Shown in pieces: positions 1-64,000 of a stretch of 64,000 bases of DNA. The notes beneath the pieces were generated by a model. The model saw only the letters and a list, made by a program, of their open reading frames with translations. It made no database searches and was not told the DNA's origin. Source of the DNA: Cyclobacteriaceae bacterium (GTDB lineage Bacteria > Bacteroidota > Bacteroidia > Cytophagales > Cyclobacteriaceae); contig JANXYC010000046.1 in the NCBI GenBank assembly GCA_025350305.1, forward strand, positions 1 through 64,000. Direction: 5' to 3'. Numbering within the stretch: the first letter of the stretch is position 1; the number at the start of each line of letters is the position of its first letter. Position numbers and translations under genes: made by a program.

Positions 1-18
1 TGTTAAAGTATCCCTGAA

Positions 19-579
19 TCAGCTTCCCGTTACTACTTTTGCGAAACGGATTACTTTATCATTAAGCAGGTAGCCCTTCTCCACTACATCAATAATTTTC
101 CCTTTCAAGTCTTCTTCAGCAGGTACTTGTGTAATAGCTTCATGGAGGTCAGCGTTGAATACTGCACCTTTTGATATCTCCATGATTTTCACGCCATAAT
201 GTTCCAGTATCTTTTTGAATTTGTTTTGAATGAGGAAAAAACCTTCCGAGGCGCGCTCGTTGATTTCTTTGAATGATTTTTCTGCCCGTTCAAAATCATC
301 CAGGACGGGAAGGAGCGTCTTGAGTAACTGTTCGTTAGCCCCTTGAATCATGTCCAGTTTTTCTTTGGCCGTGCGTCGTCGGTGGTTTTCAAACTCCGCA
401 TACAAACGCACGTACTTGTCTTTGGCTTCTGCCAATTCGTCCTGTAGCTTTTTCAAGGGGTCCTTTTCAACCGAAGGGCTTTCTAACACTTCCTGTTCAT
501 CCTGCTGCATGGGTGGCGTTTCTGTTGTAGAATCCTCGTGTTTCTCCAATTCCGGATCAGATTCTGTCTTATTTTTCAT
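19..579 (-). CDS. grpE: Nucleotide exchange factor GrpE
   Basis: ORF protein with the GrpE pattern (KYVRLYAEFENHRRRTAKEK ... LLPVLDDFERA ... VFNADLHEAITQVPAE); start placed at MKNKTESD rather than the longest-ORF start. Confidence 0.95.
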   Translation of the reverse strand: MKNKTESDPELEKHEDSTTETPPMQQDEQEVLESPSVEKDPLKKLQDELAEAKDKYVRLYAEFENHRRRTAKEKLDMIQGANEQLLKTLLPVLDDFERAEKSFKEINERASEGFFLIQNKFKKILEHYGVKIMEISKGAVFNADLHEAITQVPAEEDLKGKIIDVVEKGYLLNDKVIRFAKVVTGS

Positions 580-717
580 CCTAGTTATGATATGCAAAGT
601 CGAAAATGACAAGAATTTTGCCAATTGGGAAACTGTGCCAAGATGACCTTATATTCCGGAGCTTGAGATCCAGATGTTTAGAATAGATAACGGTATTTTT
701 GTGTTGGTTCTCATTTT

Positions 718-732
718 GTAAACTTTGTTTAC
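718..732. promoter_or_regulatory. Perfect palindrome GTAAAC-TTT-GTTTAC overlapping a Bacteroidetes-type promoter (TAccTTTG)
   Basis: Sequence ttttGTAAACTTTGTTTACctttgctacgcacATG read directly, 14 nt upstream of the HigB-like start. Confidence 0.5.
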
Positions 733-745
733 CTTTGCTACGCAC

Positions 746-868
746 ATGAGAGTAATCGCCAAAAGTACGCTCCGGGCATTTTGGGAAAAACATGGAGATG
801 CAGAAGTGCCACTAAAAACTTGGTACAAGATTGTAGAGAGGGCTGATTGGAAAGACACTCATGATGTC
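746..868 (+). pseudogene. Truncated HigB-type mRNA interferase (5' fragment)
   Basis: MRVIAKSTLRAFWEKHGDAEVPLKTWYKIVERADWKDTHDV matches the N-terminus of HigB toxins; the remainder is missing and the ORF runs antisense into the obg 3' end. Confidence 0.7.
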
Positions 869-1858
869 CTAATGCAAACTCTTCCAAATCAAATCCTTCA
901 ACTCTGAAATTCCCTTATTGGTAATAGAAGAAATGAAGGAAAAGGGCAAGTTGGGTGGAAGCTCTTTTGTGATGGCCGCTTTCAGCTCCTCATCCAGGAG
1001 GTCAGATTTTGAAATGGCCAGGAGTCGCTTCTTGTCGAGCAACTCGGGGTTGTATTGTTTGAGTTCGTTCAGTAGAATATCATATTCCTTTTTGATATCA
1101 CCCGAATCAGCGGGTACCAAAAAAAGTAACAGCGCGTTTCGTTCAACGTGACGAAGAAAACGAATCCCAAGTCCCTTACCTTCGGAAGCACCTTCAATAA
1201 TACCGGGGATATCAGCCATCACAAAGGAGAGATTATCGCGGTACTGGACTACCCCAAGATTAGGAGTGAGGGTAGTGAAAGCATAGTCCGCGATCTTGGG
1301 TTTGGCAGCAGAAACTACTGAAAGCAATGTTGATTTTCCTGCATTTGGAAAGCCCACCAAACCGACATCCGCCAGCAGCTTGAGTTCAAGAATGATCCAT
1401 TCCTCTTTTCCCGCCTCACCAGGCTGTGCATACCGCGGTGCCTGCTGTGTGGAGGTTGCGAAAAAAGTATTTCCTTTTCCTCCACGACCACCGGGTGTCA
1501 GAATTACTTCCTCACCGTCCTTATTTATTTCACAGATAAATTCATTCGTATCGGCATGTCGGGCCACCGTTCCCAACGGAACTTCAATGATCTCATCTTT
1601 GCCGTCGGCGCCCGTGCGGTCCTGACCTTCACCACCGCCTCCATTTTCTGCATTGATGTGTTTCCTGAACTTCAGGTGAAGCAACGTCCAGAGATTGGAG
1701 CTCCCTTTGAGAATTATATGACCACCATGACCACCATCGCCACCATCCGGGCCACCTTTCTCCACAAATTTTTCGCGATGAAAATGCAAACAGCCCGCGC
1801 CACCGTTACCGGAGCGTGAGCGGAATTTTACATAGTCAATGAAGTTGGGATTGGACAT
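869..1858 (-). CDS. obgE: GTPase Obg/CgtA
   Basis: Gly-rich Obg fold ([30 protein letters not shown]) and G1 motif [11 protein letters not shown]. Confidence 0.97.
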
Positions 1859-1896
1859 GAGAAATTACGAATTACGAATAGGGTGGAGTTCTGAAA

Positions 1897-2469
1897 TCAA
1901 CTCACCTTATCGATGACTGCGCAAATGTTTTTGAAAATATCGTCGACTGCACCAATTCCATTCACGGTATTCAGCCTTCGCTGATTCTTGTAAAACGGGA
2001 GTACGTGAATGGTTTTGCTGAAATATTCGGTAATGCGCTTGTTGAGTTTTTCCTCTTCATCGTCTGCGCGGCTTTCGGTTGTTCTGCGTTTAGCGATGCG
2101 GCTGCGCAATTCGCCCTCGGTCACATCCAGGGCAATCACATGGTGAATTGCCGTTCCATTTTCCTTCATGAATTTATCAAGCGCTTCAGCCTGCGGCACT
2201 GTACGTGGGAAGCCATCGAACAGGAAGCCCTTCGCGTTCGGATTTTTATCGAGTTCCTCTTTCAACATGGCAATCGTAATATCATCAGGCACGAGTGCTC
2301 CGCTATTCATGATCTCTTTTACCCGCTTGCCCAACGGCGTATCGTTCTTGGTGTGCCAGCGAAAAAGATCACCAGTAGAAATATGAATAAAGCCGTATTT
2401 CTGGATGAGCTTGTCGCTTTGCGTGCCTTTGCCGGCACCGGGGGGGCCAAAGAGGACGATGTTGATCAT
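1897..2469 (-). CDS. adk: Adenylate kinase
   Basis: GPPGAGKGTQ P-loop, FLFDGFPRT. Confidence 0.97.
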   Translation of the reverse strand: MINIVLFGPPGAGKGTQSDKLIQKYGFIHISTGDLFRWHTKNDTPLGKRVKEIMNSGALVPDDITIAMLKEELDKNPNAKGFLFDGFPRTVPQAEALDKFMKENGTAIHHVIALDVTEGELRSRIAKRRTTESRADDEEEKLNKRITEYFSKTIHVLPFYKNQRRLNTVNGIGAVDDIFKNICAVIDKVS

Positions 2470-2654
2470 GACGGTAGTCTTTTAAAATAAAAAAAGTAAA
2501 AGACTGCCAAGATACCTCACCCCTGCCCGTGGTCCAAATGATTATGCCTGTACGGACCAGAAGTTGACAAGTTGGCAAAAAGCAATTGACACCATCATGC
2601 CTTGTCAAGTGGCCTTTGTCAATTGTCAATTAATTATTTCAGCAGTTGGTGTGA

Positions 2655-3203
2655 TTAGGTCTTGTTTTCAGAGGTAGGTAATACCTGCTTATAAAGGTCC
2701 CGGAGGTTGCGCCCAAGCCCATCATAATCCAAGCCATAGCCAAGAACGAATTCATTATCAAGTTCAAAGCCTACATACTTCACCTCGATATTTTTTTCGC
2801 GGGCACTTTGCTTGCGCAGCAGTGCGACAGCCTCAACGGACTTGGCTCCCCGGCCTTTCAGGTCTTCCATGATTTTTTGCAAGGTAAGGCCACTGTCAAC
2901 GATGTCTTCCACGATAATAATATCCAGGCCGAAAAGACTTTCGTCATGGCCAATGAGTGTCTTAAGCTGACCGGAGCTCGTGGTGCCGGAATAGGACGAT
3001 ATTTTTACAAAGGAAACCCGGCAGAGGACGGTGATATCTTTCAGCAGGTCGGAAGCAAACATAAACGATCCATTGAGGACAGGCAGGAAGACCGGCGTTT
3101 TGTGCTCGTAGTCTTTATTGATCTGGTCGGCCAGACTGGCTACTTTCTTTTCAATCCGATCGCCCGGGATGAACTTCTTAAATTCCAGGTCCTTGAGTTT
3201 CAT
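2655..3203 (-). CDS. hpt: Hypoxanthine phosphoribosyltransferase
   Basis: PRPP motif IIIVEDIVDSGLTL; YVGFELDNEFVLGYGLDYDGLGRNL. Confidence 0.93.
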   Translation of the reverse strand: MKLKDLEFKKFIPGDRIEKKVASLADQINKDYEHKTPVFLPVLNGSFMFASDLLKDITVLCRVSFVKISSYSGTTSSGQLKTLIGHDESLFGLDIIIVEDIVDSGLTLQKIMEDLKGRGAKSVEAVALLRKQSAREKNIEVKYVGFELDNEFVLGYGLDYDGLGRNLRDLYKQVLPTSENKT

Positions 3204-3310
3204 GCATGAATCAAACAACCGCAAAGATAAGGTGAGTTGGGAACTAATGATTCATCCGAAGGGCAGGATTATTTTAGTTATTTCAACAACATCATTAGCA
3301 AAACCACTTT

Positions 3311-4666
3311 TTAATAACTATCACCCACTGCAAACTCATTTTTTCGATACATCCATTGACCTTTCGTAAAATCAGGGAACGGCACACTTTCGCCACCCAT
3401 TTGAATGGATGTTTCTGACAACGGTGTAATGGCACTCCAGGTCACAGCGTCGTACACGTCCTGAGGCGTGTTGGTTTTCCGTTTGGCCGCTTCAACAAAT
3501 GCGTTTAGTACAAACCAATCCATTCCTCCGTGACCCGCGCCGGATGCGTCACTTCCATATTTTTTCCATAGGGGATGATCATACTTGTCGAGCCACCCTT
3601 GAGCGTCTTCCCACCGGTGTACGTCCTTGCTTTGACCTTCGATATAGATGGACTTATTCACATCCATCCAAATACCGTTGGTTCCCTGTACCCGGAAGCC
3701 AATGGAATAGGGCCTCGGCAAATTCGTGTCATGCTGCAGTAAAATGGTTTCATCACCTGCCGTTCGGATCATGGTCGTGACAATATCACCCAGCTTGAAA
3801 TTGACCTTTGCGTTCGGATGACTTTCTCCACCTTTTTTGACTATGTAGTTATGCAGGCCCCGTGACTTGGTGGAATAAGAAACCAATTGCGTAAAGCGAT
3901 TGCCGCGATTAATGTTGAGCATCATGGCAAGGGGACCGATACCGTGCGTTGGATAAAGATCGCCATTCCGGTTCACCGAATGCTGCGTGCGCCAATGCGC
4001 TTCTGAGAAACCGTTCTCCCCAAACTCCACACCGCCTCCGTATGCGGTTTTTCCATCGTTAAATTTCACTTCACGCAAATCGTGCTGATAGCCTCCCTGG
4101 AGGTGGACCAGTTCACCGAACACATTTTGTCGCACCATATTCATCACAGCCATCACATCGCGGCGGTAACAAACATTCTCCAGCATCATAAGAGGCATTC
4201 CTGTGCGTTCACTGGTATGGACCAGTTCCCAGCACTCTTCGATGGTCATCCCTGTGATGACTTCGCAGCCGATATATTTTTTGGCGTTCATCGCATCAAG
4301 ACACATTACTGTATGCCACTCCCAGGGTGTTGCGATGATGACGGCGTCAATGTCTTTATTCTCCAACAGTTTTTTATATCCTTGCGTCCCATCGAGGATG
4401 ATCTGCGGCCTGGGTCTGCCGGATTTGCTGACCAGTTGGAGGGCCATGTCCATCATGCGTTGCTGGATATCACATAGAGCGATAACTTCGACGTCATTTC
4501 GCTGCAGCGCAAGTTCAAGATGATTTTGCCCGCGCAGGCCAACACCTATAAAACCTAATCGAAGTTTTGATTCTTTGTCTTTGGCAAAAATAGTTTGAGA
4601 CGGAAGAATGGTGAGGCCGGCACCGGCGATGGCGGCGGTTTTAATAAAGTGTCTGCGGGAGTTCAT
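3311..4666 (-). CDS. Gfo/Idh/MocA family oxidoreductase (GH109-like), Tat-type N-terminus
   Basis: MNSRRHFIKTAAIAGAGLTILP; GFIGVGLRGQNHLELAL Rossmann; CEVITGMTIEECWELV. Confidence 0.85.
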   Translation of the reverse strand: MNSRRHFIKTAAIAGAGLTILPSQTIFAKDKESKLRLGFIGVGLRGQNHLELALQRNDVEVIALCDIQQRMMDMALQLVSKSGRPRPQIILDGTQGYKKLLENKDIDAVIIATPWEWHTVMCLDAMNAKKYIGCEVITGMTIEECWELVHTSERTGMPLMMLENVCYRRDVMAVMNMVRQNVFGELVHLQGGYQHDLREVKFNDGKTAYGGGVEFGENGFSEAHWRTQHSVNRNGDLYPTHGIGPLAMMLNINRGNRFTQLVSYSTKSRGLHNYIVKKGGESHPNAKVNFKLGDIVTTMIRTAGDETILLQHDTNLPRPYSIGFRVQGTNGIWMDVNKSIYIEGQSKDVHRWEDAQGWLDKYDHPLWKKYGSDASGAGHGGMDWFVLNAFVEAAKRKTNTPQDVYDAVTWSAITPLSETSIQMGGESVPFPDFTKGQWMYRKNEFAVGDSY

Positions 4667-4794
4667 GGGTATTAATTTGAAGATTTGAAAATTATATAAT
4701 TTGAAAATGGGATTCGTTAAAACAATAATAGAAAGATTCTTGATTTAAGGAGAGGCCTAATCTTCAAATCAGTCAATCTTCAAATCTTCAAATT

Positions 4795-5706
4795 TCACAG
4801 CTCCTTCATCAACCACCCGTACAATTCAATCATTGAGTCGATGTCTTTCTTATGCACTTTTTCATGGGGCGTGTGTGCATACTGCTCCGGGGCACCGACA
4901 AAACACCAATCGATGGGATAAGGAGCCCTTTGCAACTCACCGCCATCGCTGGAACCCATTCCCTCCACCTCCAGCTGATGCATTACTTTGTGTTTCCTGG
5001 CGATGGTGATGATACGATCTATGAATTCCTTCCTGGGAATGCTACGGTCGCGCAACGAGATCGCCACACCTTTACCGTGCTCTACCCCATCGGACACCCA
5101 GGTGATATCAGAAATCAGCGCTCGCTGCACCCCCCACGATTCATAAACAAATTTGGCCAGGTAGGATGCGGAGCCACCACCGTGTTCTTCCCAGCAACTG
5201 AACACGATCACGCCATCTTTTAGTTTTTCTGCTACTTTGAGGGCAGCATAAATTCCGAGCCGGTCATCCAGGTAGGCCGATTCGATGTAAAGTTTTGATT
5301 CTTTGAAGTTGATCTTATACGAAAGCGGCGTTCCGCGTTCGATCGGCCTTCCAAATTTGTAGAATGCATGGTGGTCTTTATCAAATTCCAACTCGCAATC
5401 GATCGGACCATGCTGGTCGTGACCTACCAGCCGTGTGCCTGATTCAGCATCCGGGCTGCCCACGGAAAGCAATTGATTGAAATAGCGAACGGTGAAACCC
5501 ACGGTATCCATGTGAGCAAAAATGGCGGTTCGTGGTTTCCCAAATTTCAGGACAATGCAATCTTGGAAGTCGTTGCCCTGAAAAATTTCAGGCTTTACTT
5601 TCCAGTTCTTTTTTTCTTTTTGAATATAGCGAAGTAAAAAATCACGGACTGCCGCCTCATGACCGGACGTTCCTGGAATCGAACATAGCTCTTGAAGAAG
5701 TCCCAT
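4795..5706 (-). CDS. M20/M42-type metallo-aminopeptidase
   Basis: CSIPGTSGHEAAVRDFL; AIFAHMDTVGF; DDRLGIYAAL; SCWEEHGGGSA. Confidence 0.8.
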   Translation of the reverse strand: MGLLQELCSIPGTSGHEAAVRDFLLRYIQKEKKNWKVKPEIFQGNDFQDCIVLKFGKPRTAIFAHMDTVGFTVRYFNQLLSVGSPDAESGTRLVGHDQHGPIDCELEFDKDHHAFYKFGRPIERGTPLSYKINFKESKLYIESAYLDDRLGIYAALKVAEKLKDGVIVFSCWEEHGGGSASYLAKFVYESWGVQRALISDITWVSDGVEHGKGVAISLRDRSIPRKEFIDRIITIARKHKVMHQLEVEGMGSSDGGELQRAPYPIDWCFVGAPEQYAHTPHEKVHKKDIDSMIELYGWLMKEL

Positions 5707-5846
5707 GGGATTTTTGATGGACGAAATTACTAAAATAAAGTTTGTGAAAGGCGCTAAACAATATGAAGAGGGTCAGACAAAAAAATGATAAATTGTAGGG
5801 CCATGACTTTTGAAAAGTTACCTTTAAAATAAATAACTCCCGACTT

Positions 5847-7559
5847 ATGAATCTGAATATTGATGCTGAAAAGCAAAATAAGTATGATGCGATCGTGGTA
5901 GGCACAGGCATCAGTGGCGGATGGGCGGCAAAAGAGCTGACTGAAAAGGGATTGAAGACATTAGTTCTTGAACGAGGAAGGGACGTGAAGCACATCGTGG
6001 ATTACCCCACCATGACAAAAGACCCCTGGCAACTTCCTCATGCGGGTAAGCTTTCTCATGAAGAATTGAAACTATACCCCGTGCAGTCAAGAACATTCTG
6101 GGTAAATCAAGCCAATAAACATTTCTATGTCAATGACCTTGAGAATCCGTACACAGAAATTAAGCCGTTCGATTGGATCCGGGGTTATCACGTCGGAGGG
6201 CGCTCTATCATCTGGGGTAAGCAAACCTATCGATTATCCGATCTGGATTTTGAAGCAAATAGCAAGGATGGAATGGGTATTGATTGGCCTATCCGGTACA
6301 AAGACATTTCACCCTGGTACGATTATGTTGAATCCTACATTGGGGTCAGCGGTCGGGCCGAAGGGCTGGTGCATCTTCCGGATGGAAAATTTCTGCCCCC
6401 CATGGAAATGAACTGCGTGGAGGAAGTATTTCGCGATCAGGTGTCGAAGAAATTTGATGGAAGAAAAGTAACCATTGGTCGGGTGGCGCATGTTACTTCC
6501 CCGCTCGCCCATGATCCCAGCCGCGGGGTTTGCCAATCAAGGAACTTGTGCGACCGTGGCTGCCCGTATGGTGCGTATTTCAGCAGCAATGCTTCCACAT
6601 TACCGGCAGCGATGAAGACCGGCAATATGACGCTGCGACCATATTCCATTGTTCATTCCATTATCTATGATGAGAAAATGGGAAAAGCCGTTGGTGTGAA
6701 AGTTTTAGATGCTGAAACGAAAGAAGAAATTGATTTTTTTGCACCGGTACTATTCCTTAATGCTTCAACGTTGGGCAGCACATTTATTTTGTTGAACTCT
6801 GTCTCCAGTCGTTTTCCAAATGGATTAGGTAATGCCAGCGATCAATTGGGACGCAATTTGATGGACCACCAATATCGGGCCGGAGCGGAAGGTGATGTAG
6901 ATGGGTTTGAAGATAGATATTATGTCGGGCGCAGACCCAACGGCATTTATATTCCGCGATTTAGAAATGTCGGCAAGGACAAACGAACAGACTATCTAAG
7001 GGGATTTGGGTATCAAGGAGGCGGTAGCCGCGAAGGATGGATGCGGGGTGTTGCTGAATTGGCCTTTGGAGCTGACCTGAAAGAAGCGCTCACCACTCCC
7101 GGTAACTGGAGATTCGGCATTACCGGTTTTGGCGAATGTTTGCCGTACTCCGACAACAGGGTAACCCTAAACAAAGACAAAAGAGATATTCATGGATTGC
7201 CTACTTTAAGCGTTGATGCAGAGTGGAAGGAAAATGAAAAGGCCATGCGTAAAGACATGAAAGTGGCCGCTGCAGAAATGTTAGAGGCAGCGGGATTCAA
7301 GAATGTAAAGATGTATGACGGCGCTGATAACATTGGGTTGGGCATTCACGAAATGGGAACGGCCCGAATGGGTCTTGATCCGAAGACGTCCGTGTTGAAT
7401 AAGTGGAACCAGGTTCATGAAGTGCCCAATGTCTTTGTAACGGACGGCGCGGCGATGACCTCTTCAGCGTGTCAAAACCCGTCTCTTACTTACATGGCAA
7501 TGACAGCCCGTGCAGCGGACCATGCGGTGAGTGAATTAAAGAAAGGAAATTTAAAATAG
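5847..7559 (+). CDS. GMC family oxidoreductase
   Basis: IVVGTGISGGWAAKELTEKGLKTLVLERG FAD motif; C-terminal GMC signature HEMGTARMG...VFVTDGAAMTSSACQNPSLTYMAMTARAA. Confidence 0.92.
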   Translation: MNLNIDAEKQNKYDAIVVGTGISGGWAAKELTEKGLKTLVLERGRDVKHIVDYPTMTKDPWQLPHAGKLSHEELKLYPVQSRTFWVNQANKHFYVNDLENPYTEIKPFDWIRGYHVGGRSIIWGKQTYRLSDLDFEANSKDGMGIDWPIRYKDISPWYDYVESYIGVSGRAEGLVHLPDGKFLPPMEMNCVEEVFRDQVSKKFDGRKVTIGRVAHVTSPLAHDPSRGVCQSRNLCDRGCPYGAYFSSNASTLPAAMKTGNMTLRPYSIVHSIIYDEKMGKAVGVKVLDAETKEEIDFFAPVLFLNASTLGSTFILLNSVSSRFPNGLGNASDQLGRNLMDHQYRAGAEGDVDGFEDRYYVGRRPNGIYIPRFRNVGKDKRTDYLRGFGYQGGGSREGWMRGVAELAFGADLKEALTTPGNWRFGITGFGECLPYSDNRVTLNKDKRDIHGLPTLSVDAEWKENEKAMRKDMKVAAAEMLEAAGFKNVKMYDGADNIGLGIHEMGTARMGLDPKTSVLNKWNQVHEVPNVFVTDGAAMTSSACQNPSLTYMAMTARAADHAVSELKKGNLK

Positions 7560-7574
7560 TCCAAAAAAAATTAT

Positions 7575-8177
7575 ATGAACAGAAGAGAAGTACTTCAACG
7601 AACGGCCATGGTGTTGGGCTATGCAGTTTCCGGTCCTGCATTGGCTGGAATTTTGAACGGATGCAAAGCGACACCTGAGCTCGCGTATAAGCCTGAATTC
7701 TTCAATGAAAATCAGGCCCGGCTTATAAGCGAGCTGGCGGAAATTATTATTCCAAAGACCACCACGCCTGGAGCAAAAGAGGCGGGCGTTCCTGGATTCA
7801 TGGATGGTATGCTGAAAGAAGTTTTTCCTAAAGAAGACCAGGATATGTTTCTTCAAGGCTTGACGGCATTTGACAAAGACGCGAAGGAAACTTTCGGCGA
7901 TTCTTTTGTTGAATGCGAGCCTGCTGATAGAGTGGCTCATGTAAAAAAACATCATGATGCTGCTCTCGCCAATTCGGATGATCGCGGATCGGCCGGTTGG
8001 TGGAACTCAGGCAATGCGGCGGACAAACCTTTTATAGTAAAATTCAAAGAGCTTACCATTCTTGGATTTTTCTCGAGTGAAGCAGGCGCAACCCAGGTAT
8101 TGCAATACAATCCTGTGCCCGGACCTTATAAAGGCTGTGTACCCCTGTCTGAGGTTGGAAAAGCCTGGGCTACCTAA
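7575..8177 (+). CDS. Gluconate 2-dehydrogenase subunit 3 family protein
   Basis: Twin-Arg-like N-terminus, lipobox-like LNGCK, ELAEIIIPKTTTPGAKEAGVPGFMDGML; adjacent to the GMC subunit. Confidence 0.88.
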   Translation: MNRREVLQRTAMVLGYAVSGPALAGILNGCKATPELAYKPEFFNENQARLISELAEIIIPKTTTPGAKEAGVPGFMDGMLKEVFPKEDQDMFLQGLTAFDKDAKETFGDSFVECEPADRVAHVKKHHDAALANSDDRGSAGWWNSGNAADKPFIVKFKELTILGFFSSEAGATQVLQYNPVPGPYKGCVPLSEVGKAWAT

Positions 8178-9151
8178 GAAGCCTTCGCCATCTCCCAACC
8201 AATGATGCTTTTTTTCCGTGTGGCGGTCCACCGATACTCACCTAGAATACCATCTTTGCGAATCACGCGATGGCACGGAATGAGGTAGGCGATATGATTG
8301 GAGCCAACGGCTGAGCCTACTGCTTGCATCGCTTTAGGATTCTTAATTTTTTCCGCAATGTTCTGGTAGGTTGTCACACTACCGATGGGCACTCGCAGCA
8401 GCGCTTCCCAAACTTTTATCTGAAAGTTGGTGCCCTTCACAAACGCATGAATCTTACTTTGCGGCCCGATCGCTATCGGGGCGGCTTCGCGGTTAAAAAT
8501 CTCTTCGACAATGTCTAAAGTCAATACCTGATCTTGATGGTAAACGGATTGATGCCAATGTTCTTTCATTTTCTCCATTTCCACTTTTGGATCATCTCCT
8601 ATGCTAACAAACGATAACCAGCAAATACCTCGCTTTGTTACGCCGATCAGGCACGTACCGAAAGGAGTTTCATGAAAGCCATATTCTATCCGGATGCCTG
8701 CGCCGTGTAGTTTGTATTCCTGTGGCGTCACAGCTTCCAGTGTTGTGAAGAGATCGTACACCCTCGATTGACTTGACAACCCGGCCGATTCTGCTGCCTC
8801 AACGATATTTTTTGACTCTTGAAGCTTTGCTTTCAGAAAATCCACAGTCAGATGTTGTAGGAACCGCTTGGGACTGATACCTGCCCAGTCAGTGAAAATT
8901 CGTTGAAAATGGAACGGGCTCAGATGCACTTTTTCAGCGACTTCGTCAAGTTCGGGCTGGTGCTGAAAGTTTTCTTCGAGGAACTTAATGGCCTGTTCGA
9001 TCCGCTGATAATTAATGTTAGTTTCGGTTGACACAATCATAAAGCTATTGTTTTTTGATGGACCAAAGGTGCCGCGTTTTAGAAAATTGCTCAACCTGTT
9101 TCTTGCTGATAATGTGGGGCCAAAATCCAGATTATAAGTTTTCTCCATCAT
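8174..9151 (-). CDS. AraC-type HTH fused to methylated-DNA-[protein]-cysteine S-methyltransferase (Ada-like)
   Basis: HTH LDEVAEKVHLSPFHFQRIFTDWAGISPKRFLQ; MGMT active site IPCHRV. The N-terminal Ada phosphotriester-repair domain is absent. Confidence 0.9.
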   Translation of the reverse strand: MMEKTYNLDFGPTLSARNRLSNFLKRGTFGPSKNNSFMIVSTETNINYQRIEQAIKFLEENFQHQPELDEVAEKVHLSPFHFQRIFTDWAGISPKRFLQHLTVDFLKAKLQESKNIVEAAESAGLSSQSRVYDLFTTLEAVTPQEYKLHGAGIRIEYGFHETPFGTCLIGVTKRGICWLSFVSIGDDPKVEMEKMKEHWHQSVYHQDQVLTLDIVEEIFNREAAPIAIGPQSKIHAFVKGTNFQIKVWEALLRVPIGSVTTYQNIAEKIKNPKAMQAVGSAVGSNHIAYLIPCHRVIRKDGILGEYRWTATRKKSIIGWEMAKAS

Positions 9152-9180
9152 GATCTATATTTGTCGAAACACCTTTCTCT

Positions 9181-10083
9181 ATGAAAAAAATCACTTTGGT
9201 CAACCTTATCGTTCTATTTTCAGCTCACTTGCTGGCTCAACAAAATCCGGATACAGTAAAAATCCGCCCGGTAAAAGTAGCCGAGAATATCTATATGCTG
9301 AAAGGTTCCGGCGGCAACATTGGCGTCTTCATCGGCAAAGAAGGAACGCTGATGATCGATAACCAGTTCTCACCCCTTTCCAATAAAATCAACGGTGCCA
9401 TTAAAACCCTTGATCCGGGAGAAATTCGTTTCCTCATCAACACGCACATCCATGGAGACCACTCCGGTGGAAATGAAAATTTCAAACGCATGGGCGTGAC
9501 TATTGTGGCGCATGATATTGTGAGAGAAAGAATGAGCAGGGAACAGGTGAATAAGACTCTTAATCGGGTGACTCCAGCGCGGGAAAAGGATGCCCTTCCG
9601 GTGATCACGTTCGCGAACAAATTAAACTTCCACCTGAATGATGAAGATATTGAATTGATTCACTTTGATCCGGCGCACACGGATGGTGACGTATTGGTTC
9701 ATTTCAGGAATGGCAACGTGTATCACACCGGCGACATGTTCGTGCGGTATGGCTATCCATTTATTGACGTTTCAAGCGGCGGTATGGTTAACGGCTTTAT
9801 CTCTTCGTTGGACAAAATGCTGGGCATGATGGATGACAATTCTAAAATAATACCCGGGCATGGGGAGGTTTGCACAAAAGCCGACGTAAAGATTTTCCGC
9901 GACAAGATCGCCGACATCCGCGACCAGGTGGCTGCTGCATTGAAGAAGGGAAAGAAGATTGAAGACATTCCCGCTATGGGCATTACAGACAAGTATGATA
10001 CGGAGTGGGGGAAGGGATTCGTAAAGGGAAAAGATTTTGTTTTGTTGATCGCGACTGACCTGAAGCCCCCAACAGGAAAGTAA
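9181..10083 (+). CDS. MBL-fold metallo-hydrolase (secreted)
   Basis: Signal peptide; NTHIHGDHSGGNENF; HTGDMF; IIPGHGEV. Confidence 0.88.
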   Translation: MKKITLVNLIVLFSAHLLAQQNPDTVKIRPVKVAENIYMLKGSGGNIGVFIGKEGTLMIDNQFSPLSNKINGAIKTLDPGEIRFLINTHIHGDHSGGNENFKRMGVTIVAHDIVRERMSREQVNKTLNRVTPAREKDALPVITFANKLNFHLNDEDIELIHFDPAHTDGDVLVHFRNGNVYHTGDMFVRYGYPFIDVSSGGMVNGFISSLDKMLGMMDDNSKIIPGHGEVCTKADVKIFRDKIADIRDQVAAALKKGKKIEDIPAMGITDKYDTEWGKGFVKGKDFVLLIATDLKPPTGK

Positions 10084-10095
10084 ATCAGGGTTGTT

Positions 10096-10172
10096 TGCCA
10101 CAGATGACACGGATTACCGCGGACCTGCCTGCAGATTTTTTTCTGCGGTAATCCGTGCAATCAGTGGCTAAT
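10096..10172. repeat. Long imperfect inverted repeat (tgccacagatgacacggattaccgcgga ... tctgcggtaatccgtgcaatcagtggcta)
   Basis: Arms read directly; roughly 27-bp imperfect stem. Confidence 0.75.
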
Positions 10173-10441
10173 TAACTAACCTACTAATTTTCCACCGAAC
10201 GTATTCACTGCGCAAACAATGACCACAAGGGCGGAACCCGTTCTGAATAGCTTCTGATTCATTTTTGAAAAAAAACACGATTTGCTTTCTTCATTGTTTT
10301 CCCCGACAGGCACGAGAGTGTTCCATAAATTTTTAACGACAAGTTACCCGCCATGGTGACCTTCTTATCGTGAATCAATTCGCGAAGATAAAAATGATTC
10401 AAGTCACGGTGCCGTATCATTGCTAAATCCCTGATTAATTC

Positions 10442-11140
10442 TTAAGCCGCATCGTGAAAAATAATTCCCAATGCGTACCGCACGCCAGATTTGATTTCGC
10501 TTACGCCGTGTTTTACCCGTGCACGATAATATCCCCCGCTGCCTTTTACAGGACGAAAATTGGTGGTAAAAATGACTGCATCTCCCTGATCAGGTTGAAT
10601 GACCTCAGCTTTAGATTGTGCCCTTGGTACTTGCTCAATCAATACAAATTCTCCTCCCTGATGGTCGCGGCCTTGTTGCGTGAGGGCAATCATTAACTGG
10701 AATGGAAAATAGACTTCACCGTATAAATCCTGATGAAGGGTATTGAAGCCTCCGGCCTCATAGCGGAGGAGTAACGGTGTCGGCCGGACCTGGTTCTTTA
10801 ATCTGCACAAGGTTACCATCCCCTGGTGGGTTTCTGGAAAATTAGTATCTAATGAAAGTTGATTCATCCATTGGTTGGCAACACGAGTAAGGGGAGGATA
10901 AAATTCTTCCCGCATCACCTGAATAAGTGGAGGAAGGGGATAGGAAAAGTATTTATACTCTCCTTTCCCAAACCGGTACCGTTGCATGTTGATTGTGCTT
11001 CGAAACAAGTGAGGGTCATCGTAAAGTGTTACTAAATGTTCACATTCCGGTCTCGCCAAAACGCCGGGGACGAGTGCATACCCTTTTGCGTTTAATGATT
11101 CGTAAATGGCCTCCCAATTCAGCTCGCGTAAATCTTTCAT
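10442..11140 (-). CDS. 2OG-Fe(II) oxygenase family protein
   Basis: LLRYEAGGFNTLHQDLYGEVYFPFQL ... GDAVIFTTNFRPVKGSGGYYRARVKHGVSEI...R: HxD...H...R arrangement. Start placed at MKDLRELNW. Confidence 0.82.
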   Translation of the reverse strand: MKDLRELNWEAIYESLNAKGYALVPGVLARPECEHLVTLYDDPHLFRSTINMQRYRFGKGEYKYFSYPLPPLIQVMREEFYPPLTRVANQWMNQLSLDTNFPETHQGMVTLCRLKNQVRPTPLLLRYEAGGFNTLHQDLYGEVYFPFQLMIALTQQGRDHQGGEFVLIEQVPRAQSKAEVIQPDQGDAVIFTTNFRPVKGSGGYYRARVKHGVSEIKSGVRYALGIIFHDAA

Positions 11141-11251
11141 AGGGTTGAAAGATGTAAAAATGGCAGACCTATCAGGAATTTTCAACCTGAAACTTGCTGA
11201 GTTCACATTTCTCACTTGGAAGGGGAGGTACCGACATGCAAATTTGCGGTC

Positions 11252-12133
11252 ATGTCGTCCATACACCTTCCGGTACCAGAAGAATTTAGTTTTGATCTCT
11301 GCCTTCAATTTCTAAAACGATCACCGCGGGAACTTTTGCACCAGGCGACGGACGATCGCGTCATAAAATTACTACGGATAGAAAATGAACTTTTACTTTT
11401 TTCTGTGCGGAGTGGTAAGGAAAAGATAATAATTGATCTCCTCGACGGCAAAATTTCTGCTTTGACGAAGGTAATCCTCCGAAAATATGTGCACGAATGG
11501 TTTGACCTTGGATCAGATTTGAAGCCGTTCTATACAATGGCCCGGAAAGATGATCTGCTAAAGGGTCTTGTTAAAAGGTTTTTCGGTTACCGCATCATCG
11601 GACAGCCGGATTTGTTCGAGTCGCTCATCTGGGCGGTGCTTGGTCAGCAAATCAATCTTCAGTTCGCCTACACACTCAAGCAACGTTTTGTAGAGCAATT
11701 TGGTGAATGTCTGGAGTTCCAGGGCCAGCATTACTACCTATTCCCATCTGCTGAAAAAGTCTCCCAACTTCGGCCGGATCAACTGCTAGCCCTGCAGTTC
11801 TCCCGGCAGAAGGCGAGTTATACGATCGGCATTGGACAGGCGTTTGCGGAAGGGAAAATCTCCAAGGCAACGCTTTCCGGGTTGACGTTGACTAAAGCAA
11901 AAGAGGAACTTATGAAAATAAACGGCATCGGGAACTGGACGGCCAACTATGGATTAATGAAAACCTTTCGTTACCCGGACGCTTTCCCGCTGGAAGACGC
12001 CGGGCTTCATAATGCCATCAAGAATCAATTAGGATTGAAATCGAAACCTGATCTTCATCTGGTAAAAAGGATATTTAAAAAGTATAAGGGTTGGGAAGCT
12101 TATGCTACCCTGTATTTGTGGAAGAGTTTATAA
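11252..12133 (+). CDS. DNA-3-methyladenine glycosylase II (AlkA-like)
   Basis: LIWAVLGQQINLQFAYTLKQRFVEQFG; HhH-GPD: LMKINGIGNWTANYGLMKTFRYPDAFPLEDAGL. Confidence 0.88.
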   Translation: MSSIHLPVPEEFSFDLCLQFLKRSPRELLHQATDDRVIKLLRIENELLLFSVRSGKEKIIIDLLDGKISALTKVILRKYVHEWFDLGSDLKPFYTMARKDDLLKGLVKRFFGYRIIGQPDLFESLIWAVLGQQINLQFAYTLKQRFVEQFGECLEFQGQHYYLFPSAEKVSQLRPDQLLALQFSRQKASYTIGIGQAFAEGKISKATLSGLTLTKAKEELMKINGIGNWTANYGLMKTFRYPDAFPLEDAGLHNAIKNQLGLKSKPDLHLVKRIFKKYKGWEAYATLYLWKSL

Positions 12134-12169
12134 TGACAAAAAAATCAGTTCAGTGACCCAAAGGATTAG

Positions 12170-12322
12170 TTTCTCCGTGAAACTTTGTGATACAGCCCAG
12201 CTATTTCACAGAGCTTCACAAAGGGATGCAACCATTTCTTCGTGCTCCTCTGTGTGCATTTCTCCGTGAAACTCTGTGATACAGCTCGAAAGCTTTTTCA
12301 CAGAGCTTCACAAAGGAATGCA
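12170..12322. repeat. Two tandem imperfect direct repeats of about 63 nt, each with internal dyad (tctccgtgaaact.tgtgatacagc...ttcacagagcttcacaaagg)
   Basis: Copies at about 12170-12231 and 12259-12322. Confidence 0.75.
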
Positions 12323-12415
12323 TACAAAGTTACACAGAGAGATGCCAGACCTTGGCAGATGAAATCATTTCATCATGCTTTCCCGGATTCATTAAGCAGG
12401 GCGCTCGGGAGCAGC

Positions 12416-13174
12416 TTAATTGGGCTTTCTCAAATACACTTTTCCATATTTGGATTCGATAAAATATGGCGGACCACTGCCGAGCTTTGCTGAAATTTCT
12501 GTCCACTTATCCTGAAATCTGGCTGATTTATCTGCAAACTTGGCCTGATCAAATTTGATGTCAAGATTGCTCAGGATTTCTCCGTAACGGCTGCGGGCTG
12601 TCAGCAGGCCCGTTGAAGAGGTGCTGATCGTGGCGTCAACCCCGCCGTATTTCGCATCAATGGTTAGTGGTGCGATAAAGCTTTTAACCTCCACGATGCC
12701 GTACTTTGCAAGCACACTGGTTTCCATGTTTTTAGGGACGAAAACTTCCAATTTGATTTCCCTGATGATTCCATTGGACATATACGTGTACTCGTGACCA
12801 TTTTCTTCCAGGAATTTTTGTATTTCCGGATCGTTAAAGTCTTTGGCTTTAAAGAAATATTCGATGTCACCCTTTTTGATAACAATCCGTTGAGGGATAT
12901 TCTCTTTGTCTTTGATCACCGAGGTGACTGTAATTTCCTTGTCGGTGTTGACTTGTAATTCAAAGGCTGCATCATTCTCACCGCGGTTAATACTCACCGT
13001 TCCCTTGATCAGCACTTCATTTTTATCCCAGGTTTGTAATGTGAGTTCAGGATAATCGAAGTTTAAAACCAGTTTTTGTCCCGCCTTCACAGGAATCGTT
13101 TTTTCTATCTTGGTCTGGGCATGGGAGATTACGCCGCAGAAAAAGAGACTTATTAATAATAATCTTGTCTTCAT
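12416..13174 (-). CDS. Secreted DUF4097-like beta-repeat protein
   Basis: Signal peptide; VLAKYGIVEVKSFIAPLTIDAKYGGVDATIST repetitive beta strands. Confidence 0.6.
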   Translation of the reverse strand: MKTRLLLISLFFCGVISHAQTKIEKTIPVKAGQKLVLNFDYPELTLQTWDKNEVLIKGTVSINRGENDAAFELQVNTDKEITVTSVIKDKENIPQRIVIKKGDIEYFFKAKDFNDPEIQKFLEENGHEYTYMSNGIIREIKLEVFVPKNMETSVLAKYGIVEVKSFIAPLTIDAKYGGVDATISTSSTGLLTARSRYGEILSNLDIKFDQAKFADKSARFQDKWTEISAKLGSGPPYFIESKYGKVYLRKPN

Positions 13175-13267
13175 GGCTATGGTTGGTAATTCGTTGTTCG
13201 TTGTTCGTTCGTGTTATTCGTTATGTGGTTAGAGTTTTAACGATGGTTTCACCGACAGGGATTTGAT

Positions 13268-14035
13268 TTACTTTTTGCGTAAGTAAATGTTGTTGTGGGT
13301 TGAGGACAATGTAAAGTCCAATCCGCCCCCGTTGATTTTACCATTCACTTTATTGGAGCCATATTTCACCCAGTCACTCTTCGGTTCGATTTCAAGTTTG
13401 AAGGCAGGGTCAACAAAAATTTCTCCATGGCTGGTACTCATGCTCATGGTTGCTTTGGTAGCTGCCGGAATCGTGATATCAACCAAGCCATGGGCGGAGG
13501 TAATTGAAATGGGGCTCTTCATATTGGTGCTGAAGTCAGCCTCTATTTCTCCGTGAACCGTTTTCACATTCATCGGCCCGGAAACATTTTCGAGGTGCAC
13601 GCCATTGTGAACGGTAGATATTTCTATTTCACTTTCTACATTTTTGAATTTCACATCGCTTCCATACGGTGAGCTGTGACTATAATAAATAGAAACACCC
13701 TTCGGTACCATGATCTTGACGCGTGGGCCGTCCATTTTTTTCAGCTGGTACACCTGATACGTAGTACCCTTGTCAATCACCGCGAGTCCAATGCCGGTGT
13801 TGTCTTCCAGGCCCATGTTACTAACGGCCCGCAGCCCGTCAGCGCGCCGGTCCTTTTCACGGGAACCATCGAGGGAGGAGAATACAATCTCATTTCCATT
13901 ATATCCCTCAATGGTAACGTTGTTTACTTCCTTGATCTCAAGCTTTCCCGAACTTTTCGCGAGCTTATATTCCTGTGCGTAGCCGGCACCAATTGTTATG
14001 AGCGTGAACGCTATTATTAAAATATTCCTTTTCAT
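13268..14035 (-). CDS. DUF4097-like secreted protein, paralogue 1
   Basis: Parallel domain order with the next gene (YKLAKSSGKLEI...; SPISITSAHGLVDITIPAATKATMSMSTSHGEIFV). Confidence 0.7.
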   Translation of the reverse strand: MKRNILIIAFTLITIGAGYAQEYKLAKSSGKLEIKEVNNVTIEGYNGNEIVFSSLDGSREKDRRADGLRAVSNMGLEDNTGIGLAVIDKGTTYQVYQLKKMDGPRVKIMVPKGVSIYYSHSSPYGSDVKFKNVESEIEISTVHNGVHLENVSGPMNVKTVHGEIEADFSTNMKSPISITSAHGLVDITIPAATKATMSMSTSHGEIFVDPAFKLEIEPKSDWVKYGSNKVNGKINGGGLDFTLSSTHNNIYLRKK

Positions 14036-14067
14036 TTTGTTTTTATTTAAACATTGAACTTTAAACT

Positions 14068-14832
14068 TTATTTTTTCCTGAGATAAACTTTACCATAGTT
14101 GCAACTGAGATCGATGTTCATTCCGCCACCGTTGATTTCTCCACTCACCCGGTCGCTTTCCCTGACGATGTCACCAGGCTTGTCAATTTCAATTTTGAAT
14201 TCTGAGGCGGCGTAGATTTCACCATAGGAAGTATTCATTTTAATATTCGCTTTTGTTGTTTGAGGAAGTGTAACGTCCACATACCCGTAGATCGAAACGA
14301 TGGAAATCGGGCCTTTGCTATTTGAATTAAAGATGGCCTCCACGTGACCGTAAATGGTTTTGACAGTTACAGGGCCGGAACAATTATCCAGATCGACACT
14401 ATTATACTGTGCTGAAACTTCAATTTCGTTATCAATATTCCTGAAAGAAACCCCGCCTCCGTACTGTGACTCATGGGAGTATGAGACGATCACTCCTTTC
14501 GGTACGAGGATTTTTATTTTTGGTGAATTCGTCTTCTTAAGCTGATGGACCGTGATCAGATCTCCTTTTTCCGATACATTAATACCAAGCCCTGTGTTAT
14601 CGTCCAATCCCATGCTGTTGATCTCCTTTAAACCCTGGGCACGTTCATCCTTTTCTTTCTCATGGTCGCCTGACGAGAAAATAATTTCATTTCCGGTATG
14701 TCCCTCCACTTCCACTTTGCCAATGTTAATTTCCAATCGTCCGGAACTTTTGGCAAGCTTGAAATCCTGGGCTTGCAATCCACCACCAGCAAAAAGCGCC
14801 AGAAATACTATCGTATGTATCTTGTTTTTCAT
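14068..14832 (-). CDS. DUF4097-like secreted protein, paralogue 2
   Basis: FKLAKSSGRLEI...; GPISIVSIYGYVDVTLPQTTKANIKMNTSYGEIYA; tandem paralogue of the previous CDS. Confidence 0.7.
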   Translation of the reverse strand: MKNKIHTIVFLALFAGGGLQAQDFKLAKSSGRLEINIGKVEVEGHTGNEIIFSSGDHEKEKDERAQGLKEINSMGLDDNTGLGINVSEKGDLITVHQLKKTNSPKIKILVPKGVIVSYSHESQYGGGVSFRNIDNEIEVSAQYNSVDLDNCSGPVTVKTIYGHVEAIFNSNSKGPISIVSIYGYVDVTLPQTTKANIKMNTSYGEIYAASEFKIEIDKPGDIVRESDRVSGEINGGGMNIDLSCNYGKVYLRKK

Positions 14833-14865
14833 TTTTAATTCATTTTATGTTACACATTACAGGCT

Positions 14866-15639
14866 TCAGGAAAGCTTCAATAAACCCGAGTAGGCTTCGT
14901 CTTTTACTGCTTTCATCGTCTCCGCATCATCGATGATATTTTCTAAATCTTTCACTGCTTCTTTCTCTTTCATTCTGACCATCAGTTGTATCAATGCTAT
15001 CTGAACGACGGGGTCTTTTTGCTGAGCAAGTGACTGGATCAGTATTTTCCGGACCGTGCGGTCCTGGTGGAACTTGCTCAAGGCTTCAAGCGCAGCCAGG
15101 CGGACATTGGTGTTGGGATCATCATTCATCGCCTTCGCCAGCGCCCGCACAACCTCATCATCTGCTTTCTCAATTCTCATGGCCACGTTTACTCCTTGAA
15201 TCCGCTGACTGGCCGACTGCTGGTTGTCCATCATCATTAGCATCCCTTGTTTGGTCTCTTCAACCTGTTTTCTCAGCTCCGCTATTTCAGCTTTCCGTTG
15301 GTTATTGGAGTTGATCCAATTGCCGATCGCAATGCCAGCCATTACCAATACTATACCGGCAGCTATGCGAAGCATAAGGGGTTGAAAAAGCACTGTCTTT
15401 GCCGCCTTATTCTTGATAATTTCCTCTCGTAACAGATTGTCAAAGGAGGCCTTTAGCCTGGCGCCTGGTTCAAACTTTTCCGATTTTTCCATAGCGTTCA
15501 TGACTTCGCGCAATTGTTCGTGTACGCGGTATGCCTTTTCATTTTGCGACAGCTCCCGCTCGATGAGTATACGATCCGCCTCGTTCAGCTTGCCATCGAT
15601 GTAGTCAATCAGCATTTCTTCTAGTTTTTCTTTGTCCAT
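14866..15639 (-). CDS. Anti-sigma-factor-like membrane protein with HEAT repeats
   Basis: N-terminal LEEMLIDYIDGKLNEADRILIERELSQNEKAYRVHEQL; one TM helix; HEAT repeats VVRALAKAMNDDPNTNVRLAALEALSKF; follows an ECF sigma gene. Confidence 0.75.
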   Translation of the reverse strand: MDKEKLEEMLIDYIDGKLNEADRILIERELSQNEKAYRVHEQLREVMNAMEKSEKFEPGARLKASFDNLLREEIIKNKAAKTVLFQPLMLRIAAGIVLVMAGIAIGNWINSNNQRKAEIAELRKQVEETKQGMLMMMDNQQSASQRIQGVNVAMRIEKADDEVVRALAKAMNDDPNTNVRLAALEALSKFHQDRTVRKILIQSLAQQKDPVVQIALIQLMVRMKEKEAVKDLENIIDDAETMKAVKDEAYSGLLKLS

Positions 15640-15687
15640 AGTCTCACCCTTTGTCCCTCTCCGGGGGAGAGGGAAGTTTGGGTTTTT

Positions 15688-16248
15688 TTAAATCTTTTCT
15701 AATTCAAAATAATGTTCCCTCAATTTTGCAATGGCGCGGTGTACTTTTACTTTAATGTTTGCTACGGTTGTTTCCATAATGACGGCAACTTCTTCGTACT
15801 TCATTTGCTGAAAACGCGTCAGCACCAATAATTCACGTTGTTCTTCGCTGAGCAGGGCCATTGAGCGATGCAGAATTTTTTCGCGTTCTTCTTGTTGAGT
15901 TCCTTCTTCGTGGTCGATCATGTGGTCACTCATTTTCTCTACTGCTATGAAATCCGACTTTTTATTCTTGTTAGCCTGATAATGATCCGAAAAAACATTC
16001 CGGGCAACTTGATAGATCCATGACTGAAACCGGTTGCCTTCCCGGTAGCTGTTCCGGTACTTGATCATGCGGAGAAAGACATTCTGCGTCAGGTCTTCGG
16101 CCAGATCCCGATCCATGGTCATACGGGCCAGGAAATTGAAGATCCGTTTATGAAATCGCTCAAACAGCACAGCGGCTTGTTGAAGATCACCGCTTTTCAC
16201 GGCCTCCATAATCTGCTCGTCCGTTGTCAAGTCGCTGATTTTTGTCAA
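15688..16248 (-). CDS. RNA polymerase ECF sigma-70 factor
   Basis: DLAEDLTQNVFLRMIKYRNSYREGNRFQSWIYQVARNVFSDHYQ; sigma4 REKILHRSMALLSEEQRELLVLTRFQQMKYEEVAVIM. Confidence 0.92.
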   Translation of the reverse strand: MTKISDLTTDEQIMEAVKSGDLQQAAVLFERFHKRIFNFLARMTMDRDLAEDLTQNVFLRMIKYRNSYREGNRFQSWIYQVARNVFSDHYQANKNKKSDFIAVEKMSDHMIDHEEGTQQEEREKILHRSMALLSEEQRELLVLTRFQQMKYEEVAVIMETTVANIKVKVHRAIAKLREHYFELEKI

Positions 16249-16493
16249 AATTCGTGTTAGTTACCGGGTGGGTGGGTAAAGGTTACAAAAGGAATATTAA
16301 ATCGCTTGCTGCCCCACTTGAAAGACAGCTGGAATCTCTTAGTAGTTGGAATTCATGGAAATTGAAAACGAAAATGAAAAGCGCTTTTTTAAAAATTAAA
16401 AGGTCACCATTCAGAGGATGGGCAAAAGATTCGACACTATTTAAATTTTACGAAGACGGGTATGCCAGGAGATGTTTTAATGGGTGGGGAATG

Positions 16494-19196
16494 CTACCTG
16501 GCCTTCCGCCTTTGCTCCGCCTCCAACTCTTTCAAAGTCCAATATGTATTTCTGTCTTTGGTTTTCTCACGAATGCCTCTGACCCGTCCATCCCAAATGC
16601 TTTCTGAATTGTTCAGGTGTGTTCGTATATAACTAAGTACGTCAGCGATGTATTGATCATTCTCATTAGCCACTGCGGCCATGGGTCCGTTGTATTCCAC
16701 GCCATCAACAGGACCTGAGAGTCCATTGAGTAAAATCTTCACAGGTACTTCATAGTCACCTGTCACTCTGGGAGATCCTACAAGGGTGGGTGCCAACTGG
16801 CGAATACCTTTCCCATCCGCCCCGTGACACGTGGAGCAATAATCGTTAAAAATTTTATAGCCATTGATCATCTGAGTGGCTCCTCCTCTTAGCCTATATT
16901 TTTCTCTTAATTCCTGAATGACAGAAAAGGAGGGGTAGAGATTCTCTGCGGCGGTTATTTTTATGACTTCATTATTTGGATGCGAATCCAGTATTGATTT
17001 TACGGTGGATTTGGACGCATCGTTATTTATGCGCAAGGAAAGAATGAGTTGCTGCAATACTTCAATTTCCGGATCATGGGCCAGGCTTTTCAACTCTTCA
17101 AAAATCTCCCGATCATTTTTCTTTAAGTAATGCTCGCAAATACGAATGGCTCCAACCCTTACGCGAGGGTCTTTATCTTTCAATGCAGTTTTCAATAAAG
17201 GCTTTTCAATCGCGTCAAGGCCTTCTAAGGTCCACAGCGCGTGCAATCGTTCGAGGCCAAAATCTTTACTTGAAGGAAGCATTCTGCTAAACCAATTCTC
17301 ATTTCCTTCTACTATTTCCACAAGGTCACGAACAACGGATTTGTCCTTCTTCAAGATGATCAGTTTTTGAGCGGTATTCCGCCACCATCCGTTGGGATGC
17401 CCCAGATACTGCAGAAGTTCAGCAGAATTTTTATTCAATAATTCAGGTTTTGGACCTGGCACCATGTCTTCATGAATAATCTTGTAAATTCTACCCCTTC
17501 CTACGAACTTATCATACCCTTTTTCTTTAACAACGCCACGCAAATAACTTCCTTCACGCACCCAATTCCCTTCCTGGATTATACCCCGATACATATCTAC
17601 GATATACAAACATCCATCAGGTCCGGTGGCAGCATAAACCGGTCTGAATAGGGGATCCTTCATTATGTCTCTATCAATTCCCTCAGTTGGTTTTGACAGA
17701 AGGGAACATATATTATCAATGGACTTTTCAACAAAAGAAATTACTTTATCTCCGTCTTCATACTTTCCTCTGAAATGAGACGAGTCCTTTTGCCATTCCG
17801 TGTGCGCAGGATTCTCAGCATCGCCTAATAGCGTGACTAAAGCCTCATCCTCGATTACAACTAATGCTCTGACAAATTTATTCTTTGGTTTTTTGACACC
17901 TGTGATGGTTATTCCGTTTCGAACGAAATGTGAATCAGCTTCATTTAATTGTTCGTCTTTTTCCAGAAAAAGCTTGAACCAGCAAATTTGTGGTTCAGAA
18001 TTGATTTTTTGAAGTTTTACCGGTATTAGAAATGAAACTTTTTTTCCTTCATCAAAGTCATTGGATTTCATTTTAAGGATTTCGTCCACTTCTTTAGTTA
18101 CAAACCAATCGCGTCTCCACATTATTGAGTTGGTTAGGGGTGGTGGATTCAGTCGAATCATCTCGCTTTCACTTTGGTTGATTGACCAAGCACACAAATC
18201 AAAAAGTTTGGAAAGCTGCTCCGGGCTTACCTCATACTCAGAAGGAAATTCAATTTCTTTGAGTAACGTAAAAATTGTCTTGTCTGTAATTTGAATGTCA
18301 ATGGCATTGTCCTGATCTACAACTTCTACTGTAAGTTTTTTATTAATTATTGGATGAAAGTATTGCCTAAGCACGCTCCTAATTATGCTTTTCGAACTTA
18401 TCTCCTCCTGGGGAAATGGAATTACAACTGATAATCCTGAACTCGCGTCCTCTACTCTTTTTAAGTTAAAAAGTCTCTCGAAATCATCAATGATTGCTTT
18501 ATCATTGGTCGGTGTCACAAAAAACTTATCGGTATTTTCATAATTTCCAAAATATCCATAAGGATATCTTTTTGTGTTAGGCTCATCTGCAAGATGGTGG
18601 GTCTTCAATACGGATAACCCCATCAGATATTTCTCCTGGTCATCGTAGCGCTTTGTCAATGCGAAGAATGTATTGATGCTGGAGGATGCGGGGAAAACTG
18701 TCTTACCAAGCCCCCACTTTCCTCTTTCAGAACCTCGTTTCCCCGACCTCCCAACATTTCGCCAAAACCAATAGAAATTGTGTCCCAGGGGTGAATCTTT
18801 TTGAGGATCATCGTTTTCAGTGACACTACCATCCAATCCAGTTGTATTGAAATCTTCAATTACCAAGTATTCAGTTTTGTCATCGGCCTTGGGAAGCTCT
18901 TCATTGCGTAATCCGTTATCAGCCGAGAGCATGTGCGGAAAAATACCTTTGAATAATGAATGGTTATCAAGGTTGACGTTGTTTGAATTAGACTTTCCTG
19001 AAAAATAATATCGGACTCTCAGGATAAAATTCTCATCATCCGTGTTTGCTAGCGTCGCGTCTAAAGAGTTCTGGATACTCTCTCGAACCAATGAATCCCC
19101 TCCAACATCATTCGTCGTAAAGAACTCACCTTCGATGGGGTTTTGATTGACTTCACTTTCCTGCGGAATCCTGAATTTCCATTGGGGCTGAACCAT
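16494..19196 (-). CDS. Chimeric ORF: N-terminal GHKL/HSP90-like ATPase (about 510 aa) fused in frame to the C-terminal part of a heme-binding HEAT/cytochrome c protein
   Basis: N-part: GGDSLVRESIQNSLDAT, DNGLRN, GSERGKWGLGKTVF. C-part: DPLFRPVYAATGPDGCLYIVDMYRGIIQEG, HEAT repeats, CSTCHGADGKGIRQLAPTLVGS. Start placed at MVQPQWKF. Confidence 0.75.
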   Translation of the reverse strand: MVQPQWKFRIPQESEVNQNPIEGEFFTTNDVGGDSLVRESIQNSLDATLANTDDENFILRVRYYFSGKSNSNNVNLDNHSLFKGIFPHMLSADNGLRNEELPKADDKTEYLVIEDFNTTGLDGSVTENDDPQKDSPLGHNFYWFWRNVGRSGKRGSERGKWGLGKTVFPASSSINTFFALTKRYDDQEKYLMGLSVLKTHHLADEPNTKRYPYGYFGNYENTDKFFVTPTNDKAIIDDFERLFNLKRVEDASSGLSVVIPFPQEEISSKSIIRSVLRQYFHPIINKKLTVEVVDQDNAIDIQITDKTIFTLLKEIEFPSEYEVSPEQLSKLFDLCAWSINQSESEMIRLNPPPLTNSIMWRRDWFVTKEVDEILKMKSNDFDEGKKVSFLIPVKLQKINSEPQICWFKLFLEKDEQLNEADSHFVRNGITITGVKKPKNKFVRALVVIEDEALVTLLGDAENPAHTEWQKDSSHFRGKYEDGDKVISFVEKSIDNICSLLSKPTEGIDRDIMKDPLFRPVYAATGPDGCLYIVDMYRGIIQEGNWVREGSYLRGVVKEKGYDKFVGRGRIYKIIHEDMVPGPKPELLNKNSAELLQYLGHPNGWWRNTAQKLIILKKDKSVVRDLVEIVEGNENWFSRMLPSSKDFGLERLHALWTLEGLDAIEKPLLKTALKDKDPRVRVGAIRICEHYLKKNDREIFEELKSLAHDPEIEVLQQLILSLRINNDASKSTVKSILDSHPNNEVIKITAAENLYPSFSVIQELREKYRLRGGATQMINGYKIFNDYCSTCHGADGKGIRQLAPTLVGSPRVTGDYEVPVKILLNGLSGPVDGVEYNGPMAAVANENDQYIADVLSYIRTHLNNSESIWDGRVRGIREKTKDRNTYWTLKELEAEQRRKAR

Positions 19197-19200
19197 ACAT

Positions 19201-19434
19201 TTAGAATTTGAATTTGTTTCTCTCCGACCGGTTAATTGCACTTCCGAATGCCGATTCAGTGCTTTTCATTTTATCCTTTATTGCCGAGAACATTTTCCGG
19301 ACATCTTCATCAGTGTATTCGTAGTTAGTCCTGTTAGAACAATTCCCCAGGATATCGAGTGCATCAAGGATCTTCTGCGTTCTTCTTGCCGCTACGTTCT
19401 CGAACCGCTCCCTCCGTGTTGATTTCTTATTCAT
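19201..19434 (-). CDS. Small basic protein, partner of the GHKL ATPase gene
   Basis: 77 aa, MNKKSTRRERFENVAARRTQKILDALDILGNCSNRTNYEYTDEDVRKMF; ends 5 nt before the ATPase start. Confidence 0.6.
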   Translation of the reverse strand: MNKKSTRRERFENVAARRTQKILDALDILGNCSNRTNYEYTDEDVRKMFSAIKDKMKSTESAFGSAINRSERNKFKF

Positions 19435-19749
19435 TTATTATAACATTATATACCGCATCAAAATTGAACAATAAATACCCATATAACAAGCTTATTGCTA
19501 CAATGCGAATTATATTATATAATATGTAATGTAATTTGGCTTTTCTAGAAGGTTTTCGGGAATCTACTATCAAGATCATGCAAAGTGGGCCCTATTGGAA
19601 GTGTGGGAATCGGGAGCAAGTGGTTCCCAGAGCAAAATGAACATACCTCCTCATTCTTCACCGATAAGCCGCCCATTAGCCTGTTGCGGAAGGTTTGTCA
19701 AGGGTGGCGATTCCGCTAAAAGTCAAAAATAAGATCGACACGTGCAGTG

Positions 19750-19775
19750 TCCGCCGAAGCCTTAGCGTAGGCGGG
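19750..19775. repeat. Palindromic element copy F (tccgccgaagccttagcgtaggcggg)
   Basis: Same stem/internal-loop design as the other copies. Confidence 0.7.
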
Positions 19776-19888
19776 CCTCGCCCTTGACCAGCCTGGAGCA
19801 ACGGCTAACTTATGCGTGCGGTGATGAATGGCCGCTTCTAGTTACCTCTTCCATTCCATTTTCAGTGTCTGCCTAACTTGGCCCCTTA

Positions 19889-20671
19889 TCACAAATCCAC
19901 CTGCTTCAAATACTTTTCAAACAACTCTACCTTCTTTGCGTCGGCAGCATTGAACAGGAAAGGCGCAACATCGTCGGCCATTGCCTTCATATCCAGTTTT
20001 GAACAAACACTCAGTATTTTGGCCTTCAGGCCTTTTGAGTGTCCAATGCCTAGTTTCATCCGGAGGTAATCGTAATTGGGTTTAATGTCTTTGGATAACA
20101 AAAAGATTACGTCGAAGAAGTCTCTCCCCTTCGATCTTTTCCTGTTGACAATCGTGTAGAACTTCTGAGCAAGGAGCAGGTTAAGAGGCGTTACCGGTAT
20201 CTCTGTGAATACATCAAACTTGTTGAGAATGTGCTTTTCGGGTTGAAAGTCAAAATGCTGAGGCTCGGTATCAAGCTGGATCAGAATCTTTTGTTCCTGG
20301 TGCCCGGCAAGCCCCTCCTTAAACAACAGCCCGGGGAAACGAACGTAACAATGAAACGCTCCCTTAAAGACTGTTTTCATTTCAATTTCATACCCTTCCC
20401 GTTCCAGCTCTTTTTTGATCTGTTCTGAGATAGACTGAAAGTTTTTTTCGGTGAGTCCGAAATTATCGAAATCAATATCTTCTGAGAACCGGTTATTGCC
20501 ATGTACTATTCGCAGGCAAGTACCCCCAAGAAAGCATAATTGACTGGCGTATTCTGGCTGAGCAAATACTATCTGAAGGATCTTGTATTGCAAATATTCG
20601 CGCAAGATGAATGCGCGGAAGGTCCGTTGATTTTCTAGATAAAGCGGAAGGAGTTCGTCAACGCTCAGCAT
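19889..20671 (-). CDS. AbiEii/AbiGii-type nucleotidyltransferase toxin
   Basis: CFLGGTCLRIVHGNNRFSEDIDFD; VTPLNLLLAQKFYTIVNRKRSKGRDFFDVIFLL. Start placed at MLSVDELL. Confidence 0.85.
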   Translation of the reverse strand: MLSVDELLPLYLENQRTFRAFILREYLQYKILQIVFAQPEYASQLCFLGGTCLRIVHGNNRFSEDIDFDNFGLTEKNFQSISEQIKKELEREGYEIEMKTVFKGAFHCYVRFPGLLFKEGLAGHQEQKILIQLDTEPQHFDFQPEKHILNKFDVFTEIPVTPLNLLLAQKFYTIVNRKRSKGRDFFDVIFLLSKDIKPNYDYLRMKLGIGHSKGLKAKILSVCSKLDMKAMADDVAPFLFNAADAKKVELFEKYLKQVDL

Positions 20672-21281
20672 ATCGAAAAGTGTTTCTGAAAGTATTGACC
20701 CTTTTTTCGAGGGCCTTATTTTCGAACAAGGCGAGATATTCAATTAGCCTGGACTCATTAAGCAACGACCGGAGTTCTGCTTGATTTATCCGGAGCGATT
20801 CAAAATCATTAGCGGATTGAAGTTCCGTATTGAGATACATGTAATCCAGAAGCAGCTTCTCCGGTTCTGCCATCTTAAAACGCTGCCCTGCTGCTTCAAC
20901 CAATCGGTAGCCAAACATCAGATCAGGCCTTAGATGTCGGTAAGTGAAGGCTCCCAGGGAGGTCGTGAACTGATGGGTCTTCAGGGTTGTTGCCGACGTG
21001 ACAGTATAAACCCCTTCGGGGATGAGGCGGTAATAAGCCAGGGCAGATTCAAAGGAAACATAAGAGGGTGAGTAAATCCGGTTAGCTGCGAGATAAAGAA
21101 AGTTTTCATCCAACAGGGTATCAGCAAACAGGTACCATCGGTTGACGATTCTCTTTATGTAATTCTTCTTTTGCCACTCCACAAGTCGTCGGGTGTCAAA
21201 GGCAGGATCCCACTTCAGGATGTCCTGAACGGAAAAGACCCTGAATGCTGCGAAATGGCCCTTAAAATCGAGTATCCTCAC
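20658..21281 (-). CDS. AbiEi-like antitoxin
   Basis: LVEWQKKNYIKRIVNRWYLFAD; YSPSYVSFESALAYYRLIPEGVYTVTSATTLKTHQF; overlaps the AbiEii start by 14 nt. Confidence 0.82.
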   Translation of the reverse strand: MRILDFKGHFAAFRVFSVQDILKWDPAFDTRRLVEWQKKNYIKRIVNRWYLFADTLLDENFLYLAANRIYSPSYVSFESALAYYRLIPEGVYTVTSATTLKTHQFTTSLGAFTYRHLRPDLMFGYRLVEAAGQRFKMAEPEKLLLDYMYLNTELQSANDFESLRINQAELRSLLNESRLIEYLALFENKALEKRVNTFRNTFRYAER

Positions 21282-21547
21282 TAGTGTTTCTATTTACTGT
21301 TAAAAATAACAAATTATGGAAACAAAAATAATAGTCAAGGGGTTTATTTTCTTTAAAAAAGGTTGACCTAACTAAAAATGGAAATAAGGAGTTATCGGTA
21401 CCTGCTGATGCTTGTGAAGGGTAAGGCTGATAGCGCGCTTGCCAGGATCATTTGTAAACTCGGAATTAGTAAAACAGGGTTATGCAATGGTCATGACTGT
21501 TTAAGTTCTAATTCAATCGAATCATTATTTTTGTTGGTAGAATAATT

Positions 21548-21621
21548 CGGGGCGTAGCGCAGCCCGGTAGCGCGCCACGTTCGGGACGTGGAAGTCGTAG
21601 GTTCGAATCCTGCCGCCCCGA
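21548..21621 (+). tRNA. tRNA-Pro (anticodon CGG)
   Basis: CGGGGCG...CGCCCCG-A acceptor; CCACG-TTCGGGA-CGTGG anticodon arm; GGTTCGAATCC T arm. Confidence 0.93.
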
Positions 21622-21740
21622 CTTCGCTCGCCATAGCTCCGCTTCGGAGCGAAGGCGAGCTTCGCTTTTGAAGGTTCTGCTTCGAAGCTAATTTTGTATG
21701 GCGAGCTACGTCGGGCAACGCCCGACACTGCTCCGAAAGA
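21622..21740. repeat. Palindromic element copy A (multi-hairpin), abutting the tRNA-Pro 3' end
   Basis: GCTCGCC-ATAG-CTCCGCTTCGGAG-CGAA-GGCGAGC (21626-21660); GTCGGGCAACGCCCGAC (21710-21726). Confidence 0.85.
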
Positions 21741-21815
21741 AATCTTCCAAAATAGTCAGGAAAACCGAATGCCTTAACCCGCAACTCTATTGATCTAGAC
21801 TTCGTCTCCATCTTC

Positions 21816-22052
21816 ATGTGGTTTGTGTATCTTCTAAAATGCGCTAATTGTTCCATTTATGTGGGATGTACTTCAGATCTTGATGAAAGGATAAAAAGGC
21901 ACAATGCTGGAGATGTGCTCTCTACAAGCGCCAGACTACCCGTGTTACTTATTACATACATCGCTTTTACTGACAAATACAAAGCTTTTGAATTTGAGAA
22001 ATACCTAAAAGGAGGTTCCGGAAGAGCATTTCTAAACAGACACCTTGTTTGA
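21816..22052 (+). CDS. GIY-YIG domain nuclease, single-domain
   Basis: MWFVYLLKCANCSIYVGCTSDLDERIKRHNAG ... AFEFEKYLKGGSGRAFLNRHL. Confidence 0.9.
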   Translation: MWFVYLLKCANCSIYVGCTSDLDERIKRHNAGDVLSTSARLPVLLITYIAFTDKYKAFEFEKYLKGGSGRAFLNRHLV

Positions 22053-22100
22053 CTTTAAGCCGCTATGCTTGCCAGCCGTTTCAAATCGTCTAAAAAAAAG

Positions 22101-22270
22101 TTCGAGAATTGTACAGGGAGGGGGGACTTCGCTCGCCGTAGTCCCGCCTCGGGACGAAGGCGAGCTTCGCTCGTACTGACTCAGTTTCAAACACGAGTCT
22201 CTACGGCGAGCTTCGTCGGGCAATGCCCGACACTGCTTCGAAAGATGATTTTTCAATAAGTTCGAGAATG
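22101..22270. repeat. Palindromic element copy B, downstream of the GIY-YIG gene
   Basis: GCTCGCC-GTAG-TCCCGCCTCGGGA-CGAA-GGCGAGC (22131-22165); GTCGGGCAATGCCCGAC (22215-22231). Confidence 0.85.
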
Positions 22271-22414
22271 GTACAGACAAAACGACTTTGCTCGCCATAG
22301 CAGCCAAATTTATGACCTCACTTACAGCATCATCCTGGTAACCTCTTAATTTTGCCTGTCTAGAAACGTTGTTTCGTTTATTTCGTTTAGTATATTTGAG
22401 GAAATTACGAATAT

Positions 22415-22873
22415 ATGGAAACGGTAATTAAAAGGACATCCCGAAAAGACCAAAAAATTGCGACAAAGTCCGTCTTTGACCTTACAAGGACGGCCGCTTC
22501 AATTTCAAGGAAAAAGCCGGATGTAGTGAAAATCAAAATCCAGGAAAGCGGAGAGTTTGTGAGTGTTCCTCGAAAAGCGCTGGACTTATTGTTCAACATC
22601 CTCTCGAATATGGCCGAGGGAAAGTCGATTTCGCTCGTCCCATCAGATTCAGAAGTAAGCACTCAGCAAGCTGCTGATATGCTCAATGTCTCCAGACCTC
22701 ATATTGTAAAGCTGCTGGAGCAAGGAGTAATTCCACATAAAAAAGCAGGCAGTCATAGGAGAATATTGCTGGAGGATTTATTGAAATATGATGAAAAATT
22801 AAACGAGCAAAGGAATAGTAGTTTGAAATTCATAGCTAAACAAGCACAGGAATTGGGATTAGGATATAAATGA
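22415..22873 (+). CDS. Excisionase-type HTH protein (antitoxin-like, orphan)
   Basis: VSTQQAADMLNVSRPHIVKLLEQGVIPHKKAGSHRRILLEDLLKY; no toxin ORF follows on the same strand. Confidence 0.75.
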   Translation: METVIKRTSRKDQKIATKSVFDLTRTAASISRKKPDVVKIKIQESGEFVSVPRKALDLLFNILSNMAEGKSISLVPSDSEVSTQQAADMLNVSRPHIVKLLEQGVIPHKKAGSHRRILLEDLLKYDEKLNEQRNSSLKFIAKQAQELGLGYK

Positions 22874-22924
22874 TCCTTGGCGGTGGGCACATTCCTTGCA
22901 ACATAGCTTTGTAGCGGATTCCAA

Positions 22925-23629
22925 CTAATTGCTAATGACAGAACTCCCAGGTTTCTTTGAATTGCTCTTCTTCCACAATTCGACATTTAGCCGGTGGAGT
23001 ATTTCAAACGCCATGCATCCTTCTTCAAGCACTTTGTGCATAGAAAATTGATTCAGTGGCCATCTGATTTGCAAAACTCCCAGATCGAAATCACCCTTAA
23101 ATTCAGCTAGTGCGATAAAATAATTGCGTAAGAAATCCGGAAGCTCTCCTTTGATTTTTCTCTTAAGCAACGGATGGTAGGCTTTGGTTACTGATTCATC
23201 GAATAGCTCAGTTTCCGAGTAACCAAAAATCCCAAGCTTGGAATAGGCCGCAATTTCCTGAATAAAAAGATCAAACATTTTATGAACGCACTCAGGATGG
23301 GAAATGGATGACTCCAGGAAAATGCTGTCCTTATCAACTCCCAAATAATAGTGATGATCTATCCGTTCGCAAGAAATGCCTGTTCGAAGTCCCATTCCAT
23401 AGTCAAGGGTTTGTTGAAGTTTCCACGTTCCCCTAAACCCACCAAAGCCGCTGAAAATCACCAACAACCGATAAAGCAAAGTTTCAATATCCATCGGCTT
23501 TATTCTTGCATCTTCCCAGTAGGGATTGTAAGGGATAATAAATCTTTCCTGGTGGAATCTGATGTTCTCGGCCCAACCATCCAGTTCCTTACCGTGTCTG
23601 TAGAAAATGATTTGCAGCCGATCCTCCAT
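22925..23629 (-). CDS. Hypothetical protein
   Basis: Long ORF between the HTH gene and the PIN gene; start placed at MEDRLQIIFY; no family recognised. Confidence 0.5.
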   Translation of the reverse strand: MEDRLQIIFYRHGKELDGWAENIRFHQERFIIPYNPYWEDARIKPMDIETLLYRLLVIFSGFGGFRGTWKLQQTLDYGMGLRTGISCERIDHHYYLGVDKDSIFLESSISHPECVHKMFDLFIQEIAAYSKLGIFGYSETELFDESVTKAYHPLLKRKIKGELPDFLRNYFIALAEFKGDFDLGVLQIRWPLNQFSMHKVLEEGCMAFEILHRLNVELWKKSNSKKPGSSVISN

Positions 23630-23655
23630 TGAACAATTGTATTGGCAAACCCAAT

Positions 23656-24042
23656 CTACCAAAGTAATTTCAAATTGTTATACTTATCGAAAATGCTGTC
23701 TTTCGTTATTAATACAAGTTTTTCGATGAGTGCCTGAGCGATGATGATTCTATCGAACGGATCCCGATGGTGAAAATCAAGCGTTGTTAATTCAATGGTA
23801 TGCTCAAAGGTTATAGGGAGGATCTCAAATCCGTTTACTGAAACGTGTTGCTGCAAGTCCTGGTAAGCCATATCCAGTTTGATTTTGCCCAAGCTTAATT
23901 TTATCGCTATTTCCCAAAAGGAAACGATGCTAACATATTTTGTGGCATCAGGATCTTGTATAGCAATTTTAGCTTTCTCTGAAAGTTGCTCATCCCCATT
24001 AATAAACCAAAGAAAAGAATGAGTATCGAGCAAGTGCTCCAT
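23656..24042 (-). CDS. PIN-domain toxin (VapC-like)
   Basis: LLDTHSFLWFINGDEQLSEKA; LTTLDFHHRDPFDRIIIAQALIEKLVLITKDSIFDKY. Confidence 0.9.
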   Translation of the reverse strand: MEHLLDTHSFLWFINGDEQLSEKAKIAIQDPDATKYVSIVSFWEIAIKLSLGKIKLDMAYQDLQQHVSVNGFEILPITFEHTIELTTLDFHHRDPFDRIIIAQALIEKLVLITKDSIFDKYNNLKLLW

Positions 24043-24251
24043 TACATATAATCTTTAAGATCATCAAGAGGCTTATCGAAATCCGCTGATATTTTGATCT
24101 TTCCCTTGGCACTGCCAAATTGAGGGATGGCTTTCTTTTTCCTTTTGCCAGACTTTTCCAATAGGAAATCGATAAAATCCAAGACCTCCTGTTTTAAATT
24201 CTTTGGTAAGGTTTCAAGTTTCGTATTTAAACTGCTCATGGCTAAACGCAT
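24042..24251 (-). CDS. DUF2281-like antitoxin
   Basis: LETLPKNLKQEVLDFIDFLLEKSGKRKKK...GSAKGKIKISADFDKPLDDLKDYM; overlaps the PIN gene. Confidence 0.85.
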   Translation of the reverse strand: MRLAMSSLNTKLETLPKNLKQEVLDFIDFLLEKSGKRKKKAIPQFGSAKGKIKISADFDKPLDDLKDYM

Positions 24252-24327
24252 TTAATGGCTCTAAGGTACGATTAAAACATTTTTTGTCAAAACAAGATGG
24301 CTGTCTCAGCAATTTTCCTTCACCTTA

Positions 24328-24470
24328 CTTTTCGCGGTCCGCGTCCAGGTATTTTGCATAATCGATCAATCGTTGTAGTCCATCGCTCTGAATTTCCGGG
24401 CGATCTCTTTCTTGTTCATAATCTATCCTGTCTTTGATGGCCGTCCATTTAAAATCGTTTCCACTTCAGC
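24328..24470 (-). pseudogene. Remnant of an antitoxin gene related to the one at 30455-30661
   Basis: Start-less minus-strand frame SGNDFKWTAIKDRIDYEQERDRPEIQSDGLQRLIDYAKYLDADREK*; compare SYGLQRLIDYVKYLETTSKSK in the downstream gene. Confidence 0.6.
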
Positions 24471-24609
24471 ACAGGGATTTAAAGCGTAATGGAACAGAAT
24501 TCGGGGAAACTGATGAAACTTTTGCCTTCCTTGCCGGATATACATCCAGCGGCGCTCCGTATGGCTTGACTCACAAAGAATGGGAAGTCAATCCGGACGG
24601 TAGTTAGTT
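24471..24609 (+). pseudogene. Start-less coding remnant
   Basis: Open frame RDLKRNGTEFGETDETFAFLAGYTSSGAPYGLTHKEWEVNPDGS* without a start codon or intact N-terminus. Confidence 0.45.
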
Positions 24610-24663
24610 AGAGATTGATACCGGCACCCAGTGAGAGCCAGGGCTTAGTCGCTTAGAGTCATA

Positions 24664-26313
24664 CTATATATCCGAAATCATTGACATCAGCTTACTTCTG
24701 CGCTTATATTGCAGTCGAATGTCTGTCTTCAGTTTGTCGGCCAGATTCACATCGATTTTCTTTAATTGCTGCAATGCATCTGTGATGGCGTGATAGTAAT
24801 GATCTCCTGTATGCTGCAGGTTTTCATCGATCGTTTTTGAAAAATATTTCACCGCTTCCGCCGGAAAGTGTTTTTTGTTTTTCTTATAAAACCCAAAGAC
24901 CCGGTCTCCCCAGATATTTTTGTTTCGTTTTATAAGATCAAGGGCGTCCTGGAGCCTTCCGGAATCTTCTAAATAATCAAGCAATCCCTCAGCATTCTTT
25001 TTCTCCAGCTGCGTCTCATAAACTGCAATTTCTAACGGCAGCAGGCTGGCTATTTTTTCCAGCATGGCCCGCGTGGGAGACCGCATTATGGACTCCCTGG
25101 CTGTTTCGCGCAGGTCCAAATCTTCTGCTTTCAGGAGATCAAGGTAAAGGAAATATACTTTCTCATCCTCGATCAATTTATCCTTATTTTTAGCCAGCCA
25201 TTTCTCAAGCACGGCTATACTTTCTTTTCGCCTCCCTTCGTGGATCAGCAGTTCCGCCAGTTCGCACAACCATAAACTGTTACCATCTTTTAAAACCGAT
25301 AAAATTTTCTTCCTTTCATCAGGCGATAATAGCCCCGCGACAAGCTGGTAATATGTTTCAGTCAGCCCGTAAGAAAGAACTTCATAATCGCTTGTCAGCA
25401 AGGCTTTAAGGTGAGGAAGGTCTTCGTTATCAAAAACATTTCCTATCGTTTTATAGACACCAGAAAAAGTAGAATAAGAGGACTGGCCAACCGCTTCATC
25501 CAGTTCTTCCAGGAATTCTGTTTTTTGCCTGAAACTTAACGCTCGCGCATAATTTGTGACAAATGAATAAAATGTTTCCGGCGGTTCAAAGTTATAATCA
25601 TTGTAATCGTCATATAGATAGCCCTCATCAAAAGCATGGTCCACCTTTTCAATGATGTGAATGATCAATTCACCTAGCTCGTTGGGCAGTGATTTCTCCA
25701 ATCCAGATAGTTTTTTTACCTGTTGCATCAGCACATCTTCAAATACGCGGGGATCGTATAGGGACTCCCTATCTTCAAATGCTTTCTTTATGTTGTGTTG
25801 AGCTTTCCTTAGTAGGGTCAGCGCTTCAGAATTGCTTGAATAGCGATTGCTGATCAAAGTAAAAAATTCTTCCGGTGCATAGTTGATCACCAGGTCTATT
25901 AATTTTTCCCTGGATAAAGAGTCCAGGTAACTTTTGATATTTGTATCGGAATTGCCGGGCACCGCAGTATCAATCTTAATTTCTTCATTGACGGCATATA
26001 ATAAAACAGCCACAACATGCTTGCATACTTCCCCATCATAAGGACAGGTGCAGGAAGCATATACCTTCCTCTCTTTTAGTCGTATTTGTACCGCATAGGT
26101 TTTGTTTCCACGCACTTTCCCATTGAGCAAAGTTTTAGCCTCTGTGAGCACAACGCTGGTTGCCAGGTTATTTTCATAATATTCCTTTCCTCGGTAGTAT
26201 ATTGTTGAAGTACAGGAATCCTGGATTTCGTCTTCGGTCAGTAATCCAATAAATTTTTCCAGGTTTTTTTCAGTAGTGGTAAAGAGCGTTTCGGCGTTCA
26301 TCAATTTACTCAT
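24664..26313 (-). CDS. SWIM zinc-finger protein
   Basis: KVYASCTCPYDGEVCKHVVAVLLYA (CxC...CxH) plus long alpha-helical repeats. Confidence 0.85.
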   Translation of the reverse strand: MSKLMNAETLFTTTEKNLEKFIGLLTEDEIQDSCTSTIYYRGKEYYENNLATSVVLTEAKTLLNGKVRGNKTYAVQIRLKERKVYASCTCPYDGEVCKHVVAVLLYAVNEEIKIDTAVPGNSDTNIKSYLDSLSREKLIDLVINYAPEEFFTLISNRYSSNSEALTLLRKAQHNIKKAFEDRESLYDPRVFEDVLMQQVKKLSGLEKSLPNELGELIIHIIEKVDHAFDEGYLYDDYNDYNFEPPETFYSFVTNYARALSFRQKTEFLEELDEAVGQSSYSTFSGVYKTIGNVFDNEDLPHLKALLTSDYEVLSYGLTETYYQLVAGLLSPDERKKILSVLKDGNSLWLCELAELLIHEGRRKESIAVLEKWLAKNKDKLIEDEKVYFLYLDLLKAEDLDLRETARESIMRSPTRAMLEKIASLLPLEIAVYETQLEKKNAEGLLDYLEDSGRLQDALDLIKRNKNIWGDRVFGFYKKNKKHFPAEAVKYFSKTIDENLQHTGDHYYHAITDALQQLKKIDVNLADKLKTDIRLQYKRRSKLMSMISDI

Positions 26314-26471
26314 ATTTAACTCTCAAATAGCAAAGCTATGACCGTGCTAAACTAAACAGTTTTGCTAAATCCTGCCAGGTAATTGAGTACAATCTGATTT
26401 CGTGGAAGGTATAAAGCACAAAAAAACCAGTAACGTTAACACTCAAAATTGAATTTAAGGATAATCTATGG

Positions 26472-26580
26472 CTGCTTCGAAAGATGATTTTTCAATAAGT
26501 TCGAGAATTGTTAAGGGAGGGGGACTTCGCTCGCCATAGCTCCGCTTCGGAGGGAGGCCGAGTTTTGCTCGCCGTAGGAA
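26472..26580. repeat. Palindromic element copy C (degenerate), sharing a 37-nt identical block with copy B
   Basis: ctgcttcgaaagatgatttttcaataagttcgagaat at 26472-26508 is identical to 22233-22269; GCTCGCC-ATAG-CTCCGCTTCGGAG follows. Confidence 0.8.
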
Positions 26581-26654
26581 ATCTTTTCTCTTCCAGGTCT
26601 TTTATTTGAGCTAGGCTTCCATTACGACAGTTTCCCATGTAGAAACATTGATTT

Positions 26655-27110
26655 GTGATTGACAAAATGCTTCCTTATTTCTCCCTGGACCGATTTAAAA
26701 AGGCCTATGAGTATTACGGCCGGGATCTCTGCGATCTGACAGAACCCGGAGTTAGCGATTATCTGTTTACATTCTTTCAGGACAAAGGAATGCCAGCTCT
26801 GGCTACCACTATTAAGGAAGGAGGCAAATTCCGGATTTTGTCTGACGTTGTAAGAGATTTGAAAAGAGCGCTCAATCAACCTCTCTACGATGAACTGATT
26901 GAAAATTCTTTTTATTATGCGCCTCCCTATTTGCCACTATTTGGATTCATGATGCAATCCCGGAAATGGCCTATTCTAAGCTTTTCCGTAATGGAATGGA
27001 CGCACGATCAAACAAAAGAGAAATTTGTTGATTATGTGCGAAAGAATTATACAGACTATGATTCCGGTGAAGCAGTGAAGCAGGTGGATAAATGGTCTAA
27101 CTATTTCTAA
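26655..27110 (+). CDS. Hypothetical protein
   Basis: 151 aa ORF MIDKMLPYFSLDRFKKAYEYYGRDL...; no family recognised. Confidence 0.5.
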   Translation: MIDKMLPYFSLDRFKKAYEYYGRDLCDLTEPGVSDYLFTFFQDKGMPALATTIKEGGKFRILSDVVRDLKRALNQPLYDELIENSFYYAPPYLPLFGFMMQSRKWPILSFSVMEWTHDQTKEKFVDYVRKNYTDYDSGEAVKQVDKWSNYF

Positions 27111-27137
27111 CAAAGGCAAAGTACTAGCATTCCTTAT

Positions 27138-28706
27138 CTATTTGTCAATATTCTGATATTTACCGTACAGACCCATTGCCTCTGTTTTGAGTTGTTGCAG
27201 TTCCATTGAGTCTGATGTTTTAAGCTTTTCAACCAGACTAGCGTATTGCATGATTTTCTCTTTGCAATTGTTGGACACCAACTCTCGAAAGTAGGTCAAG
27301 ATCGCCAGTTTTTCCATGTAATCGTTTTTGGATTCCTGAGCGGCTGTTATTGCCTGTTCATAGTACCTTTGTCCAGTCTCCACTTCGCCTGATCTGAAAG
27401 CAGCAAGGCCAAAAGTAGCTTGGATTGGTATAGCGTCGTCAGTTGCAAGGGTACTGAACTTTATTTTAAACATTGCATTCAAGTATGGCTCCGCTTTATC
27501 TAATTCATTCATCATTAACAAAGAGTAAGCAATGTTGTTTAGCAGAATTGGATCATTAGGTTTTGCTTTTAGTCCGGCCTCACAAAGCATAGTAGCAGCC
27601 TTATAGTCCTTCAAAAACATGCTGGCGACATACGAACCCAATAAGACTGGTCTTTTCGAGTAGGGTATGTCCAAAAACCAAAAAACGCAGTTATTTATCA
27701 CCTCAATCCAATTACCCGCTTTGTAGGCATCAAAAGCAAAAGCTTCGAAAGGGTTTGAGACGTTTTTAAATGAAGGTGCATCTATCGCAAATGCCTTTTC
27801 CTTATACCCAAGCCACTCCATTTGCGCAAGACTGTTGTCATTGGGCGAGATTATTGATTGCTGCAAAAATTTCTTAGCTTTTTTCATTGACCCTTCTTGG
27901 TACTCCAGAGTACCCAATGAACTTGTTAGCTCAGTCAATTCATAGTCGGAGTAGTTCCTCGAATTCGCCAAGATAATCCCGCTTTTTATTAACGGAGAGT
28001 ACCGGTTCATCATTGAAGACGTAGCAATATGCGCTGAAATCAACCAAGGATCGGATTTAGTTGCGTCGCTCTTTCTAAGATAGTATAGCGCCTTTTCATG
28101 TTTTTCAAAATGAATGAACAGGCGGGTCGCGGATCGTAGCACATATCTATTGTCGGGCGCAAGTTCTAGCGCGACTATCATTGCCTTTTCAGCCTTATCC
28201 TCCTGTCCGAAAAACGCGTAAAGTCTTGACAAATCAACCCAAACAATCGGATTTCTAAGTTCAATTCTTGTCAAATTTCTTGTTCGACTAAGAATTCTGT
28301 AAATCGTTTGATTTTCAAAATGGGTTTGAAATTGCTCTAATGAATCAACCTCTAATTCCTTTAGGTTGAAAGAACCCAAGTTACCACTGCCAATATTATA
28401 GTCATTAATGCTTCTTGCTATGTCCAATAGCACATTCGACGATTTATCGGAATGATTAATAATATATTGAGTGGCCTCTTTTATTTCTTTAAAATCGTAC
28501 TCTTCCGCCAGAAAAGAGCCATTAACCAATTCAGCAGCCGTGCCGATTGAATTGTTCTCGTTCCAATCATTGATAATAGTAGTTAAGTCGATTTTGACAA
28601 CGGGTACAACACCGCTAACTGATAATTCTTTTAATTTGACCGTACGCCGAAAGTCCCTCCAGTTCGGAATTACCCTTCTCTCTTCTATTTTGTAATTAAC
28701 TGCCAT
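27138..28706 (-). CDS. TPR-repeat protein, second gene of a kinase-TPR operon
   Basis: TPR-like helices: RNPIVWVDLSRLYAFFGQEDKAEKAMIVALELAPDNRYVLRSATRLFIHFEKHEKALYYL. Confidence 0.7.
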   Translation of the reverse strand: MAVNYKIEERRVIPNWRDFRRTVKLKELSVSGVVPVVKIDLTTIINDWNENNSIGTAAELVNGSFLAEEYDFKEIKEATQYIINHSDKSSNVLLDIARSINDYNIGSGNLGSFNLKELEVDSLEQFQTHFENQTIYRILSRTRNLTRIELRNPIVWVDLSRLYAFFGQEDKAEKAMIVALELAPDNRYVLRSATRLFIHFEKHEKALYYLRKSDATKSDPWLISAHIATSSMMNRYSPLIKSGIILANSRNYSDYELTELTSSLGTLEYQEGSMKKAKKFLQQSIISPNDNSLAQMEWLGYKEKAFAIDAPSFKNVSNPFEAFAFDAYKAGNWIEVINNCVFWFLDIPYSKRPVLLGSYVASMFLKDYKAATMLCEAGLKAKPNDPILLNNIAYSLLMMNELDKAEPYLNAMFKIKFSTLATDDAIPIQATFGLAAFRSGEVETGQRYYEQAITAAQESKNDYMEKLAILTYFRELVSNNCKEKIMQYASLVEKLKTSDSMELQQLKTEAMGLYGKYQNIDK

Positions 28707-29838
28707 GATTAATCAATTCCAGTTCAATTTTTCTTGACAGAATATCAAGCTTCGAAACCACACGTCGGAATTCATATTGATTTCCTTTCTGTTGTAGGGA
28801 GGTAGGGTGTCCTCTTTTTTTCAGGATACGGAAAGCAGGTGTATTCAAGTATTATTGAAAGTTCATCAGCAAGATATTCATGGGGAATGGATTTTTTGAA
28901 TTCCTTAATCGCCTTGTAATATCCCTGAATTAAATAATCTTTGACAGCCGCGAAACTTCCATTCCAATTACTCCATCGAAATTGACGGTCAATATTTCTG
29001 AATATCATATTCGTAGTATTCACGCCGGTAAAATAAAAGCAAATAAGACTTCCGAAAAGGTACATATCAGTGGCTCTAATTCTTTTGACAAGATCTGGCT
29101 CTATATGTCTGTATAAGAATTCTATTGGAACGTAATCACTATCTCCTGTAAACCTGCCAGAGGCACTTTCATGGGGTGCTTTTATTTCAGAACAAAGCGA
29201 ACTTCCTAAGTCTCCAATTTTAGACACAAGGCCATTTTCATAAAGTAAGACATTGGATGGCTTAAGGTCCTGATGACCGATTCCAATACTATGCAATTGA
29301 TCTAGCCCTACAGCAACATCATGTAAGGATTTCAATTTCCAAGCAATGTCCAATTTATTGCTAAAATCAATTTTTGATCTTATGTCTCCTTCCGCCATTT
29401 CAAAAACTAAGAATGGAACTGAGGCGATTGCATACTCATCGAGATAGGCAGTACCCGTGTCATACAATGTTATGACTTTAGATAACTTCTTTCCTTTACA
29501 TCTCAATAAGACGGCTCGTTCATATTCGAATGCAGAGTTTTGCTCGCTGATAATGCTTACGGGATCTTTATCCTTACTCCGCGAGAAAAAGCTTTATAAT
29601 TTAAGGCTTTAAGAAATGCTTTATTGTGCGTTGTAACATCTTCTACCAGATATCTAATACTAAACTTTCCGCCTGTGCCATCCGAGGTAGGGTCAATTCT
29701 TTTCAAAACCTTCCACCTATCATTTAAAAGTTTCCCCTCCAGATTACTGGCAGCGTTGTTTTCATCTTTTGAATTTTCCATTGAATTCTGTATCGTTAAT
29801 ATTTCAGAATGTCCCCGATCTAACAAAACGCTCGACAT
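28696..29838 (-). pseudogene. Ser/Thr protein kinase, broken by two homopolymer frameshifts (reconstructed span)
   Basis: Pieces 29557-29838 and 28772-29506: KAFLKALNYKAF / GHQDLKPSNVLLYENGLVSKIGDLGSS; a third frame gives RGHPTSLQQKGNQYEFRRVVSKLDILSRKIELELINHGS* ending at 28696. Confidence 0.75.
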
Positions 29839-29990
29839 TTACAGTTATTAACCGCTTGCCGGATTTATGCCAGCAAGGAGTTCATTTAATCCCTCACTTT
29901 CCGGGTTTAATCCCTCACTTAATCCGTCACCTATGGGGATTACGACTTCAAAAGTGACCCCTTCGAAAACTCAAGTACGTTATTCTCAAT

Positions 29991-30458
29991 TTACTTTCTT
30001 CGTCGCTTACGCTCATGCTTAATCACCTCCCGAAGATTATGAAGCTTGTCTGTGGTCAACATATTTGTAAAGCCCTTCTTCTCAAGCCCGGCAATTAAGG
30101 CTTTATCACCTGACCAAACCTTGCGATTAAACTGTTTTGAGAACGCTATATATTGAACGTCTTTCGGATCAATGTCCTTTACCAATTCGAAGGCTGCATT
30201 CCAATTTGCAGTGGAGACCTGTTCTTCGGAAATGAATTTTATGTCCTTGCAGATTTGAAATTCGGCTTCGATTACTTGTTCCAGACTCAGTTTGGACAAT
30301 TCAACCAGTCTTTTGTGATGTGTGCGGATTTCCGTGCGTAAGAAATCCGGAGCTATGAATTCGATTAATCCAACAGAATTTATAAGGAGGTCGCCGATCT
30401 TACCTTTTGTGTTCAGTATTCCGCTAAAGACGATGTTAGCGTCTACAATGACCTTCAC
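29991..30458 (-). CDS. PIN-domain protein (putative toxin)
   Basis: MKVIVDANIVFSGILNTKGKIGDLL ... DIDPKDVQYIAFSKQFNRKVWSGDKALI. Confidence 0.85.
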   Translation of the reverse strand: MKVIVDANIVFSGILNTKGKIGDLLINSVGLIEFIAPDFLRTEIRTHHKRLVELSKLSLEQVIEAEFQICKDIKFISEEQVSTANWNAAFELVKDIDPKDVQYIAFSKQFNRKVWSGDKALIAGLEKKGFTNMLTTDKLHNLREVIKHERKRRRK

Positions 30459-30661
30459 TTAACAAAGCGTTTCTTGTTTTTAGTCCACCAGGAGGTATTT
30501 ACTTCCTCGGCAAGCTTATCAGCGTCAGATTGTTTTGCCTTGCTCTTCGAAGTGGTCTCCAAGTATTTTACATAGTCTATAAGGCGTTGCAGACCATAGC
30601 TGTCGATAGCGGAAGAAATGGTAATTACTAGCTTGTTCTTGGTAGTCCGTTCTATAACCAT
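30455..30661 (-). CDS. Antitoxin-like small protein
   Basis: MVIERTTKNKLVITISSAIDSYGLQRLIDYVKYLETTSKSKAKQSDADKLAEEVNTSWWTKNKKRFVK; 4-nt overlap with the PIN gene. Confidence 0.75.
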   Translation of the reverse strand: MVIERTTKNKLVITISSAIDSYGLQRLIDYVKYLETTSKSKAKQSDADKLAEEVNTSWWTKNKKRFVK

Positions 30662-30834
30662 GGCGAAGGATATTTTTCCTAAAATTACGGAAAATCTCCC
30701 AATGTCTGTGCCAAAGAAAGGAGTTATAACCCTCTTCCCTCGCGCTTCTTCTTTCTTTTTTTCGTAACCGTAGAGGATCATCGTTAAGGTTCGGTAGGTT
30801 AGCCGGGCATAGCGTCATCAACCGGAGCTAATAA

Positions 30835-32490
30835 TCATTTTATCCAGGGAACCTTTGATGACCGATAGAAATTCACCTCCATGGCCGTTAACCGTGGGCC
30901 GTGATTTCCCAGCCGTACTTTGTATTCATCCCAGGCTCTTCCATTCTCTGGCGACCACCCAATCTCAGCATAACCGGGCAGGCGGGGGAAAGCCAGGAAT
31001 TCAATGTCGTCCATCGTGGTGATGGTCTCGGACCAAAGCGGCGCTTCTATTCCCAGAATATTCTCTCTGCCAATGCCTTTCACGTGCGTCGCCAAATTCC
31101 ATCGATACGCGCTGTCCACTTCAATATAAGCAGCCCAGTGTAGACCTAGCTTGGTGGTTGAATCATAACTCATGTCGATGTAGGCTTTCGTGGATGGAGG
31201 CATGATGATCTTACTTTCTTTTTCAACCGCCGTTTGGGCATACTTTTGAGAATGCCAGTATTGGGTAACAACTTCCGAATTGATATCCGCCTGCGCGATT
31301 TCTTCCCAGCCCACCATGATCTTGCCATTCGCTTTGACGATATCCTTAAACCGGTTGATAAAGGTTATATAGTCTTTCTTTTTTGTAGCAGCAGCTTCGT
31401 CACCACCAATATGAAGATAGGGTCCGGGAGTCAGGGCTGCCAGTTCGCGAAGCACATCCTCCACGAATTTGAACGTCACTTCTTTCTCGACCCGAAGGGT
31501 GCTCCACCCAACTGCAATACCCGTATACAATTCTGTTGGCTTTGTTTTGGCGCCGAGTATATCCCGTGAAGGTTTTGACAGGGCCACCCGTCCTTCCTCC
31601 GGAACAATCGTACCACCATTCAGTTCTCCATACGAAGCCAATGCTGAATTAATATGACCGGGCAAATCGATTTCAGGAACGATCGTAATGTACCGGGCTT
31701 GCGAATAGGCCACCAGGTCCGCATATTGTTCCTGTGTATAAAAACCTCCTTTTCCACCACCCACTTGTGTACTGCCTCCATGCTTCGTCAGGTTGGGCCA
31801 TGATTTAATTTCAATACGCCATCCCTGATCATCACTCAGGTGCAAATGCAGTATATTTATTTTGTAGTAACTAATCAAATCGATGTACCTTTTTACATCC
31901 TCCACGCCAAAGAAATGTCGCGCCACATCCAACATCGATCCCCGCCAGGCGTACGAGGGATAATCACGAATCACGCCCGTTGGAATTTTCCACGGCCCTT
32001 GTTGTGCAGTTGAAAGTTCAATCTTAGCTGGAAACACCTGGCGTAAGGTTTGAATTCCGCGAAACAGTCCTGCTGGTTTGTTGGCGGCCAATTTCAGAAG
32101 GTTGTTTGTAATGTTTAGTTCGTAACCTTCTTCTCCAAGCTGGGGGTCGGCGCTTAACGTAAGATAGATGTTGCCGGATTTTGGAGCACCGGTTGTTGAT
32201 GCGACTTTCATGTCAAAACGGGTGGAAGGATTCAATTTATCTGCAAGGTATTGACCAATTTGTTTTAATTCTTCAGGACCTTCTACGAAAATATCAGAAT
32301 CATCCGTTAGCACAAAAGCATTTCCTGTGGCAGTTATGGAAATGGGTTGCGGGATGATGTTTTCCTTTGAAAGATCAGTAGGAGGGACGGGAGGTTTACA
32401 GGAGGTCAAACCCAGAAGAAGAACTCCCAGGATCCATCCGATGGAGTAAATTTTAATGTGCAGCATGGTTAATAGGAGTTGTTGGAACAT
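30835..32490 (-). CDS. Beta-N-acetylhexosaminidase (GH20)
   Basis: NILHLHLSDDQGWRIEIKSWPNLTKHGG; YITIVPEIDLPGHINSAL; LHIGGDEA. Confidence 0.93.
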   Translation of the reverse strand: MFQQLLLTMLHIKIYSIGWILGVLLLGLTSCKPPVPPTDLSKENIIPQPISITATGNAFVLTDDSDIFVEGPEELKQIGQYLADKLNPSTRFDMKVASTTGAPKSGNIYLTLSADPQLGEEGYELNITNNLLKLAANKPAGLFRGIQTLRQVFPAKIELSTAQQGPWKIPTGVIRDYPSYAWRGSMLDVARHFFGVEDVKRYIDLISYYKINILHLHLSDDQGWRIEIKSWPNLTKHGGSTQVGGGKGGFYTQEQYADLVAYSQARYITIVPEIDLPGHINSALASYGELNGGTIVPEEGRVALSKPSRDILGAKTKPTELYTGIAVGWSTLRVEKEVTFKFVEDVLRELAALTPGPYLHIGGDEAAATKKKDYITFINRFKDIVKANGKIMVGWEEIAQADINSEVVTQYWHSQKYAQTAVEKESKIIMPPSTKAYIDMSYDSTTKLGLHWAAYIEVDSAYRWNLATHVKGIGRENILGIEAPLWSETITTMDDIEFLAFPRLPGYAEIGWSPENGRAWDEYKVRLGNHGPRLTAMEVNFYRSSKVPWIK

Positions 32491-32552
32491 TCAATATAAA
32501 AACTTTATACCGAACATTATTTTCAGGGGGAAGATTTGTGGGCAATTATACC

Positions 32553-33137
32553 TTACCCGCCAAAATTCCTGTAATCATTAGGTGTATCCAGATCAATTGA
32601 TCCTGCCGGAAAGTCAATGGCCTTGGTATCATTTGGATGTTGCTGAATAATTTTTTTTGCGCCGTGATCGTCGGGCAGAGCCAGGATTTCTGAAAAAAGG
32701 GTTTTGTCGAACAAGGCCGGGATGCCTATAGTGCCGGAATACTGTGAAGCCACGATACGTTTATCTGATCCGGTATATATCGCCTTCATGCTTTTTAGGT
32801 GATCTTCTGTCACCATCGGCTGGTCACAGGCCATCACGACGGCTGCTTCTATTTTTGGAGCGTGTTTTAACAAATACTTCAGCCCGGCTTTGAGCGAGCT
32901 GCCCATGCCGTTTTCCCAACGATGATTGATGGCAATGTGTACAGTCAGTTCCTCAAGTGCCTTGCGGTGCGATTGTTCATTCGCGCCCAGTACCACGACC
33001 ACCGGGTGCATTCCGGATTCGACAGCGACCGATATTGAATGAACAAGCAGGGACACCCCCTTAACTTTCATCAGTTGTTTGGATTGACCCATGCGGGAAG
33101 AGGAGCCTGCTGCAAGAAGAATTATTCCAACTTCCAT
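32553..33137 (-). CDS. Nucleotidyltransferase, MocA/MobA-like molybdenum cofactor cytidylyltransferase
   Basis: MEVGIILLAAGSSSRMGQSKQLMKVKG; VVMACDQPMVTEDHL; near an IorAB-type molybdo-hydroxylase. Confidence 0.85.
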   Translation of the reverse strand: MEVGIILLAAGSSSRMGQSKQLMKVKGVSLLVHSISVAVESGMHPVVVVLGANEQSHRKALEELTVHIAINHRWENGMGSSLKAGLKYLLKHAPKIEAAVVMACDQPMVTEDHLKSMKAIYTGSDKRIVASQYSGTIGIPALFDKTLFSEILALPDDHGAKKIIQQHPNDTKAIDFPAGSIDLDTPNDYRNFGG

Positions 33138-33386
33138 TAAGAGGAGGACAGAATATTGAATGATGAATGATGAATGTTGAATGATGAATTTACTCTCGTT
33201 ACTTCCGCATTCGATATTCGACATTCAATATTCATGATTCCGCATTTACAGTCTCATCAATTAGCTCCCTCACTCTTCCCGTATTCGCCTTATCCCTGAT
33301 TAATGGGAAGTGTGTATCACCTTCAGGGGAATGTAGGCTTACGCTTGCCTTGAAGGTTTGATCCCAAGAGCGAACATCGCCATAAT

Positions 33387-34319
33387 TTATCCTTTTAAAA
33401 TTCCTTTCATCCATTGAATAAGTTCTACTTCGTCTACAATGGACCACGAATGTGTGTGACGCATTCCATTGCTTCTAAAGCCCGGAGTCTTTGCGATCAT
33501 AAATTCCGCCCGGTCGTTCCCCATAAGCATCAGCCGGGCAATAAGTTCAGAAGCACATTCTGCATTATTGTCAAATAGACTTCTCATGCGGTTTTTCAAT
33601 TGCCAAACAACGTCCAAATCGTGATACACTCTTACAGGAATATCTTTTAAAAATCTTTCATTGCCAGGACCTTGGAGTTCCGCATGGAAGGGGGAGTTTG
33701 CTTCGTATGCCGCCGGGTTACTTTCAGGTGTTCCTTTTAAATCTGCTGTCAGGAATTTTTTGACAGCGATTGCCTCCGTCATGCCAACTTGAGAAAAATT
33801 TCTGGCAATTTCCCGATCGAAGTAGTGCCACAAATCAAATAAATCAACCGGAGAATCAATTGTAAAAACTGCTTTTGGTACAATTGGAAAGGATGCGGGC
33901 TTTTCTTTACAAAGTTCGGTATAGCGTAAGGCGATCGTGCCACCGGCCGAGAATCCACCCATTGCGAATTTATCCCTGGCCACTCGGAACCGTTTGATGG
34001 AATCTTCCAACGCGCGGTTGATATTAGAAATAGTTGGTCCGTCAGTATAAATCTTATCACCGAAAGGAATAACAAGGGTCAAAATATTGTTGGCATAAGC
34101 CGTGTTATGAAGTTTGGTCTCAGGGAAAACATTTTCAGCAGCTTCACCAAACCCGGGAAGTAAAACAAGAACCCCTTCGACAGGTCCGGCAGGTTTTATA
34201 GCGAGGTAATAACCAGTCCGCAGCTCGTTTTCGTCGAGTACAATTTTCTCGTAATTCTGGCAATAAGCCTGAGCAACCAAAAGAAGTAGTGCAAAGGCGA
34301 AAACTGTTTTAAGTTTCAT
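33387..34319 (-). CDS. Alpha/beta hydrolase, secreted
   Basis: Signal peptide; FAMGGFSAGGTIALRY nucleophile elbow; RHTHSWSIVDEVELIQWM. Confidence 0.7.
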   Translation of the reverse strand: MKLKTVFAFALLLLVAQAYCQNYEKIVLDENELRTGYYLAIKPAGPVEGVLVLLPGFGEAAENVFPETKLHNTAYANNILTLVIPFGDKIYTDGPTISNINRALEDSIKRFRVARDKFAMGGFSAGGTIALRYTELCKEKPASFPIVPKAVFTIDSPVDLFDLWHYFDREIARNFSQVGMTEAIAVKKFLTADLKGTPESNPAAYEANSPFHAELQGPGNERFLKDIPVRVYHDLDVVWQLKNRMRSLFDNNAECASELIARLMLMGNDRAEFMIAKTPGFRSNGMRHTHSWSIVDEVELIQWMKGILKG

Positions 34320-34374
34320 ATTGGAACGATTTTATTTTCTATGTCATAAGGGCTCATCGCTACAGATGAGATTA

Positions 34375-34785
34375 TTACTTTCTCAGTGCCTTCACCTGTT
34401 CAGGCGTCACCACCTCACCCTTATTACCAAAGGAGTTGCGCAGATAGTTCAGTACGTCACTCACTTCCTGGTCCGAGAGGTCAAAGCCGCTCATCTCAGT
34501 ATTATATACTTTTCCCTTTACCTTGATCTCTCCAGTTACGCCACGGAGTACTTGCTGTATGGATCTTTTTTTATCCGCCATCATATAATCTGACTTTGCG
34601 AGCGGTGGGTACACGTCTTCAATGCCTTCACCTTTCTCCATGTGGCAGGAAATACAATAGGCTATGTATGTTTCTTTTCCGCGGGCTGCACTTGCTTTCA
34701 TATCAAACGCAGGTTTTCTCTGGAAGGACGACAGCGTGCAGATGCTGACAAATAAAAAAGAACAGGCAAAAAATTTCACACTCAT
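34375..34785 (-). CDS. Cytochrome c (mono-heme)
   Basis: YIAYCISCHMEKGEGIEDVYPPLAKSDYM; ...EMSGFDLSDQEVSDVLNYLRNSF. Confidence 0.9.
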   Translation of the reverse strand: MSVKFFACSFLFVSICTLSSFQRKPAFDMKASAARGKETYIAYCISCHMEKGEGIEDVYPPLAKSDYMMADKKRSIQQVLRGVTGEIKVKGKVYNTEMSGFDLSDQEVSDVLNYLRNSFGNKGEVVTPEQVKALRK

Positions 34786-34902
34786 AGAATTGGTCTTAAT
34801 GGTGAATATTGAATGAAGAATAATGAATATCGAAGTAGGGAAGCAACTGCGATACTCAACATTTATTACTGAAACTCTAATCTTAAAATTTTTTAATCCT
34901 GG

Positions 34903-37074
34903 TCAAACTTCTTCCAAATTAAATGGCAGAACACGAATCCTCTTTCCGGTCAAATCAAAGATCGCATTGGTCAAGGCAGGGGTGAAGGGAGGCAATCCGG
35001 GCTCACCTACTCCGCCTGCTTTTTCTTCATTGTCCATCACATGTACTTCAATCTCTCCAATGTCGGTAATGCGTGGCATTAAATACGTATTGAAGTTTTT
35101 TTCCACGGCTTTTCCATCTGCAAAATGTGTTGCATGTTTGGTGGCTGCCCCCAGCGCCATGACAATGCTGCCTTCAACCTGGGCACTGATTATGTTTGGA
35201 TTTACATACCATCCGCAATCCATCACAGCCCACACTTTATCGATAATTAGTTTGCCATCCGGCTTTTTTGAAACTTTTACGACTTCCCCGACAATGCTGG
35301 TAAAACACTCTGTGATGGCAACACCATAGCCTTCATTTTTTCCGCGCTTTTTCCATCCGCTTACCTCTTCAAGTTTGTTAATCAATTCTTGATAGCGGGG
35401 ATTTCCCAAATGCTTTCTTCGGAAATCCAATGGATCTTTGCCGGCTTCCAGCGCCATTTCATCCATAAAACTCTCCAGCGCAAAACCGTTGGTAGACGCA
35501 TACACAGAGCGCCACCACATGACCGGTACAGGGGACTCCAGTGGCGAATCGCCAAAACTATAATGCGGTATCGATTCAAAATACGGTTCCAACAAACCCT
35601 CCGTAACACTGTCGTTGTAACCTGATTTATCGGCACCGGGGTTTTGCGTTCCCATATTTTGCCCGGCCATTTTTGTTTCAAAAGCAGCAATTGCTCCGTT
35701 TTTGTCCAAGCCACCTTTGCATTGATACACCATGCCTGGCCGGAAGGGCCCCATACTCATATCATCTTCACGTGTCCATATCACTTGAACAGGAGCCTTG
35801 ATTTCTTTCGATATCATGGCAGCTTCATACGGGTAATCGGTAAAAGCCTTTCGCCCAAAACCACCGCCAAGGAAGGTCATGTTCACAGTCACTTTTTCCA
35901 TTGGCAGTTTTAAATGCGCGGCGAGGCTTCCCTGTATCCAGTCAGGGCCTTGTATGGGCCCCCATATTTCACAAGCGTCTGCTGTTACATTTGCCACACA
36001 GTTCAACGGCTCCATACAACTGTGTGACTCATACGGAGTTTCGTACAACGCCTCTAACTTCTTGTCCGATTTCGCGAAGGCTGCATTGAAGTTTCCTTTT
36101 GTTTTGTAGGAGATGACATCGCCTTTCAACTGCTCTTTCATTTTTGCATAGAGCTGATCCGTATTGTGATGTTCGAATCCGGTATCGTCCCATTCTACTT
36201 TTAACACCTTGCGGCCCTGCATGGCAGCCCATGTATTGGTTGCGACTACCGCAACACCTTCCTGCATATTTCCAAACACATCACGATTAACTTTCAGTAC
36301 ATGCTTTACTCCCGGGATTTTTTTTGTTTCTGAATCGTCAAAACTTTTTACTTTTCCGGCGAAGCGCGGATTTCGCTCCACTACGGCATACAACATGCCA
36401 GGCAATTTTTTGTCGAGACCGAAGATTGCAGTACCGTTGGTCTTGAGAGGTGTGTCTTGCCGTGCCAGGGACTTCCGAATTACTTTGTAGTCCTTTGGAT
36501 TTTTCAGCACCACTTCTATGGGCGGTTCCAACTTTGATGCCTCCTGAACCAATTCGCCATAACCTAATTTCTTTCCGCTGGCCTTGTGGATGACAAATCC
36601 ATTTTCAGCGTAACATTCAGATTTAGTTACGCTCCATTTTTTTGCAGCGGCCTCTATCAGCATCTCACGTGCAGTGGCACTCAACTTCAGCAATTTCTTG
36701 TAGTTGCCGCGGATGGTGGAACTTCCACCGGTGATCTGGCTTCCATATTTTTTATTATTACCCTGGGCAAATACTATGTTAATCTGGTCAAGGTTTACCT
36801 CCAATTCTTCCGCGATGATCTGAGGCACCGACTGGAAAGAGCCCTGTCCCATCTCTGCGCGGTGGTTGGTAATCGTAACCTTGCCGGAGGTGTCAATGCT
36901 GATCCAGGCATTTAGATCGATGCCAAGATTCTCAGCGGTGTCGCCCTTGATTATTTCAGTCAATGACTCCTTTCCAAAAGCGGGTGTGGAAAAGCCCAAG
37001 GTCAACGCCGCGCCGGAAAGTCCGCCAAGCTTGATGAAATTTCTGCGCGATATATTTTTATTGATTATTTCCAT
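34903..37074 (-). CDS. Xanthine dehydrogenase family molybdopterin-binding subunit (IorB-like)
   Basis: MEIINKNISRRNFIKLGGLSGAALTLGF; VTITNHRAEMGQGSFQSVPQIIAEEL; GGFGRKAFTDYPYEAA; VGEPGLPPFTPALTNAIF. Confidence 0.93.
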   Translation of the reverse strand: MEIINKNISRRNFIKLGGLSGAALTLGFSTPAFGKESLTEIIKGDTAENLGIDLNAWISIDTSGKVTITNHRAEMGQGSFQSVPQIIAEELEVNLDQINIVFAQGNNKKYGSQITGGSSTIRGNYKKLLKLSATAREMLIEAAAKKWSVTKSECYAENGFVIHKASGKKLGYGELVQEASKLEPPIEVVLKNPKDYKVIRKSLARQDTPLKTNGTAIFGLDKKLPGMLYAVVERNPRFAGKVKSFDDSETKKIPGVKHVLKVNRDVFGNMQEGVAVVATNTWAAMQGRKVLKVEWDDTGFEHHNTDQLYAKMKEQLKGDVISYKTKGNFNAAFAKSDKKLEALYETPYESHSCMEPLNCVANVTADACEIWGPIQGPDWIQGSLAAHLKLPMEKVTVNMTFLGGGFGRKAFTDYPYEAAMISKEIKAPVQVIWTREDDMSMGPFRPGMVYQCKGGLDKNGAIAAFETKMAGQNMGTQNPGADKSGYNDSVTEGLLEPYFESIPHYSFGDSPLESPVPVMWWRSVYASTNGFALESFMDEMALEAGKDPLDFRRKHLGNPRYQELINKLEEVSGWKKRGKNEGYGVAITECFTSIVGEVVKVSKKPDGKLIIDKVWAVMDCGWYVNPNIISAQVEGSIVMALGAATKHATHFADGKAVEKNFNTYLMPRITDIGEIEVHVMDNEEKAGGVGEPGLPPFTPALTNAIFDLTGKRIRVLPFNLEEV

Positions 37075-37085
37075 GGTGTGCCGGA

Positions 37086-37556
37086 TTATTTGGTGGAGGC
37101 CATTAGCTGCGAAGCTGTCTTGATCGCTTTGCGAATACGCGGATATGTACCGCACCGGCAAATGTGACCTTGCATGGCAGCGTCAATGTCTTTGTCTGTT
37201 GGATTTGCATTTCTCTTCAGCAAGGCGGTGGCAGCCATGATCTGACCGCTTTGACAGTAACCACATTGTGGGACCTGCTCCTGGATCCAGGCAAGTTGAA
37301 CCGGATGGGAATTATCGACTGACAATCCTTCGATGGTGGTAATATTTTTGTTTGCCGCCGCGGAAACGGGCAACGAGCAAGAGCGCACAGGTGTTCCTTC
37401 CAGGTGGACGGTGCACGCTCCACATTGAGCGATGCCGCAACCGTATTTGGTGCCAGTGAGTCCCACGATATCGCGGATAGCCCAGAGCAGCGGCATTTTT
37501 GGATCAGTGTTGACCGTGTAATTTTTGCTGTTAATTTTCAGGGTTAATGAAGCCAT
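37086..37556 (-). CDS. (2Fe-2S)-binding subunit (IorA-like)
   Basis: [50 protein letters not shown]. Confidence 0.95.
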
Positions 37557-37790
37557 AGTGGTAGTTGGAAAATGACCTATAAAAATAACAAATCAGACGT
37601 CAAAAAACTTGTTAATGATCTGTTAACGAACGAATGAGGTGATGCTTTATTGAAAGACGTATCTGGACGGTAAATAAAAAGCAATGGATGGGTTAAATTT
37701 GGTATTATGAGACGTTAATGAAAACGGAAAACTCGATTTCGGACCTCAAAAATTAATTCAAGGGCTTCTCTTCCATATAACACGGTTTCA

Positions 37791-38005
37791 GAAAGCTTCA
37801 AAAACACCTTTTCATTGGCCTCATCCCACCTTCTCCGGAGGAGAAGAATCGAGGAGTTTTTGAAGCTTTCCTTAGACGCATTTTTCTGTTATTCTTTTAT
37901 CAAAGCCTTATCCGCGATGGTGGTGTCTAAAAACTCCTTGCACCCTTCTCTTCCGGAGAAGGGTGATGGGTTGAGGCCATAAAAGGCAAGGTTTTTTAGA
38001 GATGC
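37791..38005. repeat. Composite intergenic element with three inverted-repeat pairs
   Basis: gaaagcttcaaaaac (37791-37805) / gtttttgaagctttc (37856-37870), perfect 15 bp; ggcctcatcccaccttctcc (37817-37836) / ggagaagggtgatgggttgaggcc (37955-37978); ggtgtctaaaaactccttg / caaggttttttagagatgcc. Confidence 0.8.
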
Positions 38006-38067
38006 CCTCAACCGATTTCGTTTGCTTTTGTTAGTTTGGCAGCCGTTTATAAATTGTCACCTATTTC

Positions 38068-39714
38068 ATGATCAATCTAAAGGAACTATTTCCTTACACT
38101 TTCGACAAAAAATTTTCCAAACCAGTGGCCTATTTCTCGATGGAATTTGCCGTCGATCAGGCACTGAAAATATACAGTGGCGGTCTGGGCTTCCTCGCGG
38201 GCTCACACCTGCGCAGCGCTTTTGAATTGAAACAAAATTTTATAGGTATCGGCATCCTGTGGACGTACGGCTATTATGATCAGGAGCGAAACAGGGATGG
38301 CACGATGAAAGTAAGCTTTATCGAAAAGAATTGTTCATTCCTCACCGAAACCGGGATTGAGTTTCCGATCACCATCCACAACCACGAAGTGAAGGTCAGG
38401 GTATTGCTGCTAAAGCCGGAAGTATTTAATACCGCGCCACTTTTTCTATTGACCACCAATATTCCCGCCAATGATCACCTGGCTCAAACGATCTGCGACC
38501 GCCTCTATGATCCTCATGAAAGTGCACGCATCGCGCAGTCAAGCTTGTTGGGATACGGCGGCGCCAAACTGCTGGATATTCTGGGACGTGAAACGGAAAT
38601 CTATCACATGAACGAAGGTCATGCATTACCGCTGTGTTTCCATCTCTGGAATAAATTCAAAGACCTTGACGAAGTGAGGAAGCGGGTTGTGTTTACAACC
38701 CATACGCCGGAAGTGGCAGGAAATGAAGAGCACGCTGTTGCAACCCTTGAAGGCATGAGTTTTTTCGATGGTGTTGCAAAGGAGCAATACCAAAACCTGA
38801 TAGAGCCGGAGAGTAAGATGCTGAATTATACCCTGGCCGCCCTCCGCATGGCGAAAGTTGCTAACGGAGTATCTCAGTTGCATGGAGAAGTTTCGCGTGA
38901 AATGTGGAAGCGTCATGATCGGGTTTGCGAAATCAAAGCCATTACGAACGCGCAAAATCACCGCTATTGGAAGGATGAACAGCTCGAAAGCGGATTTAAA
39001 ATGGATTCAGTCAACCAGGTGATCCACCGAAAAAGGGAATTGAAGCGTACGTTGTTTGAGTTTGTGGCAGATCAAACGGGAAAAAAATTTAATGAGAACA
39101 CATTAACGATTGTGTGGGCAAGACGCTTTGCCGGTTACAAACGGGCGAATCTTTTGCTGAATGATCTGGAGCGGTTTTTAAAAATAATGGGCTCTCGCGA
39201 GCAGCCAGTTCAGATTATCTGGGCCGGGAAACCGTACCCCGGTGACACCGATTCCATAAAAATTTTTAATGAGATTTATTGGCAAACAAAATCACTGCCG
39301 AATTGTACAATTCTTACAGGATATGAACTTGGTCTCTCCGCGTTGCTGAAACGTGGTTCGGATGTGTGGCTAAATAATCCCAGACTTTACCGTGAAGCTT
39401 CGGGCACTTCAGGTATGACCGCCGCCATGAATGGGAGCATCAACTTTTCCATTCCCGATGGTTGGGTGCCAGAGTTCGCGAAGCACGGAAAGAACTGCTT
39501 TTCCATTGAGCCTGCAGAGCGCACTCTTTCGGAAGAAGAGCAAAATCGCGTTGAATCGATGCGGCTCTATGATATTTTAGAAAAAGAAATTATTCCCACC
39601 TATTACCAAAAGCCCGATGTTTGGTACTCGATCATGCGACAAAGTTGGAAGGACGTGTTGCCCTACTTTGATTCTGACCGGATGGCGGAGGAGTATTATT
39701 CGAAGATGTATTAA
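38068..39714 (+). CDS. glgP: Alpha-glucan phosphorylase
   Basis: PVAYFSMEFAVDQALKIYSGGLGFLAGSHLRSA; IYHMNEGHALPL; WARRFAGYKR; LYREASGTSGMTAAMNGSINFSI. Confidence 0.93.
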   Translation: MINLKELFPYTFDKKFSKPVAYFSMEFAVDQALKIYSGGLGFLAGSHLRSAFELKQNFIGIGILWTYGYYDQERNRDGTMKVSFIEKNCSFLTETGIEFPITIHNHEVKVRVLLLKPEVFNTAPLFLLTTNIPANDHLAQTICDRLYDPHESARIAQSSLLGYGGAKLLDILGRETEIYHMNEGHALPLCFHLWNKFKDLDEVRKRVVFTTHTPEVAGNEEHAVATLEGMSFFDGVAKEQYQNLIEPESKMLNYTLAALRMAKVANGVSQLHGEVSREMWKRHDRVCEIKAITNAQNHRYWKDEQLESGFKMDSVNQVIHRKRELKRTLFEFVADQTGKKFNENTLTIVWARRFAGYKRANLLLNDLERFLKIMGSREQPVQIIWAGKPYPGDTDSIKIFNEIYWQTKSLPNCTILTGYELGLSALLKRGSDVWLNNPRLYREASGTSGMTAAMNGSINFSIPDGWVPEFAKHGKNCFSIEPAERTLSEEEQNRVESMRLYDILEKEIIPTYYQKPDVWYSIMRQSWKDVLPYFDSDRMAEEYYSKMY

Positions 39715-39853
39715 CTCCCTCCGCGTTTTAGATAAGAACCCCTAAACGGAAAATCAAAACTTTCGACGTCTATCTTATTAGGTTGAATCCAATCAAAAAA
39801 GATATTGCTGTGTTCTTACTCGCATTATGCGGGCCGGTATAGTTCAATATTAT

Positions 39854-40228
39854 TTAGTCCGCTTTTTTGATTTTTGTAAGTTCTATCCCAAAATAAAGTG
39901 GTTCTTCTGCATCGCGTCCGAGTTTGACAATGCCGCTATAAATAACTAACGGTCCTACCTCAGTTGCTGGTTTAAGGTCCGCAGGGAAACCGTTACATGG
40001 AACGAATCCGCTACCTTTTAGTGTGGAGTCTGCATTTCCAATATAATACAAGAATTCACTTGAAGCAGAATCAGACCTCTTATAGATTCGACCAACTTGG
40101 CTTTTAGCGGTATCGCCTGTTGCGTAATCACAATACAAACTGATTTTTTTTTGTTCTTCTTTGTGGCATCTGATATTTAAAGCCACGATCACAAATACTA
40201 GAGCAAATGAAATTCCTATGTCTTTCAT
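39854..40228 (-). CDS. Hypothetical protein
   Basis: 124 aa ORF with hydrophobic N-terminus and RCHKEEQKK. Confidence 0.5.
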   Translation of the reverse strand: MKDIGISFALVFVIVALNIRCHKEEQKKISLYCDYATGDTAKSQVGRIYKRSDSASSEFLYYIGNADSTLKGSGFVPCNGFPADLKPATEVGPLVIYSGIVKLGRDAEEPLYFGIELTKIKKAD

Positions 40229-40261
40229 AAAATTGATTTTTTTGATTACTAAAACATTATG

Positions 40262-40330
40262 GTGTCATTTAATTTTTTGTAGGTCTGATTCCATAAATAA
40301 AGAGGCTCTGCTGGATTCGAACGAGTTGAC
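40262..40330 (-). pseudogene. Short decayed duplicate of the 3' end of the preceding CDS
   Basis: ttttttgtaggtctgattccataaataaagaggctctgctggattcgaacgag resembles tttttgtaagttctatcccaaaataaagtggttcttctgcatcgcgtccgag at about 39872. Confidence 0.5.
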
Positions 40331-40595
40331 TGACTGCAAGGGGATTTTGAAGCACATGCAAAGCATATGAATAGAATAATGACTTTGGGATGGAACTGCT
40401 TCATAGGAAGTTCGATTGGGTATACTAAATTAAATAAATAATTATGAGTTTTAAGGATATAAAACTCACAAAAGGGTCCCTGAGAAGAAATGGCGTTATT
40501 CTAATATTCTAAAAATCGTCCGCAATAGCGTCCGCCGGTAGATAAAAAACAAGGCCTAAGACATTGATTTACAATATCTTAGGCCATTCTTAAAG

Positions 40596-40668
40596 TGACC
40601 CCGCTGGGATTCGAACCCAGGACCCATACATTAAAAGTGTATTGCTCTACCAGCTGAGCTACGAGATC
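40596..40668 (-). tRNA. tRNA-Lys (anticodon TTT)
   Basis: Reverse complement GATCTCGTAGCTCAGCTGGTAGAGCAATACACTTTTAATGTATGGGTCCTGGGTTCGAATCCCAGCGGGGTCA folds as a cloverleaf. Confidence 0.93.
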
Positions 40669-40670
40669 CT

Positions 40671-40750
40671 TCGTCCGCCATAGCGTCTCGCGACGGCGGA
40701 TTGACTACGCTGAGGCAGCTTCATCGGACACGTCCGATGAATGCTTCTAC
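40671..40750. repeat. Palindromic element copy D, 2 nt from the tRNA-Lys 5' end
   Basis: TCCGCC-ATAG-CGTCTCGCGACG-GCGGA (40674-40700) and CATCGGACACGTCCGATG (40722-40739) flanked by AGCTT..TGCTTC. Confidence 0.85.
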
Positions 40751-40800
40751 GTTCTTAGTTTGTCAACTACTTCCCGTCACCGTTATCTTGGCAGGCTTTG

Positions 40801-40826
40801 CCCGCCATAGCCTTAGCGAAGGCGGG
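40801..40826. repeat. Palindromic element copy E
   Basis: CCCGCC-ATAG-CCTTAG-CGAA-GGCGGG. Confidence 0.85.
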
Positions 40827-40891
40827 TAATTTTGCCGAATTAAAAGGCTTTTCCGTAATTGAGGACGCAAAGGTAACAGGATAGGAAAAAA

Positions 40892-41677
40892 ATGCAAAGC
40901 GAGATTAGGATTCTTAGGATTTATAGGATTGGCAGGATTAGCTTGTTGATAATTTTAATACTAAGTTCGGTCGTCACAATAGCGTCCCCGCAGCCGGCCT
41001 CCTCTCAACAGACGGACGTGTCCGCCATAGCTTTAGCGAAGGCGGATTCGCTGTATTCGACCAAACAATACACACAAGCATTTGAACACTACCAAGCCCT
41101 TTACTCTGGTGGCCGCTACTCGTCTTCCATGTTGCTCAAGATGGCCTACATACAGGAAGGCCTCGGACATTTGGGTGAATCGCTCTACTATTTGAACTTG
41201 TACTTTCTAGCCTCCAACGACGCCCAGGCATTGAAGAAAATGGAGGAACTGGCGAAAAAGAACAATCTCGAAGGTTATGAAGCCAGCGAAACGATCAAAT
41301 TGCTAGCCTGGTTACAGGAACAATATTCCACCATCGCTTATGTGATCGCCACTGCCAGCGTGTTCCTCCTGGCACTCATGTTTTATCAACGAACGAAAAT
41401 GCAGACACATCCTTCCCTCGCCGGGATTGGGTTAGCGGTTACGCTGGCCATGCTTTTTTTTCATATCAATTTTAATCTGAAATCCGAACGCGGCATCGTA
41501 GCACAGTCGCAGACGTACCTGATGAGCGGTCCGTCCGCCGGATCTTCCTTGGTGGCCATCATCGGGGAAGGACACCAGTTGGAAATTAAAGGCAGACAGG
41601 ATGTCTGGTTGCGGGTCTCGTGGAAACAAAAAGAGGTATTCGTCAAAGAATTCCTCGTGCGGCCGGTGCGCCTTTAG
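40892..41677 (+). CDS. BatE-like TPR/SH3 membrane protein
   Basis: Signal/TM, TPR (ADSLYSTKQYTQAFEHYQALYSGG), TM, C-terminal SH3-like AQSQTYLMSGPSAGSSLVAIIGEGHQLEIKGRQDVWLRVSW. Confidence 0.65.
   Translation: MQSEIRILRIYRIGRISLLIILILSSVVTIASPQPASSQQTDVSAIALAKADSLYSTKQYTQAFEHYQALYSGGRYSSSMLLKMAYIQEGLGHLGESLYYLNLYFLASNDAQALKKMEELAKKNNLEGYEASETIKLLAWLQEQYSTIAYVIATASVFLLALMFYQRTKMQTHPSLAGIGLAVTLAMLFFHINFNLKSERGIVAQSQTYLMSGPSAGSSLVAIIGEGHQLEIKGRQDVWLRVSWKQKEVFVKEFLVRPVRL
41021..41046. repeat. Palindromic element copy G inside a CDS
   Basis: TCCGCC-ATAG-CTTTAG-CGAA-GGCGGA, read in frame as (V)SAIALAKAD. Confidence 0.8.
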
Positions 41678-41762
41678 TTGGTGAATCAGTAATCAGTTTG
41701 ATTTACCGATTACCGTCTGTCCAAAGATAGAGTTGATTGATTCCGTAATAATTCCAAACAAA

Positions 41763-42161
41763 CTAAAAATCCATTGAATCGTACACGACCACCTTCTGCC
41801 AAAGGGATGAACAGTTCTCAACAAACTTTTTATGAATGGGATGCTCCTGATAGATATTTTGGCCTCCGATGCTATCAAAGAAAATAAGTTCTGAAACGCT
41901 GTAGCTGGCATCAATTACACTTCGCTTCTCCGTGTCCGCCGGAATTCCGATGTGAATCTGCCGGACGGTTTCAATCTTTTGTAACGTCCGGAGTCCTTCG
42001 ATCAGTTTGGCGCGATCATTGGATGAAGCTGGGTTCTTCAGCCAGAAGAAAACGTGATGTGCAAGCATAGGTTTTTCGGGTTTGGACACAAAACTACTCA
42101 AGGCAGTCGCCGAGGTAAAGGCGGCCGCTGTGCCAAGGAACATTCGTCGAGTTGATTTCAT
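41763..42161 (-). CDS. Dabb-family (stress-responsive alpha/beta barrel) protein with Tat-like N-terminus
   Basis: MLAHHVFFWLKNPASSNDRAKLIEGLRTLQKIETVRQIHIGIPA; DSIGGQNIYQEHPIHKKFV. Confidence 0.85.
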   Translation of the reverse strand: MKSTRRMFLGTAAAFTSATALSSFVSKPEKPMLAHHVFFWLKNPASSNDRAKLIEGLRTLQKIETVRQIHIGIPADTEKRSVIDASYSVSELIFFDSIGGQNIYQEHPIHKKFVENCSSLWQKVVVYDSMDF

Positions 42162-42387
42162 GATTGATCTGTTTTAGTGACATTGACAAAGTTAGTCGTT
42201 CTTTTTTCAAAAACGATTCCAGTAGGTAGAGAGGATGTATTGGTTATGCAAGGCCTCTACCGAACATTCGTTATTATGCATTTCTCAAAATTTTTCCGGC
42301 AAAAGAATAGATACTGTTAACATTTTTTTACAACCTTGTAGAACATCAACAATAAAAAAAGTGAAGCGGAGGAGTATACGAGAAGAA

Positions 42388-42471
42388 ATGGGTTCATTGG
42401 TCCGCAAGGTCAATCATATCATGGTACTGATTATTGTCATCATTATTCTGCAGCCGGCGGGGTGGTGTTGA
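42388..42471 (+). CDS. Putative branched-chain amino acid leader peptide
   Basis: MGSLVRKVNHIMVLIIVIIILQPAGWC*: run VLIIVIIIL just before a terminator and ilvE. Confidence 0.75.
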   Translation: MGSLVRKVNHIMVLIIVIIILQPAGWC

Positions 42472-42496
42472 TCTGATTTATATAAACAGAATTTTC

Positions 42497-42530
42497 AACC
42501 GCCCCGACACACTCGGGGCGGTTTTGTTTT
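42497..42530 (+). terminator. Attenuator-type rho-independent terminator upstream of ilvE
   Basis: AACCGCCCCGA-CACAC-TCGGGGCGGTT followed by TTGTTTT. Confidence 0.85.
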
Positions 42531-42569
42531 CTATAGCTGGTCACAAACTAACGATTGTTTTAAAAAGGT

Positions 42570-43457
42570 ATGTATTACAACGAAAGCACGATTCTTTTCC
42601 TGGATGGAAAATTTATAAAAGCCGCCGATGCCAGGGCAGATATCTTCAGTCAGACCCTTCATTACGGTTATGGAGTGTTTGAAGGTATCCGTTCTTACCA
42701 AACGATCAATGGGACAAAGATTTTTAAACCGGGTGAACACTTTGAACGCTTGCGTCGCAGTTGCATTTTGATGGGAATTCCGATGAATTACAACGTGGAG
42801 GAACTTACCCAGCTTTCTTATCAGGTGCTGGAGCGAAATAATTTGTCCGAAGCCTACCTGCGGCCGCTGGTTTTTTGCAGTCCGAATATGTCTCTCACGG
42901 CGCCCAAAGAAGTATCCGTCATGATAGCTGCCTGGGATTGGGGAAAATATTTCAGCAACACATCGTTGCGTGTATGCATCTCATCGTTTCAGCGACCGAA
43001 CCCCAAGTCAGTAAAAGTAGAAGCCAAAGCTTGCGGCTATTATGTAAACTCCATTCTTGCTACGATGGAAGCAAAAGAGCGTGGCTTCGATGAGGCGCTC
43101 ATGTTGGATATGAATGGCTTCGTGGCCGAAGGGCCGGGCGCCAATTTCTTTTTCGAAAAGGACGGCGTGCTCCACACACCACCACTTGGAAATATTTTAC
43201 CGGGCATTACACGCCATACGGTGATTGACATTTGCCGTGAATTGGATATTCCTGTCGTTGAAAAGTATTTCAGACCGGAAGATCTCTTTGAAGCTGACAG
43301 TGCTTTCTTCTGCGGCACAGCGGCAGAGATTACCGCCATCGAGTCAATCGAAGGACAAACTTTTCACAAGCCCTGGAAAAAATCGCTGGGAAGGGTGATG
43401 CAGGAGGCGTATCAGAGTATTGTGTTGGATAAGAGTTACAGTTATGTTATAGTCTAG
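42570..43457 (+). CDS. ilvE: Branched-chain amino acid aminotransferase
   Basis: [53 protein letters not shown]. Confidence 0.93.
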
Positions 43458-43530
43458 GTGCTGGGTACTAGGCACTGGGGGCTGGCTACCAGAACCCAGC
43501 ATCAAGAATAGAGAAGGAGAAGAGAACGAA

Positions 43531-45216
43531 TTGAAAATGGAATTAAATAGGTATAGCAAAACCATCACTCAGGATCCGACTCTTCCGGCGTCGCAGGCAA
43601 TGCTGTATGGTGTTGGCCTTACAGAACATGATTTGACGAAGGCACAGGTTGGTATAGTAAGTACAGGCTTTGATGGCAACACGTGCAATATGCATCTCAA
43701 CGCATTGGCAGGTGAAGTGAAGCAAGCGGTTTGGGATCAGGAGTTAGTGGGATTGATTTTTCATACGATCGGCGTGAGTGATGGCATTTCAAATGGAACG
43801 GAAGGGATGCGGTATTCGCTGGTAAGCCGTGAGGTAATTGCCGATTCGATCGAAACAGTGTGCGGTGCTCATTACTATGATGGTTTGATTGCTGTGGTAG
43901 GCTGTGATAAAAATATGCCAGGTTCGCTTATCGCGATGGGGAGATTGAATCGCCCGGCCATCATGGTGTACGGTGGCTCCATCGCCGGTGGTCATTGGAA
44001 AGGTAAGTCGCTGAATATTGTTTCGGCGTTTGAAGCCTTGGGCGAAAAGCTTGCTGGCAAACTTTCAGACGAAGATTACAAAGGCATTATTCAAAATTCC
44101 TGTCCGGGTGCCGGTGCGTGCGGGGGCATGTACACGGCCAATACGATGGCTTCGGCGATTGAAGCGCTGGGGATGTCATTGCCGTACTCATCTTCCAATC
44201 CCGCGCTGGGAAAAGAGAAATCAAAGGAGTGTCATGATGCGGGAAAAGCGATTCGTCACCTTCTTGAAAAAGACGTGAAGCCGCGTGATATTATGACGTT
44301 CAAGGCATTTGAAAATGCCATTGCAATCGTGATGGTGCTGGGTGGATCGACCAATGCTGTCCTGCACTTGATCGCGATGGCAAAATCCGTGGGCGTGAAA
44401 ATTACCCAGGAGGACTTTCAGCGTATCTCTGACAAAACCCCGCTACTCGCCGACCTGAAACCGAGTGGTAAATACCTGATGGAAGACCTCCATAAAATCG
44501 GCGGCACTCCGGTAGTGATGAAATACTTGCTTGACAAAGGATACCTCCATGGAAATTGTCTCACCGTGACCGGAAAAACCATTTCGGAAAATCTAAAGAG
44601 TGTATCACCCCTCGACTTTGAAAAGCAGCATGTTATTTATCCTGTAGAAAGGGCGATCAAGAAAACCGGCCACCTGCAAATTCTTTACGGAAACCTTGCT
44701 GAGAAGGGATCGGTAGCCAAGATCACCGGCAAAGAAGGCGAACGATTCAAGGGGACCGCGCGCGTTTTTAACGGCGAGTTTGAATTGGTCGATGGAATCA
44801 CGTCCGGGAAAATCAAGGAAGGTGATGTGGTGGTGATACGGTATGTGGGCCCGAAAGGAGCACCCGGTATGCCTGAAATGCTGAAGCCAACCAGCTTAAT
44901 CATGGGGTCCGGACTTGGGAAATCGGTGGCGCTCATTACCGATGGAAGATTTTCCGGAGGGTCTCACGGTTTTGTGATCGGACACATCACGCCGGAAGCA
45001 TTTGACGGAGGCTTGCTTGCCCTCGTGGAAGATGGTGACTGGATTGAAATTGACGTGAAGAAACGCCAACTCAATCTGCTCATTGACGAAAAAACATTGG
45101 CGATCAGAAGATCGCACCACAAAGCTCCCTCACTGCGCGTGACGAGTGGCGTACTATACAAATATGCAAAACAAGTAAAAACAGCTGCCGATGGATGCGT
45201 TACTGACGAAGCCTAA
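43531..45216 (+). CDS. ilvD: Dihydroxy-acid dehydratase
   Basis: [65 protein letters not shown]. Confidence 0.96.
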
Positions 45217-46951
45217 GCCGGCCCTGGCTCCGGATAGTTATCCGGAGTCGAAACAAAAGATCTCAGGATCGCAGGCATTGTTGAGAAGCCTGGTGGCTGA
45301 GGATGTAAATATTTTGTTTGGTTATCCGGGTGGCGCGATTATGCCGGTGTACGATGCGTTGTATGATTTTGCGGATCAGCTCACACATATTTTAGTTCGT
45401 CACGAACAAGGAGCAGTGCATGCAGCCCAGGGCTATGCCCGTGTTTCCGGGAGAGTGGGAGTGGCCCTTGCCACTTCAGGACCAGGCGCTACCAATTTGG
45501 TCACCGGCCTTGCCGATGCATTGATTGACTCAACACCCATCGTTTGTATTACGGGTCAGGTGTTCGCCCACTTGCTTGGTACGGACGCTTTTCAGGAGAT
45601 TGACGTAGTGAATACGACCATCCCGGTGACGAAATGGAACATCCAGGTGACGGAAGCCAAAGACATCGCTCCTGCAGTGGCCAAAGCTTTTTATATCGCA
45701 AAAAGCGGAAGACCCGGACCTGTGCTGATCGACATTACCAAGAATGCCCAAAACGAATTGATTGATGAATCTGAATATGAACGATGCATCCACATACGTA
45801 CCTACAAACCTAAACCGGTCTTGCAGTTAGGGCAGGTGAATGCCGCCGCCACATTAATTAACAATGCAAAGCGGCCGTATCTGCTGGCCGGACAAGGGGT
45901 ATTATTATCAGGTGCTAACAGCGAGTTACTTGCATTCTCAGAAAAAACCGGAATACCTGTGGCCTGTACGCTACTGGGCCTTGGAACCTTTCCCACCGAT
46001 CATCCGAATTATGTAGGGTTCCTGGGCATGCACGGCAATTACGGCCCGAATATGAATACCAACGAGTGCGATGTACTGATTGCAGTGGGTATGCGCTTTG
46101 ACGACAGGGTCACGGGTAACGTGAACAAGTATGCGAGACAGGCAAAGATCATTCATATTGAGATTGATAACGCCGAGATTAACAAGATTATCAAAACGGA
46201 TGTGTCCGTCTATGCCGACGCGCGCGAAGCACTGGCAACATTGACAGAAAAGTGTACACAGAAACGTTATGATGACTGGCTGGAGAGCTTTCATAGATTT
46301 GACAAGATTGAATATGAGAAAGTTATACGGCACGAGTTCAATCCTACCGGCGAATTGATGATGGCGGAAGTTATTAATCATCTTTCCCTGTTAACAAATG
46401 GCGAATCAATTATTGTTACCGATGTTGGCCAGCACCAAATGGTGACATCGCGGTACTATAAATTCAAAAGCCCGCGGACGAATGTTACGTCGGGCGGAGC
46501 CGGGACCATGGGCTTTGCACTTCCTGCTGCAATCGGCGCCAAGCTGGCCATGCCACGCCAGCAGGTGGTGGCTGTGATCGGTGATGGTGGTTACCAAATG
46601 ACCATCCAGGAGTTGGGCACTATCATGCAGTATAAGATCCCCGTGAAAATATTGGTACTCAACAACAACTTCCTGGGGATGGTGCGGCAGTGGCAGCAAC
46701 TGTTTCATGAAAAACGCTATTCATTTACAGAAATGCAGAATCCAGACTTTGTAAAAATTGCACAGGCATATGGCATTACAGCCAGAAAAGTAGAGCGCCG
46801 CGAAGATTTGCAAAATGCCTTGCGGGAAATGTTAGCGGCAACGACCTCCTATTTTCTTGAAGTAGTGGTCGGTAAAGAAGATAATGTGTTTCCCATGGTG
46901 CCGGCGGGTGCAGGGGTTGGCGAAATATTGTTGGAAGAATCAAAAAAATAA
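45191..46951 (+). CDS. ilvB: Acetolactate synthase large subunit
   Basis: [75 protein letters not shown]. Confidence 0.96.
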
Positions 46952-46965
46952 AGCATCGGCAGCGC

Positions 46966-47262
46966 ATGAAGCAAGATTTCACAATGGAACTATCGTCGGA
47001 CAATAATTTTTCTGTTCTTAACAGGATCATTAATATTCTTAACCGCCGAAGGGTCCGGATTAAAAAACTAATGGCGCATGAAAACGAAGACGATTTCCGC
47101 CGGGGCGGAGTCATCATGCTCCTGTACACCACACACGACATGGCCGAGAAAGTAAAAGTACAACTGGAAAAATTGATCGAGGTTGATAAAGTGAGCTACC
47201 AGGAAGGCAACATCTATCAGGAACTCAGCGAACAAACAGTTGACCTAAATCAGACCACCTAA
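46966..47262 (+). CDS. ilvN: Acetolactate synthase small (regulatory ACT) subunit, short form
   Basis: FSVLNRIINILNRRRVRIKKLMAHENEDDFRRGGVIMLLYTTHDMAEKVKVQLEKLIEVDKVSY; position between ilvB and ilvC. Confidence 0.85.
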   Translation: MKQDFTMELSSDNNFSVLNRIINILNRRRVRIKKLMAHENEDDFRRGGVIMLLYTTHDMAEKVKVQLEKLIEVDKVSYQEGNIYQELSEQTVDLNQTT

Positions 47263-47325
47263 CATAAACACCTCAACACATAAACACATTAAAACATTAA
47301 CACGTAAACACATTAACACGTAAAA
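47262..47325. repeat. Iterated word spacer (aacacataaacacattaaaacattaacacgtaaacacattaacacg)
   Basis: Iterated AACAC/ACATTA words read directly; related text at about 50877-50945. Confidence 0.75.
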
Positions 47326-47327
47326 CT

Positions 47328-48398
47328 ATGGCCAAAATTAATTTCGGAGGAACAGTAGAAGAAGTAGTAACGCGCGAAGAATTTCCCATGGAAAAAGCGT
47401 TAGAAGTGTTGCAAAAGGAAACCATCGCGATCATCGGCTATGGTGTGCAAGGTCCTGCACAAGCACTGAACCTGCGCGATAATGGGTTTAAGGTAATTGT
47501 AGGCCAACGCAAAGGGTCCACGACCTGGAAGAAAGCAGTTGAACATGGCTGGGTGCCAGGTGAGACGTTATTTGAAATTGAAGAGGCTGTCCGGCAGGGC
47601 ACGATTATCGAGTTCCTTCTTTCCGATGCGGGACAGATAGCCTTGTGGCCAGTCATTAAACCTCACTTGACAAAAGGAAAGACTTTATATTTCTCGCATG
47701 GCTTTGGCATCACCTTTAAAGAACAAACGGGCATCGTCCCGCCGGCTGATATTGATGTCGTATTGGCAGCTCCGAAAGGATCGGGTACATCTGTTCGCCG
47801 GTTGTTCTTGCAGGGCAAAGGTATCAACTCGAGCTACGCTGTATTCCAGGATGCCACCGGAAATGCCAAGTCGAAAGCGATTGCGCTGGGAATTGGCGTT
47901 GGATCGGGCTATTTGTTTGCGACCGATTTTAAAAAAGAGGTTTACTCCGATTTGACTGGCGAGCGCGGCACCTTAATGGGCGCCATTGCCGGAATTTTTG
48001 AAGCACAATATGAAGTTCTGCGATCCAAAGGCCACTCACCTTCTGAAGCATTTAATGAAACAGTGGAAGAGCTCACCCAAAGTCTTATGCCGCTGGTAGC
48101 CGAAAACGGTATGGACTGGATGTACGCCAATTGTTCGACCACGGCACAGCGTGGTGCGTTGGATTGGAAGAAAAAATTTAAAGCAGCCACACTGCCCGTG
48201 TTCAAAGAATTGTATGATAGCGTTGCCAGTGGAGCCGAAGCTAAACGGACAATCGAAACCTGCAGCAAACCGGACTACCGGGAAAAGCTGGCAGAAGAAT
48301 TGAAAGAAGTTCGTGAGAGCGAACTGTGGCAGGCAGGCGCTGCAGTTCGAGCGCTGCGACCCGAGAAAGCAACTGTTGAAGCAAGTATGATAAACTAA
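47328..48398 (+). CDS. ilvC: Ketol-acid reductoisomerase
   Basis: IAIIGYGVQGPAQALNLRDNGFKVIVGQRKGS; LYFSHGFGITF; VVLAAPKGSGTSVRRLFLQGKGINSSYAV. Confidence 0.96.
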   Translation: MAKINFGGTVEEVVTREEFPMEKALEVLQKETIAIIGYGVQGPAQALNLRDNGFKVIVGQRKGSTTWKKAVEHGWVPGETLFEIEEAVRQGTIIEFLLSDAGQIALWPVIKPHLTKGKTLYFSHGFGITFKEQTGIVPPADIDVVLAAPKGSGTSVRRLFLQGKGINSSYAVFQDATGNAKSKAIALGIGVGSGYLFATDFKKEVYSDLTGERGTLMGAIAGIFEAQYEVLRSKGHSPSEAFNETVEELTQSLMPLVAENGMDWMYANCSTTAQRGALDWKKKFKAATLPVFKELYDSVASGAEAKRTIETCSKPDYREKLAEELKEVRESELWQAGAAVRALRPEKATVEASMIN

Positions 48399-48480
48399 CG
48401 AACTCCAGTACACGCTTCGTTTGACTTCATTTAAGGGCATAAACAGAGATGATGAGCGTAGCCGGAGTGGATCCATCAAA

Positions 48481-49734
48481 ATGCAACCAGCCACAAAAAT
48501 TCATTCCCTCAATATCAACGCAGCTTACGAAGTGCTAAAGTCGGTTGTGTTAAAAACCCCCTTGCAGTTTCACCGCAAGCTTTCGGAGAAGTTTGGTTGT
48601 GAACTTTATTTGAAGCGTGAAGACCTGCAGGTTGTGCGCTCGTATAAAATCCGGGGAGCGTATAACTTAATGCAGAGCCTGGACGAAGGGCAGCGCAAGC
48701 ATGGAGTCGTTTGTGCAAGTGCAGGAAACCATGCACAAGGTGTTGCTTTTTCTTGTAAACTGCTGAACATTCAGGGCGTTATCTACATGCCGGCCATTAC
48801 ACCGAAGCAGAAGATCAACCAGATAAGAATGTTTGGTGGAACCCACATCGAGACTGTATTGATAGGTGATACCTTTGACGAATGCCAGACCCACGCCATA
48901 GAATTCGCGGAGAGAAACGACCGTGTTTTTATTCCGCCGTTTGATCATCCCAAAATAATGGAAGGTCAGGGTACCGTGGGCAAGGAAATTTTGGAAGACC
49001 AATCCCATCTTGATTTTCTTTTTGTGCCGGTGGGAGGAGGAGGCTTGTGTGCGGGGGTAGGCAGTTATTTTCAAACCTATTCACCCCAGACAAAGATTAT
49101 CGGGGCAGAGCCACAGGGCGCACCGTCCATGAAGGAAGCATTGAAAGCAGGCCGGCCGGTTGTGCTTGAAGCTATTCAGCGATTTGTGGATGGCGCTTCC
49201 GTGAAGAAGGTAGGCGATCAAACGTTCCCGATTTGCAAAGAGGTGCTGACCGATCTACTGTTGGTGCCGGAAGGAAAAGTGAGTTCAACCATTCTGCAAT
49301 TATATAATGAGGATGCGATCGTGGCTGAGCCTGCCGGCGCCCTATCCATTGCTGCTTTGGATCAGTATGGGGATAAGTTGAAGGGTAAAAAAGTAGTGTG
49401 TATCCTGAGTGGTGGCAATAATGACATCGACCGGATGCAGGAGATAAAGGAGCGGTCCTTGCTCTACGAAGGGTTAAAGCATTATTTTATTGTTCGCTTT
49501 GCCCAACGCCCCGGGGCATTAAAAGAATTTGTTAACCATATCCTGGGCCCGACGGATGATATTGTTCGTTTTGAATTTATACAAAAGCATAACAAGGAAA
49601 CCGGGCCTGCCTTGATTGGTATTGAAGTGAAATCAAAGGATGATTTTTCTTCCCTGATTGAACGCATGGATCATTATAAACTCAATTACACGCTGATTAA
49701 CCAGCATGAAAACTTGTTTGAGTATTTAGTCTAG
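48481..49734 (+). CDS. ilvA: Threonine dehydratase (biosynthetic)
   Basis: LYLKREDLQVVRSYKIRGAYNLM; ASAGNHAQGVAFSC; VPVGGGGLCAGVGSYF; C-terminal ACT-like domain. Confidence 0.95.
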   Translation: MQPATKIHSLNINAAYEVLKSVVLKTPLQFHRKLSEKFGCELYLKREDLQVVRSYKIRGAYNLMQSLDEGQRKHGVVCASAGNHAQGVAFSCKLLNIQGVIYMPAITPKQKINQIRMFGGTHIETVLIGDTFDECQTHAIEFAERNDRVFIPPFDHPKIMEGQGTVGKEILEDQSHLDFLFVPVGGGGLCAGVGSYFQTYSPQTKIIGAEPQGAPSMKEALKAGRPVVLEAIQRFVDGASVKKVGDQTFPICKEVLTDLLLVPEGKVSSTILQLYNEDAIVAEPAGALSIAALDQYGDKLKGKKVVCILSGGNNDIDRMQEIKERSLLYEGLKHYFIVRFAQRPGALKEFVNHILGPTDDIVRFEFIQKHNKETGPALIGIEVKSKDDFSSLIERMDHYKLNYTLINQHENLFEYLV

Positions 49735-49924
49735 TGCCTGCAACTATTTATTTATAAAAAAGGGGAGCATTCCAGCAACAAGTTTCGACACCTATTAATA
49801 TTAATAGAATCAAATTCGTTGGAACGGCACCAGTAAATCGTTTGCGGTCAATTAATAATTCTTTAATAACACTTTTTTGAACTCACCATCGTAACTTCGC
49901 ATCGGGAAGGGTGCTTTTCAAAGT

Positions 49925-50034
49925 GTCGCGTTGGACTAAAGTCCATGTTGGTTGGACTTGAATAACCCCAGCCTTAAGGCTGGGTTTTATTATCGCGATA
50001 CTGTTAAAGGGCTTTAGCCCAAATGAACCGCGAC
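49925..50034. repeat. Composite hairpin element
   Basis: GTCGCG ... CGCGAC enclosing GGACTAAAGTCC (49933-49944), CCCAGCCTTAAGGCTGGG (49967-49984), TATCGCGATA, GGGCTTTAGCCC (50009-50020). Confidence 0.85.
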
Positions 50035-50089
50035 AAATTGAAATGCACCCGGGGAATAGCTATAAATTCGAAGCTGAATTACATTTACG

Positions 50090-50863
50090 ATGGCACAAGG
50101 TCTTTTAATCGACATGGATGGAGTAGTGTATGGAGGTGATGTGATGATCCCCGGTGCGGATGCGTTTATTAAAAATCTGTTGGATCAGAATATTCCGTTT
50201 AGTTTCATGACCAACAACAGTCAGCGTACACGTCTTGAGGCTGTACGCAAGCTTCATCGGCTTGGTATTGATGTGTCCGAGAGTCATATTTATACCAGCG
50301 CGATGGCGACCGGCAAATTTTTATCCACTCAAATTCCAATGGGCAGTGCTTATGTATTGGGGGAGGGAGGATTGTTAACCAGCCTCCATGAAAATGGCAT
50401 CACGCTGATTGATAATGATCCGGATTTTGTTGTGCTCGGCGAAGGAAGAAACTTTACCCTTGAAATGGTGCAACGCGCAGTGGATATGATATTAGCAGGC
50501 GCAAAATTCATCACCACCAACCGTGATCCATCTCCCAAGAAGAAGGGCTGGAATAATCTCGGTATTGCTGCAACAACCGCCATGATCGAAGAAGCAACCG
50601 GCATCAAGGCGTTTGTGATCGGGAAGCCAAGCCCGGTGATGATGCGGTACGCCAGGAAAGCGCTTGGACTAGAAGCAGCTGAAACGAGTATTATTGGCGA
50701 TACCATGGACACCGACATCAGGGGCGGCGTGCAGATGGGTTACAAAACAATTCTTGTGTTGAGCGGGATTACGCAAAGAGAACAACTCAGCCGTTATGCT
50801 TTCAAGCCCGACATGGTGGTGGAATCTGTGAATGAAATTAAATTCCCGCTGCCTTGGTGGTAG
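50090..50863 (+). CDS. HAD-IIA family hydrolase (NagD-like)
   Basis: GLLIDMDGVVYGGDVMIPGADAFI; FMTNNSQRTR; IIGDTMDTDIRGGVQMGYKTILVLSG. Confidence 0.92.
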   Translation: MAQGLLIDMDGVVYGGDVMIPGADAFIKNLLDQNIPFSFMTNNSQRTRLEAVRKLHRLGIDVSESHIYTSAMATGKFLSTQIPMGSAYVLGEGGLLTSLHENGITLIDNDPDFVVLGEGRNFTLEMVQRAVDMILAGAKFITTNRDPSPKKKGWNNLGIAATTAMIEEATGIKAFVIGKPSPVMMRYARKALGLEAAETSIIGDTMDTDIRGGVQMGYKTILVLSGITQREQLSRYAFKPDMVVESVNEIKFPLPWW

Positions 50864-51006
50864 GGAATGTTTGAACGTGTTGATGTGTTTACGTAAATGC
50901 ATGGTCGAGTTAACATTAGCACGTAAACACTTTAACACCTAAACACATTTTCTTGTTAATCATACATAAAACTATTTTTAATATCCAACCAATTAAACCA
51001 ACAATT

Positions 51007-51420
51007 ATGAAACGTACAGCATCCGCACACTGGGAAGGTGACTTAAAAGCTGGCAAGGGCAGCCTCTCCACACAAAGTACCACTTTAAATAAAACGCAGT
51101 ATTCTTACAACATTCGTTTCGCGGATGGCGTCGGCACAAACCCGGAAGAATTACTGGCCGCCGCGCATGCAGGCTGCTTTACCATGCAGGTGAGCGCGAT
51201 GCTCGGCCAGGCGGGATTTACTCCTGCTTCCCTGGACACTATTGCGTCAGTCAACCTGGAGGGCGGTGCCATCACCGGAGTTCACTTGTCCATCAAAGGC
51301 AAAGTGCCCAACATTTCAGAACAGCAATTTGCGGAGGTAACAAAAAATGCAGAGAAGAATTGTATTGTATCAAAGTCACTAAGCATACCCATCTCGTCTG
51401 ATACGAGCCTTATTAAATAA
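51007..51420 (+). CDS. OsmC family protein
   Basis: MKRTASAHWEGDLKAGKGSLST; GTNPEELLAAAHAGCFTM; AEKNCIVSKSLSIPI. Confidence 0.93.
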   Translation: MKRTASAHWEGDLKAGKGSLSTQSTTLNKTQYSYNIRFADGVGTNPEELLAAAHAGCFTMQVSAMLGQAGFTPASLDTIASVNLEGGAITGVHLSIKGKVPNISEQQFAEVTKNAEKNCIVSKSLSIPISSDTSLIK

Positions 51421-51447
51421 AGTAGACTCGTTAAATAAAGTAGACTC

Positions 51448-51500
51448 GGAGTCAGACTGAGCGGAGTCGAAGTCAAGCTGGGCTTGTCGAAGCTAACGTT
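51448..51500. repeat. Bacteroidetes-type dispersed repeat (gtcagactgagcggagtcgaagtcaagctgggcttgtcgaagc)
   Basis: GACTGAGCGGAGTCGAAGTC motif recognised from general familiarity with Bacteroidetes intergenic repeats. Confidence 0.6.
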
Positions 51501-51576
51501 TGTAAGTGATTTGAAATTTTTTTACAAGATTACTGAACATGTAGTATAAAAATTATCATATTCGTAACAACAAGAA

Positions 51577-51620
51577 ATGCCCTGTCAAGACGAAAGTTTT
51601 GACAGGGCGATTTCGTTTTA
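51577..51620 (+). terminator. Terminator/attenuator-like hairpin upstream of leuC
   Basis: GCCCTGTCAA-gacgaaag-TTTTGACAGGGC then gatttcgtttt. Confidence 0.7.
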
Positions 51621-51648
51621 AAGTACCACGGGCAAACTAACGATTGTT

Positions 51649-53061
51649 GTGAACGACGTAAAACCAAAAACAATTTTTGAAAAGATATGGGATAATCACG
51701 TCGTGAAGCGCGCGGATGGTTACCCGGATGCATTGTTCATCGACCGGCATTTCATCCATGAAGTCACCAGCCCTCAGGCATTTGATGGTTTGAAGAAACG
51801 TGGTATTAACGTTTTTAATACACAGCGTACAACCGCTACCGCCGACCACAACGTTCCCACAAAAGATCAACACCTTCCCATCAAAGAAGCACTATCGCGT
51901 CACCAGGTTGAAACCCTGCGAAAAAATTGTAAGGATTTCGGAATCGAACTGTTCGACCTTGGTCATCCCTTCCAGGGAATCGTGCACATCATTGGTCCGG
52001 AACTTGGATTAACCTTGCCAGGCATGACAATCGTGTGTGGTGACAGTCACACATCAACGCATGGTGCCTTTGGTAACATCGCATTTGGCATCGGCACCAG
52101 TGAGGTGGAGCAAGTGCTGGCCACTCAGTGCATTCTTCAATACAAGCCCAGGACCATGAAGATCGAGATCAATGGAAAACTTGGCAAGGGCGTGGTGAGC
52201 AAGGACATCATTCTTTACATCATTTCACAGCTGACGTCCAGCGGTGCGACGGGCTATTTCGTGGAGTATACAGGAGACACCATCCGCAATCTTTCCATGG
52301 AAGCGCGAATGACGATTTGCAACATGAGTATTGAAATGGGTGCCCGTGGAGGATTAATCGCTCCGGATGAAACAACATTTGATTATATCAAGGGAAGAAG
52401 ATTTTCCCCGCAGGATAAGTCTTTTGATGACAAGGTGGAGGAATGGAAAAAATTAAGAACGGATGACGGTGCCGAGTACGATGCGGTTTTAAAATTTAAT
52501 GCCACCGACATTGCGCCAATGATCACCTACGGCACGAATCCCGGCATGGGCATGCGTATCACGGATCGGATTCCAAAGATGGAAGAACTAAAAGAGATAA
52601 GCGAGCAAGTGTCTTTCAAAAAATCACTTGACTACATGGGCCTGGAACCTGGCTCGCAACTGATTGGCAAAGCCGTTGATTATGTTTTTATCGGCAGTTG
52701 TACCAATGCACGGATTGAGGATCTCCGGCTGGTAGCCTCGATGGTAAAGGGAAAAAAGAAAGCGGCGAACGTGGTGGTATGGGTAATTCCCGGATCCAAA
52801 CAGGTAGAAGAGCAGGCACGGCGCGAAGGTCTCGACAAAATATTTGAAGCCGCTGGTTTTGAATTGAGAAGCCCGGGCTGCTCGGCATGCCTGGGTATGA
52901 ATGAGGATAAAGTTCCTGTTGGAAAATATTGCATCGCCACGTCCAACAGGAATTTTGAGGGAAGACAAGGACCGAAGTCAAGAACTTTTTTGGCCAGCCC
53001 ATTGAGCGCAGCGGCTGCGGCGATAACGGGTAAGGTTACAGATGTAAGAGAGTTTGTATGA
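51649..53061 (+). CDS. leuC: 3-isopropylmalate dehydratase large subunit (GTG start)
   Basis: [74 protein letters not shown]. Confidence 0.96.
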
Positions 53062-53645
53062 GCATGAAAGAAAAATTTGGCCTGTTGCGATCTTCTGCTG
53101 TTCCGCTGCCAGACGAGAACATTGATACCGATCAAATCATTCCGGCGCGATTTCTGAAATCCACCACACGTGATGGTTTTGGTGATAACCTTTTCCGTGA
53201 CTGGCGATATGATGATCAAGGAAAAATGGTGAAAGATTTTGTGTTGAATTCACCCCATTACTCAGGAAAAATTCTGGTGGCGGGAAAAAACTTTGGGTGC
53301 GGCAGCAGCCGTGAGCATGCAGCCTGGGCCATTTATGACTATGGGTTTCGTGTGGTGATCTCCAGCTTCTTTGCTGATATTTTTAAAAATAACGCCCTGA
53401 ACAACGGGCTGCTACCCATCGTTGTGTCTGACGCGTATTTGAAAAGACTTTTTAAAACCGTTCATAAGAATCCTGCAACAGAGATTGGGGTTGACTTGCA
53501 AAAACAAACAGTAGAAGTGAATGAACTGGAGGAGCGTTTTGACATCAATCACTATAAAAAAACCTGTATGATCAACGGGTACGATGATATTGACTACTTA
53601 CTGAGTCTGAATAAGGAGATACGGGCGTTCGATCTGACACATTAA
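53058..53645 (+). CDS. leuD: 3-isopropylmalate dehydratase small subunit
   Basis: [41 protein letters not shown]. Confidence 0.96.
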
Positions 53646-53648
53646 CTG

Positions 53649-54746
53649 ATGAAGAAAAAAATAATAATTCTCCCCGGTGACGGTATCGGAAAAGAAGTGA
53701 CAGCTGAAGGGAAAAAGGTTTTGGAAAAGATTGCGGAAATCTTTGACCATACATTTGAATTTGATGAGGCGGTCATTGGTCATGATGCTATTGAGTCAAC
53801 AGGGCAGCCATTGCCTGACGAAACACTTTCTAAACTCAGGAACTGTGATGCAATTTTATTCGGTGCCGTGGGCCATCCTAAGTACGACAATGATCCTACC
53901 CTGAAAGTACGACCCGAGCAAGGGCTGCTTAAAATGCGCAAAGAACTTGGCTTGTATGCCAATCTTCGTCCCATCCGTTTGTTTGAGGAGCTTCTGGATT
54001 CCTCCAGTATCAAAGCGGAGATTTTAAGGGGCGCTGATATTCTTTTCTTCCGGGAGTTGACGGGAGATGTGTATTTCGGAGAGAAAGGAAGAAAGGACAA
54101 TGGTCATACAGCGTATGATGTGATGATTTATCAACGGTATGAAATTGAACGGATCGCCCACAAAGCGTTTCAGGCAGCGCGTACCCGTAAAAAGAAAGTT
54201 ACTTCCGTTGACAAGGCCAACGTGCTGGAAAGTTCCCGGCTGTGGAGAGAAACTGTACAAGAGATCAGTAAGCAGTATGCGGATGTGGCACTTGAACATT
54301 TGTTTGTGGATTCGGCTGCCATGAAGTTGATTCAAAACCCACGCAGCTTTGATGTGATCCTCACGGGAAATCTTTTTGGCGACATCCTTAGCGACGAAGC
54401 ATCTCAGATCGCTGGCTCTATGGGCATGTTGGCATCGGCATCCATAGGTGATACGGTGGGTTTGTATGAACCTATTCACGGCAGTGCACATGATATCACC
54501 GGAAGAGGAATTGCGAATCCGCTGGCCTCAATATTATCCGTTGCGCTACTGTTGGACATTTCTTTTGGATTAAAAGAGGAAGCTGACACGGTCATAACGG
54601 CCATAGAACAAACATTGAAAGCCGGTTTTCGCACAGTTGACATTGCCAATGCGAAAACAGCGAAAGAAAAAATAATAAATACACAGGCGATGGGGAATTG
54701 CGTTTTGAAACAATTGTCCCTGATCAATGTGTCGATTAGTCAATAA
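53649..54746 (+). CDS. leuB: 3-isopropylmalate dehydrogenase
   Basis: IIILPGDGIGKEVTAEGKKVL; DVILTGNLFGDILSDEASQIAGSMGMLASASIG. Confidence 0.96.
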   Translation: MKKKIIILPGDGIGKEVTAEGKKVLEKIAEIFDHTFEFDEAVIGHDAIESTGQPLPDETLSKLRNCDAILFGAVGHPKYDNDPTLKVRPEQGLLKMRKELGLYANLRPIRLFEELLDSSSIKAEILRGADILFFRELTGDVYFGEKGRKDNGHTAYDVMIYQRYEIERIAHKAFQAARTRKKKVTSVDKANVLESSRLWRETVQEISKQYADVALEHLFVDSAAMKLIQNPRSFDVILTGNLFGDILSDEASQIAGSMGMLASASIGDTVGLYEPIHGSAHDITGRGIANPLASILSVALLLDISFGLKEEADTVITAIEQTLKAGFRTVDIANAKTAKEKIINTQAMGNCVLKQLSLINVSISQ

Positions 54747-54767
54747 CACCTGATAATCAAACGAACG

Positions 54768-55931
54768 ATGAGCCACAAAATTCAAATCTTCGACACCACA
54801 CTGCGCGACGGCGAGCAAGTACCAGGTTGCCAGCTCTCTACCGAAGAGAAAGTGATCATTGCCCGTGAGCTTGAGGCGCTGGGTGTTGATGTGATTGAGG
54901 CGGGATTTCCAATTTCCAGCCCCGGCGATTTTCTTTCGGTGGTGGAGATTTCAAAAGCTGTTAAAAATACGATCGTGTGCGGGCTTACACGTGCCAGGAA
55001 AGAAGATATTGACGTGGCCGCGGAGGCTTTGCATCATGCCAAACGTGGACGAATTCATACCGGAATTGGTTCATCGGATATTCACATTAAGCATAAGTTC
55101 AAATCCAATCGTGAGCAAGTGTTGGAGCAAGCCGTTTGGGCTGTGCACTATGCGAAGGGTAAAGGCTATGAAGTTGAGTTTTACGCCGAGGATGCCGGAC
55201 GTGCTGACTTGGCGTTCCTGGCCCGGATGGTAGAAGCGGTGATCGCATCAGGTGCAGACGTAGTGAACATACCTGACACGACGGGATATTGCCTGCCCCA
55301 TTTATATGGGAAGAGAATCCAATACCTGGTCGAAAACGTAAAAAATATTGAGAAAGCTGTTATCTCCGTTCATTGCCATAATGATTTGGGACTCGCTACC
55401 GCCAACACGTTATCAGGCTTGATTAACGGCGCACGTCAGGCGGAAGTGACGATCAATGGAATTGGGGAGCGCGCCGGCAATACCTCTCTGGAGGAAGTAG
55501 CGATGACCATTCAAACACACAAAGACCTTGAGTTGTATACGAATATTAAGTCGGAACGAATTTATGAAATCAGCCAATTGGTTTCAGAGCTAATGCGGAT
55601 GCCCGTACAGGCGAATAAAGCGATCGTGGGAAAAAATGCATTCGCCCATTCTTCCGGTATACATCAGGATGGATTTTTGAAACACGCTGAAAATTATGAA
55701 ATTATCAACCCGGCGGATGTAGGCGTGCCGTCTTCTTCGATCGTTCTTACGGCCCGCAGTGGCCGTGCCGCACTCAAGCACCGCGCGGAATTGTTAGGAC
55801 ATCACGTTGAAGGAGAAGAACTGAACATGTTATATGAGAATTTCCTGCTGGTGGCAGATGAAAAGAAGATGGTCAACGATGCTGATTTGATGGTGTTGAT
55901 GACGAGTCTCCCTGTTCTGATCAACAAGTAA
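54768..55931 (+). CDS. leuA: 2-isopropylmalate synthase, short form without C-terminal LeuA allosteric domain
   Basis: [63 protein letters not shown]; ends at 387 aa. Confidence 0.9.
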
Positions 55932-55936
55932 AGATT

Positions 55937-56659
55937 CTATTTCCTAAACTTACCCTTAGCCAGGAACCGGAAATAGTGAAGGGTGGTTTTCAGAACTTTC
56001 ATGTTCGAAGGACCGATCCGTTTGGATGAATGGAGTTTCATAGGCACTTCAATGATTTTTGCGTCGCAATGAATTGAACGCACCAGTATTTCCAGCATGC
56101 ATACAAAACCGGATTCCGTTACGATGCTACCGAATTTATCCTGGATACGCTCCAGCAACGCCACACTATAAATGCGATAAAACGAACTAAGCGTTAGTAC
56201 TTTCACATCAAAGAGAAAACGGAACATGAAATTGGCCACCGCTGAAATAAACTTTCGTAAAAAGGAAGTCTTTTCGAATCCGCCACCGTGGGCATAGACG
56301 GATGAAAGCACGAGGTCATATCCCAATCCATTAAGGGTGCGCATAACGTTGAGAATGCTCAAGTCTGATGTGCTATCAGCCTCTAATGTTACCACCTTGT
56401 CGTCGGGTGAGGCATTTTTTAAGATCCATTCAAAGCCAGTATTGAAGGCAGCCCCAGGGCCACGATGGAGACCATCGCTCAGGATGGTGAAATTTTTACC
56501 GATAAAAAGCTCAGCAATTAATTTCGTGGAATGATCGCTTGACCCATCATCAGAAAAAATATAGTGCACGTCTTCCTGGCTTTGCCATAAAGTCAATTCA
56601 CTATATAGATTGTTAAGATTGGATGCTTCGTTATAAACAGGTATCAGGAAAAAGATCAT
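55937..56659 (-). CDS. Family 2 glycosyltransferase
   Basis: IFFLIPVYNEASNLNNLYSEL; FSDDGSSDHSTKLIAEL; HRGPGAAFNTGFEWIL. Confidence 0.9.
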   Translation of the reverse strand: MIFFLIPVYNEASNLNNLYSELTLWQSQEDVHYIFSDDGSSDHSTKLIAELFIGKNFTILSDGLHRGPGAAFNTGFEWILKNASPDDKVVTLEADSTSDLSILNVMRTLNGLGYDLVLSSVYAHGGGFEKTSFLRKFISAVANFMFRFLFDVKVLTLSSFYRIYSVALLERIQDKFGSIVTESGFVCMLEILVRSIHCDAKIIEVPMKLHSSKRIGPSNMKVLKTTLHYFRFLAKGKFRK

Positions 56660-56660
56660 C

Positions 56661-57641
56661 TCAGGCAGGCTGATTTTTTTGGACTTCCAGGATCGTTAGA
56701 CGTACTGCATCCTCCAGTTTTACTTTTGGCTCATAACCGAGAATACGCTTCGCTTTCGTGAGGTCCGGAATCCTCCGTTGAATATCTTTATATTTTCCAA
56801 ACACCTCACTCAGCGGAACAAATTTTAATTTGAGATCGTGTTTCGTATTGGCAATCCGGTGAATAAGTTTGGCAGTATCCAAAACCGAAAGCTCTTCATC
56901 GTTGCCGATATTAATAATTTCTCCAATTGCCTTATCATTTTCCAGCGCCAGCACGGTGCCATTCACGAGGTTAGACACGAATCCCATCGAACGGGTTTGA
57001 TGTCCGTCACCGTGAATAACAACTTCTTTGTCTTGCAGTATAGCCCGTATGAAAATGGGTACATGACCACCACTCCAGGCGAAACTGGAACGCGGGCTGA
57101 ATCCACCGAAATAGCGAATAACAACGACGGGTACTTTGTGGTCGTGCAGGTAGGCGAACGAAAGCTGCTCACCATAGAGTTTGGAAACAGCATAGCTCCA
57201 TCGCCGGATGAGGCTAGGGCCCAACAACAAATCCCCGTCTTCGTTTAGCGGCAATTCGGGCGACATTCCATAAACATCCGAGGTAGACGCAAACACCACT
57301 TTGCACCCCCACATTTTGGCGGTCTCCAGAACATTTTCGGTGCCTTTTGTATTCACCAGCAACGTTGGAAGACTGATGTCTTTTTCTGAAATTTTTTTTA
57401 CAGCCGCGAGATGGATGATCGTGTCGGTATCTTTTCCAAGAATTTTAAGTGTATCTGTATCCAGGATAGTCACCCGGTAGAACTTGAAGTTTATATGGCC
57501 AAGGCACGAAATTAGGTTATCAAGACTTCCGAAGGAAAGATCATCAATGCCCGTCACCGTATAGTCCTTTTTTAGCAGTTCTTCGGCCAGGTGAGATCCA
57601 ATCATGCCGGCAACCCCTGTGATTAATACTCTTTTTTTCAT
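56661..57641 (-). CDS. NAD-dependent epimerase/dehydratase
   Basis: MKKRVLITGVAGMIGSHLAEELLKKDYTVTGIDDLSFG; YAVSKLYGEQLSFAY. Start placed at MKKRVLIT. Confidence 0.92.
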   Translation of the reverse strand: MKKRVLITGVAGMIGSHLAEELLKKDYTVTGIDDLSFGSLDNLISCLGHINFKFYRVTILDTDTLKILGKDTDTIIHLAAVKKISEKDISLPTLLVNTKGTENVLETAKMWGCKVVFASTSDVYGMSPELPLNEDGDLLLGPSLIRRWSYAVSKLYGEQLSFAYLHDHKVPVVVIRYFGGFSPRSSFAWSGGHVPIFIRAILQDKEVVIHGDGHQTRSMGFVSNLVNGTVLALENDKAIGEIINIGNDEELSVLDTAKLIHRIANTKHDLKLKFVPLSEVFGKYKDIQRRIPDLTKAKRILGYEPKVKLEDAVRLTILEVQKNQPA

Positions 57642-57679
57642 TCTAAATTTTACCTTGTGAAAATTTGATTTTAACAATA

Positions 57680-59179
57680 ATGACGTGGTCGAACAAAAGT
57701 ATGCTGGAAGTTGTGAAAAGCCAGCGTTTGTGGATATTAAAACTCCTCCTGGCGGCGCAGCTCCTGCTCCTAAGCTATTTGTTTTTTTCTGCAATCGGTG
57801 AAGACCGGTATTTTGTAGCGCATGAAGATGAGGTCATTAATTTTTGTTCAGCCAAACTTTTTTCTGACACCGGTTCAGTCCAGGCCGAGGGCTGTATTAC
57901 AGAGGATGTGTCACGTATCGGAAGGATGAACTGGTACGGGCCGGGTTACCATCTTTTGTATGGTTCGATGCGAAGTCTTTTTGGTGATTCACCGACATTG
58001 TTTATTCAACTACATTTTGCTTTTGCACTGGTGACTGTACTGATGGTTTTTTTTCTACCTGTGCCAGTTGAAATCAAACTTCTGATTGCCAATACACTTG
58101 TTTTTACACAACAGTTTACCTCCTATATTTTCACATACTTTCCGGAGGCCCTCCATCTGTTTCTTGCCCTGGTTCTTATATTTCTGTTGATTTTAATTCA
58201 CCGATCAAAGCACGTCGGCGAAAAGAACCGGTATGTGATACTCTTTATAATATTGGTCCTGATCCTGACCATCGTGCGGGTCACTACGATTTTCTGGCTC
58301 GCAGCCCTTGTCGGTTTGAGCGAGTCAAGATCGAGAGCCCTCAAAATGACATTCGTTTTTATGACAGGTCTTGTTATGACCCTTTTGTATATGAAATTTT
58401 TTACCGCCCCGCCGTATGCGGGTGAAATGCAAAAGATTGATCGACTCTATGAATTCAATGTGGTGGGCTTTGTACTGAAAACACTGAGTGCCATGGTACG
58501 AAATACATACACGCTTATCACGAGCGGGTCCGTCAGCGTATATTTTTTATTGACGTTGATATTATTGACAGCCGGAAGATGGTGGAAATCAAAAGAGCAA
58601 TTCCTTCTGGCCTCTCTGTTGGTAAGCCTTGTTTTAATGGCAGCGCTGATGGCTTTCTATTCTTCGCATCCATGGTATTTCCTCAAGCAATCAGCCGTGC
58701 TCATCCCTTTGCTAATCGTGGCTCTAATGCTTTCTGCGGGACCCTCGAAGTTAAAATATGGAATCCTGGTGATGTCCCTGGTTACTTTCTTGTTCACTTT
58801 TCAAAGCATCCGGGATATTATTCGCGAACGGAGGGATGCGTTTACGCGTGTTCAGGATAGCCAGCCTTTTGTTGTTGCTCTTCAGCAGTTGCCTCAATTT
58901 ATCACCGAACAGCGGAGTGTAATAATTCTATGGTGTTACAATGAATATGACTTTGGAGGGGCCACCGAGGCGTTATTACCATTTTCAACGAAGGACCATC
59001 AGCCTATTTTGTACACTACCAACATTGTAAGCACAGATGAAACATCAGAAGTAAAATTTCAACTCCATAATAAACTCAAAGTCGACTATCTTTTGAGCCG
59101 TATGCCGGTTGAGTCTCCATCACTCCGGCAAGTACACGCCACGGGGTACTATCATTTTTATAAAATCATCGGTCAATAA
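57680..59179 (+). CDS. Polytopic membrane protein (GT39/GT83-like glycosyltransferase)
   Basis: About 10 hydrophobic segments; N-terminal ...HEDEVINFCSAKLFSDTGSVQ acidic loop; next to a sugar epimerase and GT2. Confidence 0.55.
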   Translation: MTWSNKSMLEVVKSQRLWILKLLLAAQLLLLSYLFFSAIGEDRYFVAHEDEVINFCSAKLFSDTGSVQAEGCITEDVSRIGRMNWYGPGYHLLYGSMRSLFGDSPTLFIQLHFAFALVTVLMVFFLPVPVEIKLLIANTLVFTQQFTSYIFTYFPEALHLFLALVLIFLLILIHRSKHVGEKNRYVILFIILVLILTIVRVTTIFWLAALVGLSESRSRALKMTFVFMTGLVMTLLYMKFFTAPPYAGEMQKIDRLYEFNVVGFVLKTLSAMVRNTYTLITSGSVSVYFLLTLILLTAGRWWKSKEQFLLASLLVSLVLMAALMAFYSSHPWYFLKQSAVLIPLLIVALMLSAGPSKLKYGILVMSLVTFLFTFQSIRDIIRERRDAFTRVQDSQPFVVALQQLPQFITEQRSVIILWCYNEYDFGGATEALLPFSTKDHQPILYTTNIVSTDETSEVKFQLHNKLKVDYLLSRMPVESPSLRQVHATGYYHFYKIIGQ

Positions 59180-59243
59180 AGAAAAACCATTTTCTTACCC
59201 GGTTCATTCGTTCTAACTTGCAGCCCAATTTTTTACGAATCCC

Positions 59244-59699
59244 ATGGCTCTGTTGGAAAAGCACCTGTATATCAAACGATCTTCATTAGCAGGGGCAGGC
59301 AAAGGGTTGTTCACCAAAGTATTCATTCCAAAAGGAACTCGGATTGTAGAGTACAAGGGAGAGGTGCTTACCTGGAAAGAGGTTGAGAAAATGCCCGACC
59401 ACCGCAACGGCTATGTGTTTTATTTCACCGGCAAATATGTAATCGATGCCTGGAAGCACAAAGGCTTTGCCCACTTCGCAAACGACGCCAGGGGAATCAT
59501 TCGGGCAGACGGCATAAAAAACAATTCGGAATACGTGACTGAAGGAAAGCGCTGTTACATTGAAGCCGCACAAAATATCCCTGCCCGCTCAGAAATTTTT
59601 GTCGGTTATGGAAGTGAGTATTGGCAGGTCATCCGCTACAACATCCGGTTTGAACAGCGTAAAAAGGAAAAAGCAGGCAAAAAAGGATCCGTTGTGTAA
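59244..59699 (+). CDS. SET-domain protein lysine methyltransferase
   Basis: IKRSSLAGAGKGLFTKVFIPKGTRIVEYKGE; HFANDARG; NNSEYV; IPARSEIFVGYGSEYW. Confidence 0.88.
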   Translation: MALLEKHLYIKRSSLAGAGKGLFTKVFIPKGTRIVEYKGEVLTWKEVEKMPDHRNGYVFYFTGKYVIDAWKHKGFAHFANDARGIIRADGIKNNSEYVTEGKRCYIEAAQNIPARSEIFVGYGSEYWQVIRYNIRFEQRKKEKAGKKGSVV

Positions 59700-59762
59700 C
59701 GGTCACATCACAACGTTGCAAGGGAAAAAAAGGAGAAACTTCGCTTAAGCGAACTGCCAGAC

Positions 59763-60236
59763 TTATTTCTTGGAGGCGATTGATTTTGCTTTCTCGAGGG
59801 TCTCGTTGGTCAGATCGCGTACTTTCTTAATGCCCTCCATTTCTGTCTCTAGATATTCGCGGGCTTTCTCCTGATCCGTCGAGTCGGGCAGCGGATTGAA
59901 ATGATGCATCCAGTCCATCATCGCGTTGCTGGCGGAATCAAGATGAAAGATCATGTCTTCAAGTTCTTTTTTCCGATCCGCCACCATTCCGGGCGTTTTG
60001 GCGATCTTCTCCTGTAACTCTTTCTTTAGGTTATAGAGGTCCTCCATTCTTGGCATCACCTCATCATGTATGTCTTGCACCTGATCGTACAAAGCCCGGT
60101 TGGCATTCTGGGTGAGACTGTCAATAAGGTCATCGTGCAGGTGTCCGGACTTGTCACCGGTTTTGCCACACGCGGCCAGCATCAGAAAAAAGGAGGCAAA
60201 AAGGAAAGGTTTCATGGCGCTAATAATTTTGGACAA
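59763..60236 (-). CDS. Hypothetical lipoprotein, coiled-coil
   Basis: Lipobox FFLMLAACGK; helical remainder. Confidence 0.65.
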   Translation of the reverse strand: MSKIISAMKPFLFASFFLMLAACGKTGDKSGHLHDDLIDSLTQNANRALYDQVQDIHDEVMPRMEDLYNLKKELQEKIAKTPGMVADRKKELEDMIFHLDSASNAMMDWMHHFNPLPDSTDQEKAREYLETEMEGIKKVRDLTNETLEKAKSIASKK

Positions 60237-60385
60237 AGTTACTTTTTTTCAGGCTTAATCTTCAGCTTCCCGATTCCACTTCGAATGACAATGATTCGCG
60301 TTTTTTCCGACGAGGGTTACGGAAGCGGTCGTTTTCAAAATTTAATTGACAGGACAGTTGATGTTGTATATTCGTACTATCCTAA

Positions 60386-61738
60386 ATGAAAGGATTGATG
60401 AAAACACTTTGGTTAGCAATCGGGTTGATTATTGTTTCCAATGCTAATAGCCAGACCTTGCGTGATTTGCTGAAGCAGGCGGAATCTAACTTTCCGGTAC
60501 TAAAGGCCAAAGCCTTTGAAGTACAGGCCGGGCAAAGCAATGTGATATCTGCAAAAAATGAGTCGCTCCCTACCCTTGATGCATCTTATCAGGTTAACTA
60601 TGCCACGTACAACAACATCACGGGCATGGCATTGACTCAATTCTTTATGCCGATCAGTGGGCCGCCATCAGCAGATAATACCTACGGAGGAGCATTTGGG
60701 AGCGCTGCAAGCTTATTACTGAATTGGGAACCTTTTACATTCGGTCAGCGCAGAGCCCATATCGATATAGCCAAAGCCAATCTGAAATACAACGAGGCGG
60801 ATGCGCTGCAGGAGATTTTTAAGCACCAGGTTAATGTAATCCGTACTTACCTTGATGTACTAATGGCTCATGAACTGCTGAAGGTCTATGTCAAGAACTT
60901 TGAACGTTCAAAAGAGAATGTCAGAGTAGTTCACACCCTGACAATAAGTGGCTTGCGACCGGGAGTTGATACCGCACTATTCAGCGCTGAATTATCACGT
61001 GCAAAGATCGAACTGCTGAACTACAGGAAGTATCTTGAAACTCAGAGAGCCGGGTTGACAGAACTGCTAGCCAGCGAAACACTGGCCTATACTTCTGACA
61101 GCAGTTATTTCCACACTCTTCCATTATTTCCCGCAGACACTACATCTTCAATTCATCCGTTGATAAATCTTTCGAAAAGCAAACTTGAGATCAACTTGTA
61201 TCAACGAACATCTGTACAGCGATCCATGTATCCCAAGCTGGCAGCATGGGGTACAGGCTATGCACGAGGTTCAGGAATCCATTACGATGGTTCTGTCAAT
61301 TCAAAAGATGGATTGTCGTTCAATCGATACAACTATGGGGTTGGGCTTCAACTTAGTGTTCCCCTCTTGCGCTTTGTGGATGTACGCAATCAGCTTCACC
61401 AACAAAATGCAATTATCAACGCTCAAAATGAGAGATTAAATCAAGTAAAACTCGAGTTGAATAAGCAGCGAACAGTTGCTGATCTCACACTAGGGAATTC
61501 ACTTGAAATCGCTAAAGAAAGCCCAGTATTTTATCATTCAGCAGAATTTGCATTCCGCTCTTTATTAACGCGGTATAATTCAGGCCTTACCAATTACGCT
61601 GACCTGATCCAGGCTCAATATGGTCTTGTAAAAGCAGAAACTGATTTAAAGAAATCGTACCTCGAATGCTGGAAGGCCTTGTTGTACGAGGCAGCGGTTC
61701 AAGGTGATCTCAATGTATTTTTAAACCAGGTTAAGTAA
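60386..61738 (+). CDS. TolC family outer membrane efflux protein
   Basis: Signal peptide; SQTLRDLLKQAESNFPVLKAKAFEVQAGQSNVISAKNESLPTLDASYQ; C-terminal RYNSGLTNYADLIQAQYGLVKAETDLKKSYLECWKALL. Confidence 0.92.
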   Translation: MKGLMKTLWLAIGLIIVSNANSQTLRDLLKQAESNFPVLKAKAFEVQAGQSNVISAKNESLPTLDASYQVNYATYNNITGMALTQFFMPISGPPSADNTYGGAFGSAASLLLNWEPFTFGQRRAHIDIAKANLKYNEADALQEIFKHQVNVIRTYLDVLMAHELLKVYVKNFERSKENVRVVHTLTISGLRPGVDTALFSAELSRAKIELLNYRKYLETQRAGLTELLASETLAYTSDSSYFHTLPLFPADTTSSIHPLINLSKSKLEINLYQRTSVQRSMYPKLAAWGTGYARGSGIHYDGSVNSKDGLSFNRYNYGVGLQLSVPLLRFVDVRNQLHQQNAIINAQNERLNQVKLELNKQRTVADLTLGNSLEIAKESPVFYHSAEFAFRSLLTRYNSGLTNYADLIQAQYGLVKAETDLKKSYLECWKALLYEAAVQGDLNVFLNQVK

Positions 61739-61744
61739 GAAAGG

Positions 61745-64000
61745 ATGAACCTTATTCAAAGCGCCTTACGTAAACCCACCACTGTTGTGGTCGTCATCAT
61801 TGCGATCCTCTTCTTTTCCACATTGGCAATTCGTAATTCGAAGATTGACATTTTTCCACAATTGGGGTTGCCCACGATTTTCGTAGCTCAAACATATGGT
61901 GGACTTTCTCCGCAACAAATGGAAGGGTTCATTACTTCGTACTATGAATACCATTTCTTGTACATCACCGGGATCAAGTATGTTGAAAGTAAATCCATAC
62001 AAGGTGTTTCACTCATTAAATTACAATTCCATGAAGGCACCGACATGGCGAATGCGATGGCTGAAACAGTTTCGTATGCAAACCGGGCCCGTTCCTTTAT
62101 GCCACCGGGCACGTTGCCTCCATTTATCATGCGCTATGACGCGGGCTCCGTCCCTGTAGGTCAATTGGTGTTTAGCAGTGAAACCAAATCATTAGATGAA
62201 ATACAGGATCTGGCGCTGTTTAAGGTACGTCCAATGTTTGCCTCTTTACCGGGTGTCTCAGCGCCGCCTCCTTTTGGAGGAAATCAAAGAACAATTCTAA
62301 TAAAAGCTGATCCCGAACGGATGAGAAGCTATGGCCTTACACCAGATGAATTGGTCACAGCCATTGCGAAGAACAATACAATCTCACCGGCAGGGAATAT
62401 CCGCGTTGGAGACTTTACATTGATCACACCCTCCAATAGCGTAGTCGATAATTTTAAAGAACTTGAAACGATACCATTAAAATTGGGAACAGGTGCTTCA
62501 ATTTATGTTCGCGATGTGGCTGGTATAGAGAATGGAGCGGACGTGACTACGGGCTATGCGTTGATAAACGGAAAACGCTCTGTTTATATTCCGGTAACGA
62601 AGCGGACAGATGCTTCTACGTGGGATGTGGTGAAGGAGATCAAAAAAGCCTTGCCGGATATGCAAGCCGCTGTTCCTGATGACATAAAGGTGTCGTATGA
62701 ATTTGATCAGTCAGGCTACGTGAGTAATTCTTTGCTCAGTCTCTTATTTGAGGGAGGGTTGGGAGCAATACTTACGGGTCTGATGGTGCTGTTTTTTTTG
62801 GGTGACAGACGGAGTGCATTGATTGTTGTACTTACAATACCGTTGGCCCTGCTTTCCGCTGTGGTATTCCTCTATTTGGCTAATCAAACCATTAACATAA
62901 TGACATTGGGAGGATTGGCCCTTGCTGTGGGTATTTTAGTGGACGAAGCCACAGTTACAATTGAAAACATTCACCATCACCAGGAGAACGGTAAGCCCAA
63001 AGCAAAAGCAATTATTGATGCCTGCAATGAAATTGCTTTACCAAAACTTCTGATCCTTCTAAGTGTTCTTGCCGTTTTTGTGCCCTCCCTTTTTATGACC
63101 GGGGTACCAAGAGCTATGTTCCTTCCGCTGTCACTTGCTGTTGGTTTTGCAATGATATCGTCATTTCTTCTATCACAAACTTTTGTTCCTGTGATTTCTA
63201 ACTGGATATTGAAAAAAGAATTTAGAAGCAATAATTCAAGATTTGAGCGTTTCAAAGGACGGTTTGCCCGTTTATCAGTCAAGCTCTCAGGTAAGGCAAA
63301 GTTTTTTATTCCGGTCTATTTGATCGCGTCTTTAGCAATCGCTCTTCTGTCGTACCAATTCATGGGAACAGAAATATTTCCGAAAGTAGATGCCGGCCAG
63401 TTTCAAATGCGGCTGCGAATGCAAACCGGCACTCGCATTGAAAGGACCGAAGATGCTACGAAAGATATTTTAAAGATCGTGGATAGCTTGGCAGGGAAAG
63501 GGAATGTAGCTATTACATCCTCATTTGCAGGCTTACAACCTCCAACCTATGCTATCAATTCTATCTTTTTGTGGACAAGCGGCCCACATGAAGCGGTTAT
63601 AAAAGCAAATCTGAAAAAAAATTCGGGTGTCCGGTTAGATCATTTTAAGGAGCAGTTGCGCAGCACAATCAAAAGAAAACACCCGTCTGTTATTGTTTCC
63701 TTCGAACCTGCTGATCTTGTTGACCAGGTAATGAGTTTGGGTACGAATACACCAATAGAGGTTGCTGTACAGGGTAGAGATCTGGCACAAGGCCGGGCGT
63801 ACGCAGAGAAAGTGAAAAAACAATTGGAAAGGATTCCCTACATGCGGGATGTTCAGTTTGGCCTTCCGTTAGACTATCCAAGTTTGCAAATCGATTATGA
63901 CCGGCTCCGCACCGGCCAAATGGGACTGACTGTCGACCAGGCAGCTAAATCCGTGCTGGCGGGGACTTCTTCAAGCCGGCTAACTCAGCCGGTGTACTGG
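61745..64000 (+). CDS. RND (AcrB/MexB-like) efflux permease, truncated by window end
   Basis: Open frame from ATG 61745: MNLIQSALRKPTTVVVVIIAILFFSTLAIRNSKIDIFPQLGLPTIFVAQTYGGLSPQQME...; absent from the ORF track because no stop occurs before 64000. Confidence 0.92.
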   Translation, partial: MNLIQSALRKPTTVVVVIIAILFFSTLAIRNSKIDIFPQLGLPTIFVAQTYGGLSPQQMEGFITSYYEYHFLYITGIKYVESKSIQGVSLIKLQFHEGTDMANAMAETVSYANRARSFMPPGTLPPFIMRYDAGSVPVGQLVFSSETKSLDEIQDLALFKVRPMFASLPGVSAPPPFGGNQRTILIKADPERMRSYGLTPDELVTAIAKNNTISPAGNIRVGDFTLITPSNSVVDNFKELETIPLKLGTGASIYVRDVAGIENGADVTTGYALINGKRSVYIPVTKRTDASTWDVVKEIKKALPDMQAAVPDDIKVSYEFDQSGYVSNSLLSLLFEGGLGAILTGLMVLFFLGDRRSALIVVLTIPLALLSAVVFLYLANQTINIMTLGGLALAVGILVDEATVTIENIHHHQENGKPKAKAIIDACNEIALPKLLILLSVLAVFVPSLFMTGVPRAMFLPLSLAVGFAMISSFLLSQTFVPVISNWILKKEFRSNNSRFERFKGRFARLSVKLSGKAKFFIPVYLIASLAIALLSYQFMGTEIFPKVDAGQFQMRLRMQTGTRIERTEDATKDILKIVDSLAGKGNVAITSSFAGLQPPTYAINSIFLWTSGPHEAVIKANLKKNSGVRLDHFKEQLRSTIKRKHPSVIVSFEPADLVDQVMSLGTNTPIEVAVQGRDLAQGRAYAEKVKKQLERIPYMRDVQFGLPLDYPSLQIDYDRLRTGQMGLTVDQAAKSVLAGTSSSRLTQPVYW

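Follow-up and report, generated by a model that had tools for sequence, protein, structure and literature searches.

The closest described counterparts of the locus analysed here are the enterobacterial ilvGMEDA and ilvBN operons, with whose leaders (ilvL and ivbL) it shares a leader peptide rich in Ile, Val and Leu, competing antiterminator and terminator structures, and the target pathway. The locus differs from ilvL and ivbL in that its operon begins with ilvE, its leader lacks a Shine-Dalgarno sequence at normal spacing, additional palindromes flank it, and no peptide or RNA family match (Rfam) was obtained. In Staphylococcus aureus, a leader rich in Ile and Leu codons likewise stands with a terminator before the branched-chain amino acid (BCAA) genes of the ilv-leu operon, beside control by the DNA-binding CodY; that system differs in that the antiterminator put forward for it engages the U-tail and not the terminator 5' arm, it precedes ilvD, and it responds to leucine (PMC5794164). 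BCAA leader ORFs are also found in the 5' region of ilv operons in actinobacterial ilvB leader peptides (PMC1262725) and in the Corynebacterium ilvB-II motif (PMC10272879), which belong to a different phylum; the likeness drawn here is one of leader ORF position. Within Bacteroidota, leader-peptide attenuation of amino-acid operons has already been proposed for Flavobacterium psychrophilum, where, according to the main text of that report, structured 5' regions give strong clues for such a mechanism before amino-acid operons, and the conserved 5' elements that are named include hisG and pheA; the same main text names no ilv leader and contains no antiterminator analysis (PMC9723704). Little literature was found on ribosome-mediated attenuation or transcription-translation coupling in Bacteroidota.

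The window analysed is a 64-kb stretch of DNA from a Cyclobacteriaceae bacterium, and the features of its ilv locus given here lie on the forward strand unless stated otherwise. The controlled operon starts with ilvE (42570-43457; TIGR01122 and NF005146, both above cut-off), followed from 43531 to 49734 by ilvD, ilvB, a 98-aa ORF at the ilvN position, ilvC and ilvA. The ilvD, ilvB, ilvC and ilvA genes have NCBIfam matches above cut-off and run in the same direction as ilvE, while the 98-aa ORF has no NCBIfam match at 1e-20; gene spacing suggests that ilvE-ilvD-ilvB-[N]-ilvC-ilvA is co-transcribed. Upstream of ilvE, between 42240 and 42600, the elements follow one another in the order motif copy, promoter-like block, leader ORF, terminator with U-tail, second motif copy and ilvE. 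The promoter-like block is a -7-like box, ACAACCTTGT (42330-42339), with a conserved CTTGTA, which is kept in the genus alignment and appears to resemble the Bacteroidota TAnnTTTG box, and transcription of the leader would start near 42344-42350.

The leader ORF, MGSLVRKVNHIMVLIIVIIILQPAGWC, comprises 27 codons from an ATG at 42388 to a TGA at 42469-42471 (42388-42471 in all), and its stop is separated by 25 nt from an intrinsic terminator hairpin at 42497-42523, AACCGCCCCGA-CACAC-TCGGGGCGGTT, with a 5' arm at 42497-42507 and a 3' arm at 42513-42523. The hairpin has 11 bp (-20.9 kcal/mol) and is kept in the genus alignment, as is its U-rich tail, TTTTGTTTT (42522-42530), and ilvE starts at 42570, 46 nt past the hairpin. 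As in a classical attenuator, an intrinsic terminator thus stands between a leader ORF and the first gene of the operon, and this short ORF clusters codons for the products of the pathway, with 10 isoleucine, leucine or valine (I/L/V) codons among its last 18. In dinucleotide-shuffled upstream sequence, a terminator-preceding ORF with at least 10 I/L/V in its last 18 codons occurred in 0.25% of trials. The first-pass annotation had described the 27-codon ORF, the 25-nt gap and the 11-bp hairpin with U-rich tail next to ilvE, and its coordinates and translation agree with those obtained here. The Shine-Dalgarno sequence absent at normal spacing before this ORF was counted against the attenuator reading; its absence is usual in Bacteroidota.

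For comparison, we looked for IlvE homologues in 59 relatives, in genome contigs and in 390 genomes of the class, 49 of which gave a match; 93 ilvE upstream regions from the same genus and other Bacteroidia were then read and compared. A leader is present, for instance, in the cultured relative Ohtaekwangia koreensis DSM 25262 (L045). A terminator with an ORF ending at most 75 nt before it was found in 80 of the 93; among the 13 regions without a call, a likely leader is visible by eye in L049/L078 and L117. At least 7 I/L/V in the last 18 codons are present at 76 of these 80 loci, as opposed to 11% of dinucleotide shuffles, and the mean is 9.3 at the 80 loci versus 3.7 after dinucleotide shuffling before the terminator; in these counts a real locus could draw on up to four terminators, of which the best was kept, but a shuffle on a single one, and the relatives are not independent, biases which we judge to be much smaller than the gap itself. 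Across the genus the leader ORF is kept with frame-preserving gaps, its start and stop being kept in the close relative L002, and I/L/V make up 81-97% at most of positions -14 to -7. Within -14 to -11 the three residues interchange freely while jointly reaching 81-97%, which argues that it is the codon class and not the nucleotide string that is kept. Outside the I/V/L run the leader is poorly conserved, and it can be as short as about 15 or as long as about 45 residues. It had been proposed that the idea would fall if orthologous leaders lacked the ORF or the Ile/Val/Leu run; this check did not go against the idea, as nearly all leaders of the genus, and most of the ilvE leaders with a terminator in the rest of the class, have such a run, a stop just before the terminator and an arm complementary to it. 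The leader is not peculiar to the window genome and, by this comparison, is conserved through much of the class. One member of the genus, L114 (G016), has no recognisable leader peptide before ilvE while keeping the CAAACTAACAATTGTT motif, and this was counted against the attenuator reading. Four loci (L087, L089, L091 and L097) carry two full units of BCAA leader ORF and terminator in tandem before ilvE, in L091 MKNQTLYIIIIIQTL and then MKISIITAVIIIHLPA, which are apparent serial attenuators.

An alternative pairing partner for the terminator 5' arm is found at the end of the ORF, where antiterminator arm A, CGGGGTGGT (42458-42466), is predicted to pair with arm B, ACCGCCCCG (42498-42506). 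That the 3' end of the peptide-coding sequence could pair in this way, with one G-U, had been pointed out before, and the computed A:B helix has 9 bp including one G-U, in a segment that folds at -19.3 kcal/mol. The offset of arm A from the stop codon differs between lineages, and column-by-column covariation was therefore dropped in favour of a swap test, in which the sequence surrounding each leader stop was tested for pairing with its own terminator 5' arm or with dissimilar terminators of other loci. Over the 80 loci, which are not independent, the mean duplex energy was -15.1 kcal/mol for own pairs, -9.6 and -9.7 for swapped pairs and -7.8 for shuffled A; own pairs were stronger than 95% of shuffles at 67 of the 80 loci and than 95% of swaps at 36. 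The window pairing is less distinctive than that of some loci, being equalled by 4% of swaps, which was counted against the attenuator reading. Examples of matched arms are GGACGC with GCGTCC in L100, ATGAGAAAG with CTTTCTCAT in L051 and GAGAATGG with CCATTCTC in L099, and in L026, L028 and L030 GAGGUG pairs with CGCCUC, where a C-to-U change in arm B faces an A of arm A and the G of arm C is retained. Between lineages, arm A tracks the terminator 5' arm, and the 9-bp helix and this lineage-matched complementarity are what is expected of an antiterminator competing for that arm.

The position of the codons relative to arm A is compatible with a stall-dependent switch. The run GTA CTG ATT ATT GTC ATC ATT ATT CTG (V L I I V I I I L; 42424-42450), delimited by the stall model and by I/L/V conservation in the genus, lies just ahead of arm A. 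In a geometric model of the window, all 10 predicted antiterminator pairs remain when the ribosome stalls at or before 42442, 8 when it stalls at 42445, 6 at 42448 and none from 42454 onward, which points to Ile and Val as the probable signals; by the same model the Leu codon at 42448 is marginally and that at 42427 well placed for stalling. Among the 76 leaders, I/L/V frequency by distance upstream of arm A is 0.05 just inside the arm, 0.12 at 0-5 nt, 0.57 at 6-11 nt, 0.94 at 12-17 nt and 0.68-0.81 at 18-35 nt, falling to about 0.2 beyond 60 nt. The model and this profile over 76 loci are consistent with an arm A that would be freed by a stall and covered by a ribosome at the stop codon, and the geometry agrees with the control-region concept modelled previously (PMC1183508). 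A further 1:2 hairpin is predicted between 42441-42451 and 42457-42467 (42441-42467; -11.1 kcal/mol); it would sequester arm A in the absence of a stalled ribosome and so protect basal termination. Over the 76 leaders this region folds only moderately better than shuffles (mean z -0.95), so that the 1:2 helix is weakly supported, a point also counted against the attenuator reading. At equilibrium and without a ribosome, a transcript ending at B folds as A:B, which was counted against the attenuator reading and suggests that basal termination would depend on kinetics.

Taken as a classical ribosome-mediated attenuator acting on transcription of the ilvEDB(N)CA operon, a reading that we consider very probable, the leader would be transcribed by RNA polymerase with a ribosome close behind. 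When Ile- and Val-tRNA (and probably Leu-tRNA) are charged, the ribosome would reach the stop at 42469 and cover arm A, leaving arm B to pair with arm C, and transcription would terminate. When Ile or Val is short, it would stall in VLIIVII and leave arm A exposed, which would pair with B ahead of the synthesis of C, so that the polymerase would read on into ilvE. Translation of the ORF, ribosome-polymerase coupling, termination and the amino-acid response are all steps that we infer. The logic is that of the enterobacterial ilv leaders, as the first-pass annotation held, and it is supported by the ORF, the terminator, the A:B alternative and their conservation, together with the lineage-matched complementarity and the codon placement. 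As far as could be checked, such an attenuator was not found described in this lineage, while the mechanism is of a known type. The 2010 comparative survey of Lopatovskaya et al., cited in PMC4833913, may already list some of these leaders.

Similar arrangements occur elsewhere in the same genome. Upstream of hisG (L161, G000:C177) there is a His leader, MKMKQTQNIHPHHHHALAC, with a terminator and a 7-bp antiterminator, and upstream of trpE (L162, G000:C129) a Trp leader, MIKNLSTAWWWHRSDSDRCMAVK, with a terminator, for which a simple duplex check gave a weak antiterminator. Given these His and Trp leaders with terminators, the genome appears to make general use of the mechanism. A Thr/Ile-rich candidate ORF, MQITPFRFFTTSTITITG, was also seen at L163 (G000:C106), without a clear terminator, before an aspartokinase-family gene whose product, at 819 aa, has the size of an aspartokinase-homoserine dehydrogenase fusion.

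Flanking the ilv leader is a palindromic motif, TAACGAWTGTT, with an upstream copy, TAACGAATGTT (42263-42273, reverse strand), kept as CCTAACATTCGTTA in most genus members, and a downstream copy, CTAACGATTGTT (42548-42559), between the terminator and the ilvE start; CCTAACATTCGTTA on the promoter side and CAAACTAACGATTGTT just before ilvE, where the downstream copy lies, rank with the best-conserved parts of the genus alignment. At leu, the motif or a near copy is found at 51494-51504 and 51637-51648, around the leuC promoter-terminator unit, the latter site being the same 12-mer as the downstream ilv copy. The genes leuC, leuD and leuB and a leuA-like gene span 51649 to 55931 (NCBIfam). The LeuA-like protein (54768-55931) has only 387 aa and matches the catalytic part of 2-isopropylmalate synthase; TIGR00973 is below cut-off, and since it ends before the C-terminal part of the profiles it may be without leucine feedback control. 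The leuC leader has a conserved strong terminator, at 51579-51608 in the window, and no Leu-rich leader ORF; in several relatives (L136, L139, L141, L145, L146 and L148) a conserved AATAACCTAACCTAAACCT stretch stands in this leader instead. Exact TAACGWWTGTT has 7 occurrences in the genome (4.2 Mb), of which 3 belong to ilv/leu. A wider regulon was considered and rejected, as the 4 other exact matches fall within or close to genes with no relation to the pathway, and a control search with the pattern reversed gave more hits, 15 versus 7. A promoter inverted between the repeats was likewise rejected, since the two copies differ in the same way in most genomes and recombining repeats would stay identical. 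The two copies are 235 to 311 bp apart at ilv and 139 to 188 bp apart at leu, and these distances show no clear phasing with the DNA helix (R 0.29 and 0.18), so looping between the motifs is not supported.

The pair is a likely operator for a BCAA regulator, a dedicated one being the simplest reading, and its conservation around the ilv leader suggests a second layer of control. A more elaborate two-layer switch special to the family, in which a DNA-binding regulator would act on TAACGAWTGTT pairs around the ilv and leu promoters, with the site just past the terminator modulating termination or read-through and leu doing without a leader peptide, is a tentative and rather unlikely proposal. 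It is improbable that the peptide is incidental, with control by a regulator at the motif pair and the terminator a passive or roadblock-assisted stop. That almost every member of the genus retains the pair at ilv, and many of them at leu, speaks for such a regulator, as does the same terminator and motif layout at leu without a Leu-codon leader, but if the peptide were incidental one would not expect the codon class to be conserved, the codons to follow the stall-position profile or A and B to co-vary, leaders are also kept by Bacteroidia in which the motif was not seen, and control by a DNA-binding regulator is compatible with attenuation rather than exclusive of it.

A structured leader with a terminator before a biosynthetic operon could also be a small-molecule riboswitch or a T-box, which we hold very improbable: the window leader matches no Rfam family at gathering score, its best sub-threshold matches being far below cut-off, and the genus alignment contains no aptamer-like conserved block outside the ORF, the hairpins and the motif. 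The hydrophobic Ile/Val/Leu run might be a transmembrane segment of a small functional membrane protein, which is scarcely credible given the poor conservation outside the run, the variable length, the 3' codons that follow the RNA pairing and the terminator close by.

As regards annotation, no Rfam family corresponds to the ilv, his or trp leader of this genome, and the same search at gathering score returned no match for the thr and leu loci. For the biology of the phylum, the many co-varying leaders before ilvE in Bacteroidia, together with the his and trp leaders of this genome, are indirect evidence of transcription-translation coupling. The phylum largely does without Shine-Dalgarno initiation, and leader attenuation requires closely following ribosomes and efficient leader starts; the ilvE, his and trp leaders would be ready-made reporters for coupling.
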